NCBI GenBank assembly: GCA_011634665.1
Contig: WAEK01000003.1
Coordinates: forward strand, 681,001-745,000
Reading direction: 5' to 3'
Origin: Mortierella sp. BCC40632
Lineage: Eukaryota > Mortierellomycota > Mortierellomycetes > Mortierellales > Mortierellaceae
Length of the DNA: 64,000 bases
The notes below the pieces were generated by a model that was given only the letters and a program-made list of their open reading frames with translations, was not told the DNA's origin and did not search any database. Numbering within the stretch: position 1 is the stretch's first letter; each line of letters opens with the position of its first letter. A program made the position numbers and the translations under genes. Positions 1 through 64,000 of the stretch are shown piece after piece.

Positions 1-1790
1 TCCCAATCTTTCCCCAAGGGCTTTGAAAAGGCGTAGCCTAATGTTCTTGTTTGCGTGCCACCGGCAATTGACTATAGTTGTATCAGGGAGAAAGGTTGTA
101 CTGACAATGTTCATTGCTGGATCTTTATCCAGCATGAGGGTCTTTGGGGGCTTATTTTCATTCAGCTCTAGCAGTTGCGAAAAGGACCCATTCGTAATCT
201 GAGGTCTCTTCGCCAGAGGTAAGGGCACAGGCTACCAGTCTTGTCCGAAAATTGTTGTCAACTACAACGAAGCAATGGAGCGGCATACCGAATCGATTGG
301 TGGATGCAGTTGTGTCGTGGACGACAACGTCATGATACCTCCTGTATAAATCCTGTTGCGCCGGGCACATCCAAAAGACAGCCTGGAGACGACCGGCCAC
401 AATCCTGTTCCTGGAGAGCCATTGGCCTGGGATTTCTCCAAGCAAGTTGAACAACTGGGCAGCATCAGAAATGGTGTTAGACGATGCACGTTGTTTCGAG
501 ATATAGTTGGCTATTTTTTTCTGGTCGAACAAGTACTTGGATTTCGTAAAAGAGGCGCTTCGGGTTATCTGAAGCATCTCTATCGTTTTACCAGTTCCCC
601 AACCCATTTCTGCAGCCTGTCTGATTAAATTGAGGTCATACTCTGTAAGAGGCTCAAATTCTGGACGAGGTTTTCCAAGGGCGTGGTTGTGCAAAAAACA
701 GAGATGCTGGAAATACGCCATCGTGGCTTGATAGACTTTGGGCTGTTAAGGTATACAGCGTATTTGCAGCCACAGCGGACTGAAATACTTCCTGGCCGCT
801 GCTTGGATGGATCAAAACCTTTTTTGAGGTGTGTGTGCCCTGGCGAGTGCAAACGATTAACCCTTGGTGAAAAAAAAAAAAAAGGCTCCCTAAGTCTCCC
901 GTTGTGCCAACGCCCTCTTTGATATCGACATAACACAAAGTTGACAACAACTCACTTACCAGTCGGATAAGTAGCATTTTTCGAAGAAGAGTTGGCCCTC
1001 GTTCGGAAACCATTGCGGCAGGCATAGTCGAGCATCATGGACTTGGCCTCCTCGAAATCCGAGAATTGATCATCGACTGCGGGGCTCCATCCAACAGCAT
1101 CCACGTGCTCTCCTAGAAAAGGAAAGCGTACAAATTTAGCACAACTCGTAGGCTAGTCTCAAGTGCAACAACTGCTAGATTCAATAGCGCACGCACCATA
1201 GCTCTGACACTCCGTGTTGTCCCTGTTGTCATGACCACTTGCAGATGAGGCCTCGCCTCTGAGGCCTTCTAGATCTTCTGATGTATCCGACTCATTGGGC
1301 AGAGAGAAACAGCGTCGTCCTCATCACTTTCGTTCCTTTGTGGAACTATTGTCACTCTCGCTGCTGCTTGAAGATGAGGTACAACTCTCAGGACAATCAG
1401 GGGCTGTTCGATCTATCGCCGTCGGACTTTTTCTTGCCAATTGTTCGGATACCCTCGTCTGGGCCTCTAGTCTTTTCCAGCTCTTCGACACTTGGCTCCT
1501 TTTCGCTCTCGTTAAGCTCCCTACTGCCAGTAGCAAAGCTTTTCGTGTCTACAATGATTTCTTCCAAACTCTCATAGTCGAAGTTGTCATCGGAGCTGGC
1601 CAAGTTGTTGTAATGATCAATGTAGTCGTCTGAATCCCTATCCACATCCGTGTAATCACTCTCGTCAGTTATGGGGCTCAGCTCTCTGCTTTTTGGATAC
1701 TTTGCTTCTTTCTGGCCCTCGCAAAGAACTGTATTGGCTGACTTTCCTAAGTCCTTGAGATACTTCTTGAACTTCTTGTCCAAATTAATG
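1..1790 (-). pseudogene. FAR1-type MULE transposase, decayed, runs off left edge
   Basis: This looks like the remains of a Mutator-like (MULE) DNA transposon protein. An exon near 960-1110 carries a FAR1-like DNA-binding start (FSDFEEAKSMMLDYACRNGF). After an intron at about 861-959 (GTAAGT donor, CACCAAG acceptor) the domain continues with VCTRQGT and VRCGCKYAVYLN. A FLHNHAL block follows, then the transposase core at 1-540 with VVVHDTTASTNRFGMPLHC and, near the left edge, LDKDPAMN and CRWHANKN. A second intron probably spans about 1110-1197 (GTGCGT donor, TTCTAG acceptor). The acidic, Asp/Ser-rich stretch at 1397-1790 is probably the N-terminal part. The frame changes at least three times: inside the FAR1 domain near 815, near 715, and near 180 where one extra T in a TTTT run shifts the core. 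The C-terminus lies outside the window. Identity as MULE/FAR1 is confident; which frameshifts are real decay is not settled. Confidence 0.8.
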
Positions 1791-2094
1791 ACCTTCGGAT
1801 TGTTCCCTTTCTCCTTCCAAAAGTGCTTTTACGACAATCGTCTTCCGTGACCTAAACGTAGATGGATACAACTTAGATACTGGATACTGGTGTTCCTTTT
1901 ACTAGCCCTAGTTTGCCCTGCGTACCGCAGGGATCCCCATTGCATCTCTAACTGATGTTGGAGGCATAGTAAGTTGAGCTATCTCCTGTGAATATGAACA
2001 GGTATGTTTGGTGGGACGGATTGTCCTTGTAAATGGCTCCAGTGTATGTCTCTCCAGTGAGAGTAGAGTCGACCCTCCTGCTATCGCAATACAA

Positions 2095-2290
2095 ACGGCT
2101 GCGTTCACATCCCGGGACTTGATCGTATGTCCTCGCTGGACTGACCCGCACTGGCTGTTCGTACACTCCATTGCTCCATTCACCTGAACCATCTTCTCCT
2201 TGCCATCCACAATCCGACGCGACCGTGCCTTCCTCAATTGACCAAAACACTCGGCACGTCTGGCTCGTCCTGAATTCATCAGTAAGTCCA
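2095..2290 (-). other. Zinc ribbon plus RuvC-III block of the Fanzor-like gene
   Basis: This C-terminal block identifies the family. DEFRTSQTC is followed by CFGQLRKARSRRIVDGKEK, then ECTNSQC, then SRDVNAAVCIAIAG. TnpB and Fanzor proteins end the same way: a TS-x2-C-x2-C knuckle, a second C-x(2-4)-C knuckle, and a D-x-NAA motif that supplies the last RuvC aspartate. The first knuckle is split by a frameshift: four bases separate the two Cys codons where six would give C-x2-C. The Asp and both Asn/Ala positions of RuvC-III are present. The Glu in DEFRTSQTC could be the alternative RuvC-II glutamate reported for some TnpB/Fanzor lineages; that assignment is inference. Confidence 0.72.
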
Positions 2291-4499
2291 ACCACTCCGT
2301 ACCGCATATGCTGCTCTCTCATCTTTCCTCCTCCCCGTCTGGCGTGCCCTCCAATTCTGCTTCCCTACTCCCGTTCCTCCCGACCCCACCAGCATCACTG
2401 GGATGGTGATGGACCATTCTTGCGACACCGAGCCGGGTGCTGGTAGTTACCCCAGGTACACGCTATATGGTGCCGTTGGCAACCACCACACCATCCATCT
2501 GACGGGGATACCTCTAGAACATTAAAAAAGAAGAAGACTCAGTAAAAAATAAAAAAAAAAAAAAAAGGACATTTTGTTCTGCTCAACTGTACCTGATGGG
2601 CTCTCTGACCCAAACGTTTCCAATGCGTGATTCTTCACATACTCCCTCTCTGCTGCCGCCACCTTCCCCCCACACCCTTCTTGTGCGAAGTCGCTGGTTG
2701 TGCAGATCCTTCAACCTTGCCTTGGATTTCTCAAATCCCTTCAATGCTTTGCGTGACTCTCGATGCAGCTCATGCGCCCTGTCAATCTCCTCCATCGTCT
2801 GTGCTGTCTTCAAAACTTGTTCCTTGTCTGAGAGCTTCTCCAGTGCTTCGCGTACATCACTATTCTCCGGTCTCTTAAGTCGCATCTCTCGCCTCTTGGC
2901 TACCCGTCGCATCCCTGAAGCTTCATTGAGCTGAGGTGCCGTGATCTTGAATGGACGACTCTGGGGTGTCCATTGTTCTCTAGAGGCAGTTGCCTCTCCT
3001 GATGACTCCTCATCCGGAGGCGGTGGCCATGGCTCAGGATTAGAGCTCCCAAAGGTTTCCTCCGCATCCTCTTCTGTGCCTATTCATCATTAAAAAGCTA
3101 TTAGATGCGCTGAGCTTGACAGATGACCGACATTATTCCTTACATCTTGCCCATTCAACTTACCATAAAGTACAGCATATCGGTTGATATGCGTCTTGAT
3201 CTCGCCCAGGGTCTGTGCACATGTTACACTCATCGTTCGAATCCCTGGATCTGTCCCTGCAAAAGACAATTCTGTCCTCTGGCAACTTGGAAATATCGAG
3301 CCGCCTCGTTGAATCCTCGACTGTAAAATCCTTCACAGTAGGTGTGGTGTACTCCACCGCCTTTGAGCCATCCTTGCTCTTTGGGGTCTTTGCTGTAACT
3401 ACCCTGCGCGGCCCATTTCCAGTAACTCTTCTCTTTCCGCAGGCGTCGCAACTGACTCTCCTGTGGCTGTACAGTTGCTCGAAGAGCTCGCACCTTTCTC
3501 CTTGCTTCTTGAAGAACGCGATATGTCTTTTTTTGCTCACTCCCTCTTCCGTCCTCTACACTCTGAATATTGCCCTCATTCGTGTCTCGCCCCCGATGCC
3601 TTCCTTGTTTGCCTTCTCATTCTCTTTTCTGACTGCTGTGCGGTGGTTCTTGGCTGTCAGGCTTTGATCCGTCTCGAGCACCTTGAGTTCCTTTCGGCCT
3701 CGCTTGATTCTACTCTCAAGGTCTTTGATATTGCTCTCTACTCTCTTGATCTCTTCAGCAATTGTTTCCACTTCCATCTTTTGATACTCTATCTCTTTGG
3801 TCCAGTCCATAGTATCAGTCCTGACCTTGGCCTTGACCCGCCTCTCGTAGTGGCTGAACAACGGGCGACCTCCACGCTCGGCTCCCTGTGGAATCACTTC
3901 ACCCAAAATCCGGACTGTGTACCTATCGACGAACATCATTCTGTCCGCAAATCTGAGGCCATGCTTGCGACACAGCCTTTGAACTTTCTCCAAGTCGAAG
4001 AATGCCCCAAAGACTGCGTCCTTGTGATGTGGGACTCTTTCTCCGGCTATTAGAGGAGTGCCTTCAGAGTTCTTGATATCAAAGTGGCCTGGCGTCTTGG
4101 CACACAACACCTCGTATAACCCCTTCGCTCCAAGAATCAATGCATGACTGGAAGAAGGTGATATCTGCGGTGACAAAAGCCGAGTGTGCTGAGGATACCC
4201 AGCCGCTCTTTGAATTGCGTTGGCAATGATGGCCATAGGTGCAAGCAAAGTAGCGTGGGCCAAGGGGGCGCCCTCGTTCCACCTTGGGGTCTCGTCTCTC
4301 GGCTAACTCGACGTTTTGCAACATAGGGTCGAAGTGCGTTGGCCAGCTTGGCTACAACACTGCATTGCTCCTCGGTGATATCCATTCCGCCGTGTGCTGA
4401 CTTTCTGACCCAGTTGTTGTCGATTTCCTTCTCGATTCGGGGTGACTCTAGGAGCATACGAAGAAGTCTCCTCAAAGACAATATGATCGCTCTTGTTGG

Positions 4500-4875
4500 C
4501 TCTTTAGCGAGAGAATCCCCTAATTCGTTTTCTAGTTCTTCCTCCATCTCATCGAGATCCCAGTCGTCGAAATCAGACCCTTCGAGATTGTCAGAGTCCT
4601 GATCTTTGACAGTTCTCCTTTGGGTCACACCATTGTCCTTGTTGTTCACCTCAACCACCGGCTCTTTGACAAAATCTTCCTCCGGTTCTTTAATGTCCCA
4701 ATCGTCAAAATCAATCCCTTCAAGGTCGTCCGTATTCGGGTCTTCGACGGCTCTCCTTAGGGCTTGAATACTGGATTCACCGCCCGCCTCGACTGTCGGC
4801 TCTTTGACAGGGTCACCCTCCAGTTGGCTAAAATCCCAGTCATCAAAATTGACCCCTCCGAAATTGTCCGTATCC
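4500..4875 (-). repeat. Three-fold internal FDDWD protein repeat, about 45 codons per unit
   Basis: Within the Fanzor-like gene, three successive acidic units share the pattern (D/N)-(L/F)-x-G-x-(D/N)-F-D-D-W-D followed about 15-20 residues later by (V/A)-K-E-P. The cores are VNFDDWD, IDFDDWD and SDFDDWD. DNA spacing is about 135-140 bases, so they arose by tandem duplication inside the coding region. The function is unknown. Such short acidic Trp motifs often act as docking peptides, but nothing here proves it. Confidence 0.8.
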
Positions 4876-6660
4876 AGATGTTCGAGTCGGACATCCAGTG
4901 GTTCAAAACATTCCGCCCCAGCGGTTTGGGCTGTGTACTTGTGAGCCAGGATGTATTCAATCCTGTGCAGGACCGATTGAATCCGTTGCCCATCTCCGGT
5001 TGGGTCTTTGTCAAAAGCACGGTTGAGATCATCGCAGAGCACCAGGATTGTCCGTTTCCATCTACTCTTGCCTACAGTTGCATTCTTGGGATGACTTTTC
5101 TTTCTCGTGGCCTGACGACTTGAGTTTTTTCTCTCTCTGCTTTCGCTCTCTCTCTCTGGAGCCAGATGGAGCCGCAATAGAAGCAAGAGAGTGTGATCGA
5201 GAAGCTTGTCATACATCTGGCCTCCCAAAGGTTCTCGATGTTTGTAGCCATTTGCTTCAAGTGCTCACTAACAGTACTTGAACGGCCTCCAACATCTACT
5301 GGCTTTTGCTTTTGCCCGATACGCGAGGTTACCGACCACACTGCTCCAGACCTGTCGCCTGGCTTTGTTCGCTGCGTTAACTCCTTGAGCTCCGAAGAAC
5401 CAAGAATACATGAACAGGGAGAAAGCTATACGACATTAGAGTTGTCGTGTCGCTCTTTTCTCTCGGCTTCCAGGTGCTCTGGCAAAAGGTCAGGAAGGGC
5501 CGCAACTGGGAGCAAGGACAGGACAGTCTTGTCCCGAAACTCGAATCCTGCCCGGAAAGACCGACTGGATGTCAAAGGCCATCTTGGTAGATGGATTGAT
5601 GTAGTGAGTCCCTGATGCGAGCTAAAAAAAAAGAAAAAAAGAGGTGATATTCATTTGTCAGTAATAGAAAAAAAATAATAAAATAAAATAAAATAAAAAT
5701 GCAGAGCCATTACCTCATGAACCGCCTTCGTAGCCAGCACCGAGATTTTTCCTCACAAACCACCGTCATAGCCTCTTGACTTTTCTCTAGGAGAATTCGG
5801 ATTCTCTCTTTGTCCTCTGTACAAAGATCAGGCCGAAGAACTTGCTGAAGTGTGGCTGTGCAGGATCGGAGCTGTCTCTGATCGGGTCCAGTCTCTTCCT
5901 CCTCCATCTCGTAATCACCATCGCTGCCACCATCATCGCCATCACCGTTTCTTCCGCTTCCTCTCCTACTACTACTACCTCTTCCTCCTCCTCCACTTGT
6001 TCTAGCTGCCGCATCGACTTTATCGTTCGAGTCGGCGCGACCCTTCCCTTTAGACAGCTTTTTGGTCTTGGCCTCTTCTTCTGCCTCCCATAGTGACTGA
6101 AAGTTTGCTTCGAGGTAGCTGTTCCATTGGTTGACGGTGCCGTCCTTCCCCAATTTTTTGTCCATAGTAGTCCTAGAAAGATCTCGGGCGGCCACGTTGG
6201 AGGCTCTTATGGTATCGAAGGCGGACTTTTTGATGCATAGAGGAAGTCTCTTTGTTGCAATAAGAGACTGGTAGGCTTCCCCTTTGTCTTTGCCCTTTTA
6301 AGATGCTTCCTTTAATGCGGTTTGCTATGTAGTCATGCCTGCACAGTATCAAGTGGAGAAGCCATTAGATACACCATGCTTTATGAGGCTATTTCTGCTA
6401 TCGAGTACTTGAAAAGTACATGTTTAAACATTTACCTTGCTTTTTTGAAGGCTTCCTGGATATCAGCGTCCGCAGGATCGTCTAACTTCCGTTTTTTAAA
6501 ACCGCTATAGGTTCTTGGGCCTGTGCGGTAGACCGAGGGAGTAGCGGCTATGGTATGGCTGGGCTGGAGGTTCTCCTGGGGTATGTTGTTGGACCGAGTA
6601 GTTCTTGGATGGCACCAATGCCAAACACTCCCTCGTCCCAAGGTAGGAGTCAACGTGTTG

Positions 6661-7035
6661 AAGAATACCGATTGACATTGTCGAGTCTTCGCTCCTGAAG
6701 ACCTTTGTCTTTTCGGGTGGAGAAGACAAAAATGTCAACGTGTAGCTCTGATGACAATAGTCGGAAATGCAGGTTGCTGTGGGGTGGGATGTCAACTGAT
6801 GTGTCTCCAATGGTAAGAGTGAATAGAGGGGTTTCGAGATGCAGTGTTATTGAGAAGACTTTGCACGATCGATGTTGTCGCTGGTACCCGAGATGTTTCA
6901 AGTGGAGCCATGTCGACGACGATGCCCCTGTCGGCAGAGTGTCTCCATCGTACTTGCCCTGTTTTCCAATTGACAGTGGTCAAGGGACAGAGTACTCTCC
7001 AGTCTGGGTGCAAGAGCAGGGTCATGCCTCTCTAG
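6661..7035 (-). other. Protein-like fragments upstream of the Fanzor-like gene
   Basis: Two overlapping minus-strand reading frames look protein-like rather than random: VNWKTGQVRWRHSADRGIVV (upstream) and TPLFTLTIGDTSVDIPPHSN with SSELHVDIFVFS (downstream). They would join by one frame change near 6860. They may be the far N-terminal part of the Fanzor-like protein or the end of another broken gene. I do not recognise a domain. Confidence 0.3.
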
Positions 7036-7099
7036 CATGCTCCTCCAGACTCTCAAGAGTCCTGCGCTGTGATCTCTCTTTGCAAAAAGAATAATTCAG

Positions 7100-7541
7100 T
7101 GTTGACTCTAAAAAGAGCAAAACGATGTAGTAAATATTTAGCAAGGTGTCAAGTTGAACTGTTGGGGGTCCTTTTTGTGCTTTCTTTTTTTCTTTGCCCT
7201 ACCATGATAAAAAAGGAAGAGAGAGCGTGTATGTGTGTAGTAGTGTATGTGTATAGTGTGTAGTGTGTAGTGTGGATTGTGGATTGTGGATTGTGGATTG
7301 TGGAGTGTGGAGTGTGTGTGTGCAAGGAAAGAAAAAAGGTCAAGTTCAAGCAGAGCTCTCTTCTCTCTCTTCTCTCATTGTTGAATCCTCTAGTGCGCTG
7401 CACTTTGCATCTTCTCACTTTTAATTTGTCGGTGCCAGAATGGCGCTGGGGAAAAATATGAATCATTCTTTTTTTCCTCACGCTTCAGGGGGACCATGCG
7501 CAGTGCACGGTCTTCAAACTGACATAATCATGAACTGTATG

Positions 7542-7578
<37 letters not shown>

Positions 7579-7964
7579 CTTTTTGAACACACATTCCTCA
7601 GACTTAAGCTGTTCGTTACGTAGTAGCTCTATTTTGCATAGCTGTGGCACGCAGGACCAAGCACTTGTATTCAAACTCCTGCCCTTGCTGAATTGAATAT
7701 TTCTCAAATTGACCTCTTTTCTAAATGGTCCTTTTTTCAAATCCTACTTTTCCTCGAAATAGTCCTTTTTTCAAATCCTACTTTTCCTCGAAATAGTCCT
7801 TTTCTAAATAGTCTTTTTTTCAAATACTACTTTTTTTCTAAATAGTCCTTTTTTTCAAATCCTACTTTTTTTCGAAATAGTCCTTTTTTCAAATCCTACT
7901 TTTTCGATATAGTCTTTTTTTTCAAATACTTTTTTTTTCTAAATAGTCCTCTTTTCTGAAATAG

Positions 7965-8004
<40 letters not shown>

Positions 8005-8134
8005 GGTCTGTCCGACCAAAGTGGATGAAATGAAAAGAGAGAGAGAGAGAGAGAATAAGGGATGGACACCGTTTTTTTTTTCAGAAACCTACTTTTTTTT
8101 TTTTTTTTTTTTTTTTCTTTCAAACACCAAGTGT
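7100..8134. repeat. Low-complexity, AT-rich repeat field without a gene
   Basis: This stretch holds TG-rich satellite sequence (7230-7320), a GA microsatellite (7540-7579), about seven imperfect copies of a T-rich unit of roughly 35 bases (7720-7960), a T run over 30 long (about 7965-8003), a second GA run (8035-8054) and more T runs (8075-8117). The only reading frames are Lys/Phe/Ser homopolymers. I see no gene. Confidence 0.85.
7720..7965. repeat. Tandem T-rich repeat, about 35-bp unit, about 7 copies
   Basis: The unit is roughly TAGTCCTTTTTTCAAATC followed by CTACTTTT and a short TCGAAA or CTAAA end. Copies vary mainly in T-run length and in CGAAA versus CTAAA, and the last copies are shortened. 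The array leads straight into a pure T run. Confidence 0.8.
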
Positions 8135-8587
8135 TTATTGATTAGCTTTGCATCGACCCATTAGGGCCACCAATGTCTCAAGTTGCTTGTTGCAATGGGA
8201 AGGAGTGAGGAGAAAGACTGCTGCCAAAAAGGTCAATAGGAAGAGGTGACCAGGTGTCTCAACATGTGCCCTTTTGAGTCTGTGTTTCACCAATTGGATT
8301 AGGTACTTTTCTTGAATCGCCTTCACCCCAGTACCTTGATTGCTAGCTCCTCTTTTATTCATGGCACTCTTGAAGTTCCATCTCAGGTTCTTCATGTTTC
8401 GGCTTAGTGAGTGTCGCTGGTCGTCCTGGTCCGAGTGGCAGTCGCTAATGGCTTTGAATCGGCCTTGATCGTTCGCCCTGCTAGAGTCGTACCACCACAC
8501 CAGTGCCCGAGCAAACGCCTCTACTGCCTGCTTTCTTGCCTGAGGGTCATTGATATCAATTCCATGAAAAGACACTGTACCTGTCAT
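8135..8587 (-). CDS. Hypothetical protein, 150 aa, unrecognised
   Basis: This is an ATG-initiated open frame of 150 codons on the minus strand. The translation starts MTGTVSFHGIDINDP, has a fairly normal amino-acid mix, a basic middle (SRNMKNLRWNFKSAMNK) and one hydrophobic stretch near residues 115-130 (LFLLTFLAAVFLLT) that could be a membrane segment or a chance product. No domain is recognised. It sits between a T-rich repeat field and a minisatellite, so it may be a transposon remnant or spurious. Confidence 0.3.
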   Translation of the reverse strand: MTGTVSFHGIDINDPQARKQAVEAFARALVWWYDSSRANDQGRFKAISDCHSDQDDQRHSLSRNMKNLRWNFKSAMNKRGASNQGTGVKAIQEKYLIQLVKHRLKRAHVETPGHLFLLTFLAAVFLLTPSHCNKQLETLVALMGRCKANQ

Positions 8588-8589
8588 GT

Positions 8590-9530
8590 CCTACTACTGT
8601 ACATGGTCGAGAAAGCATGCCGACGCATAGAGAAACAGTGCGAAGCGAGGGCATGGGATCCTAAAGTTGGTTCTGAGTAATCGATTAGAGATGTCTGAGA
8701 GAACCCGACTACTCGGTGAAAGGAGCCCCTCTCGGGTCTGCGATACCTTTTTGGGATGTATAAAGATTAAAAAAGGTCTACCCCACATGGAGTGAGAAAA
8801 TGATTACGATTGCAGCCGCTATTACAAATGTTCAGTCACCACCACCACCACCACTATTCACATTGCAATTGCAAGGTTTGCTAAAAGTACCCTTCAGGGA
8901 TGGAAAAGAATAGAAGAAAGTTTCTTATTCCGGTTAATGGCCAATGACCGGTGCTCCGATCTTATACCTTCTCACAGCACTCCGATCTTATGCCTTCTCA
9001 TAGCGCCTTCTCATAGCGCCTTCTCATAGCACTCCGATCGTATGCCTTCTCGTAGCACGCACGTAGCACATTACACGCAGGACACCTACGGCCGAATAAA
9101 GAAGGGCATGTTGTAGCAGACAGCAGAACAGGTAGCAAAAAGAAGGGCAGGTAACAGCAGAGCAAACCAGAAAAAGGAAAAGGGGGATTTTTCTATCAGG
9201 TGACGCGAAACTCAGATATTTCTTTAGTATTTGTTAGATGCTAAGCTGCATGGTTGTGGTGCTTCACCTGACTCTTGCCCAACACATGCGGTTCCCGGGT
9301 TGGTACGAGAAAGCCCGTTGAAAAACTGCTCTCACTTAGTGCTAGAGTCAGATTAGACGCGTCCGCTAAAAAAAGTTTGATCTCTGCTCCTACACCTTGC
9401 TCGTTTGCCACTCTCGTTTCTGTTCATGATTTGCGAGGCCCCGATTCTCAACAAACCCAAAGGTGAACATGGGTCACTCTAAACTACCGTCCACCACAAA
9501 ACTTTGCTTTGTCTCAAAGACTATGCCAGT
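8590..9530. other. Gene-poor spacer with a short degenerate repeat
   Basis: No convincing gene is seen. A CAC-rich patch lies near 8838-8855. At 8950-9060 the phrases CACTCCGATCTTATGCCTTC and GCGCCTTCTCATA recur several times as a short imperfect tandem repeat. A 63-codon frame at 9275-9466 has no supporting feature. Confidence 0.6.
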
Positions 9531-9539
9531 GAAGTACCA

Positions 9540-10370
9540 GAGAAGTTTATGGTTGCTCAGAGAAGTCTATGGTTGCTCAGAGAAGTCTATGGTTGCTCAG
9601 AGAAGGGGAGGGTTGTTCAGAGAAGGGGGGGGGAGGGTTGCTCAGAGAAGCTATATGGTTGCTCAGAGAAGTCTATGGTTGCTCAGAGAAGGGGAGGGTT
9701 GTTCAGAGAAGTCTATGGTTGCTCAGAGAAGGGGAGGGTTGTTCAGAGAAGGGAGGGTTGCTCAGAGAAGTGTATAGTTGCTCAGAGAAGTATGTGGTTG
9801 CTCAGAGAAGTATATGGTTGCTCAGAGAAGTCTATGGTTGCTCAGAGAAGTATGTGGTTGTTCAGAGAAGAAGTGTGTGGTTGTTCAGAGAAGTCTATGG
9901 TTGCTCAGAGAGGGAGGGTTGTTCAGAGAAGGGGAGGGTTGTTCAGAGAGAGAAGGGGAGGGTTGCTCAGAGAAGTGTATAGTTGCTCAGAGAAGTATGT
10001 GGTTTTTCAGAGAGGGGGGAGGGTTGTTCAGAGAAGTCTCATGGTTGCTCAGAGAAGGGGGGTTGTTCAGAGAAGTCTATGGTTGCTCAGAGAAGGGGAG
10101 GGTTGTTCAGAGAAGGAGAAAGTTTTTCAGAGAAGGAAACGAGATGTACAAAGAAGTGGGCGTCAGAAACAGCTTAGATAAAGAGATGGGTAAAACAGAG
10201 AAGTTGGGCGTACAGCAAAGAGAAGGAAATGGGAAGTATGTGGTGGTATTTAAGAAAAAGTATGTGGCTTCTCAGAAAAGTACATGGTTGTTTAGAGAAG
10301 TACATGGTTGTTCAGAGAAGTACATGGTTGTTCAGAGAAGTACATGGTTGTTCAGGAGAAGGAGACAAGG
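9540..10370. repeat. 20-bp minisatellite, some 35-40 units in two variants
   Basis: Two unit types of about 20 bases alternate irregularly: GTTGCTCAGAGAAGTCTATG and GTTGTTCAGAGAAGGGGAGG, with minor forms ending in TATGTG or GTGTATA. After a diverged gap (10140-10260) four more units ending in TACATG close the array. As 20 is not a multiple of three, each frame gives a 20-residue periodic peptide (CSEK..., VAQRS..., LLRE...), and all three plus-strand frames stay open. That is the expected artefact of the repeat, so I do not call a protein. Confidence 0.9.
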
Positions 10371-10469
10371 AAACAGGATGTTCAAAGAAGGGGCTGGGGT
10401 GTTCATAGAGGAGTGGAACGAGAGACCAGCGTGAGAACCAAGATTTATACAAGGAGGTAAGTTCAAGTG

Positions 10470-10573
10470 GTAGTCTCTCTCTTTCTCGCTTACTCTCTTT
10501 CTCTTCTACACGCACTCACTCACACACATTCCCACTCACATACACACATATTCTCCCTCTCTCCCCTCTCTCC

Positions 10574-10606
<33 letters not shown>

Positions 10607-10632
10607 TTTCACGCTTCTCTGCCTCACCTCTT
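10470..10632 (+). repeat. CT/CA microsatellite tract before the 10633 ORF
   Basis: A pyrimidine-rich run with CACA and CTCT microsatellites lies just upstream of an ATG-initiated ORF. Pyrimidine-rich leaders of this kind also precede several real genes here (acyl-CoA oxidase, G-alpha), so it could be a promoter or 5-prime leader. Confidence 0.5.
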
Positions 10633-11390
10633 ATGCCAAAGCAGACTCCGACTAAGTCAGAGAACTCTCTGGCAGCCAAGTCGCCCAGGAGCAGGGGCGG
10701 TGAGGGACGATTCGGCAACAGCGGAAGAAGCGAAAAGAAAAAAAAGACCAACGAGGGGGTTGGTTGCACTTATTTCCAGTGTACTCAAGGACTCTTGAAG
10801 AAGCGGCGATCGCGGATTCTCTCTGCACAGGATGAAGATCACCTTTTGCGATACCACCAAGATGTGCCCCTCCGATTCCGCTGCAACAAAATAAACAAGG
10901 ACATCATTATCACACGAGACCCCACCGCCGAGATGCAGTACCGCTGCCTATGTATGACAACAATCAATTTGAGGTCATCAGTTAAACGACACTATGATAG
11001 CTGCGAGCTTGCACAGAAGGCGGCTGAAGAAATGACCAACAATCCTTCAACATTTATTGCTTGTCAGCCATCATCATCGCTCGAAGTAGCGGATTCAGAC
11101 ATGACAGAGCATTTCAACCAAACAATGGCCACCTACTACGAAAAATTTACCACCAAATTGTCTCAGCGAAGCGATAGGATTGAGCAACAACTCAGGGGGA
11201 GCACTTCATTGGCCATCGTGTCCTCATAGACGAGCTTTCAAGAGTCACAAAGCAGCTGGTGCAGGCAGAAGAGCGTCAATCCAAGAGACTAAGCGACTCT
11301 CTACACGTTAGAGAGAGACTGGATAGTCTTGACGATAGGTTGAGGGCGATCAATAACTATTTTGAAACCTCGACACCAGGTAATCTTACA
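10633..11390 (+). pseudogene. Cys-rich, coiled-coil hypothetical protein with a frameshift
   Basis: The frame opens with ATG at 10633 and runs to a TAG at 11227-11229 (198 codons). It has a Lys/Arg/Ser-rich N-terminus with an EKKKKTNEG patch, then a Cys/His cluster (FRCNKIN, YRCLCMTT, KRHYDSC, about residues 80-125) that could bind zinc, then a heptad-like helix (YYEKFTTKLSQRSDRIEQQL). The same helix continues in the next frame from about 11223 (LIDELSRVTKQLVQAEERQ, DSLDDRLRAINNYFE), ending at a possible donor near 11381 (CAG then GTAATC). The protein is therefore broken near 11222 by a small indel. Coiled coil after a zinc-like N-terminus suggests an accessory or transposon DNA-binding protein; no family is recognised. 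Confidence 0.45.
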
Positions 11391-11870
11391 GATCACTTTT
11401 GCTGCCATTGCAAGCCATCTCCTCATGATATCTATTCTAATATGCCTGATAGTACGAGGTTCTTCACCTTGGAGTCAAATAGATCCATTGTCTCCCCGAG
11501 CCAGAAATGGGGATATTTGTCAAGTCTTCTGAAACTGGTGAGTTTAAAGCACATGATTGGAAGTAAAGACCCTGTTTGTGACACTTTCTAACATGAAAAA
11601 TAGGTGATGATGATTCATCCTAGATACATCCCAGCTAGTAAATAAAAATGAGTTTCAGGAACCCGGTTTGTAGACTTCCAATGCCGCAATAGGGATCTGT
11701 GCGCCAATCCCAATGTTTGAGCCGGCTCGAGTTTACAGAAGCAATCCTCTCTTTTTTGAACTCTTTTATCATTTTTAAGTGGTCTCCTATATCGTGTCAC
11801 ATGCACATGCTACCCTAGTCAAAAAAAGAAGTCAGTATAAAATGAATGATCTTTCGTTACGACTGAGAAT
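11391..11870. other. Spacer, nothing recognised
   Basis: An open frame continues to 11591 on the plus strand without recognisable features, and short minus-strand frames exist. I see no gene, RNA or repeat I can support. Confidence 0.4.
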
Positions 11871-11872
11871 AA

Positions 11873-12028
11873 GATCTCGCAGCTGTTGGATCTCTCGGAC
11901 CTTTTGCCCTAGTTGTAGACCCTGTCTTGACTGCCCCCCTGTGGGGTTCCTTTTGTACTCTATCCCCCCCTCTTCTCTGCATTGTATTTTTTTTTTTGTA
12001 GCTATTTCGTTTCTGGGTCGCCTTCCAC

Positions 12029-12040
<12 letters not shown>
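11873..12040 (+). mobile_element. Non-LTR retrotransposon 3-prime UTR fragment, plus orientation
   Basis: About 165 bases here are similar, in inverted orientation, to 12155-12335. Shared landmarks are TCTCGCAGCT, CCTAGTT, CTTCTCTGCATT, GTAGCTAT and TCGTTTCTG. This copy ends where a T run begins and lacks the AATAAA/poly(A) end, so it is truncated at the 3-prime side. With the minus-strand copy it forms a tail-to-tail inverted repeat. Confidence 0.75.
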
Positions 12041-12069
<29 letters not shown>

Positions 12070-13134
12070 GGCCCTGTTGGGGCTTTATTTGTCAGCGCGC
12101 GCCCGTCCCACGATCTGCAGACGTAGCCAACTAGTTCTCAAGACTAACCACAGAATAGAGAGAAGAAAAAAAAAAAGTGGAGGGCGACTCAGAAACGATA
12201 TAGCTACTAAAAAAATACAAATGCAGAGAAGAGGGAAAAGACCAGAGTACAAAGAGCACCCGCAGAGGGGGGCAAGTCAAGGGCAGGATCTATAACTAGG
12301 ACAAAAAGGGTACGAGGGGTCCAGGAGCTGCGAGAGCGGCTCCTAATCAAGCAGGTCGACCTCAGCAACTTCAGCACGCCTGATGTCGGGCGGCTTCGGT
12401 CTTGCGCGGGAGCTGGAGGAGTATATTCCCCTGGCATGTCTAAGAAAGGACCATAGACAGGGGTGGGCCACATCCGACCAAATGTCACTTCCTACTTGGA
12501 CACCACAATGTACGGAGGGTGGTTCCAAGTCTCGTGCATCCGCTTGTAATTGGCGTCTGGTGTTGCTGCTGCTTTTGGATTCATTGATTGTTGTTTGTTA
12601 TCCTTGAGTTTGGCTTGTTGGAGTGCTGTGTGTGCACGGAGCTTGAGGCTATTGACTGTGAGCCAGAGGAGATCATCCGCTGAGCCGTCTCTTGGGGTTG
12701 GCCCGGAAGTAGCTTGTGGATGGCGACAAAAGTCTTCCAAATGCCGTACAGGACCACTGAGTGTGTGTACTGCGATGAGGGGCAGGCTTTTAGCTTCTGG
12801 CCATCCCAGCATGCAGTTGTCAGGCAGACTGTTGACGATCATGCCCAGGATGAGAGTGGCGATCCAAGAGCGGGCGGCCTTCTAGAGGGCCCACACTGCT
12901 CCGCAGTTGGCGAAGGAGTGTCGTGGATCCCTCTATGCGGGGCTCCTGCCCGGGGTAGTCGATGAGACAGCGCTTGCACTTCTTATTGACGTCTTCGCTC
13001 CACGTAGTTCTGGCTTTATCTGTTGAAAAGACCTCTTTTGGTGACCTAAGGAGGCGGTGTGTGCGATTGAACACTGTGTCCCACCACTTGTCAGGATAGG
13101 GGTCGTTGTTCTGCGCAGGAGACTTGAGCTCCAA
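12038..13134 (-). mobile_element. LINE-type retrotransposon 3-prime end (reverse transcriptase C-terminus, 3-prime UTR, poly(A))
   Basis: On the minus strand the coding remnant includes a C-terminal zinc knuckle typical of LINE ORF2: CKRC, then, after a frame change, DPRHSFANCGAVWAL, giving about C-x2-C-x14-H-x4-C. A TAG follows at about 12884. Downstream come SWIATLILGMIVN and a further Leu/Ala-rich stretch to about 12490, then roughly 280 bases of 3-prime UTR. It ends with an AATAAA signal near 12085-12092, a small GC hairpin and a T run at 12038-12066 (poly(A) in element sense). Only the last kilobase of the element is left, so it is a 5-prime-truncated, dead insertion. The LINE clade is not determined. 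Confidence 0.75.
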
Positions 13135-13149
13135 CCTACTTACCTTTTT

Positions 13150-13248
13150 TCCTTCCCTTTGGTGGATTGAGGACTAGATAGCCACGTCTGGAAAACATGG
13201 GACGGTGCGCACAAATGAATAAAAACCCTAACGGGGCCTGTAAAAAAA
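13150..13248 (+). mobile_element. Same retrotransposon tail, plus orientation
   Basis: The last 90 or so bases of the same element are present in plus orientation: GAGGACTAGATAGCCACGTC, GGGACGGTGCGCAC, AATAAA (13219-13224), the CCCTAACGGGG hairpin, then seven As at 13242-13248. It directly abuts the 5-prime broken end of the neighbouring minus-strand LINE fragment. Confidence 0.8.
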
Positions 13249-13294
13249 GGAAAAAGAAAAAGCTGGGACTGTAGATAAATGTGAGAGCAGAACG

Positions 13295-13450
13295 TTGAGA
13301 TATGTGTGAGAGTAAGCTGGAGGCCTTTTTCAGGAGATATGTGTGAGAATAAGCGTCTCACACATATGTGAGATTAAGAAAAAAAAGAGTTTGAGAGCTA
13401 TTCTCACATATGACTGAGAATAAGCCGCTCACATATAATGTGAGAATAGC
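13295..13450. repeat. Cluster of short palindromes upstream of tRNA genes
   Basis: ATATGTGTGAGA (13337-13348) is answered by its exact reverse complement at 13356-13367 with a 7-base loop. GCTATTCTCACAT (13397-13409) is answered exactly at 13438-13450 with a 28-base loop. Around them the phrase TGTGTGAGAATAAGC or a close variant recurs four times (near 13302, 13340, 13365, 13408). It could be a miniature inverted-repeat element or a locally duplicated hairpin. Confidence 0.7.
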
Positions 13451-13509
13451 TTTTTCCCAGAACTTGGATAACTTTTTGGATGAAAAAAAGAAATCCAGCA
13501 AAATAGATT

Positions 13510-13580
13510 GCTAACACCTGGAATCGAACCAGGATCGTCTCGGCCACAACGAGATATACTAACCATTATACTATGTTAGC
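13510..13580 (-). tRNA. tRNA-His (anticodon GUG)
   Basis: The 71-base reverse-complement sequence folds as a standard cloverleaf. The acceptor stem is GCTAACA/TGTTAGC, the D-arm holds TAGTATAATGGTTAGTA, the anticodon stem is CTCG/CGAG around loop TTGTGGC (anticodon GTG), and the T-arm is CCTGG-TTCGATT-CCAGG. No intron is present. A T stretch follows downstream on the minus strand (near 13490) as a Pol III terminator. It lies 138 bases from a tRNA-Phe gene in opposite orientation. Confidence 0.95.
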
Positions 13581-13718
13581 TTTTCCATAAAAGTCTTAAT
13601 TTTAGATACTTTAACAACTCTGGATTAAGAAATTAAGTTAACGTTTTGATCTGAGTTTGATGTGGAATTTGAAAATATATTCAAAATGTCCTGAGAATTT
13701 CTGCTTCCATCGAGGAAA

Positions 13719-13725
13719 GCGGCTT

Positions 13726-13766
<41 letters not shown>

Positions 13767-13791
13767 GTGTGTTCAATCCACACAAGCCGCA
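13719..13791 (+). tRNA. tRNA-Phe (anticodon GAA)
   Basis: This 73-base gene has acceptor stem GCGGCTT/AAGCCGC with discriminator A, a D-arm with TAGCTCAGTTGGGAGAGC, anticodon stem CAGA/TCTG around loop CTGAAGA (anticodon GAA) and a T-arm GTGTG-TTCAATC-CACAC. It has no intron. TTTTT follows at 13796-13800 as terminator. Confidence 0.95.
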
Positions 13792-14141
13792 TTCATTTTT
13801 GCAGGTTTCTTCTATTTTTTTCCCAATGGTTTCGTTGTCGCTCAATCCGGCCTCCACTGGTAAGCTCTGGAAGCGGTCATCCAGGCCCCTTTCACTTTTT
13901 TTTTTCTTTTTTTTTATGCATGTTGAAAGAAACGACAGAGGCTTTATAACAGGCGAAAAAATGAGGCGTTTGGATAGGTGGACCGACGAAGGATCAATTT
14001 TTTTTTTCAGATGGGCTTTAATCGAGCAATTGCCGCACGAACTAGAGGCGTGGCCAACCCTGTATAGCAACTCTCCCAGTAAAAAAAAAAAGACGAAGAA
14101 GGACCAGAGGCAACCCAAGGATGAGATATCATAGGGATAAC

Positions 14142-14240
14142 TTTTTTTTTACTGGCCCCGTTAGGGGTTTTATTCGTCGGTGCGCACCCGTCCCACGGCC
14201 TGCGGACGTGGCCAGCTAGTTCTCAAAACTACACTACCCT
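14142..14240 (-). mobile_element. Same retrotransposon tail, minus orientation, downstream of tRNA-Phe
   Basis: In element sense (minus strand) the piece reads GAGAACTAGCTGGCCACGTC, then GGGACGGGTGCGCAC, AATAAA, the CCCCTAACGGGG hairpin and nine As (T run 14142-14150). It matches the other tails closely at the hairpin and the AATAAA position. Similarity is not clear beyond about 14240. Confidence 0.8.
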
Positions 14241-14244
14241 ACAA

Positions 14245-14732
14245 CAGAAGATCAAGGGATAACGAGGTAGCGATTCTTTAGACAAGGCACATGGGTGAAA
14301 CTATCAGGAGAGGAGAGAACAGTTTTTTTTTTCCTTTGAAGGGGCAAGTTCTGTTGTGTTAAATCATTAAATTTTGATCTGTGGGGGGCAACTCTCGCGC
14401 TCTTAGAGGAGATAAAAGTAGCGATAATCTGACTGTGAGAAGCCGGTGCCAGTAGGGGGGGCAAGGTTGAGTTCAATGAACAGTTGCTGATCAGAGGGAG
14501 AATCCCGTGAAAAAAGTAGAAGAATGCTGTACTGTCAGAACAGACCCGAGTTTGATAAAAAAAAAAAAAAAAAAAAAAAAGGGAAGGGGAGAGAGAGGGG
14601 AGGTGTATGTGCATGTGTGTGTATGTATATGTGTATGTCAGCTATCATTTGGAGATCGCCCTCCACTCTTCTCTTTTCCATGTAAAAATGGCAACAGTAG
14701 GTGGCAACATCTGCAGAAGCGCACAATGTGTA

Positions 14733-14764
<32 letters not shown>

Positions 14765-15210
14765 TTAATGAGTTTGTTCTATAGCAATATGTATCTCTCT
14801 CTCTCTCTTACGCACACAACTCTCTCCCCTTTGACTCGCTCATGAACTCGAACTTCGCCCAAGCAAGATTCATTGGGCAACAGAAGTGAGAGCCCAAGTC
14901 CGAGAAAAAAAAAAAAAAAAAAAAAAAAAGTGGTGAGCACAAAGAACATTCTCACTTCCATTTCTCTCAAGACTATGTGACAACATGGTATACATTTTTA
15001 TCCAGAGGGAAAGATAAGAGTTGCCAAAAAGACCAAAATTTCATTGATACAAGGGGTAGTAGTAGTAGGGGGGGAGAGGATATATAGATACAGAGCTACA
15101 GAATACAAACAGACATCCGAAAGAAAAAACAAAAGATAACAACAATAACAATAACAAGGAAAAAAAAAAAAGTGGGGTCAGGAGCCCCCAGGGGAAAAGG
15201 AAAAAGAGAG
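14245..15210. other. Spacer with homopolymers and microsatellites
   Basis: It holds A runs (14557-14580, 14905-14929), GA and CT microsatellites (14740-14765, 14793-14809) and a TGTG/TATG patch (14605-14640). It probably includes the 3-prime UTR of the downstream minus-strand F-box gene. No gene is seen. Confidence 0.6.
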
Positions 15211-15215
15211 TTGGC

Positions 15216-17264
15216 TCACAGGAGATCAGGTCGGTGTTCCTTGATCCAGTTCATGGCTGGAAAACTACCAAAGCTCGGCACAGTCAACGTCCGAAGATGC
15301 GGCACCACATTCTCCACCAGCCGCTGAACATCCTCAGCATTCAAGGGTTGTCCTAATCGAGTAATTCGGAGTGTCTCGAGTGCTGGGGGTTGGGCCAGGT
15401 CTTTTAAAAAGATGTTAAAGTCAAGACTGCTTCCACCGATTGTGAGATGCTTTATCTGAGTCAATTGCTCCAAGAATCTCTGAATCACTTGGTTGCTCTT
15501 CAGGGGTTGTGCCCCCTCCCTGTGATCGGCCGATAGCCGAAGATACTTGTCAGTGACCGCGCGCCATGGGACACAAAGATCTGGCAGATGCAGTGACTGA
15601 AGTGAGTGGCGACATGCCCACGTTCCTGTCGCACCTCGACCCTGCATCGCAGTTCTACTCATCAAGGCCAACGCATTCCCCTGCGAGCCACAAGACGAGG
15701 CAGCAGAGACTGCATTGGCAAGAGTTTCATCAAAGATGAAATAGGATAGCATGGGGACCATTCTCAGACTAAAGTATGTAAGCATCGAACAGTGTTTGAA
15801 GATCTCTTGGATACCAAGTTCTGTCAGACCCTGACAGTCATTGATGTTGAGTGACTGAAGGAGACGGCAGGACCGAGCCAAGTGTGCCAAGACATCGTCC
15901 GATAGAAGGTTGTCCTTCAGACTGACCGAGATCAGGTTGGGATAGTTTTGGAAAAGGCTTATCAAGCCCCGAGTGGAAACACTCTCGCATGCGTTAAGAG
16001 AGAGCTTGGTCACATTTGGACAAAGTCTGTGAAGCCTCGAGAGCAAAGCATCCGAAAGTGCTCGACTTGCATCCAACGAGAGCTCTTCTAGGAGAGGACA
16101 ACGCTTCAGGAGAGCACTGATCACCGACTCTGGAATGTCGCCACAGTCAAGCGTGAGCCTCTTCAGTGACGACTGCAAGGGCAGCCTCAGAATGGATGCC
16201 GAGGCCCAAGTAGGAGAAGACAAGGGGCGGAATGAGCTTTTTGGGAGAAGCCTTGATTGAAGCTGGGCCGAGAGGATTGAGATAGAAGGGTCTGCCGAAG
16301 TTCTCACCGGGGAAGAGGGCATTGCGTGAGCAGACAAGGAGGTTGAGGAGCGACCATCGTTACTGTCATTGTTACTGCCATCATCTCTACCACCTTGCAA
16401 AGGATGCTTCTGATGCTTGTTGTCCCAATGGCAGTTTTCATCTTCGTCCTCATCTTGGTCAACTTCCTGGTCAACGATGTACACCTGAGAAATCTGGATT
16501 GAGCGAAGAGATGGACAGGCAGCCAGGACAGGGAACAGCTCGCGTTGGAAAAAGTGGGGCGAGGTGATCGTGTTCCCGACAAATGAGCCATGAAGTTCAA
16601 ACTCACGCAGATTCGTCAGCAATGTCAAGGGTCCAAAGATGTCCTTGAGGATCATACAGGACTTGAACCGGACGGTGTGAAGCGTGCCTTGGCAGGAGCC
16701 TCCAAACAGGTCCGAGAGTGTTTCGATCGAGTACCGGCCTCCGATCAGCTCAAGGACGCGCAGATTTGGGCAGCAGAGACCCACAAGGTCCATCTCCTGG
16801 TCCGTGAAGCCTGTGGCAGTCAGCTCTTGGATCATGTGCCCGTAGTGGACAAGACCCCAAAGCTTCTTGTTTCGACTCGAGCGGATAAAGGAACTCTGGG
16901 ACCAGGAGAGTTTTGGCTTCAAGCTCTCCATGCTGAGTGAAGAAAGACCCGGTGGGGTCATGGTCAGGGATGAGTTTGACCAGATAGAGGAGCATGACGA
17001 AGGTAGTGAGGGAAACGAAGAAGGCGGCGAAGCTCTAGAGATGAAACAGTCATCATCGTCGTCATCGTCGTCGTCCGCGGAGTGAAAGAGCGAGAACTGC
17101 TTCCAGAGCTCGGGCATAAAGACCGAGTGCCATAGCTTGGAGACGCGTGCAGCCCTAGCAAGCGAGGCCTGGTCGAGATGCTGAGCGACAAAGCGGTCCA
17201 ACTCTGGCAGGACAAAGAGCGAGCGAGGGCTTTGAGCGTATGGTGCTGAGAGGACAAGGTCCAT
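15216..17264 (-). CDS. F-box / leucine-rich repeat protein, 682 aa, single exon
   Basis: This is a likely substrate receptor of an SCF ubiquitin ligase, or one of the many fungal F-box/LRR regulators; the substrate is unknown. The start is ATG 17262-17264 (MDLVLSAPYAQ), the first ATG after a long purine-rich, A-run-containing leader; the open frame extends upstream only as low complexity. Residues about 17-60 form an F-box-like helix set (LPELDRFVAQHLDQASLARA, SKLWHSVFMPELW). A run of nine Asp follows near residue 68, then Ser-rich linker. From about residue 160 to the end are irregular leucine-rich repeats of the AMN1/FBXL type (LVGLCCPNLRVLEL, LLKRCPLLEELSLDASRALS, LHRLCPNVTKLSLNACESVS). 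An acidic insert with DQDEDEDEN sits mid-LRR. No introns. Confidence 0.85.
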   Translation of the reverse strand: MDLVLSAPYAQSPRSLFVLPELDRFVAQHLDQASLARAARVSKLWHSVFMPELWKQFSLFHSADDDDDDDDDCFISRASPPSSFPSLPSSCSSIWSNSSLTMTPPGLSSLSMESLKPKLSWSQSSFIRSSRNKKLWGLVHYGHMIQELTATGFTDQEMDLVGLCCPNLRVLELIGGRYSIETLSDLFGGSCQGTLHTVRFKSCMILKDIFGPLTLLTNLREFELHGSFVGNTITSPHFFQRELFPVLAACPSLRSIQISQVYIVDQEVDQDEDEDENCHWDNKHQKHPLQGGRDDGSNNDSNDGRSSTSLSAHAMPSSPVRTSADPSISILSAQLQSRLLPKSSFRPLSSPTWASASILRLPLQSSLKRLTLDCGDIPESVISALLKRCPLLEELSLDASRALSDALLSRLHRLCPNVTKLSLNACESVSTRGLISLFQNYPNLISVSLKDNLLSDDVLAHLARSCRLLQSLNINDCQGLTELGIQEIFKHCSMLTYFSLRMVPMLSYFIFDETLANAVSAASSCGSQGNALALMSRTAMQGRGATGTWACRHSLQSLHLPDLCVPWRAVTDKYLRLSADHREGAQPLKSNQVIQRFLEQLTQIKHLTIGGSSLDFNIFLKDLAQPPALETLRITRLGQPLNAEDVQRLVENVVPHLRTLTVPSFGSFPAMNWIKEHRPDLL

Positions 17265-17401
17265 GAGAAGAGAAGGATAGGTCGAATGAAGGAGCGATTC
17301 GAGTGGAAGAGAAGAAGGAAGGAAGAAAGGAATCGAATGGAAGAAAGGAAGTACGAGAAAAAGAGAGTCTGAATGAGCGAATGTCACTGAATGGGCAGAC
17401 G

Positions 17402-17439
<38 letters not shown>

Positions 17440-17785
17440 CGAGGGGCAACTTTGATGTCCGAAAGGCGAAAAGTAAAAGGGCGGCAGACAGGTCTAGCGA
17501 TAACACAGAGATAACGAGCGAGCGAGAGCCGATAAAGACGACGAGATGTGGCACGCGGCTCTCGCTCACTCTCTCGCTCGTTCTCTCTCACTCTTTCTTT
17601 TTTCTCACTGTGCGCTGTGGATCTAGTGCACACGATGTGCACCGCGTGCGATCGCCGCATCTCTTTTCTCTCTCTCTCTCGGCCGCGTCGCTCACTCGGA
17701 GAATAGCTCCTCCCGTCGACCATCGTCCCGTGCATCATCACCGAGAAAAAAAAAAAAAAAAGGGAGCGTCTGCAGCTGCGGTGTC
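17265..17785. other. Leader/promoter region of the F-box gene
   Basis: It contains a 33-base A run (17405-17437), purine-rich sequence near the start codon and CT-rich patches (17570-17680). The open frame that continues upstream from the F-box gene here is Phe/Ser/Leu low complexity and is not believed. Confidence 0.5.
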
Positions 17786-18595
17786 TCATGAGGAGTGGAA
17801 GGGTGAGGGCGAATGAGAGCAAGCGCATGTCATCTTTTTTGACCAAACCCATTTTTCCCTGGACCTGTCCTTCGGCCAAACATCGAAACGCGTTCTCAGT
17901 CGTGGCGCGGTGCTGTTATGGCTCATGCCAATGCTCCCGCCCTTTGGGCGAGATGGATCGATCACAAGACTGACTGGCTCTCTCTGTTGCATGGCATGTT
18001 CAGCACCTCGGAGTGCTCCTTTTGTGCTCCGCCCGTTGCGGGTATCGAGCCCTTCTCTGATCTCCTTATCTTCCAATGTCATCCATCCATATGGGTCTTG
18101 CCTGCATACCCTCTCTTGGGTCAACTGGGCAGTGCATTGCTGACCTACCCTCGAGTGTTCCTTATCTTGTCCACCAAAGTCAGAGACCCCACCTTTACTT
18201 GACTTGCAGACTGTGCGGGGAAAGCAACAAGAGACGTGCGTCGAGGAGAGCCCTGAGGAGACCAAGGGGGAGAGGGGTATGTGGTTGTAAGAGAGGAGCC
18301 GGTCTGCGACATCGTCAGGCCGAACGGGTTTGACGCACTTGCAGTACCCTAGGTTGCGCCGCGCGATACGCCCTGTGCCCCGGGTCGTAGTGGTCTGCTG
18401 GTCGAATGATCCAAGTGTGATCTGAGAGCTGTCCACAGAGGAAACTGTACGTGAGCGCAGGCACCTCCTCCATTTCTTCTTCTTGGCAATGCGATCATGA
18501 CTTTGCAACCATGGCAATGGCATGGGGTCAGAAAAGAAACAACCACCCAATATGTCGGTTTCACCATGTCGTTGGACAATAAACTCACAATACAT
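17786..18595 (-). CDS. Doubtful open frame, 269 codons
   Basis: It is an uninterrupted frame starting MYCEFIVQRHGETDILGG. Composition is rich in Arg, Ser, Thr and Gly, with no recognisable domain, signal or repeat. The plus strand of the same DNA also has several open frames, which suggests stop-poor sequence rather than selection. It may be chance or a taxon-specific gene. Confidence 0.2.
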   Translation of the reverse strand: MYCEFIVQRHGETDILGGCFFSDPMPLPWLQSHDRIAKKKKWRRCLRSRTVSSVDSSQITLGSFDQQTTTTRGTGRIARRNLGYCKCVKPVRPDDVADRLLSYNHIPLSPLVSSGLSSTHVSCCFPRTVCKSSKGGVSDFGGQDKEHSRVGQQCTAQLTQERVCRQDPYGWMTLEDKEIREGLDTRNGRSTKGALRGAEHAMQQREPVSLVIDPSRPKGGSIGMSHNSTAPRLRTRFDVWPKDRSREKWVWSKKMTCACSHSPSPFHSS

Positions 18596-18599
18596 TTAT

Positions 18600-20739
18600 G
18601 TGAGCGTCTCTCCTCTGAGTAGAGCGGCAGTCCAGAGTTTATTGCAGTTTTAACCCTTCGATGTAGGCTCTTCTAACTCAATGGCTGTGGAGAATAAAGT
18701 TACTATGAGCCCGCGGTACCCTCGGATGACAAGACCCAAGTCCTGCCTGGAGCCTGCTCTAGTATGAGTTGTCATGAGATTATTGAATTGGTGGCCAGCC
18801 TTAGGTGAAGTAGCAACCAGTATTGACTTCCATGCTCCCATTACGAAAAAAAAAAATCTCAGGTTGCAGTGAGACACAGTTCTTTTGTACATACTTCCTT
18901 TCACTGCCCGTTCCTCCTCATAAGTTTTCCTTCCTGTTTCCTCTTGACCCCTCCTTCGCCTACCACTTTCGCTTCCCAAGTGCTCAGGAGTCATGGCCCT
19001 ACTATCGAGGTTTCATGAACCGCTCACTAATAGGTGACAGACCAGTGTTTGTTGTCCGTGTGCTCTGTGATCACAGGACGGCAATATCGAGACAATGGGT
19101 GCGAAACATTGAAAGCAATGGTGGAAGCAGGACCATTGAAGCAGAACAGTCGAGGCAAGGACATATGATGCTCCACGCTTGCACTTGATTGCCATCTACT
19201 GTTGGTCGTTGGGTTCTTTTTTATTTTTTGACGTCCAACATTGTGTACTAGACCAGACTTACATCTCTCCAACTAAAAGATATTTACATTTCATTTACAA
19301 AGAAGACATGCTAATCACATTCACTTCTAATGAAAAACTGCTGCCAACAAAAGCGCAAGAAGTTAATCATAGAAAAGGTGACCTTTGTTGCCTGACCGTT
19401 TCATCGTGTAGATACAACAAAGAACAAGCGCCAAAGTAAATAAAAAAGCAGACAGAGTGAGTAGGAAATGCATGCAAGAAACAATAAACACTATAGGAAA
19501 GAGACTGAAACTTCATCTTTCTGCAGCCTTGGAACATGTGATCACTGAGCAATTGAACAATAACGGCCTACTTTGGGACATACATTTACAAGAAAGCAAC
19601 CACTCCCCCGGGTGCTTGAAGTATGAGTCGATGAAGAGATATTCTTTGGTGAAGTACCATTAGTTTTATAGCACTCTTTATAGTAGAAAGAATTTGATCC
19701 GCCGAAAGAAAGAAAAAAGCGTGTAGCTGCACGGATACTCGGATTGTCTAGAAACTAGAATGATACAACTTGCAGATAACCGCGAAAGCAGCTGTTTCTT
19801 TGACCTTAGGCTTGCGAAGCTCTGAGGCGGCTGGATGAGAATAGGCTATCATATACCACTCTTTTGTAATTGTCTGTTTCCGAGTTGCCTACTACAAATG
19901 TCTAGTCAAATCGCTTCGTTATTGAAATACTATCAAATCAATTTGCCAAGCTTCTTCCTATCTCTCTATCTCACTCGCCAAAAATAGAGAGAATCTGTGG
20001 GTCAGGCCCTGTATACACGCTAGTGAATACTGCATGGTTGAGAGCTCTGAATAAAAAAGGCGGATGAAAACCTGACTTGGGCTCCTTCAATTCCTGAATC
20101 CGGTTTTGTGCAGCCGCTTCGCCCTTGCCAGTTCCCATTACCTTTGGCAGCTCTTTAGCCCATCTCTAACAACCTCATCTCTTTTTGTTGTGCTCACTGA
20201 TGATTTCTTTGCTCTCTAGATCCCCATTAGGCGCCTACATACTAGTTACAGACCAAAGTGATCCCACTCAATTTTTTTTTCTCCACAGTGGTCCACCTCC
20301 TTATCGGAAATGCTGACGATAAGCTGCCTTATCCCTAGATTACCCCTAGGAAACCGCAGTTTGCTACATAGGCTGCCTATCGCGTAAGAAAGATCTTCCG
20401 CCCCCGCCCCCCTTTTCACACTCGCTCTCTATCTCTACAATGTCTACAGAGATGAGCTCAATATTCTTTATCCCTCCACGAGTAGATCAGGCAAGCTAAC
20501 CTGATAGCACAAAAAAGAAGAAGAAGAAGAAAAAAAAAAAAAAGGAAAGGGAAAAGCGATTTAGAGATGAGTAACAGCTTTGCCTGAAAAGCCCTTGCGT
20601 CCATTAATTCTATGCAGTAAAAATCTTTGCTCTGTTTTGAATCTCCAGGATGGTATCAAGGAACACGTTTGCAATTGCACCGGCAAAGCTCGTCTCTAAG
20701 GATAGCCCCTCTTTCTGAATGGGCAAAGCCCGACTTTGG

Positions 20740-20777
<38 letters not shown>

Positions 20778-21337
20778 AAGAGGGTAACATAGGGTTGGTT
20801 CTCTTTCCATGCCTTCAGGTTTTCAGGGATATCCTTCTGAGTTGGTAATAGCAGACGCGAGGCCATCCAAGGCAGTGTGAGAGTGAAGAGACTCCAAGTT
20901 TGATGTTTAAGTTTTTGGCATTGAGGTTGTTGGTACTCCTGGCCTATTTGAGAGAGAGAGAGATGATTAGCTAATATTGGTATAGCAGTATCTCTATCTC
21001 TTCTTCTCACCTCTTTAGAGAGCTCAAGTAAACTATTGTCCATCCATGAGCTCCACAGCTGAGCAAGAATAGGGTAGAGAGTTAAGGGCTAAAAGGCCCG
21101 TGGCGTGAACGCGAAGATGAAGCGATCGCAGGGTCGCAAAGGACATCACCAGACCTCTACTTTTCAACACCCCTGTCACCATTCCTTGAGAGCTAGCTCC
21201 GCTACTGTTGTAGTCACCAATGGTAATGGTGTCGAGGCTGCGACTACTCGCCATCCAAGGGAGTTGTTATCTTGGCTGTGGAATCAAGAACTCGGTTTGG
21301 TTTGCTCAAAATAGCTTGTTCTTGTTCGTTCCTGTGC

Positions 21338-21369
<32 letters not shown>

Positions 21370-21700
21370 TTTTTTTTTTGGCATGCCAGGTCGTGACAAG
21401 TGCTAACACACCAAGCCACTGTCTCAAAGACAGACAGTGAGGAGGCAGTGCCCATGCAGAGACGGCGGCAATTGCAACTGTGAGTGACAAAGGTCCACAT
21501 GCACAAACAAAGGGATTTGCAGCATGGCCGCCGCTTGAAGGAACGAGCAAGAAAAAAAAAAAAAGGTTATGTCCTAAACTCCAATCCCCGCAGCGATGGA
21601 CTGCGGATTGGTTGTAATAAAAGCTAACGGATCCGTGCTCTCTTTTTTTTTCTTTTTCTTTTCTTTCTGACTCGTTAACCCTTGATTTCCCACGATACTA
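18600..21700. other. Long intergenic region, gene-poor
   Basis: About 3 kb has no convincing gene. It includes a T run followed by an A run (20739-20779), which would form a strong hairpin. Minus-strand fragments at 20610-21254 look mildly protein-like (SRGLVMSFATLRSLHLRV, YQQPQCQKLKHQTWSLF) and could be a broken LRR-type gene. At 21342-21379 a CT run passes into a T run. The last 100 bases hold the T-rich promoter of the kinase-like gene at 21733. Confidence 0.5.
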
Positions 21701-21732
21701 CTCTTTCTCCTCCGACCAATCCTTCTATAACA

Positions 21733-22812
21733 ATGGTTTACGATCTCACTACACCCGAGGGCACTCTCGCCTACCTCGAGACCACACCTTTTGCATCCAC
21801 CTCAGCCAAGGCCTTGAGCGGCGGAACCTCCGGTTACATCTATCGCATCCAGCTCAAGACACCTACAGTGGACGGAGCCACCTCAGCCATTATCAAACAT
21901 GTCAAGGACTTTGCTGCAGGTTGGGAGGGTGTTAAACTTTCTGCAGATCGTATGAATTTTGAGGCGGAAGGTCTTCGAGTCCTTGCCAAGTCACCACTCA
22001 TCGACGCCAACACCTCGACCGTGTTGGTTCCCAAGGTTCTTTTTTACGACAATCAGGATCATATTCTTATCATTGAGGATTTGGGTGAACTACCTTCCGT
22101 CAAGGAGTACACTTCATCAACATCGGATCATGCGACCGAGATCGGAACTGCACTTGGCGAATTCTTGGCCAAGTTCCATACCTGGTCTGTGACCCAACCC
22201 GAGTTGATCAAGCATTTCCAGGAGAACAGTTCAAGTCGTGCTCTCTCTGCTGATCTCTATTTTGGACAATTCGAAGAACCCAAAAAACATCTCATTGGAA
22301 TTGACGATCATCTAGACCGAATCCAGCCTATTGCCCGTCATCACCGTCAAAACGTGGTGGAGTGTAACGAGGTCCTGACGATTGGCGATTTCTGGACCGG
22401 AAATGTGCTTGTTCAAGTACCCAAGTATGAGAATGGCAAGGAAGTGACTCCCTTGCGGTTGTATGTGATCGATCTCGAACTTGCCAAGCCTGGGCCAGCT
22501 TCCTTTGATCTGGGTCAGTTCGCTGGCGAGGCTTATTCGATTGCCAAGTTCAAGAATGAGAAGGGTGGTCTTGAATTGCTTTCCTCGTTCTTTGCTGCAT
22601 ATAATGCAACCCGTCCTGGTGGAGTTCAGGCAGGAGATGTGGCAGTCAGACTTGGAGCGCATTTGTTGATTATTACACCTTTTGTGAAATGGTCCGAAGA
22701 CAAGGACGCAATCCTTCGTGTCGCCAAGGAAGGAGCCGAGATGATGGTCCATGGCGGTGAGAACGATAAAGCATGGCTCCAGGAGAGTGTTGTCAAGAAT
22801 CTGGTCGTTTAA
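21733..22812 (+). CDS. Aminoglycoside-phosphotransferase-like (APH) kinase, 359 aa
   Basis: This is an intronless, protein-kinase-fold small-molecule kinase of the APH / methylthioribose-kinase group; the substrate is not known. ATG at 21733 gives MVYDLTTPEG; an in-frame ATG 51 bases upstream is in poorer context. Residues 28-37 (LSGGTSGYIY) form the nucleotide loop, Lys55 in AIIKH is the probable ATP-binding lysine, IIEDLG (113-118) is the hinge, IGDFWTGN (217-224) is the catalytic loop with Asp219 and Asn224, and IDLE (246-249) carries the metal-binding Asp247. The usual His before the catalytic-loop GD is Ile here. LGEFLAKFHTWS (141-152) resembles the family helix with an H at the end. A possible poly(A) signal ATTAAA lies at 22848. 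It converges with the membrane-protein gene ending at 23474. Confidence 0.85.
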   Translation: MVYDLTTPEGTLAYLETTPFASTSAKALSGGTSGYIYRIQLKTPTVDGATSAIIKHVKDFAAGWEGVKLSADRMNFEAEGLRVLAKSPLIDANTSTVLVPKVLFYDNQDHILIIEDLGELPSVKEYTSSTSDHATEIGTALGEFLAKFHTWSVTQPELIKHFQENSSSRALSADLYFGQFEEPKKHLIGIDDHLDRIQPIARHHRQNVVECNEVLTIGDFWTGNVLVQVPKYENGKEVTPLRLYVIDLELAKPGPASFDLGQFAGEAYSIAKFKNEKGGLELLSSFFAAYNATRPGGVQAGDVAVRLGAHLLIITPFVKWSEDKDAILRVAKEGAEMMVHGGENDKAWLQESVVKNLVV

Positions 22813-23473
22813 AGGAGATGTCTATCTGATACCATCGTCTTGTGTATATTAAAGCATACTTTCAAAGCGTAGAGACAGCTGTATTTTTGAACAGATCTTG
22901 GGTCCCTCAAGACACTCAGTTCTTAATGGGGCAGATCTGCTGTCTCCCCGATCTGGTTTTCTACTCTTGTTTTCTGAAACACATTCTGCCCAGTATTTAT
23001 TTGGTTTTGTGAATGTTTACTATTAGGGCTATTACTATTTTTTTTTTTCTTTTTTCTTTTTTTTTGTTCATTGGGTTGGAAAACGGACCTTGGTAGGATC
23101 TGTATCCCTTCTTCGCCCACTTTTTTTGAATTACGGGTAAAACGCGGTTGCGTTTAGAAGTATTTAAAATGGGAAAAGAGTATAGAGCGGAAAGTAAGAG
23201 GAAGAGGGAAAAAAAGAGAAATAAGGAGCAAAGGGACTAGAGAGAAGGGGAGGGGAGGGGAGGACGTGTAGTAGTTATACATTAAAAAAGAAAAAGAAGA
23301 GAGAGGGATATTATTGTTTGGTAAAGTACATTGGGAAGGTCGCTCTGCACCGATAGAGAGAAGGGGAGAATTAAAAAAGAAAACGAGAGTAGGAAAAAGA
23401 AAAAAATCGCAATGCATAGAAATGTTGCCAGGGACCAATAGAAGGGGGCTGGCATGCCAAAGAGTTGTCTTGC
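22813..23473. other. Convergent 3-prime intergenic region
   Basis: It contains the 3-prime UTRs of two convergent genes, T-rich (23037-23065) and GA-rich (23180-23260) sequence, and no gene. Confidence 0.6.
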
Positions 23474-25291
23474 TTAGGCCTTTCGGAAAAGGATAAAGAT
23501 CAAGGAGCATCCAAGAGCAACACTAAAAAAAAAAAGACCAACCAAAAATGGATCCCATAAGTAAAAGGAGCAAGCAGTTTTCACATAGAAGAAGGATAAT
23601 CTTTCTAAAGGGAAGGAAAGAAAGAAAAAGCTCTTACCTTGCACCATGGATCCACAACAACGAAAAGGTCTCACTAGCTGTGGTATCGTTCAAGATCTCA
23701 CGTCTGAAAATGGCAAAGAACAACATCATCAAACCCATCATCGCCGACAGACTGCCGCATAGGATTAGAATGGCTCGCATCCGTTGATAGGTGGACTTGA
23801 GCGTATTGAGCTGTCGCTCATTGTCGTCTCGATCCGTGTATTCCGAGTCGGCACCAATTCGGGAGGAGACTCGACCGACGTTGTCGTTGATCGAGGCCAT
23901 GTTGGAAGAGATAATTGTCAATAGTTGCCTACAATCAAAGAGGAACCAGGATCAATGTGTTAGTCGTGTTGTTGGCATTTCTGTTCTGTTTGGCAAAAGG
24001 CACGTCTCGTCAGCACATAGAATCCACTCGTTTTCTGCGTAATCTTGACTTACTTTCCGAAAAAGATGTAGAGGACAAAAATAATGGCGACCACAAAGGA
24101 CCAAACGCCATACATGGCCGAAATCAACGCATTGTATGCATCCAAATCACCCTGGTCAAAGGCCTCACCCGCAAACGAAGCCAAGATCTGGTTCGCGATC
24201 AAGGGCAACACGGTCAAGCCCAACAAGGTAAAGTTGAGGATCATGGGAGAAGGCAGGTAGACGCGCTTGGGTTCCATCATGGACGAGAATCGACCTGAGG
24301 TATGGTTGTTGTCTGGATGGATATCACCGCCCTGACTGGCACGTCTTTTTTTACTTGAGAAACCATTGTGGGTCGAGAAAGAGGCTGGTGTGGCATAGAT
24401 AATGCCTACGAGATAGAATCCCATTGCGCCAGAGACAAACACCCATGGTAGATCAGCCTAAGAGAAAAAGTCCTGTGTGAGTTTTTTTTTTTTTTTTTTT
24501 TACATGAGTTTGCCGAGAGAACAGAAAGGGATCAAAATCAAAGCATTCAAAGTACTTCAAGCAGGGACTTACAAAGTTCTCCAATAGGACGCGTTTACCC
24601 TCGTTTACGCTGGCAAGCAACAAGACTGAGAGGACACATCGGACTAAAAAAGACGGAGTCATTGAAAGGCAAAAAAAAGAGGTGAGAAAGAGAGAGAGAA
24701 AGAGAGAAAAGGGAGTTGCGTGGATCTGGTCCGTTGGAGAATCAGTATCCTGAGATCTCAGAATCCATCTCAGTGCTTCTTGGGTCTCTCATCTCATCTG
24801 TTGTAGTGCAACTCTCCTTTAAAAAGAGACTTGACTGACCAACAGGAGACAAGATTTTTTGCCAAGGAGTAGGAGTAACCGACAGATAAAAAAAAAAAAA
24901 AAAAAAAGAGGAGACAGAGAGTGTGCAGAGAGGACTTGGAATACTCTTTCCAGAGATCATAAGAGAAAAAAAAGAGAGAGAGAGAGAGAGAGAGAAGAGT
25001 CGACTGAGATCCTCACTCTCTAAACTTACAGAAAAAGTATCCTGTGCACCAAAAGACAAAACCTTCTGTCGGCCTCGGTCGGAAGGCACGATCATTCCTT
25101 GAGAACTCCCAAATCTTTTGACCTTTCCACCAAATATTATGGATCAAAATTCCGACCGAGATGAACAAGAACAGAAAAGATGAAATGATATGGGTCGTAT
25201 ACAGGAACGAAACATACGTCGCTCCCTGGCAATTGCCTTGGCTCTGCACCCGCCAGTCGCAGTATTCTGTCGAATTCACAATAGGCTCCAT
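23474..25291 (-). CDS. Seven-span membrane protein, 358 aa, five exons
   Basis: This multi-pass protein is not assigned to a named family. The model is 25291-25030, 24643-24573, 24457-24054, 23928-23638, 23522-23474; all introns are GT-AG and the frame closes exactly (1077 bases). Start ATG gives MEPIVNSTEYCDWRVQSQ, with a possible N-glycosylation site (NST) outside. Hydrophobic spans are SFLYTTHIISSFLFLFISVG, VLSVLLLASV (short), WVFVSGAMGFYLVGIIYAT, PMILNFTLLGLTVLPLIANQ, GVWSFVVAIIFVLYIFFG, AILILCGSLSAMMGLMMLFF and VALGCSLIFILF. Between spans 3 and 4 is a polar, Ser/His-rich loop with SSKKRRASQGG; between 5 and 6 an acidic segment (SEYTDRDDNERQL). Seven spans suggest a receptor-like topology, but no GPCR motif is seen. 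The intron before the third exon holds an A run. Confidence 0.8.
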
Positions 25292-25387
25292 TGTGGGAGA
25301 GAGAGAGAGAGAGAAAGAACAAGGAGTGGAAAATGAAGCGAGGCGGTGGTGGAGGAAGGGGCTTGCTTTTTTAGCTTGCTCTCGCGT

Positions 25388-25418
<31 letters not shown>

Positions 25419-27650
25419 GAAACACTGCTCTATAGGGGCCTGGTGTCTCCTCGGATCCCGCACTGGACTGGAGCTGTCAATTGGAGAGCCAGGACTCTGG
25501 TGTAAGTAGGCGAGACGTATCCCCTGCTCACAGCCAAAGGTAGAGAAGTGGGGAAAAGGAGAAGAGATTGGTGAAAGAGGAAGTCAATGAAAAAAAAAAG
25601 AGGACAATGGATCAATGCTGGAGGGTTGGTGAGAGCAACAGGATGCTCGGACTGAGTGAAAACCGCGATGATAGATGGATGGGGGATAGAGGGCGTTGCG
25701 AGAAACGGAAAGGAGGTTGATGAGAGGAAGGTGAGAGGCCCTGGAGACTGTCGACAACAAGAGGCAGAGGGTAGGTAGGAAAGTGAAGCTGACAGGAACA
25801 AACAAGCTACAGAGATGAGCAACAAGGAAGGAGGATGAGAGAAAAGAGGAAGAGAGAAAAAAAGAGAGAGAAGAAAGAGGAAGGGAGAGAGAACAGGAAG
25901 GAGAGGAAGAGAGGAAGAGAAAGAAAGGAAGAGGAAGGGAAAGAGAAAGAGAAAGAGAGAAAGAGGAAGGGAAAGAGAAAGAGAGAAAGAGACGACCACC
26001 ATGTCCAGAGAACACACAGATAGACACGCACACAGACAGACACAGACAGATAGGACAGACAGGACAGACAGGGCGCGGCAGGGCAGCCAAGTCTTTACGG
26101 GGCCTAGGAGGGACCAGACAGGAAGGAAGCGAAGCGGGAAAAGAGGGGTGCGCCAAGCGGGCAGAGAGGCAGACGGGTGACAGACAGCCAGACAAACCAG
26201 ACGGACAAACCAGACAGACAAACGAAGAGATACGACAAAAAATAGCCCGGGCATTGAGAGAAAGAGAGAGAAAGAGTGAGAGAGGGGCTAGCAAACCCCG
26301 CCAGAAGCGAGGCCGCGGCGAGGCACGAGCAGCGAGAGGGGCGAAGATGAAGGAGGAAGAGGAGAGAGAGAGACAAGTCGCCCCGTCTAGAGAATGAGTG
26401 AGTGAGAGGAAGGGGGCAAGCGAGGGGGAAAAAGAAAAGAAGGCGCGAAGGAGACAGAGCGGACGCAAACAGGCCGTCGACGCTCCCTTCCCTGTTGGTT
26501 GCCCCGCCGCCCTTTAACCCAACGGGGATGCGTGACCAAGTCGAGAGGAAGAGCGAGAGAGAGAAGGAGGAAAGAGGAGGACGAGGACAAAGATGTGGAA
26601 GGAGATGGGGGTTTGGCTCGATATCGACATGCGGACGACTCGATGGCTCGCACGAGGCCTGGCCCTTGACTGTTGCCTACCTCTCCCACCTGGCAGTCGG
26701 TTCATGTCGCCGGTTCAGGATGCCCTGTGTCTGTTCCTGTGCCGACCCAGGCACCCGTCCTGGGTCTACATCACACCCAAAGTATACAACACCGAAATGC
26801 AGGACCATTCGCTCTTTCTCCTTTCCTCTGTCTTTTTTGCCTGAATCATAGCCTTGTGCTTTTTCTCCCAAGCATGACCGAGTTACTCTCGTTTCGTGCA
26901 GCCACAACCAAAACCAGACTGTCGGACAATGACAAGAAAAGAATCCTCCGTAACAACTCAACAGGTGGAGAAAGGGGTGCGTTGGGGTTAAGGCTGGGGG
27001 GAAAAGATCCAAGGAGAGAGAAATGGGAAAGAAAAAAAAGAGGTTGCAAGAATGCAGCAACGGCAGGAGGAGAGAGGAAGAGGAGAAGAAGAAGAAGAAA
27101 AGACGGGGTTCAATGACAGTGTAAACAATGCGTCTCGTCCAGTGCAACTGGCGAAAATAGCGTGACACGGGAATGCAATGCTCCAAGGCCGGGATATGCA
27201 CACAAAAACAAAGAAAACAACGCACAGGGAAGGGGGTCGCTAGGAGAGAGGGAACGAGAACGCGCGCGACGCGAAAGCACATGAAGAAAGAAGCAGTAGG
27301 GTTCAAGGAGGCCCTTCCCGGGTGAGGTGGTGAAGGCAGTAATAGACAACGATAAAAAACAAAAACAAAAACAAAAAGCAGACTCTTCAGTCTATTGAGG
27401 GACTGATGCGTCAAGGCATGCGATACTTTCTCAAAGGGTTGTGCCTGAATCTGCAATCTAAACCTGCCCAAAAGCCGGTCTCTCTTTCTAGTCAGCAACC
27501 TCGCTGCAACAGCAATACCGACGCCTGTCGATGCCTAATCCCTCCTCATAGCCAGGAACCAGGACCGTCCTAGAAAGGATAAGCTGTACATTGTTTGCAG
27601 AGATTCATTCTCCATCGTCATTAGGTCTATCTCTCTCTCTCACTTTCTCT
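25292..27650. other. Intergenic region with long polypurine tract, no believable gene
   Basis: Between the membrane-protein start (25291) and the sterol-transfer gene stop (27654) lie an A run (25391-25418), an almost pure purine stretch (about 25825-25990), GACAGA-type repeats (26025-26075 and 26175-26225) and GA-rich DNA to about 26400. Long minus-strand open frames here (274, 294 and 273 codons) are Ser/Leu/Phe/Pro homopolymer translations of the pyrimidine strand and are rejected. The part near 25292-25500 is presumably the promoter of the membrane-protein gene. Confidence 0.65.
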
Positions 27651-27653
27651 CTT

Positions 27654-30600
27654 TCAATTGGTGCGTTTCCGAGCATCAAGCATGAACAACTCAACCTGAT
27701 GTTCAAGGCTTTGACAAAACTCTAACGTAGCCTCCTCTTGCATGGTATGCCTCCTAGCTTGACTCATTTCCTCCGCCTTGTCTTGACTATCGTCTTCCTG
27801 TACTGATTCCTTGATCGAGGTCTCGTTCTTGTCTAGACTCGCTAACCAAGTGTGCTTCGAGCCCTTGGGGGGTGCTGTAGAGACTAGCGAATCTCTTTTG
27901 CGTTTTCGTTCCCACAAACGACATCGACTTCTTTCATCCATAACCCAATTGATATACTCGGTATCCAACAATCTCTTTTCCAATTGCTTCAATACCTCGA
28001 ACGCTACCAGTAGATCATGTCGCAGAATACCAACACGATCCCGTTGAAAGACGATTCTAGTCGCCATGCGTCGGTGTTTGGTCATGAACCATGGAAATTC
28101 GGCGGGGGCTGCGACAGCTGATTCTTTTGTCGTTCCTGGAGACTCAGGAGACATGGTTGGACGAGGTGGATCGATGGAGGTTGCTTCGGTAGCCAAGGAT
28201 TCAGTAGCTTGTCTATTCGTCGCATAGCTCATTCCAGGGTACCACTCCAAGGGTAGTTTTGGCCAGGCCCTAAATGATCCCCGAACCTCTAGGAATACCT
28301 CCAGCGTGGTTGGATCGATGCTTCCATTCTCTCTAAACTCGCTCAGCGTTTCCTTCATCATCTGTCCCTCCAAATCCTTCAAGAAGACAGCCCTAGCTGC
28401 GACTCGGATATTCCGTGAGTCGTTGGAGTGATGACCATGAAACATACGATCCAACGGTTCTGAATATCCTTTGAGTGGGCCATAATGGACGGAATTTTGG
28501 TGTTGCCAAAGTCGCCATGTCGAATCGAGCATTCTTTGACTGTTGAAGGCTGCCCAAATGTTGATCAGAGAGGACAAGACAAGAATGGCGCAAAGGATTC
28601 GTGCCAGCGGATTCCATCCTTCCTTGGGGCGCCCTTGGCCAAGCACATATTTCCGAACCCACCCAAGTATGCCAGGCTGCGTTGGGGAATTGGTCGATTC
28701 GGCGGTCGTCTCTGGTACGGTTTGTTCCAACAGCATGGCTCGACTGGGCTTACCCAACAGACGTGTCCTACTAGCTTTCGAGCCAATGGGAACAAATTTT
28801 GGTGGCGCTCCTGTTGGCCACTGGCCATGAACACGCGGTCCAGGACCTGGAAGAATCGTTCCATTGACTGCTGCTGTTCCTGCGCTGACTGTATGACGTC
28901 TTCCTCCAGGGTTTCTTCCCTGTACCGCAGAGAGAGCTTCGGATCCATTGGTGCCGTGTTGAGGATCGTACAGAATACTCTGGCTCGCATCGTCTGGGCC
29001 ATGGAGCGAAATGACCACGCCCGCTGAAGCAGCTCGTTGATGTTGACCGAATGCAGGGTCGTTTAGGGCTACCACAGGTGCAACCTTAGATGTTGAAGCA
29101 TTGCCCTTGAGTCTTTCAAGATGAAGTTGAATAATCTCGGCAATATCCCTGACTGTTTCCGCTGTTCCTTTGATGATGGCACCTTTGATCATTGCTTTTA
29201 CAAGTGGGTTCTTATGCCACTCGATTGCACTGGAGCATGTCAACTTGCATTCACCTCTATTGACAAAGGTGATGCAGTAGCGGAGTACAGGAGTGAAGGC
29301 ATCGCTGTAGGGCATAGCTGGGACACTTGACTTGACTGTGTAAGAGTATCGCAAATGTTCCTCTTCGACATCGCAAGTATGTGTCTCGACACAATCGGTT
29401 TGGTTCAGTTTAACAATCGGGTTGTTGACCACCATGAGAAACTTGATAGTTCTCGTCTTTTGACCTGCAACCATCCCCCATTCACCTATGCTCTGGACTA
29501 GTAAGATGATAAAACGGATCGTCAATCTATGGCATGTCCAGTCTCGTTTGTGGGGCGATTTAGCACGAAAAAAAGAAATATACAAATAAAAGACAACAAT
29601 GCTTACTTGTATTGTTGCGACGTTGATGAAATTCTTTCCAAATTGGGCTGTCGTCTCCAAAGAGCAAACGGTTCAAGGTCTTGGCCGACATCTTAAAGGT
29701 TTGTTCCAACTCCACTTTTTCCAGGTGACCACTGCATTTACAGTCAACGGGTCCTGCAGGCAACTCAAAGTCCACGGGGAAGACTAATCCATGTTGCGGA
29801 TGAATCCGATAGACAGGAGACACATGAGTTATTTGCCTTTTTTTTTATCAAGAGCGTTTCGGAGGAAAACCACAAAGCCATTTCAGCGATTCTCTCCTTA
29901 CCTTCATCTGGAGCATCCGCATTGACCCAGTCCATGTCTTCCGGACCGCCAGGGGAAGGTACAAACTCTGGACCGCCAAAGGCAGAATCTTCCTGCCCCA
30001 AAGAATGTGTCATGGTTCCATCCCGCGACATCAAGTGACTCGATTCCGTCTCTGCTAGTGATCCAGATCCTGCACTTCCCTTAGGTTTGTTGGTGATCAA
30101 CATGGTTCGCCGGAAGAGTTCCTTGACAGGCAATCGGTCGCTGGTTTGATGTGCGTTCGTCCAGATCAGATGCAAGACCTGGTATTCTGTATCGTTCAAC
30201 GCGAATTGACTAAAAATATGTTGGACCCCATCCACAGTCTCGATTCTCCATTCCGTTGAAATATCCTTTTGTTCACATTCGATCCCACGGATCACAGAGA
30301 ATCGGTACATTCGTTTGGTTTCAACACTGAGGCCACGAGCATAAAAGTACATTCCTGATTGCGTCAATGAGATCCGGCCATACACCATGACGGGTTTTCC
30401 TGGTCTCGAATCGTCCAGGTAGGCGCTAGTCCATGAATGAAGAACGTATTCTTTAGAGTGAACTTTGGTGCCATGGAACCTAAGATGGAGTTCGCGATTC
30501 CGCACCACCAACTCCATCGGATATTGTGGGATACTGGAAAAGATGCGAAATAATAATAATAATAATAATAAAACATTGACGGGGGAAGTTAAAGGGTTAG

Positions 30601-32457
30601 AACAAGATGTTGGCATCAGAATATGCCAGCCTTTTTTTTTTTTTTTTTTTTTCCACATAAAGAACTCAAAATGAAAGCTTACTCAGCAACAGAGATGTGT
30701 TGAGTCCTAGGGACGATATGAAGTGCGCTCGTCATCAATTTCTCAATCTCGGAACGTTGTTGACTCTGACTCTGACTCTGAATCGAGCTAGGCTGGACAG
30801 CCGTGTTGACGGTAATCTCAACAGGTGGACCGGTACGTCCACTCTGGCTCTTTTCTGAGTTTGTAGGTACAGGGCCACCTTCGTGTCGTGATGGAACTAT
30901 CGACTCGGATTGTGAATCCTCTGTATTGTCCTTGGTTTCCTGCTGGTCCGCCTCATCGGCTGAGGATCTCACTGTATCGGATCCTAGTCCTGAAGACTCT
31001 CCATCCGATGACCCTTTGAGATTTGTCGAGCTGTTGCCTCCTGTATACGAGCTTAGCAGCAGGCTCACTCCAGGAACATTGGCAGCCCAACTAAGTCCCA
31101 AACCCATTGGTTTGTTCGCCTCACTTTCCTCGGTGACTCTCCCGTTCTGGGACTCTAACAGATCCTGTGTTGAGAATGAGAAAGGTCTATTGGCAGAGTC
31201 GGGCACAGGCGAGTAAGGTTCCTCTGGTTCAGGAGATCGAGGAGTTCGTTGTTGGAGCAAGACATCTCGCTTTGCCACTTCAAATGTGTTGACCCAGCTC
31301 ATCAAGTCTTCCTCAGTCTCTGCTTGAAGCAGGTATGACCTATCGGAAAAACAAAATAAGCGACATGTTACTAAAGCCGGAAACAAGACATCACATATTG
31401 TTAAAAAATAGTGGTTCAAAAGGACTTACTGTGTTGCGCAGACCACCTCAAAGCAGAACCGACGCTCCATCTGAACCATAGCAAGTCCCTGACTACCCGA
31501 GGCCGGGTTACCACCACCGTTCAACGTCAACAATGAGTTGGTCGAGGAACCATACCGTACCTCACATAACAAGACCGCTATCCTTTCACTCTGTACCACC
31601 TGTGAACCCACTGTGGGGTTAGAGACAACACTTTCAAAGCCAAATTCGCCTTCCTGAATAAAAAAATACTTGCGTTGCCAGACTGGAGCACGGTTCTTGG
31701 GTTGAGGGATACGAATGTTGAGATATCCTTGTTTAGTTGTCGGGGTGTAGTTGCTGCCAAGCAAGGTTGAGACACTTGTCAGTGAGGTTGACGCGGAGAG
31801 GGATGGACTTTGGCTGATTGAGGATAGGGAAGGTGAGTTAGGTGTCATTGTTGGTTTCAAGAGTCCATCGTCTCCACTCTGAGTGGAGAGTAGATCCTGT
31901 TGGGGTCCTAAGAGAGAGTCCTGCGACTGTGAGTTGCTCAAGCCTCTTGATGTTGGGGGAGCGGCAGACAAGAACTGGCCTGTTTGCACTGTCGGCCTAC
32001 CGGAGGTCGAAGAGGCAGAGATAGTTGCCGCCCTGTTTGACAACGAACTCAATGCGGGTGGCACACCGCTCAGTGCTAGTGTGTTTGGTCCTAGTGTAGC
32101 AGAATGACTGACGCTCGGTTTAGAGGATGGGATATTGCAGGTGTAGCTCTTTAAGGACCGGCTCGGTTTCCAGTATTCAATTGCATCTGCGATATATCGA
32201 TCCTTGTTCTGCTCAAGCTCAGAGAACGTGATGGTGCTCGCTTCCTTGTGATCTTTCATGTACGTCTTGAGCTGCAGGACATGGAGAGCCATGCTCGCAA
32301 AGTGGTCCGAATTACCCGAGAAGTAGTCGTGTTGTGTTGCGACCAAGTCTAAGAACTGGAGGGAAAAAAAAGATTTCAAGTCCAGAAATGGAGTCATGTC
32401 AGAGATACACTCTAGAGCAGTTACATTCGAGGGACTTGGGGGTGACGAAGAAAGAAG

Positions 32458-32497
<40 letters not shown>

Positions 32498-33352
32498 TGT
32501 GTGTGTGCGTGCGTGTGTATGTGGATTGACAACTTTACCACGCCGAGGATGAGTTGATCCAAGCTATCTTGGAACTTGATGCTGAGCATAGAGCAGGTCA
32601 TGGCAGCCTGAATGTATGCTTTCCGAGTATCATAGAGCTGGAAGGCCTCCTCTCGGATTGCACTGGGTTCCTTTTGGCGAGACTGTCCGTTATATTTGGC
32701 GAGCGTGCTCTCGTACTTTTCCAGAGCCTTGTCAAAGGTCTTTTTTGCATCCTTAAATTCTTTGAGATCCGTTTTTAGAAAGTCGTCTACAGGCTTTAGC
32801 ACCTTCTCATAAACTTCGGTAATGTATTTGTTCTTGAGGGCGACTGTCGTTCTTAGGGCCTCGCCAATGAGTTTCATCGCTGGGATTGTGTACTGCGAGC
32901 CTAAAGAGGATCCGGATCATCATGGTTGGTCAAGCGAGCAATAGGTTAGGTCCAAGGACTGCACGAGAACACCACCACAGCACGATGACTGTAAGATGAC
33001 CAGGGCCTTGACATCAAATGACAAAGCCTGCAAGGGGAGAGAAGAGAGAAGAGAAGAAGGGGAAGGGGTTGGGCAAAAAAGGACAACATTGCCCCCCATA
33101 ATCATGGAAAGAAAGAGGGGTCCGCCTCCTCGTGTGTCTCGTGCTGTGTGTCCTCTGAAAGACTTTTGTGTACCACGAAAAAGCCGGATCGAATCTATGT
33201 CGTTCATGCTTGCTTTTTTTGGGCAACGTAGGAAAAGACTGACTGGACCGATCTGTCTGGAATCGCCCCTTCCTCCTCCCTACTTTACTACCCAAGCCAG
33301 CCACTAAAGGGTCGATCCGCCTTTCGTGCACAGGGACTATAGGGAGTATGGA

Positions 33353-33387
<35 letters not shown>

Positions 33388-33584
33388 GGCCAGGCACCAT
33401 GCCAGCAGGGAATGTGTGTGTATTGAGCATGGAGAGTTGCGTTTGGAGAGATCACTTACTTAGCATGCCCTGTGACAGCAATGGGACCTCTGCGCTTTTT
33501 CTCAGGGTCGACGTGACTTCGTTGAGACCTAGAAGAAATGACGGTAGGAGAGAAAGAGAAGAAGAGACCAGGTTTGAACACCGT

Positions 33585-33623
<39 letters not shown>

Positions 33624-33844
33624 TCAAGTCAAGGTTGCATGTGTCGGACGGAGATCAGATGCGGGGTGGAAGAACTCCTTCTCCTTACGTTTCCATTCAT
33701 CGACGAATTGATTCATCGACCGTTGCTAAGCAGAGGAAGGGGGTGGGGGGTGGGGGAAGAAGAGGAGGAGGCAATATTACCTGCAGGGTCAGTAACAAGG
33801 CAATAGTCCCTTTATCCCCGTTCCCCTTTGACTGCGCGCACTTT

Positions 33845-33875
<31 letters not shown>

Positions 33876-34142
33876 CTTACTTTTGTTCCGCTGGGAACAA
33901 GAGAAGAAGGCTTCCCGTCTCCAATATCGTAGTCCATGCGGATCCAACCTTACCAGTGCCACGAGCCAACTCTCAATAAAAAACACTTGGCCTTCAAAGA
34001 GTTTGATGTTGGCTCGGAAATTGGGATTGTCAAGTAATGCATCCTCAAGAGTAATGTTGGCAACAGGAACCATGGCAGAGATACCCTCGGAGGCGGTTGA
34101 ACCCGAGGGTGCATTGAGCGATGCTGGTGGTACGACTGGCAT
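27654..34142 (-). CDS. BAR-PH-GRAM-VASt sterol-transfer protein (Sip3/Lam3 type), 1630 aa, nine exons
   Basis: Family members sit at ER-plasma membrane contacts and move sterols through the VASt (StART-like) domain. Exons: 34142-33954, 33725-33689, 33528-33460, 32900-32539, 32355-31430, 31339-30683, 30533-29902, 29783-29607, 29497-27654; all are GT-AG and total 4893 bases in frame. Residues about 28-290 are a BAR domain (LEDALLDNPNFRANIKLFE, later QYTIPAMKLIGEALRTT, FLDLVATQHDYF). About 424-560 is a PH domain (QGYLNIRIPQ, WQRKYFFIQEGEFGF, YLLQAETEEDLMSWVNTF). About 750-890 is GRAM-like (LTQSGMYFYARGLSVETKR). About 960-1130 is VASt (VFPVDFELPAG, FKMSAKTLNRLLFGD, SIGEWGMVAGQKTRTIKF). One membrane span follows near 1316 (ARILCAILVLSSLINIWAAF), then a 300-residue charged tail. 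Linkers are Ser/Pro/Gln-rich. No start codon other than MPVVPPASLN fits. Confidence 0.92.
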
Positions 34143-34780
34143 GGTCGTTTCAATGAGGCTCGGTTGAGCCGTGGATCAGATGGAGTGGGCGGATGGAGGT
34201 AGGACAAAGTGAAGGCGCAAAAACAGATGGGCTGTGGAGGGTCGAATGCTGCTTGGGGACACTAGAGAGAAGGATGGGGAAGTGCGAGAAGCTTCAAAGT
34301 GGTTGGGGGAAAGGGAAGGGTGTGTGTGTGTGTTTTGTATATATTAGGCCAAGAAGAGAGAAAGACTGAGAGAATAAGGGAATAGGAAAATAAGAGAAGG
34401 ACAAAGCGAGAATGGTGACGAAGGTGGTGACGAGGATGAGTGGAAAAAAAAAAGAAAAGAGTGGAGAGAGAAAGAGAGAAAGAAATGAGAGAAGAATGAC
34501 GATGCAGTCAGAAGGAAACAATCCATGCAGCAGTCAGACCTTTGAGCACATTCACTCCATGGCCCCGCTCTGGAGCATGTACTTTCCACTCTCCGCTTTT
34601 GCCTATGGCTCTCTAAAGTCTCTTTCTCACTGTCACTTTCCCGGCCTTTGGACTTCCCGTTGGGCACGACCAAACTCCTCCTTCTGGCTGTGTTTCGTGC
34701 AATTTTGTTCTGTGGTTTTTTTTTATATATATATTTTGCTTTTTATTAGCGTGGCCACTGAGGGCACCGCGAGTCCCAGC
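34143..34780. other. Intergenic region between sterol-transfer gene and SF3B1
   Basis: This is the leader of the sterol-transfer gene and the 3-prime UTR of SF3B1. It has GA-rich DNA (34380-34500), a TGTG run (34321-34332) and a TATATA patch (34728-34736). No gene is seen. Confidence 0.6.
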
Positions 34781-34784
34781 GCGT

Positions 34785-36819
34785 CTAGACCACATAAAAG
34801 AGCTCGGAACGCTCGTACTTGTTTGTAGCATCGTTTTCGATGGACGGATAGAAGGGGATTACTCCATCCTGCGCACTAATATACATGTTGTTGTAGATCT
34901 TCCAGTAGATCTCTCGCACCTTTCTTGCAGGGTGGAACAATCCCTGGACAACATATTGTAGAATCGTTCCTGGTCCCAGCGCAACTGATAGTCCTTCGAT
35001 TGCCTCCATCACCGCGTTAATGACATGAGGCGACGTCTCGAAAATGTTGGGCCACACATAGTTTAGCAAATGCAGAAGCGCATCTTCACATCCAAGGCCA
35101 ACTACACCCAACGACATGTCTAGATAGTGCCAAAGAGAAAAGACACGGTGCATTCATTAGGACTCGGTTAGTCGCCAATTTCTCTCAACGGTATGCAGCA
35201 GCAAAAGGAGATCCTGCAAACAATAACAACAGCAGCGAACAGGGGGTTTTCACTTACGTTTGACGGTGGTACAGGCGGTCTGACGATGGACAAGATCACG
35301 GTCCATCAATGCATCCTCTAACAGCGGCGTCACAGCATAGATATAATCCTTTCCCATCTCTCCAATGTACTCAAACACCCAGGCAAGCGACTTGAGAACT
35401 CCGTTCTGGACATTCAGCTCTGGCACGCGGTACTCGTTCATCAACGCAGGCAAGACCGTGAACGGAGCACATGTCTCAGCCACGATAGCAATAGCGACTG
35501 TGGTACAGACACGGTTTTGACGCTCCTGGACCTTCAAGTTGTTGAGTAATGTTGCAAGGACATCCTGTGGCCCAATCGCCTTGGCAATATAACCAAACGT
35601 GTTGACAGCGGCACGACGAATACCCTTCTTGTGGGCCTTCAACATGTCCAGAAGCTCAAAACACACGCGCATCCACTCTCGTGCGCTCACATACTCGGCT
35701 CCACGGTCTGCAATACGTCCAACTAGATCAATGTTATTCTCTTGAACCTTCTCGTGTCGGTTCTTCAAGATTGGCGTCAACCGTGGAAGCAGGTCCTTGA
35801 TAGGGGGTGTCATGCTGCTCATACCAATCACGTTGACAATGGCCTTAAGAGCACCGAGGATAGATCCAAGCACCTCAGGGTACTCTTCTCCAAGGTACTC
35901 GAACAAGACCAGTCCGAGCTGCCCCATCAGTTTTTCTTCACCGCATGTCTTCATTACGACGGCAATGCGTGAGATCAAGTCAGCAGCCTGCTGGCGGACC
36001 TTGGCCGACTTGTTATCCAGACGCCAAAGGATAGTATGTGTGATCTGCAAAAGGTAAGCCTTACTGCGGAATCCAAGCGCGCTCACGACCGTACCAAAAC
36101 CGTTCAGCATGACAATATCCTCCACGGTTTGTTCCTGGAAAGCATACAGGATACCATCAATCAACCTCTCCTCCAGTCGGCTATCAATGTCGGCCGCTCC
36201 CAGTTGAGAAACTACCTTCTCGATCGTCTCCATGACCATCTTGCGATAAGGCTCGGACTCGTCTCTTAGGTCTTCTACGATCCTTGAAACAATCTCTGTC
36301 ACGCCCACCTTCTGAGCCAGCTCGACGGTTGTTTCAACGAGTTGCTTGTAGTTTCTGCGATCCAAGGCCATACGTCGTACCCAAAAGTTCTTGAAGAACT
36401 CTGGTAGGATCTCCTCCTTAATATACTGGGGTGTAACACCATCTGTGCCGGCACATTGCTTGACGACCTTGAGAACAATCTTTTTCATCTCCTCGTCCGG
36501 TGACTGGAATTCTCTGATCAAGATGGGCATGACTTGCTTGGTATAATAGTTGGCAAACTCGACATCCATCAAAGGAATAATGTATCCAATGGCCTTGAGG
36601 AATGCAGCCAGTCCCTTGCCTCTGTGCTTACGAATGCCTGACCACAAGGGTCTCAGGACACTGTCGAATGATTCAATACCATAGGGATGGGCGGCCTCGG
36701 CCAGAGCAGCAAGTGCCAGCGAAGTGATCGTTCTAACCTTTTGGTGCTCGTCCTAATTGATTAACCAACGACAAAAAGAAGCAAAGTTAGTGAGATGAAA
36801 GAGACGAGAGACTCGGATG

Positions 36820-36851
<32 letters not shown>

Positions 36852-38837
36852 GGTTCATACCTCGAGTCCATGAGCGATAGCTTCGACCAAGTTCTTCAAA
36901 TGAGGCAAGATAGCACATCCAAGCAAAATCGCAATCTGTTGAACAATCTTGATACCCGTATGACGCGCCTGCCATGATTTCTTACTGTTACACACAGCCT
37001 TCAAGAATGGCAACAGAGCAGGAATACCAAGTGCTGATGCAACAACCGAAAAGGCTCGTGCAGTCGTGTTTCGGACATATTCATCTGCATGATCAATATC
37101 CGGACGCATCGTCGCAATCATGGTCGCCAATCCTGCAGCCTTACTCAAGTTACTGATAATCTCTCGTCCTTCCACACGAGCATAGTAATCCTCGTCAATC
37201 AACAAGGGTTCAATAACAACCAGAATCTTGTGGACAAAAGGTCGCACGAGATCGTCGAGTTTGTAAAGAATCCTGTCAATCACCTTGACCAACAAATGAC
37301 GTTCCTGATCCTCCAACGTCGGTGACATGAGCAAGGGCAAGATCTGGTTGAAAAGAGGTCCTGCACCGAAATCACGCGCCTTGTCTGTGATGGTTCGCAA
37401 CGCTGCTTTACGCATGGGTGGTGTACCGTTCTTGATCTTCAACAAAAGACGCATAATCTTGCGCTCCTTGATATCCTCAGCAGTCATGGTGGATTCGTCC
37501 TTTTCATCCAACAACTTGCCAAAGTGTTGCATGTCCTCCTGCTTGAAAAATGGTAGATTTCCTGCACCGGGGACTTCGAGTTCTGTGGGGGCGATGCCAT
37601 AGTTCAATTTGACATTTTCATCCTGCATCATAAACCCGTTTCCAGCATAGGGTGTAGGAGTGGCGGTCAATTTGCGGCTTGGGGTCCGGATGGGCTGATA
37701 ATTCGCTGGTTGCTCCAAAATCCTGTATCCAGTTGTGGGGAACATGGCGTTGAGATCATCATCCGAAAGAGGTCGGTTACGCATGTCGATCTCATGCTCC
37801 CAGCGTTGAGCATTGATTGCTTCGGGAGTCATGGGAACGGCGACATTGGGCGTTGCCATGCCTAGCCCAGCGCCCATTGGTGTGGCGCCGAACATGCCTG
37901 ATGGAGCAACAGGTGTTTCATCCCAACGAGATCGCTTAACAGCTGGAGTGTCCGCTACGCTACCGCTAGATGCCTTGGGCGTGGCATCCCAAGATGAAGA
38001 GCTACTGACTACAGGCGTCTCATCCCATCGATTACGCCTCTTGGACTCGACCTTAGGTGTCTCCTCCCATCGGTTAGTCGGTGCTGTCACTTGCTCGTCG
38101 GGTTCGTCCCATGATGAGGCGGCAGGAGCAACGACAGGTGTGGCAACATCCCAACGTCTCTTTCTACCGGTGGGTGTAGGTGGTGGTGGCGCATCCAATC
38201 CTGTTGCCTTTTGTGCCTCCTTGTGCTTTTCAGCAATCTTTTGCAGTACTCTTTGATGTTTTCTCTCCAGCTCTGCCTCCTTCATGACCTCTGCATGTGT
38301 TCTCGCCTCGGGATCGGCCTCACCCTTGGCAAAGGGATCATGTCGAGTAGGTGAGAGGACTCTGTTGGTTCGCCGCCGGTGGTAGTCATCTTCTCTATCA
38401 GCGATCTTGTGGGACTGGGTTCTTCCTTCAAAAGGATCTACATCGTCACCGTCTGCAGCCGCGAGATGTGCAAAAGCCTCTTTAGGTGCTGTGTAGGTGG
38501 CGAGTTTCCTCGGTTCTTGAGCCATCCGTTGAGAGAGCTCATCTTCTTCTTCCTCCTCCTCCATGGGGAGACTTGTTGAGTATCCTTCATATTTGTCGCC
38601 CGAGCCATAGAGGTCCTTGTCATAACTGACTCCAGTCAAGGACGCACGCGTCTCCTCACGCTGGGTCGATTTGTCCTTGGCTCTCTTCTCCTGCTCGGCC
38701 TTGATCTGAGCAGAAACGCCTACAGGAAAGATGGATGCATGGGTGCGTTGTTGTTGATTAGAAAAAAGACGAAGAGGGGACTTTTGCAGCAAGTCATGCT
38801 CTGACGGTCTAGATTGGGGTAGCTTACTGTCAGACAT
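34785..38837 (-). CDS. SF3B1: Splicing factor 3B subunit 1 (SF3b155 / Hsh155), 1232 aa
   Basis: This is the U2 snRNP scaffold of the SF3b complex that clamps the branch-site helix. The best model has four coding exons: 38837-38828 (10 bases), 38719-36861, 36752-35258 and 35119-34785, totalling 3699 bases in frame. The 10-base first exon (MSD plus one base) is supported by GTAAGC after ATGTCTGACA and by a CTGTAG acceptor; reading through instead would add a poorly conserved leader. The N-terminal third is disordered, with repeated RWDE/SWDE-T-P motifs ([26 protein letters not shown]) that in the family are phosphorylated and bind U2AF-like UHM proteins. The C-terminal two thirds are HEAT repeats, near identical to animal SF3B1 ([40 protein letters not shown]). 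The residues equivalent to the human hotspot sites R625 and K700 are conserved. Confidence 0.97.
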
Positions 38838-39077
38838 TCTGTGATTTCTTTGGTAGATTTCCTCTCAGAGGATGGAATGGATGCTTCATTGGAGAAAGGG
38901 GAAATGGGCCATATAATCTGCGCACAGGTGGCTTATAGGAAAAAAATGTAACGTCACTTTTTTTTTTTTTTTTTTTTTAAAAAAATAAAGAAAAGAGTAT
39001 TTTTTTTTTTAAATGTCGTTTTATTTGTTGCTTTCACAAGAGCAAACTACACTCCTAGAGATATAGCATGGATGCAC

Positions 39078-40091
39078 TTAGTTCATCTGGCGGATCAACT
39101 TGTTGATGCGGGTCTCGCGGTCACCAGAGTCACCACCCTCAATGAAGTGGAGAGCCTTCTTGACGTGGAAACCACCGGTGGGGTTCGACAACTTGAAGGG
39201 CCACAAGAAGTTGGAGGCCTGCTTGAAGTTGGGGCCGACGGTGTAGATCTCGTGGATGAGATCCTCAATGCAGACAATGCCGAACTTGCCAAGGGACTTC
39301 TCGATGATCGAGTTGTCGGTCAAGGGGATGCGCTGCTTGTCAACCTTGCCATATCCACGCTTGTAGATGAGCTCGCGAACCGACTTGAGGTTGGGCTCAC
39401 CGTAGGCGATGTAGGGGTTGATGAGCTGGAGCATCTGGGTGGTGGCCTTGGTCAACTTGACGAAGACACCGTTGTTGATCTGGAGAAGACGCAACAACTG
39501 GAGGACCTTGCGGGGCTTGGGAGCAATGTGGTTGATACCCTTGAGACGGATAACAAAGGCAAGCTTGGGCTGGGCAGGGACGTAGAAGTTGCCGGCAGCC
39601 TTGGCCTGGCGACGGAGACGGATCTCGTCACGCTCCTTGGCACGGTACTCACGAACGTACTGGTCAGCGCGCTTGAAGATGACCTTGCGCTGGGCCTTGC
39701 GGGCCTATAAATCGAACCAATGTCAAACGAACAGAACGGTAAGTGTCTCGTCTCTTTTCATGAAATAGTTTGTTCAACTCTTCAAAAACAAGAGGAAAAT
39801 AAATATTCTGTCGACATCTGATCAGCCCCGAAAGATGGTATTTAGATAGCAGCATTGCCGTTGGCTAGCCCGCAAGACGCGAATGCCATTTCATCACTTA
39901 GATGTCGATAAGAAAAAACTCCCCACACTTCTCTTCTGAAGCCTCACACACCCAATTCAACCAAGTGCCAATTCATTACCTTGCGGGCAGCAACATCGGC
40001 GACACGCTTCTCAGCGGCGGCCTTGTCCTGGGTCTTTCTCTTCTTCAAGAGAGTCTCGGGGACAAGGACTTGCTCAAGGGTGGGGGTGGTG
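39078..40091 (-). CDS. RPL7: 60S ribosomal protein uL30 (L7), 5-prime exon not located
   Basis: This is a large-subunit ribosomal protein. Two exons are clear: 40091-39980 (one base plus 37 codons, [20 protein letters not shown]) and 39704-39078 (209 codons, [16 protein letters not shown] through [12 protein letters not shown] and TAA). Typical uL30 features are [60 protein letters not shown] and [14 protein letters not shown]. The coding start must be in an upstream exon ending after two bases of a codon (for example ATG plus two bases); I could not find a matching ATG-donor within 40100-40800. Codon use is strongly biased to C-ending codons, as expected for a highly expressed gene. With about two extra residues the protein is about 248 aa. 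Confidence 0.93.
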
Positions 40092-41380
40092 CTGTATTAT
40101 TTTAAAAACAAAAAAAAAAGGACAATTGCGATATTAGGATGAGGATGATCTCGTCGGACTGCCACAGTTTAACTCTTATACTAGGTCCTTTTCCTTGGCA
40201 AGTTATGATGACTGAAGGATACAGAATGGGAACAATAGAAAAGACTAGTGTCACCGTTCATACGAGTCATCATAGCCTGCCGCGGAGGACAAAGCAAAAA
40301 AGAAAAAAAGGAGAAGTTGACATCCGACGAATCGTTTTCATTGGAGATGAGCATGCTTGAGCTGACCAAGCTAAACAAGATCGAGATGCTTCGAATGACA
40401 TTTGCATGTCATGCTACAACACATTCGATCCATGCAGCAAGGTAGACAAGGGTGGATTCCTTTGGAGGCCATCAAGGCTTCCAAAAGGCTCATCACACAA
40501 CAACAAACCCAGACATCTGTTTCTCGAAAGAAAAGATGGTCCAGAATACGACAAAGACCAATCATCAAAGGAGTCAACATTGTCGCCATGACCGAATTGA
40601 GAGTGGTAATAGGAGACAACCATCAGATGGCGCGCTCACCATCTCTTTCTCTCACTGCCAATGACGCGACCATGTCGATTCCAATGATTTGTCAGAGTCA
40701 CAGAATGGATTTCAAGCGAAAGGGATGCAGTCAAGCAAACCCTTACACTCAGTTCCTCAGGTTCGAAATGAGATTGGATGAAAAGACTCTGTCCAAGAAA
40801 AAGTAAATTGTCTGGTCGAGTAATTCCCCTGTCATCATTAACATCTCCCCCGAGAACAGAATAGGTTGAAGGGATAAAAGGAACTGCTCAGCGATAAGCA
40901 TTCCATAGAGCTCCTTCACGTCTTCCTGTACGTCCACGTCTGTAGGTGTCAACGGAGGGATGAATGAGCCATCGCCCAAAGTGTGTCGAAGAGAGAGGCC
41001 CTGCTTCCTTACGTAGTCATCTTGAGAGTTGTGAAAAGAGGAGGAGAAAAATCTTTCCCTGTTTGTTTGGCGAATTTGTAGTGGATTGGTTTCCATCCTG
41101 GTGGCTTGCTTCACTCACGTGCATTCCCTTTTTTTTTTCTTTTTTCTATCTCTTCTTGGAACTCCGTCTTCCTGCCGGGCTTACCTTGGCGGGGTGTGTG
41201 CCGAAAGGAAGGGGCTTTTGCAGAGCGAGCAGAAGGATCAGGAAGAGTGTTCTAACTGTATTGATTTCGAATTATGCTACCCTACTGCTATCTGGCTCGT
41301 TAAAAACTCGACTTTGCTGTGCTATTCGTCGTTACTTTGGAGTTTGCATCGCCGGCGGTCTTCTCAGTCCACTCAAAAGG
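40092..41380 (-). other. RPL7 5-prime intron/promoter region with an inverted repeat
   Basis: This stretch must contain the missing first exon and promoter of RPL7, since both flanking genes are on the minus strand. A 10-base perfect inverted repeat, TATGATGACT (40204-40213) and AGTCATCATA (40265-40274), flanks a 51-base loop. A 115-codon minus frame at 40749-41096 (METNPLQIRQTNRER) has no recognisable features. The 3-prime UTR of Arf1 lies at the right end. Confidence 0.5.
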
Positions 41381-41385
41381 TCGAC

Positions 41386-44084
<2,699 letters not shown>

Positions 44085-46485
44085 ATGCCAGCGGTTCTCC
44101 AGATCTCCCGCAGCGATACTGCCACGCTTGCCAAGACGATTGCACACGATCACCATGATCTTCGTCGCCAGATGCAAGACTATGCAGCCAAGGATCCCAT
44201 TTACATCCCTCGGTACGATATCCAGCTTGCTGCCAAACGAGAGCTAGCTCTCCAACGGCTCCAGCGGATCGCCGACCAAGGGTTCATCTCTGTCCTCGAC
44301 TTTGAAAAGGACCCTCTGAGAATCTTTGCCGCCCACGAGATGGCTGGTATTATTGATCAGAGCATGGCCACCAAGATGACCGTGCAGTGGAACCTCTTTG
44401 GAGGTATGTTAACGAGAATATGATCTCTTCTTGGACCTTTACACACACTCATCAGGGGTACTTCGGAGCTTCTGATTAACCGAAAATGGTCGGGCCACGA
44501 CCCTCCTCTCTTTCTCGTCTTTTTCTTCTCTTTCTCATTTTTCAGGCACTGTCATCAAGCTCGGAACCGAGAAACACCGTTCTTTGCTCTCCCGGATTGA
44601 CAATCTCTCATCCATCGGCTCGTTCGGGTTGACAGAGCTTGGCTTTGGCAATAACGCCATCGAAATGGAGACAACGGCTCACTATGTAATGTTAAACCCA
44701 GCAGATCCATTTGGGGAGAGAAATATTGCATGAACTGTTGTCTGGACTCCCTGTACGACTCTTGGTTTGTGGAACTAATGTTCGATGGTCTCCATGGGTG
44801 GGAGAGGTCCTCCGCCTCCTTTTTTTTTTTTTTTTTTCCTCCTTCTCCAATCGATTCTTCTTTGTCATCTAGATTCCAGAGACTCATGAGTGGGAAATTC
44901 ATACACCAACGATCAACGCCCAGAAATACTGGATTAGCAATGTAAGCCCTCCTCCCCCTAACCACCACCCTTCCCTCTCCTTTGCCTCATAACCATTGTT
45001 GTGTCGAATCTAGCATGATCTGACTTGACATGAACCTGGCTAAAGGACTGTATTTCTCCTGCAACTCAATTGCTAAAAAAAAAAAAAAAAAAAAAAAAAA
45101 ATGAAAAGAAAGGACGTGTTCCATTCCCTATCTAGTCCCTCTTCAAGTCCGAGACTCAATCCTATTTCTCTCCTAACGTTTGATAGTCTGCCGTTGATGC
45201 CAAGTGGTCCGTCGTTTTTGCTCAGACCTTTGTCAATGGCAGGAATGAGGGAGTCCACGTTTTTCTGGTCCGACTTCGTGAGGAGGACATGACCCCAGTC
45301 AAAGGAGTCAAGATCGAAGACATGGGCGTAAAGATGGGTTGTAATGGTGTCGACAACGGCAAGTTCTGGTTCGATCACGTCCGTGTCCCTGCAGACAGCC
45401 TCTTGAACAAATACTCAGACATTTCTCAGGACGGAAAGTTTACTTCATTGATCCCCAGCCGGCGTGGGTAAGTTGTGACACACCTGTTGGGGTAGAGGAA
45501 CATCAGTTGACGATTGAGAAAACTGGGGAAGAAGAGGGTTCACCTAAAACTGAAAAAAAGTACAACGACTGACCAGAAAAAAAAAATGTACATCGCGATC
45601 CCCACGATTCTGTTTCTATTGGACAGTCGGTTCTTGAAGGTTGCAGACCAATTGCTTTCGGGCCGCCTGGCTATCTCGTCTCTCTGCCTGGGAGGAACCA
45701 AGGTTACCCTGAACATTGCCTTCCGGTATGCGCACAGTCGACTTTGTGTGGGTCCCAAAGGAAAGAGGTAAAGTGAACCGGAAGGACAAGATTCCGTTGG
45801 ATGGTTACACGATGCACGATGCAATGAAGTGTCTGACCGAAGGATTAATATGTCGTCTCCCTTTGTGTATCCTTTTCTCTTTCTTTGCCTCCCCCTGGAT
45901 GATAAAAACAAATATAACAACAAAAACAACAATTGAACAAAAACAATCAATCAACAATAACAAACTGGTAGCGATACTCCAATCATGGTATACCAGCTTC
46001 AGCAGAGGGCGTTGCTACCCTTGTTTGCTCAAACTGTCTGCCTCAACCTTGGTCTGAACTACTGCAAGCAACGCTGGGCTGTTGCATCGGTTCGAAGAAA
46101 GACGGCCAAGGAAATGGCAGAGCGGGACCAGGAAGGTCAAGAGGTGGTACAACTCTGTTGTGTCATCAAGCCCCTGATCACTTGGAATGCTGAGCGAGTC
46201 GCTACCACTTGTCGAGAGCGCTGTGGTGGTCAAGGTTACCTGTCTGTCAACCGGTTTGGCCAGATGATTGGTTTTGCCCATGCAGGAATGACTGCCGAGG
46301 GTGACAACAGTGTCCTTATGCAGAAGGTGGCTAAGGAACGCCTTGCTATCTTCCAAGGATTGCTCAAGAGCGGTGCCCTCAAGTTGCCTGATAGGCGAGA
46401 GGCCACCAAGTGGGATGTCACATCGCTGGATGGACTCTGCAAACTCTTCCAGTTGCGTGAAGCAGGATTGTTCCAGGAGGTAAGG

Positions 46486-46518
<33 letters not shown>

Positions 46519-47272
46519 TTATCCTTGCGGGAAGATTTTGTTTAGACAGAAAGTTGATTCGACGAGGCAATGCAACCATGCTGACATGGAAAATAGGAAA
46601 AAGAAAAAAGCGCGTGGGAATTAACAAATGTCCATGTCATGCGGTCCTTTAGCTCGGAGCGTCGATGCAAAAGAAGGTGTCGGGAGGAAAGACCGTCTTT
46701 GAGGTCTGGATGGGAGAAGAGTCCGATACCATTCAAGCAGCTGCAAAGGCCTTTGGCGAACGCATGGTCTTTGAGCAGAATCTTCAGGTGATTCAGACTC
46801 TATCGGGCGGAGCAAGGTACGCATCTTTATAATTATTATTATTTTATTTTCTCATTTATCCCGACTGATAACACGAGAGGGTATACATTTGAATATGTTT
46901 TCTCACCACCACTCTCTTCTCCCTTGACTTGCCTTGAATAGGACTATCATGGAGACTCTGTTGAGATTATGGGGTCTTTTCCTTGTCGACACGTATCTGT
47001 CCTGGTACCTGACCCGTGGTTTGATTACGAACGAGACGGCGATCCAGGTCCCACAACACGTCCGTGACGTGGTTGCTCTTGTTGGCACTAACAGCCTTGC
47101 CCTCTGCGATATCCTGGGCGTTGACGAGCGTTTGTTGCATGCACCTATTGCGGGTGCAGCAGGTGGTTGGGAGGCTTACAACCAGTCCGACAACCACGGA
47201 GAGCTCTTGGAGATGAACAAGCTTGAGTTGGAAGGGTTCAAAACTCACAATGCCTTCACAGCCCGACTTTAG
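44085..47272 (+). CDS. Peroxisomal acyl-CoA oxidase, 650 aa, eight exons
   Basis: It catalyses the first step of peroxisomal beta-oxidation, acyl-CoA to trans-2-enoyl-CoA with H2O2, using FAD. Exons: 44085-44403, 44546-44685, 44873-44941, 45187-45467, 45627-45767, 45972-46479, 46653-46816, 46942-47272; all are GT-AG and total 1953 bases in frame. The N-terminal helical domain is followed by the acyl-CoA dehydrogenase fold: [14 protein letters not shown] and QKYWISN contact FAD/substrate, then [20 protein letters not shown] and [20 protein letters not shown], as in all family members. [13 protein letters not shown] (about 400-412) is the signature where CGGHGY is usual, and Glu in [11 protein letters not shown] (about 424) is the probable catalytic base. 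The C-terminus ARL fits a type-1 peroxisomal targeting signal. An A run sits in the intron after exon 6. Confidence 0.95.
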
Positions 47273-47667
47273 GAGAGTAGAATTTAGGGGAGAGGAAGAG
47301 AGGGAGAGAGAGGGAGAGAGAGACTTGTATTTTTTGTGAGAAAAGTAAATATAGCTGCCACTGAACCATGCCCCTCTCACGAACACGCTTCGCTTCTATT
47401 CTATTCTATTCCTTCTCTACATTTGTTGGGACGGGTTACATATTTTCTCCCTTCTTTTATACACATTTTTGAGGTCCAAAACTTTTTTTTTTTTTTTTTT
47501 TTGTTCGATATGCTGTATTAAGGTGTGTTAAGTTGAAGATAGTGCTTGAATATATGACAGAGGGTTTTGGTGAGAGTGGGGTGAATGAAAAAAAATATAA
47601 TTACAGGGCGATGCAAGATAGAGGAGGAAGAGGAGAGTACTGTTGACGAATCAAAACCTGCACCACT
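47273..47667. other. Convergent 3-prime intergenic region
   Basis: Acyl-CoA oxidase (+) and the TMEM41-like gene (-) end facing each other 395 bases apart. The region holds GA repeats (47290-47325), a T run (47484-47502) and AT-rich DNA, and no gene. Confidence 0.6.
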
Positions 47668-49030
47668 TCAGTTGCGGTAAAAACCCATGTCAACAATGGC
47701 CGAGTCCTGTCTCTGAAGGTTCTTTCCACCGTCCGAATATTGATCATGTCCCATAATTCCCATTGGGATAGAGATCGAGTCTGTACTAAGACGAGAAGAT
47801 GAACCCTCATTTTGAAGCAAGCCGTGGGTAGACTCTTCCTCCCCTTCGTCTTCGTCTTCGCTGCTCCTGCTCTTGCGTCGTCGTCGACCATTACCGCCAC
47901 CACTTTGCTCCTTTTGATCTTCTTTCTGCTGTTGCTTCCGTGTCCATCGCTTGCTGGCCCAAGTGGCACCTGCGGAGAGGACCAAGACAAAGATGATCTG
48001 GAACAAAATCCATGGTTGCTGATAAATGTCACTCATCTGATGGATCTCGCCCAGGATTGCACCTGCCTGTGCACAAATGTAATTATAGGGCATACATCCC
48101 AAAAACATGGAAGTCATGAAAGGAACCACAGGCACGCCCACCAATGGACTGGCTAGGTTGATGAACCAGTATGGTGTCAGTGGGAAAAGTCGGATCAAAA
48201 GCAATTGCATAAACAGACTAGGTCCTTGCTCGTCCTCATCCTCATCCTCGTCTTCATCCTTGTTTCCATGACCCAATTCCTCAACTATGGTATCGCTGTC
48301 GCTATTCACTTCGGGACCTTGCTGAGCAGCAGAGTCTGAATGGTTTGCACTGGTTTTCGAGAGGTTGGCCTCATCCAGTAGCCTCTCGTTCTCTGCGATC
48401 TCGATCTCATCGACCGATGCAACGTTTAGCGATCGGTTGAATTGTGGTTGTTGGAGTGAGGCAGTGTCAGGTCGTCGACCCGTAAAGGAGGATGACCTTG
48501 TCCGGAGCAATCCACGTGCTGAAGGGGATGCAAAATGATTCGTCGCTGCAGAGAATGTTGTTCCTGATAAGGGGATGGATGAGGTCGCATGCAATGTCTG
48601 TACAGCAGTTGACGTAGCGGCTGTGGCAGTGTTGGAAGCTGTGCTAGCAAAAGTCGTGGATGTAGTAGAAGATGACGACTTTGAGGAAGATCGAGCAGCT
48701 TTCTGAATTTGGAGTCGCATCTGATCCAGCCGCGTGGACGCATATCGGCTCAAGATAGGTTCCATCAAGAAAAAGGACATGAAGTATGCCAACACTGATC
48801 CCAACGTGGTTAAGGCTGAGGTCAAGAGAGTTCCAAACCAGGGCCCATACAATGCTCCAGCCAAGATGTTCTATTTAAAAAATTAGAAAAAATAGAAAGA
48901 CAATGGACAATTTCATGCAGGAGTCAGTAACAGACGGGCAATCCTTGCTCCTTTCTTGTCCCCCGTGAACTGAATACGATGGGCGCTGTAGTTCAGTAAA
49001 ACAAAACAAGCACACGCACACATACACACG

Positions 49031-49072
<42 letters not shown>

Positions 49073-50199
49073 AAAAAAGAGAGAGAGAGAGTGAGAGAGA
49101 AAAAAATAGATCTTTTGCTTACAAGGAAGGCGCTTCCAGGGATCCCAAAGCACTGTTTCCAGATGTATACGACACTGAACACCCAAAAAGTACGGACCCA
49201 ACCCTCGTAGGTGGCCGTGGCAAAGTCCTGGAGAATTGCAGCATCAACCTTGACATCCTCAATCGACTTTGGCAACGACAGAGGCGGCAAGACCTGAGCC
49301 ATCAAATACAATCCGCCTAGCGAGAGGCAAAAGAGTCCAATGAGGATGATAATCCTTGAGAAGAAGCCAAATCGGAGCTGGCTTGCCCATGTGAGTATCC
49401 AAGAGGACGATCTAGACTTTTCATCCGTTGATAGGTTATTTCCAATGGTTGCTGCGTCATCGTCATCATCCTCGTCTGCAATCGCTACTGCTCGGTACTG
49501 GGGAAGGGAGGAAGAGGGAGGGTAGTGCAGGTGTACATTGTGAGCATTGGCAGGTGCGAGCGTGGGTGGTGAGAGCGTGACAACAGGGACAGGAGGTTTT
49601 CCTGCGACCGAGGAGCGACGAGGCCTCATTCCATGGTCAAGACGAGTCGAGACCGATTCGGATATATCGCCAGCTGTTCCAGAGTCGGTGAGAGTGCTTG
49701 ACCGGGCCCGTCCTGCAAAGATCTTGGTGGGTTGGCTGTGGCTGTTGTTGGTGATGGAAGAAGGGCTGGTTCCTGGGAGGAGGGGGACAAGATTTATCCG
49801 ACCCATCACTCCATCTGTGCCTAGGTGGATCTGATCTTGTTGCTGAGCCCTGTCTCTCTGACTAGTCGCGTTAGTCGCGCTCTCAGCCAGGTTATTCCTG
49901 GAAGAGCTCATTCGCACCGGAGGTAAAGCCCAGGATGGCCCACGCATCTCTTTTAAGCTCTCTCCTTGGTGAACCATTGAGGGTAGTCTCCTGGAGCTGA
50001 GGGTTGGCGAGGCTGTGGTAGACGAAGCCGTGTCCGTGGGTGTGACAATGGCAGTGGTCCGGAGAGTCAGACTGGATGATCGTTGGCGTCCAGATATCTT
50101 GTTGGAGGTGCCGCTACTACTGCCACTGCTTGAATGGAGGCGGCCAAGGGCTGCAACAGTGGCATTGGGAATGGGTGTCGTTGCGACTAGGGTTGACAT
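47668..50199 (-). CDS. VTT-domain (TMEM41/TVP38 family) membrane protein, 759 aa
   Basis: VTT-domain proteins of the TMEM41B type are ER lipid scramblases needed for autophagy and lipid mobilisation; Tvp38 is the yeast Golgi relative. The two exons are 50199-49123 and 48870-47668, phase 0, 2280 bases. The start is the first in-frame ATG (MSTLVATTPIPNATVAALG). Residues 1-275 are disordered, Ser/Thr/Pro-rich with an EDDDDD patch. A span near 290-315 (RIIILIGLFCLSLGGLYLM) is followed by the VTT core: FWVFSVVYIWKQCFGIPGSA, then after the intron NILAGALYGPWFGTLLTSAL, and further on LLLIRLFPLTPYWFINLASP, the family hallmark. About 110 residues of Ser-rich, acidic insert (with NKDEDEDEDEDEQ) split the core, and the C-tail is charged. 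The intron contains CA, CT and A repeats. This N-extension and insert exceed the usual 260-330 residues of family members. Confidence 0.88.
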
Positions 50200-51437
50200 T
50201 GGTGTGTCACTGTGGGGGTGTCCCTGACGGAGGATTGTGTAATATATCCAGCCTTTCAAGGAAAGCAAGTCCTAGAATGGCGAAGCAGGAGATTTGGTAA
50301 AGAGGCTGAAGAAATGCAGAGGAAGGATGAGATGGATCCGAATGAAGGATGGCAATGAATCTGAATGGCCAAGAGAGATAGAGATGTGAGAGAGAAAGAG
50401 AAAGGAGAGAGAAAGAGAGAGAGTGTGTGTGAAAAGTGTGTGTCAAGCATAAAGAGAGAAAGAAGAAAGAGAAGGAGAGAAAAGGAAGGAAAAAAAAAAA
50501 GAGAGAGCGAGAGTGAGAGAGATGCCTTGCGGTCTTTTTAGCCATCTCAACCACGCTCCGATCTTCGCTCTTTTTGGGTATCGGACGCTGCCCTTCCTCC
50601 TCTCTCTTGGTCCATTCACTCCGCTAGACCCCGGGATCTCGCTCTCGCTCCCGCTCCCACTCTCACTCTCACCCTTACTCTCACTCTCACTCTCACTCTC
50701 ACTCTCGGTTCCAGAGAGTAGACACTCTGTCTGTGCGGTAGAGCAGAACGGGAGATTGAAAGAGAGAGGTGTTCCCTCGGTATGGTCTAGTCACGACTGG
50801 GTTCTTTGTCAGGTTCCTGTTCGACTGGGCCAGACCGACTGGTCGATTGCGCAGACTGGACACATGCGCGGAGACCAAAGAGTCCGTTGCTTGCGTGAAA
50901 TCTCCTGCGCAAACAAGGGTCTCTTTCTCTTTGTCCAAACAGGCATTGTGTTTTTGTTTTTGTTGTTGTCGTTGTTGCCATGAGCTAAGGAAAGGAAAGA
51001 AAAGTAAGCGAGTAGAGTCCCCCGGCCCAGGACGGAAAAGGCAAAATCGGGAGGCGGACACGGGCAGAAAGAAAAAGAGAGAGAGAGAGCGAGTCAAAAC
51101 AAACACAGTTGTGCACGATGACCGCAAACAGAGAGAGAGAGAGAGAGAGAGAGAGGCAGGCAGAAGACAGACGGACACAACAGGCCAGACCAGGAACAGA
51201 GAAGAGAACACATTGCTGAGCGTAAAAACCGGTGCGTGATGTGATCGGGCCATCTCTCACGCTCTCTCTTTTTCAGACAGGGACCTGGCAGACGACTTGC
51301 ATCGCATTCTGCGTAAATGAACTCCCCGATATCCGCTGCTCTCTCACTACACATAAGCACACACACTGTGACATTGTTTAACCGTTGTCCGTCCTCAATG
51401 GCAGGACTCCCCTAGTCTACTCTTCTCTCTTCCTCCT

Positions 51438-51471
<34 letters not shown>

Positions 51472-51893
51472 AAAAAAAAAAAAACAATCAATCCACTGTT
51501 CTGTTCACAAGGACACCGCTCCATGCATGTGGTCATGACCAGGGATCCGCACAGACACCGGTACACCGATACATCTGCACACCTTGACCTGCTTGTGCCA
51601 GTTTACCTCAACTCTCCCTTTCCTGAGGATCGTTGCCTAGATAGACAAAAAAAGGGCAGAACAATTCTCCGTGCCAGAATTCGAGTGCCGCTGTTCAGAG
51701 AACTACAGTACATGTAGGCTACTTCTTTGGTTCCCTCACGTGCTCATTCGGGATTCATTTCAGGCGCGTGGACTTGAAGAGGGCGATAAATAGGGTCTGG
51801 TTGCATCCATGTGGGCATGTCCAGCATGGCGAATGGACGCTCCACAGTACAACGGTGTATTTTTATTTATTCTTTTTAGTTTCTATGAGCCAC
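50200..51893. other. Intergenic region, low complexity
   Basis: It contains the GA-rich leader of the TMEM41-like gene (50380-50520), a CTCACT array (50655-50706), GA repeats (51080-51155), a CT run followed by an A run (51440-51484), and the 3-prime UTR of the acyltransferase. No gene is seen. Confidence 0.6.
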
Positions 51894-53282
51894 CTACTGG
51901 CTTGTGGTGGTTCTCTTCTTCAGTCCTTCAACACTTTCATCGCCAAGAGCCACAGCACTTGAGATGGCTGTTTGGACGGCCTCCTTCTTGGAGAGTGATG
52001 AGGATGAAATCCGGAGAGCATCCATCTCCTTAAGATGCTTCAACATGACCTCTCTCGTCTTCTCCATCAACTCGTTCACATCGTCGACTGTCATGCCTGT
52101 GGTTGGGATAGGCTCTAGGACTCGGATACCGAGCTCGCCTCCAGGGAATGAGCGTCGTGATGAATCGTAGATGTGGCTGTATCCTTCAGAGACGACTGGG
52201 ACAATAGGGTATTGGGACTGGATGGCCAGGTGGAACGCACCCTTCTTGAATGGGAGAAGGTCAGCCGTATCCAAGTGGGATCGCGTTCCTTCGGGGAAGA
52301 TCCAGATTCCGGACTGGAGAGAAATAAAGAGATTTAAAGAGAAAATGACTCGATTAGGGTTCGGTCGTTCACTTGCCTTCAACAGACAGGCATTAGTGAC
52401 AGTTGGTGCAAAATCAAGTCTGACGGCTTACATTGTGTTTCTTCATGTCAGCAACAGCCTGTGCGCTCGATTCGATGGCCTTCTTGTGGTTTTTGCGGTC
52501 CACAAAGATAGCATTGCTCAATTTCACTAGAATTAGTTACAAAAATTGGGCGGAAATGAAGGGATCCAACGGGTCAGCTTATAAGCAATGAACCATTCGA
52601 CATGATCAAGTCTTTCTTGACTTCCATTTTGGGCGACTTACTGTAGAGACCCAAGATGGGAACATAGATGAGCTCCTTCTTGGCCATGACAACGCAATGC
52701 TTAGGGAAAACCTTTCCAAGGATCATGATGTCCAGTGAGCTTTGGTGATTGCATACAACCACGGCACGCTGGCTCTCGAGGTGATGTTCGCCCGAGACTT
52801 TGAACGACACGCCGCAGGGTCGTGCCACGAGTTTTGTATAGAGTCTCGAGACGACATAGTTAATCTCGGGCCTGCGATCGAGGAGCGCATAGACGATCGA
52901 GACGGCACATCCGACGACGGACATGACGAGGACCATGGACAACATCAGTGTACTCTTGCATATGAACTGTAGCCTTGGAGGAAGAGCAGCAAGGAACTGA
53001 GGGAGTGCGAGGTAGACGAGCGTGATCGCCACGAGGTCCAGGGCGATGGAATATACTATTAGGAGGAGGTCAGTGGATAGAGTCCATTAGCCATTGCGCC
53101 ATACGCCTTCTCGCTTGCCCTTTTTTTTTTTTTTTCTTTCTTCAGATCCAGAAGCCAATGGACTGTGTTGGGGAAAGATAGAAAGACAGCTGTAGCTGCA
53201 GGGTCGAATAAAGTTGCTTAGCCCGCAAGAGATAGAGAGATAGAGAGAGAGTGAGAGGGAGGAGACGCTTACATAGAGTCAT
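51894..53282 (-). CDS. 1-acyl-sn-glycerol-3-phosphate acyltransferase (LPAAT, AGPAT/Slc1 type), 312 aa
   Basis: It acylates lysophosphatidic acid to phosphatidic acid in ER phospholipid and triacylglycerol synthesis. Exons: 53282-53273 (10 bases), 53055-52642, 52526-52432, 52313-51894; total 939 bases in frame. The 10-base first exon encodes MTL plus one base and is needed to complete MTLLYSIALD. Two hydrophobic segments occupy residues 5-27 and 36-62. NHQSSLD (106-112) is acyltransferase motif I (NHxxxxD). VFPKHCVVMAKKELIYVP and AIFVDRKNHKKAIE (about 148-160) form motif II. FPEGTRS (179-185) is motif III, and YPIVPVVSEGYSHIY is motif IV. The C-terminal tail is Ser/Glu/Lys-rich. The spacing of motifs matches fungal LPAATs closely. 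Confidence 0.95.
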
Positions 53283-53306
53283 GAGGGCTGATCTAGTTGA
53301 GGCTGT

Positions 53307-53341
<35 letters not shown>

Positions 53342-55169
53342 GGGAGGGAGAGAGAGAGGGAGAGAGAGAAATCAAGTAAAAAGAAATGATTGGTTAGAGG
53401 ATGAAACGATGGATGGAGAAATGAGAATGGAGAAGCTGAATGAATGAATTGTTGAGAGTAGATTTCGACAAGGGAGAAAGAAAGTCTGGTGGAGGATTTG
53501 CCATGCAAAGAACTCCCCCCAACCAGACCATGGTCTACATCTCATTGTGACCAATAAAACTCAGAATGCTGCAGCACGACCATGTTTAGTTGACTAATGA
53601 CAATCGTCTTTGTCCTCCCCTTCCCCTCCCCAAAAAAATAGTACTAACATAGATGTGCGGTGTCCTGTGCATCATTCGCTAAACGATGCATTCCGCTCTT
53701 CACTCACTCTCACTCTCCCCCAAGACTCCAATGCATTCCGTCGCTTTGGGCAATGCACCCCATGGGAAGTCTAATGGCCCATGCGTTCCCTCTCTCTCCC
53801 CCGAGAAAGTACATGACCAATTTACCTGATCGAACAATGAGTCAAGAAAGTGCTGTGTAGTAGACTCGATGACAATGGAATGAAGAGGTAGCGAGTTTTT
53901 TTTTTTTTGTTGAGTCCTGTTGACGAGGTGTTAGGAGGGGGGGGAAGGCGAGGCAGGGATGGAGCGATGTGTGGTGAGAGAGAAAGAAAGAGAGAAAGAG
54001 AAAGAAGCAGTGTCGAGCAAAAAAGAATGAAAGAAAGAGAGAAAGAGAGAACGAGCGAGAGAAAGAGAAGGATAAAGTGTTTGTTGAAGACAAGGTTCAG
54101 GAACGATTGGGGCCAAGTCGATTGGGCTTTTATCTCGCATTTCTGTCTGTCTGTCTGTCGGAGAGTGGTCTGAGCCAAAGCGGCTGACCGTTGCTGGGCA
54201 CAGCTTTGGTCATTACCCACATTCTCACATGCCTCGCCTTTTTCCTTGCTGATACTTTTCTCGCCGCTCAGCCTTTGGGGCGGAGCCAGGGCGGGGTTGG
54301 ACACATTATGCGGTCATGTCGAAGACTGGTCGTCGTTTTTCCTGCTGTTGGCAGAGCATCTGCCATTGACAAAGGATTCTTTTTTCAAGACCATCATAGA
54401 TCATTGCTATGCTCGGATCAGCCCAAGAAGAAGAAGAAGAAAAAAAAAAAAAAGGGACAAGACAGAACCAGTGCAAGGGTGCAGACAGACTGACTGACAG
54501 CATCGATCACCACTCCTCTTCCTCCTCTCTCGATCTCAACCCTAGTCAAGGCACACAAGGGCAAAGTGAGCACAACACAGTTCGCGTGTAGTCAGCATAA
54601 TTGTTGAATCTGCTGTCCCTCCCGATCGAACCAGGCGGCTCTCGCCCCCCTCGTTTCAGCTCGCCTAAAAAATATTAGGTAACTGAAATTCCAATTTTTC
54701 TGCCCCGCTTTTGGACACTCCTTGCCTGTCCCCACTCCACCTACCATGGGCATGTCTCCTCACTCCTCTATGTGGACCCTTCCCTTTGGGTACTAACTAG
54801 CACCAGCAGCCCTTCTCTTCTCGCTCTTCCTCGGTCAGAGGCAGCCGTCGATCGGCCAGACGTGCTCGGATAGGCAGAAGACAAGACCGAGAAGGCAAAG
54901 AACCCAGAGACAGTCACACCACTTCTTCATTTCCGCTTGGCTCTGAATGACCAACAGGTTGATCAGTCTCCGGGATCGGGATCAGGTTCAAGATCAGGAC
55001 AAAAAAAGAAAAGCTCAGCAGATCATACACATTCATTTGATCCGCAATGGCCAGTGCATCCTCATTCACGCGCTGCACTCGCATGGTCCAGCAATGTCGA
55101 CCATGGATCACTTCTGCCCATTGTCATGGACATGGACTTCGGATCCAACGGTCTGATCACGCTCTCTCA
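53283..55169. other. Divergent intergenic region, acyltransferase (-) and ICT1-like (+)
   Basis: It holds a CT/GA microsatellite at 53308-53370, GA-rich DNA at 53960-54070, a T run (53897-53908) and an A run (54440-54454). Open frames are low complexity. I see no gene. Confidence 0.6.
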
Positions 55170-56363
55170 ATGCCTCTCCCTGCTCCGTCGCGTCCACTCT
55201 TCACTTCAGCAAGGACAGCTCTTCCAACACCACAACTGAGCCATATCTTGCGTTTTCAGAATCTCTACCCCCGAGTCCATGCTGCGACTGCGGTATCTGT
55301 CTTCCGGATTCAATCACGAACTTTTGCCGGACAAAGGGACGCTCCGCTTGTCGACTCGGAGACAGCAATGAATGATGAAAACTGGACGGACGAGAATGGA
55401 TTGACAATGAAGCAACGTGAAAAGATTGAGAAATGGGCAAGCACCTTTACCAAGGATTCCATCCCTAAAGGACTCCTGACTCTGAACTTTGTTCGATCAA
55501 GTGGCCCCGGTGGCCAGAACGTTAATAAAAGGTAGGCGCTTTTTTTTTACCCGTTAGGTGCCCTGAAGCAAGAGCAAGAGACTCAGGAGATGAACGCTGA
55601 CAGTTTCTGAACTATTATCCTATGTGGTTTCCCTATGTTGCCTATTTAGTCAATACCAAGGTGGATATGAGATTTGTAATAGACGAGGCTTTCTGGCTAC
55701 CAGATTATGTTCGAACACGCCTATCGACACTGGTAAGCAGAATAGAAAGGAAGAAAGAGGGTAATCACGTTTCTTCAGAGCCTTCTTGTGAGAGACGTAC
55801 AAAGACACTTATCTGTTCTTTGAACTCTGTATCTGCTTTTTTTTATCCTATTTTCGTAGGAGGCCAACAAGGTTAACAAGAATGGAGAGTTTGTGCTATC
55901 TTCAGACAGGAAGCGAACCCAAATGGCCAACTTGGACGATTGCTTGGAAAAATTGCATGAGACGTTGCTCAGAGCGGCCGAGTTGTGCACACTACCTGAC
56001 GCAGAGACTCTGGAGAAACTTGAGCGCATGTAAGGCGGGCAAAAGGGCGGAGGAGGAAAGGAAGATAGGAGAGAGAGAATGAATGAAAGAAAGAGAGAGA
56101 CAAGGGAAAAAGCAAAAAAAAAAAAAAAAAAAAAAAATAGCGTCTTTGAGCGGAAATGTGATGCTTCTTTCAATGGTGCAGAGAATCTGGGCATGAACGA
56201 CTCATACTTTGCTAACTTTAGACTCACCGCAATATCTTTGTTCATATACCCTCCATGTCGTTGCTTCAACTATAGGAAACGTGCAGGGAACCAGAGGCGA
56301 AAGCAAAATAAGCAGTTTCAGTCGCAAAAGAAAGCCAGCAGACGCGTTGGCCGCGACGACTAG
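55170..56363 (+). CDS. GGQ-motif ribosome-rescue factor (ICT1/Pth4 type), about 233 aa, four exons
   Basis: Such proteins hydrolyse peptidyl-tRNA on stalled mitochondrial ribosomes and in animals are part of the large mitoribosomal subunit. Exons: 55170-55531, 55650-55732, 55860-56029, 56276-56363. The first 40-60 residues (MPLPAPSRPLFTSARTALPT onward) are basic and Ser/Ala-rich, fitting a mitochondrial presequence; an in-frame ATG at 55047 is an alternative. VRSSGPGGQNVNK carries the catalytic GGQ, followed by VNTKVDMRF, LSSDRKRTQMANLDDCLEKL and a basic tail (NQRRKQNKQFQSQKK) typical of the family. At the first donor (AAAAG|GTAGGC) the exons join in frame only if the AAAA run had three As; as printed the frame slips by one. 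Either an assembly error, a real frameshift or a non-canonical acceptor is involved. Confidence 0.85.
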
Positions 56364-57611
56364 AATAAAAGCAACGGGAAATGTATATTTTTAGGCATAT
56401 TCAGCCCTGGCTCTCTTTCCACCTTGACTCTCTCACTCCCTTCCTTCCACTTTCCATTCTTGTTAAGAGTCTTTGTCATCACTAGCCGGCTCAAGTAATC
56501 ACAACAAACTAAATTGGCATCCTCACATGCTCAATGAGAGGCAACGCACCTTCTCGCCCACTGTATGCTTGACTTTTGGTTTGAGATGCTCATGGCTCTT
56601 AAATCTCTCTTCTCATCCATAGAAATGCCTGGCGTGGTGTCTATCTTGCTTGGGGGACCTCGGGTATGTTCCCACGAAGCACGATCGCTTGGGATTAAAA
56701 TGCCGCGTTGGCGACCGTTACTCCTGCGATCAGAGCACGTGCTTACATACCGAGCTAGCAAAGAGCCAAGAACACTCAGAACAAACACATGGAGTCCCCC
56801 CCCTCTTCCCCCTCTTCTCTTCCCGCCTGTTGCTCACTTCCATTGCATGCCGGTCGGACTGTCACTGTCCATGCTAAGGGATATCTTGAGCGATTCTAGG
56901 GTGCATCCTCTCCTGCAGCCAGCTGCAGGAGCCAGCGGACTAGAGACCGTGCTATGAAATCCCTGTTCGTTCGGTGACCAGGAAAGCTGAACAGAGGCCA
57001 TTCTTCTTTTTATCAAGTCTATTCTCCGCTGTATTTTTGTGGTCCTCCACGACTCTTGAGTCCCTCGCCCCGCACTTCAAAAAACAAGCCAGCATGGTGT
57101 TAAAAAAAAAAAGGGTTAAAGACAAGATTGATAGTGTGGTGTCTTTTTTGGTGAGCACAAGCAAGGCACACAGGTCTCTCTTTGGTTTTTCTACCCCACG
57201 GATAAGAAGTAACGAGGACCCAACCCATATTCAGACAAGACATTTGTCAAAGTCCACCTTTTGGCTCACTCTCTCTCACCCACTCTCTCACACATCTGCA
57301 CCCACTTTTAAATACACAAATGGATCCTCGTTCCTCAGTTTCTGGAGTTTTCTTTTTTTTTTTTTTTCTTGCTGCAGTCTACACTGTTGTGATGCCTGCC
57401 TCCATCTCTTTTCTCATTTTTCATGTATCTCTGCGCAGATACGACGCTCGAACACGAAACACCTTCGGGTTGAGCTACAAATAGCTAAACCACAAACAAT
57501 AAGGCAAAACGGTTGCGCAAGGTTCCTACGCATTTCTTCCCTCCCACCCGCCTCCTTTCCGTCCCCTTGGTATCCTTTATCCTCCTCCCGCCTTGGCCAA
57601 GCCGGGACGGA

Positions 57612-57679
<68 letters not shown>

Positions 57680-58634
57680 CACTTTCTATTTCTCTTTGGT
57701 CTTTTTGTCCTTTGCTCTCAGGCTCTCTTTTGCTATTTGGCCCAGTTCCCAATCTTTGTTTGCTCCTTTCTTCTTGGACTAAGGGCTCAGGTATAGATAT
57801 TGGCTCCTTCTTTTCTCTCTTTTCCTCCTTCCAGGTCTTTCTCACCGTTTAGGTGTGAGTCCTTGGATTCATAAAGTCACGAAGAACGGGCAAATAAGGT
57901 GCTTCTTTCACACTTTGATGGAGAGAGCAGCGTGAAAGATAGATAGGGAATAGGAAAGAGAGAGAGAGAGAGAGAGGAGTAGAACGGGCTTGAACCTTTT
58001 CGATCGCCAATAAAATTTTTTTCTTCTCATTAGGGCTTGTGGTAATATGAGAGCATTTCTTATGTTCATCTCAACAGCAAACAGGTTGTTAGTATCTATG
58101 ACAGAGCATGGACTGCATGGGTGCAGTATCTACTCTTTTTTTTCTTCTCTCTCTCTCTCTCTCTCTCTCTGTTTTTTTTTTCTTTTCTTTCGCTGACAGT
58201 TTTTTTGTGTCCTAGCCTGACCCTACCAGTTGAACAGTAGAATACTGCAACATCAGCATCTAAAGCATCGGCATCAGCATCGGCATCAGCAATTGCAGCA
58301 ACAGCTGCAGCTGCCGCTGTAGGAGTGTCAGCAGTGTACAGTGGCTAGACGGGTGAGCAAATTGCACTGCTCTCTCCCCAGGCAGTGGTACAAAACGCAC
58401 ACCTTCCTTTGGGGTGTGACAAGATATCCATCATCCAGGAGCAAGAGGGGGTCAAGGTACATTTTGTACACTTCGTTCAAAGTTGCTTAGATGAGAAAAA
58501 GAGGCGGTGAAGAGTCCCTCTCCCCCTTACTCCCTACCTCAATGATTCATTCGCACAAAAAAAAAAAGAAAAAAGAATATAAAGTAGACTTTGCGTTTCA
58601 AAGGCTCATTCTTTTCTTTTCTTTTCTTTTCTTT

Positions 58635-58666
<32 letters not shown>

Positions 58667-60971
58667 TTCAATTGAGAGAGCGAAGCGGTAAGCACATTGT
58701 TCACTGCAACCATGCATGGGATCTGAGCCCAACTTTGGGGTGTGTAATTGGATAAACTGTAATCAGTCCCCGCCCAAGAGATGATGATGATGGGCTAAGG
58801 GCAACAACTAAAACCTCTTCCCCACCCCATTCCTCTCATTTCCCCCTTTCTCTTCGCACGGCAACGATCGACTTTGACCGCTTCGCCTCTCATATCCCTC
58901 TCCCCTTTTTATTTTGGCAATCGAGCAATGTATCTTTTCAGCTGCTCTTCTACCGTTACGCGTGAGGAGGAGGAAGAGGAAGAGGGATTCATTTCGCCTT
59001 CAAAAAACGGCTTTTTCACTGCGACTTGACTTAGAAGACAAACCCTGGAATTATGTGATTCTTGTGAGAAAAGGAGAGCAAGAAAGGGGAGAAGAAGAAG
59101 GAGGCGATGAGGAGGGGAAAGGGGCGAAGAGAGAAGAGGTCGTTATGTGTAAAGCCGTATAGCCACCAGAGTAGTGGACCCAGCATCGGTATGAGTACAA
59201 ACAGCGGCAGTTTGTGCTCCTATTCTTTTTTCTCTCCCTTCTTTCCTGTGTCCCTCGCTTTTTTGTGTTCTTGTCCACAAAATAGCCTTGGCGTCACTGC
59301 ATGCAGTCGTTTAGCGAGTTTCTCTCTCTCTCTCTCTCTCTCTCTCTATTAACCACCCATATTCATTGGAGCAAATGGTCAGCGTCTGCGACAAAGACAG
59401 AGGCTGCGACACTAGCGTCAGCATTGGGCGGCACAAACTGCAACGGCCGAATAGAATAAGGGTGGGGAAGAGGATTGATCCACCGATGCTTTTAGGCGGA
59501 GAAAAAAAACAGTAAGTAAAGAACAAAAGAGAGCATCTTTGAATGCATTCAATAGGATAATGAGAGAATGAGAGAGAGAGAGAGAAGAGACAAAGGGACG
59601 CAGGCCCTTTTAGGAGTACGCGCAACAAAAGCGACAAACTGATGATCCGCATGGTTACAAATAACAAACCCGAGAGCCGTTAGGGCGTTTTTTGTTGTTC
59701 TCATCGACGAAAGCAAGCCGACTGGCCCTGCTCAATCGACCTTTCCAATTCTCTCTCTTTCTCTCTTGTTAGTGCGCACACTCGCACCTGCGCACATACA
59801 CCTTTCTCTTTTTTCTCTCCCACCCCTGAGTAATAATGAGCATGCGTGATGTGCATCCCTTGTATCGTCCTTGAAAGTCGAGAATGGGTTGCACTAGACT
59901 AGACTGATAGGGCCATTTGTAGGGATAGGGTTAGGGGAGGCGGCTAGGTTGGGTGTGGTGGTCAGTGTGTGATGACCAGTGTGCGATGGCCAGTGTGATT
60001 TCGGTCAGTGCTAGGCCCACTACCAATGGCGGGAGCAACGAGCAACGAGCGACGTGACGATGACCATGACCAGTGTAAGGCTTCAATTGAGGATTAAAAA
60101 ATAAAGATATTTATATATAAAAAAAAGAGGTGCAGCCTGTTGTACAGGAAAGGTGAACAAGACCCATGGGATGACAATTGGTCAATGACATGTTGGGCGC
60201 AGAGTGTCAGACACACGCATACAACCCGTCCGATACATGCATACGCATCTCGCGCACACAAAAAAGAGGGTGCACAAAAAAAGCATTGACAGGAGAATAG
60301 ATGATGGCTTGGGATGGAGACATGCCGTGGGTTACAACCGCAAGGGAACCCAGTCAGTAGTTAACGCAGGAGCAGAGGGATGCGCGTTACAGAGTACCGT
60401 TTTTTTTTTTTTTTTTTTATTCAAAGGCTCCGCCTCAACGGCATGCTTTCTGCTCCAAGGTGGGCTGCAGTACGTACTCTAGACTGGCCTTGCCCAGGTC
60501 ATCCGCCATGGGCATGCACTTCTCTCCCGCAGCGGACCCAAAGCCGGGCAGATTTGATCGTTCAACGAAATGCTCAGTCGGTTGGGCGGGCTGGAGATTG
60601 AGAGAGAGAAAAGAGAGAGAAAAGAGAATCAATAACAAAAAAAATGCTCATCCGGGTCATCGAGACGGCCACGCCAGCAGTGAGAAAGAGAGTTAAAGTT
60701 GGGCGATTGAGCTGCAACTCATTCAGCACGCGTGCGGGCCCTTCCCTTCTCTGGGCGGGGATGGAGAACGACGGAGAGTGAGTTGCCATATCCTACGGCT
60801 TGAAGAGCCAGCGGGAGGTTATTATTTGGGCGATGGCGCGCCGGCGGGATCTCGGCAGTGAATGGGTGGAGACAGGGATGCATGTGTGAAAGAGAGAGAA
60901 GGAAGGAAAGAGAGAGCCGCGCATCTCTCTTTTTTCGGTGGGTTGAGTTTGGTGACCATTCGCCATAGCCA

Positions 60972-61012
<41 letters not shown>

Positions 61013-61766
61013 ATACACACACACATACACACACACACACACACGCACACTTCTCTCACTCTCTCACTCTCTCTCTTGCTTTTCTACTCACTTTTCTTCT
61101 TCTTCGAACTCCTTTTCTCCTTCTTTTCTCTTTTTCTTGCTCCTGTCCCCGGCGTCCCCCTTCCCGGTTGCTCACTACTTGTTGCTGCGTCCACATCCAC
61201 ATCTTGATTCTCATCTGAATTGGCATCCGCTCCCCCTTTGTTTTCTTTTATTCCCTCATTCCCATTAGTCAGCACTTCATCCAACCTCATCTGCATCCCA
61301 CTCTTCATCATCATCCCTGTCTGCCGTGCATTTGCCCTCTTGCTCTGCCTGCATATCTCTTTCCATCCAGACACCTCTCCATACTCACGCCCCCTGTCCC
61401 TGCTGCACACATTCACATACACACACACACACCACATTCGCACTCTCTCCTCCTCTGTACCAGTGTCCTCCTTCCCCAGATCAACGACCGACCAGCCTCT
61501 TTTCCTTCGCCCTGACTCTCCCCTGGGTCTCCAACTCTCCTCCAGCTCTTCAGCAGCAGATCTGTCCAACAGCCCGACACCTCCAGCGCTTTCTCCTTTT
61601 CTCTCTCTCTCTCTCTTTGTCCTCACTCTCGCTCTCTCCTCTCAAACTTTCCTCTCCCTTTGTGTGCAGCATCCGCTCCTTTGTCCGATCTTTCTCTCCT
61701 TCGCGCCCTTGCGCCCAAGCTTGATCTGCGTACCGCTACGTCCCTGAATACACTCAGAAGTGCACC
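56364..61766. other. Long intergenic region, 5.4 kb, repeat-rich
   Basis: No gene is supported. It contains a T run of 66 (57614-57679), shorter T runs, GA runs (57956-57977, 59570-59587), CT runs (58148-58171, 59321-59347, 60978-61011), a TTTC/TTTTC microsatellite (58613-58670), CA runs (61017-61049) and imperfect TAGGG-type text near 59920-59945. At 58256-58300 GCATCAGCATCGGCATCAGC-like triplets repeat. Plus-strand open frames at 61220-61747 are the pyrimidine-rich leader of the G-alpha gene. Confidence 0.6.
57614..57679. repeat. Poly(T) run of 66 bases
   Basis: It is an uninterrupted T run, the longest homopolymer in the window. It gives artefactual Phe (or, reversed, Lys) frames. No target-site duplication or element body was recognised beside it, so retroposition is possible but unproven. 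Confidence 0.9.
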
Positions 61767-63688
61767 ATGGCAAGTATTCATAGATCTTCTATCCCTCACT
61801 CCACCCTACTCCATCGCACACACCTCTATCCTCTCTCTCTCTCTCTCTCTCTACCCCCTTCAATCCACCTCTTCCTCACCTGGTTGCTCGCCCGTGCTCT
61901 CTTCTCCTGCAACCTCTCTCCCCCCTCTCTCCTATCCTTTCCTACCCTATCCTATCCTATCCTACTCTACCAACCCCTACCCTACCCGCTTTCCTACTCT
62001 CGGGCCATTCGCCCCATTCGCCCCATTCGCCAACAGCAACAAAAGAGCTCTCCGTACCAGCAACCATCGTCGCATCCCACCTCTAGTAGACGAACCAGAA
62101 GCCTTCTACCAAACACAACAAACCTGTATGCCTCGTCCCTGACCCTGGAGGACATGGCGCAGTGGGCCGCCACGGCCTGGACACACCCACACATTTTGCA
62201 CACACAGCCTCGTCCCCAGGATCGACAGAATCAACGAGTTGGGTCCTGTGCGTCCTGTCAACTAGCTGTGCCTTGACCGCTTAAACCTTAACGGATACAC
62301 ACAGCTTCATATCTTCTCGTTCTCTCTCCTTTCGTTTTTTCCTTTGGCAATGGGGACGAAGCATGGCAGCCATGCATGAATGCATGGGTGTACCAAGCTA
62401 TTCCCTTCCCTCCCTCTACCCCGCACGTACACTGGTCGGACTGGGCTAAATACCATGGCTAGGACTGTGTCTCTCGGGTCTCGTCTCGGACTTTGAGCCA
62501 TTCATGCCGATGCGAATGACAAAAATAAGAGAAGTGCTAGAAAAAAATGCCTCGCTCCTTTTCCAGTGAGAAGAGGAGCCGGGTGTGGGGAGGAAGAAGA
62601 AGGTGCACAAGGGAGATGATCTCGTCGAGTTCGCTGTTATCGCATATACACACATACTCTCTCTCTCCTTGCTCTCTCCATATGGGCCCTAGCAGCCTAT
62701 CCGTCCTCACGGCTACACGGCCCGGTCCCCCTAGAGAAGCCAATGGGCCTAGAACCGTGCTGGGAGGGAAAAGAGGACTAGTGAAAAACAATGGCGATTG
62801 TTCTCTTTGCCTAACCAAGGTGGCACCTTCTCGATCAGGCAAAACAAAAAAAAAAAAAAAAAACTCCCGGAGGCTTGCTTTCTCGATTGCTTGTTTGATA
62901 GCGAGCTTGTGGTTCCTTACCTAGCTACCCAACAGACGAGACGGCAGCCTTCTTGACTCTTTCTCTAACCGTACTCGTCCCTGCTTTCGCCCTTTTTTTT
63001 TTTCTGCTTCTTGAATGTGTATGTTTGTGTTTGGGGGATGTTGACTGTACAATAGGGTGCCTGCGTATCGAGTCCCTCCGAGGTCCAGAGCCGGCGAATT
63101 GATATGCTTCTCAAGGCCGATGGCAAAATCCGGAAAACAGAAGTCAAATTACTTCTCCTTGGTAGGTTTCTCTCTCTATTTCTTTCTCTCTCTTTCGCTC
63201 CTCTTTCGCATTCTCTGCTAGGGGGCTGTGTACCCGGCACCTGTCGGCACACGCCCCAGTCTGTTGAAGGATATCCTTCCCCTCCCCCCCACCCCCACCC
63301 CCACTCTTCCCTGTTTGCCCCAGCCTCGCGGTATAGCCGTCCCGAAGTAGCGGAGCACCGCCGATCGTGTCCGAAAAGTGGCGATGCGAGCAAAGTGGGA
63401 GAGAGAGAGAAGCAGAGAAAGAGGGGAAACAGGAAAAACGAAGAAGGTTGAATGGTGAACAGCCTCCGATCGGTTGGGCCTATGAGCAAGCTCCCACAGG
63501 CAGAGTCACGGTTTATCTAAGCAACTTGCTGGCCACACATTGGCTGTGCATCAGGAGGAGTGATCAGAGAGAAAGAATGCAAACAAAGACGTGTCCAGGC
63601 GCGCTTTGGCCTCTCTTCACCCGTGCGGTCTGACTCGGGCCGACAAGTGGAGGGCGCGTCGATCCAAGCGTGTTTGTGCTCTCCTCCC

Positions 63689-63719
<31 letters not shown>

Positions 63720-63943
63720 CCAATTTCTTTTCTTTCTTTCTCTCTGCTACTCTTGTAGGCGCTGGTGAGGCTGGCAAGACGACTATTATCAAACAGATGA
63801 AGCTACTCCATGCCTCAGGGTTCTCACTCCCTGAGCGCGAAGCTTTTCGGGGGTTCGTCTTTGGTAATATGGTCGGTGCGATGCAGTCGATCTTGCAGGC
63901 TATGGAGGAACACCAGATTCATCTTGCATACCCAGATAATGAG
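61767..63943 (+). CDS. Heterotrimeric G-protein alpha subunit, 5-prime part, continues past right edge
   Basis: This is the GTP-binding alpha subunit of a receptor-coupled G protein. Exons seen: 61767-61769 (proposed, just ATG), 63056-63161 and 63759-63943, the last ending at a GTAATC donor. The proposed first intron has a GC donor (ATG|GCAAGT) and ends AATAG|GGTGCC, giving MGACVSSPSEVQ: Gly2 myristoylation and Cys4 palmitoylation, exactly as expected for G-alpha. Then IDMLLKADGKIRKTEVKLLL, the P-loop GAGEAGKTT (where most have GAGESGKST), IIKQMKLLHASGFS and the start of the helical domain (MVGAMQSILQAMEEHQI). The long pyrimidine-rich leader before 61767 and a good Kozak context (GCACCATGG) support this start; an unseen alternative first exon cannot be excluded. 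The rest lies beyond 64000. Confidence 0.85.
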
Positions 63944-64000
63944 GTAATCCTTCCCCTTCTGGAGTATTTGTTGCATGTGTGCCCTTTTTCTCTCTTGGGT

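Follow-up and report, generated by a model that had tools for sequence, protein, structure and literature searches.

A predicted Fanzor1-class nuclease gene shares its 3' end with the terminus of a non-autonomous Helitron in Mortierella sp. BCC40632

The window analyzed here is a 64,000-nt stretch of contig WAEK01000003.1 from a 49.9-Mb, 62-contig genome assembly. Toward its left end lies a Fanzor gene, which is the cargo of a 7.3-kb canonical Helitron that in turn sits within a Mutator-like element. The features of the locus are as follows.

158..745, minus strand: MULE transposase domain of the host element, outside the Helitron (PF21056 E=1.5e-8, PF10551 E=1e-7)
1881..1901, minus strand: predicted guide region of the window copy, in flanking Mutator-like DNA
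1902..1905, minus strand: terminal CTAG, supplying the stop TAG in copies with an open last frame
1902..1947, minus strand: terminal block, 46 nt in aligned members (C-terminal codons and stop, Helitron 3' end, predicted omega-RNA scaffold)
1916..1932, minus strand: 7-bp hairpin, CCCTGCG-GTA-CGCAGGG
1902..2059, minus strand: 3' stretch kept by five Fanzor-less derivatives (L002, L060-L063)
1902..2513, minus strand: last Fanzor exon (RuvC-II E, C4 zinc ribbon, RuvC-III D, variable linker, terminal tail)
2514..2592, minus strand: intron GTACAG..TAG, 79 nt in the window
2593..3079, minus strand: next-to-last Fanzor exon, between RuvC-I and RuvC-II
3080..3163, minus strand: intron GTAAGT..TAG, 84 nt in the window
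3164..5618 (5' limit approximate), minus strand: large Fanzor exon ending in RuvC-I (GTDPG), its 5' limit based on an 844-residue open frame in copy L015
5710..6297 (approximate), minus strand: exon of the N-terminal extension, resembling Lunasporangiospora protein P0005 when compared by eye
1902..9238, minus strand: canonical Helitron of the Helitron1 type, 7,337 bp, from 5' A followed by TCTAACAAATAC to CTAG followed by T at the 3' end
9239..13457, strand not assigned: other part of the host Mutator-like element, of which Helitron-free copies exist

An earlier interpretation made from the letters of this DNA (the sequence-only reading) had proposed a TnpB/Fanzor-like nuclease gene in a fungal genome on the basis of four motifs, and all four were found in minus-strand reading frames of the window gene: GTDPGIRTM (RuvC-I) at 3243-3257, DEFRTSQTC with its E codon within 2272-2283, the second Cys knuckle, and SRDVNAA (RuvC-III) at 2106-2117. 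In the spliced copy L017, the RuvC and zinc-ribbon spacing is D-X(272)-TS-XX-C4...RD, which fits the Fanzor1/TnpB motif D-X(125,275)-[TS][TS]-XX-C4-X(5,50)-RD (the spacing to [TS][TS] as given in the accessible part of PMC3627910), while X ranges from 212 to 278 among five relatives, two of which (276 and 278) slightly exceed 275. All four zinc-ribbon Cys residues are invariant in the 12 sequences compared. The catalytic E and D of the family align, as counted by hand, with residues 935 and 1000 of the 8gkh chain, which correspond to SpuFz1 E541 and D606 by a single constant offset. The RuvC-I D is present in the relatives reaching that far, a comparison made by presence and not residue-by-residue with SpuFz1 D383; the catalytic D, E, D set of the Fanzor1/TnpB superfamily is accordingly found in the family. 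The predicted structure of the fungal homologue P0010, which is 45% identical to spliced L017 and stands in for the window's own protein, reached a pTM of 0.77, contains the RuvC and target-nucleic-acid-binding fold, and had Fanzor1 chains as its top PDB matches, with Foldseek TM-scores against Fanzors of merely 0.32-0.37 and Cas12j/CasPhi chains close to SpuFz1 on Z (13.2 versus 14.4). The model of a longer homologue, P0008 (pLDDT 57.8, pTM 0.35), was left unused. Pfam searches with ten window pieces returned no TnpB/Fanzor family at E≤0.1, cleaner pieces from other copies returned no family for the last exon at E≤1, and the NCBIfam TnpB model reached only E=0.081; no convincing family was found for the N-terminal extension in the profile searches. 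The window gene is likewise absent among the 48 genome matches of PF07282 and falls short of its curated cut-off, so surveys resting on that model would overlook it. This miss is a sensitivity limit of the model, and a PF07282 match is no defining trait of Fanzor. In the profile and structure checks proposed by the sequence-only reading, PF07282 missed the gene, but the predicted fold of the homologue best matched solved Fanzor1 structures. Judged by its motifs and the modeled homologue, the window gene is a divergent Fanzor1-class nuclease gene, in keeping with the class first assigned to it, and its product is probably an RNA-guided DNA cutter. Matches in other fungi are as strong as E=7e-93 and 3e-107, and every homologue with a named organism is from Mortierellomycota, where the family spans several genera and includes Mortierella alpina, as expected of the fungal genome that had been proposed.

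Three C-terminal exons and the two introns between them could be placed. The spliceosomal introns and the long N-terminal extension seen by the sequence-only reading both hold, the introns being supported by a frame that is open from exon 2 across them to the element end in four of 19 copies (L017, L021, L022, and L024). These copies are the places matching window positions 1-8000 over most of the gene (L009-L027, the window counted): six also hold 1-1901 and 13 begin at 1898-1901, and three further C4 places match 1-1901 only. The 18 loci besides the window match the gene at 97-98% in 17 cases and at 94% in one (L027), which together with the fungal homologues speaks against a chance occurrence. 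The recommended search for other copies thus supplied both loci and element ends; an intact copy was not among them, as none of the 19 was found open over the whole gene, the 844-residue frame of L015 running through RuvC-I. Compared with the majority base, the 19 copies contain 446 indel events and 405 substitutions. Homopolymer runs (≥3 of the same base) make up 15.8% of positions and hold 297 of the indels and 77 of the substitutions. Events seen in a single copy account for 138 of the indels and 198 of the substitutions; the other 308 indels recur in at least two. Elsewhere in the window, open frames of 500-899 residues persist. In diverged copies, nonsynonymous change in the motif region is lower than synonymous change (three of five copies were informative). 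Because indels outnumber substitutions and sit in homopolymers, and because the motif region appears to be under purifying selection, the broken frames seem better explained by errors in assembling a near-identical repeat than by decay. The frameshifts reported earlier are real in the assembly, whereas their reading as signs of a relic is disfavored.

The copies share a minus-strand 3' end, ...CCCTGCGGTACGCAGGGCAAACTAGGCTAG and then T, to which the window's copy adds one extra G ahead of the final CTAG; the opposite end, A followed by TCTAACAAATAC, lies at window position 9238. Wherever the 5' end is clear, at four distinct sites, an A precedes the element, which begins with TC or TT, the 5'-TT belonging to one nested group; L020 and L025 are ambiguous. 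A pattern search recovered 41 ends with 27 distinct 3' flanks, of which all 27 have T at +1 and 24 have C or T at +2 (the ends of L008 and L053-L055 fall outside the 3'-end pattern and were left out of the count). The element therefore has the 5'-TC and CTRR-3' ends and 3' subterminal hairpin of Helitron1, and its flanking bases indicate insertion between A and T without target duplication. The one uninterrupted target site comes from the Mutator-like host, and it differs by more than the Helitron: the Helitron-free host copies L030, L035, and L036 have 1.4 kb between both joints that is absent from the window, implying that Helitron insertion was accompanied or succeeded by a deletion here. 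Carriage of Fanzor by the Mutator-like element alone was ruled out, as 13 copies begin at 1898-1901 without a Mutator-like neighbor. None of the 23 PF14214 and 39 PF05970 genome matches falls within the element (C3:682902-690238), and the Helitron, having no Rep-helicase of its own, is thus non-autonomous. Rep-helicase matches do exist at other places in the genome. On C14, a whole Fanzor gene with a similar end is preceded on the same strand by a degenerate Rep-helicase, and on C6 a helicase fragment is immediately upstream of a Fanzor 3' part; these two neighborhoods, both decayed, are suggestive only. The sequence-only reading had made no mention of a Helitron.

The last exon has at least 151 genome matches, some of them pieces of one gene, at 100% to ~33% identity. 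The terminal 25-mer has 62 genome matches at ≤2 mismatches, compared with none for the reversed control, and 56 of these lie at a listed Fanzor hit, the other six carrying one or two mismatches. The five Fanzor-less derivatives, known here from their 3' parts, share one common deletion junction, retain no more of the Fanzor region than its final ~159 nt, and have five different flanks, which suggests movement after the gene was lost. For five copies nested inside Fanzor B, the flanks are 97.3-99.5% identical and the inner sequences 98.3-99.7% identical, so these copies appear to have spread as one unit, which leaves site-by-site homing into Fanzor B unsupported.

The gene and the Helitron meet in the terminal block. 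The Fanzor frame passes through the Helitron 3' hairpin and the terminal CTAG supplies its stop, placing the gene end at 1902-1905 instead of the 1908 given earlier; CTAG is the stop in 14 of 15 rows of the synonymous-change alignment, L044 reading CAG. Seventeen distinct 46-mers align without gaps (three further ends, L053-L055, did not fit the pattern and were excluded). Within them, 94.1% of cells in the 7-bp hairpin are paired, against ≤52.9% when the hairpin is slid along the alignment, and three of seven pairs have changed on both sides. Compensatory double-change cells number nine versus 1.9 in shuffles (0 of 500 reach nine), whereas the number of pairs with double changes was equaled by 89 of 500 shuffles; the double changes are confined to three related sequences (L056, L058, and L059) and so may represent few events. 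Synonymous change (pS) is fourfold lower in the last 15 codons before the stop than in the preceding 34 (0.076 versus 0.299; permutation p ~0.002 with 14 sequences, L047 left out, and pairs that are not independent). The last four 5-codon blocks have values of 0.137, 0.000, 0.146, and 0.073, compared with 0.194-0.644 in earlier blocks. Single-sequence folding of seven ends gave nothing better than shuffles (z -1.40 to +0.81), which rules out an unusually stable terminal RNA, and a short second stem occurs only in L058- and L059-type ends, the window type being without it. These sequence comparisons indicate that the Helitron 3' terminus is constrained as nucleic acid. Since the last 46 nt are common to the gene and the Helitron end, they suggest that nuclease and element work together.

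We favor, at a probability of roughly 0.55, a reading in which a Fanzor1-class nuclease is cargo of a non-autonomous canonical Helitron whose 3' end doubles as the omega-RNA scaffold, with flank-guided cutting aiding the Helitron. A transcript running off the Helitron 3' end would yield an omega-RNA with the last ~46-60 nt (the 7-bp hairpin and CUAG) as scaffold and flanking host DNA as guide. The Fanzor-RNA complex would then cut the uninterrupted target, with a TAM expected around the restored A^T (5'-ATY-3'), and the filled site would be spared by the Helitron separating A from T: an empty site reads ...A T Y... and a filled right joint ...CTAG T Y..., so an AT-spanning TAM exists only in the former. 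The break may favor Helitron copying into, or retention at, the target site, and a Rep-helicase encoded elsewhere in the genome would carry out transposition itself. Such an AT-TAM scheme would join the parts economically. It is a more tentative proposition, which we hold at below even odds, that the ~46-60-nt end fills four roles, encoding the final residues and stop, terminating the Helitron, forming the omega-RNA scaffold, and anchoring a guide that changes with every insertion, with A^T as the Fanzor TAM by which exactly the uninterrupted Helitron target is recognized. The sequence-only reading had sought the omega-RNA at about 1790-1908. The scaffold is now predicted within the coding 3' end, at 1902-1947, and 1-1901 would supply the guide only, in the window copy; a scaffold at 1790-1908 was ruled out because 1-1901 is part of a different, Mutator-like element that also occurs Helitron-free.

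The most serious alternative, somewhat doubtful in our estimation, is that the Fanzor1-class gene is live and the terminal block is kept only for its Helitron hairpin and CTAG, with the omega-RNA arising elsewhere or the guide not coming from the flank. The constraint on hairpin and CTAG could be wholly due to Helitron termination, given that a hairpin with CTRR is the hallmark of Helitron1 ends (PMC3627910), that synonymous constraint and covariation look alike for a terminator and an RNA scaffold, and that two other Fanzors of this genome have a conserved block after the stop (L002 versus L005, 84% over 94 nt; weaker in others compared). However, low synonymous change extends past the hairpin and CTAG, a 'DAxGAP'-like tail recurs in several relatives, and known Fanzor omega-RNAs occupy the right end of the element and take their guide from the flank (PMC10432273, as far as its accessible text goes).

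Gene capture by Helitrons is frequent, and the Fanzor gene might be a passenger taken up without benefit to its Helitron, most copies being dead. The lack of a fully open frame among the 19 copies agrees with this, as do the 308 recurrent indels, some of which may be inherited. We nonetheless consider it unlikely, as the terminal 25-mer is so often found at a Fanzor hit (56 of 62), the motif region shows purifying selection, the family extends across several Mortierellomycota genera, and the indels are strongly tied to homopolymers. Least credible, and already disfavored, is a look-alike RuvC or zinc-ribbon protein unrelated to TnpB/Fanzor; the empty Pfam result for the last exon and the weak NCBIfam score would suit it, but fold and profile comparisons point to Fanzor. 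For the favored reading of a Helitron aided by its Fanzor, the two ends of the element, nineteen nearly identical copies, derivatives lacking the Fanzor, and specific predictions for both the RNA and the TAM have now been brought together, which makes the idea of Helitron-Fanzor cooperation testable. The accessible text of PMC10432273 describes the function of Fanzors within their transposons as unknown and goes no further than suggesting that Helitron-linked Fanzors parallel TnpA/TnpB.

Among known systems, the closest in setting are the Chlamydomonas Helitron2 elements CRe-1, -2, and -3 (Bao and Jurka 2013, PMC3627910), in which multi-exon Fanzor1 genes likewise reside in non-autonomous Helitrons sharing ends with Helitrons. 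Those elements have two hairpins and a TTTT target, whereas the window element is a Helitron1 (TC...CTAG, A^T target, one 3' hairpin), and a frame fused with the 3' terminus is absent from their descriptions in the accessible part of that paper. SpuFz1 (Saito 2023, PMC10432273) shares the RuvC fold and the E541 and D606 equivalents, and its ghost loci resemble the Fanzor-less elements retaining the RNA end, but it is described there as having an inverted-repeat element, a single frame, and an RNA region beyond the stop codon. PpFz1 of Parasitella parasitica (PMC11423790; PDB 9cf0-9cf3) has the related motif DEFRTS and a short omega-RNA, and its available description gives the smallest known scaffold, a 7-bp first stem, a short second stem, a guide segment C50-C58, a cyclophilin-binding insertion, and a 5'-ATN TAM, which the Helitron A^T target would contain. 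In GtFz1 of Guillardia theta, the omega-RNA overlaps the coding end by 17 residues (PMC10432273, PMC11423790, in the parts available), whereas the overlap in the window would include the entire scaffold plus the element end. TnpB of IS200/IS605 and IS607 is similarly a nuclease gene with a flank-derived guide, and the IS607 scaffold includes an invariable base of the flank (PMC10432273, PMC10711439, likewise); unlike these, the window element is a eukaryotic rolling-circle element with introns and no TnpA. The literature searched, in which subscription journals are thinly covered, contained in its accessible text no account of a Helitron whose terminus closes a Fanzor frame and no report of Fanzor in Mortierella. 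Thus, Fanzor1 in Helitron2 is already known, and what is new is a Fanzor frame that runs through the Helitron 3' hairpin and takes its stop from the terminal CTAG.

The Mutator-like element into which the Fanzor-carrying Helitron inserted also occurs without it at three other loci (L030, L035 and L036), and it is followed in the window by two tRNA genes:

1-1901 and 9239-13457, Mutator-like element
13509-13580 (-), tRNA gene
13719-13791 (+), tRNA gene

Since the same Helitron is found at an identical 3' joint in six copies of the Mutator-like element, including that of the window, the two seem to have spread together. Between the joints, 1.4 kb of the Mutator-like element is absent, and this absent part has a promoter-like start. 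The Mutator-like element also contains a minisatellite with a unit of ~20 bp (gttgctcagagaag-like; 9538-10400), and the Helitron contains degenerate AAATAGTCC / CAAATCCTAC repeats (7700-7960), whose unit number varies among its copies.

Genome matches to the terminal 25-mer of the Fanzor-Helitron, allowing up to 2 mismatches, comprise 62 ends, and a second listed Fanzor lies ≤2.5 kb downstream of 9 of these, in the same orientation in all nine and in the opposite orientation in none. Five of the nine represent a single nested event, so the independent events number approximately five. The ends with a downstream Fanzor are located as follows, with L045 being an additional case from outside the 62:

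Contigs C1, C2, C5, C6, C9, C12 and C17
Contig C10 (L045)
Loci L049, L008 and L002

Fanzor exon sequence could be read in the flanks of both L045 and L049. Window-type Helitrons are nested within five copies of the Fanzor B element (L017, L021, L022, L024 and L026), whose apparent terminus, ...TTCATTAGTGATACA(G), is different and lacks CTRR. The PF07282 matches examined (L001-L008) are explained by a second group in this genome, the canonical Fanzors (VGVNEYYTSKKC). In two of these, L002 and L005, the stop codon is followed by a common conserved block, which may be their omega-RNA.
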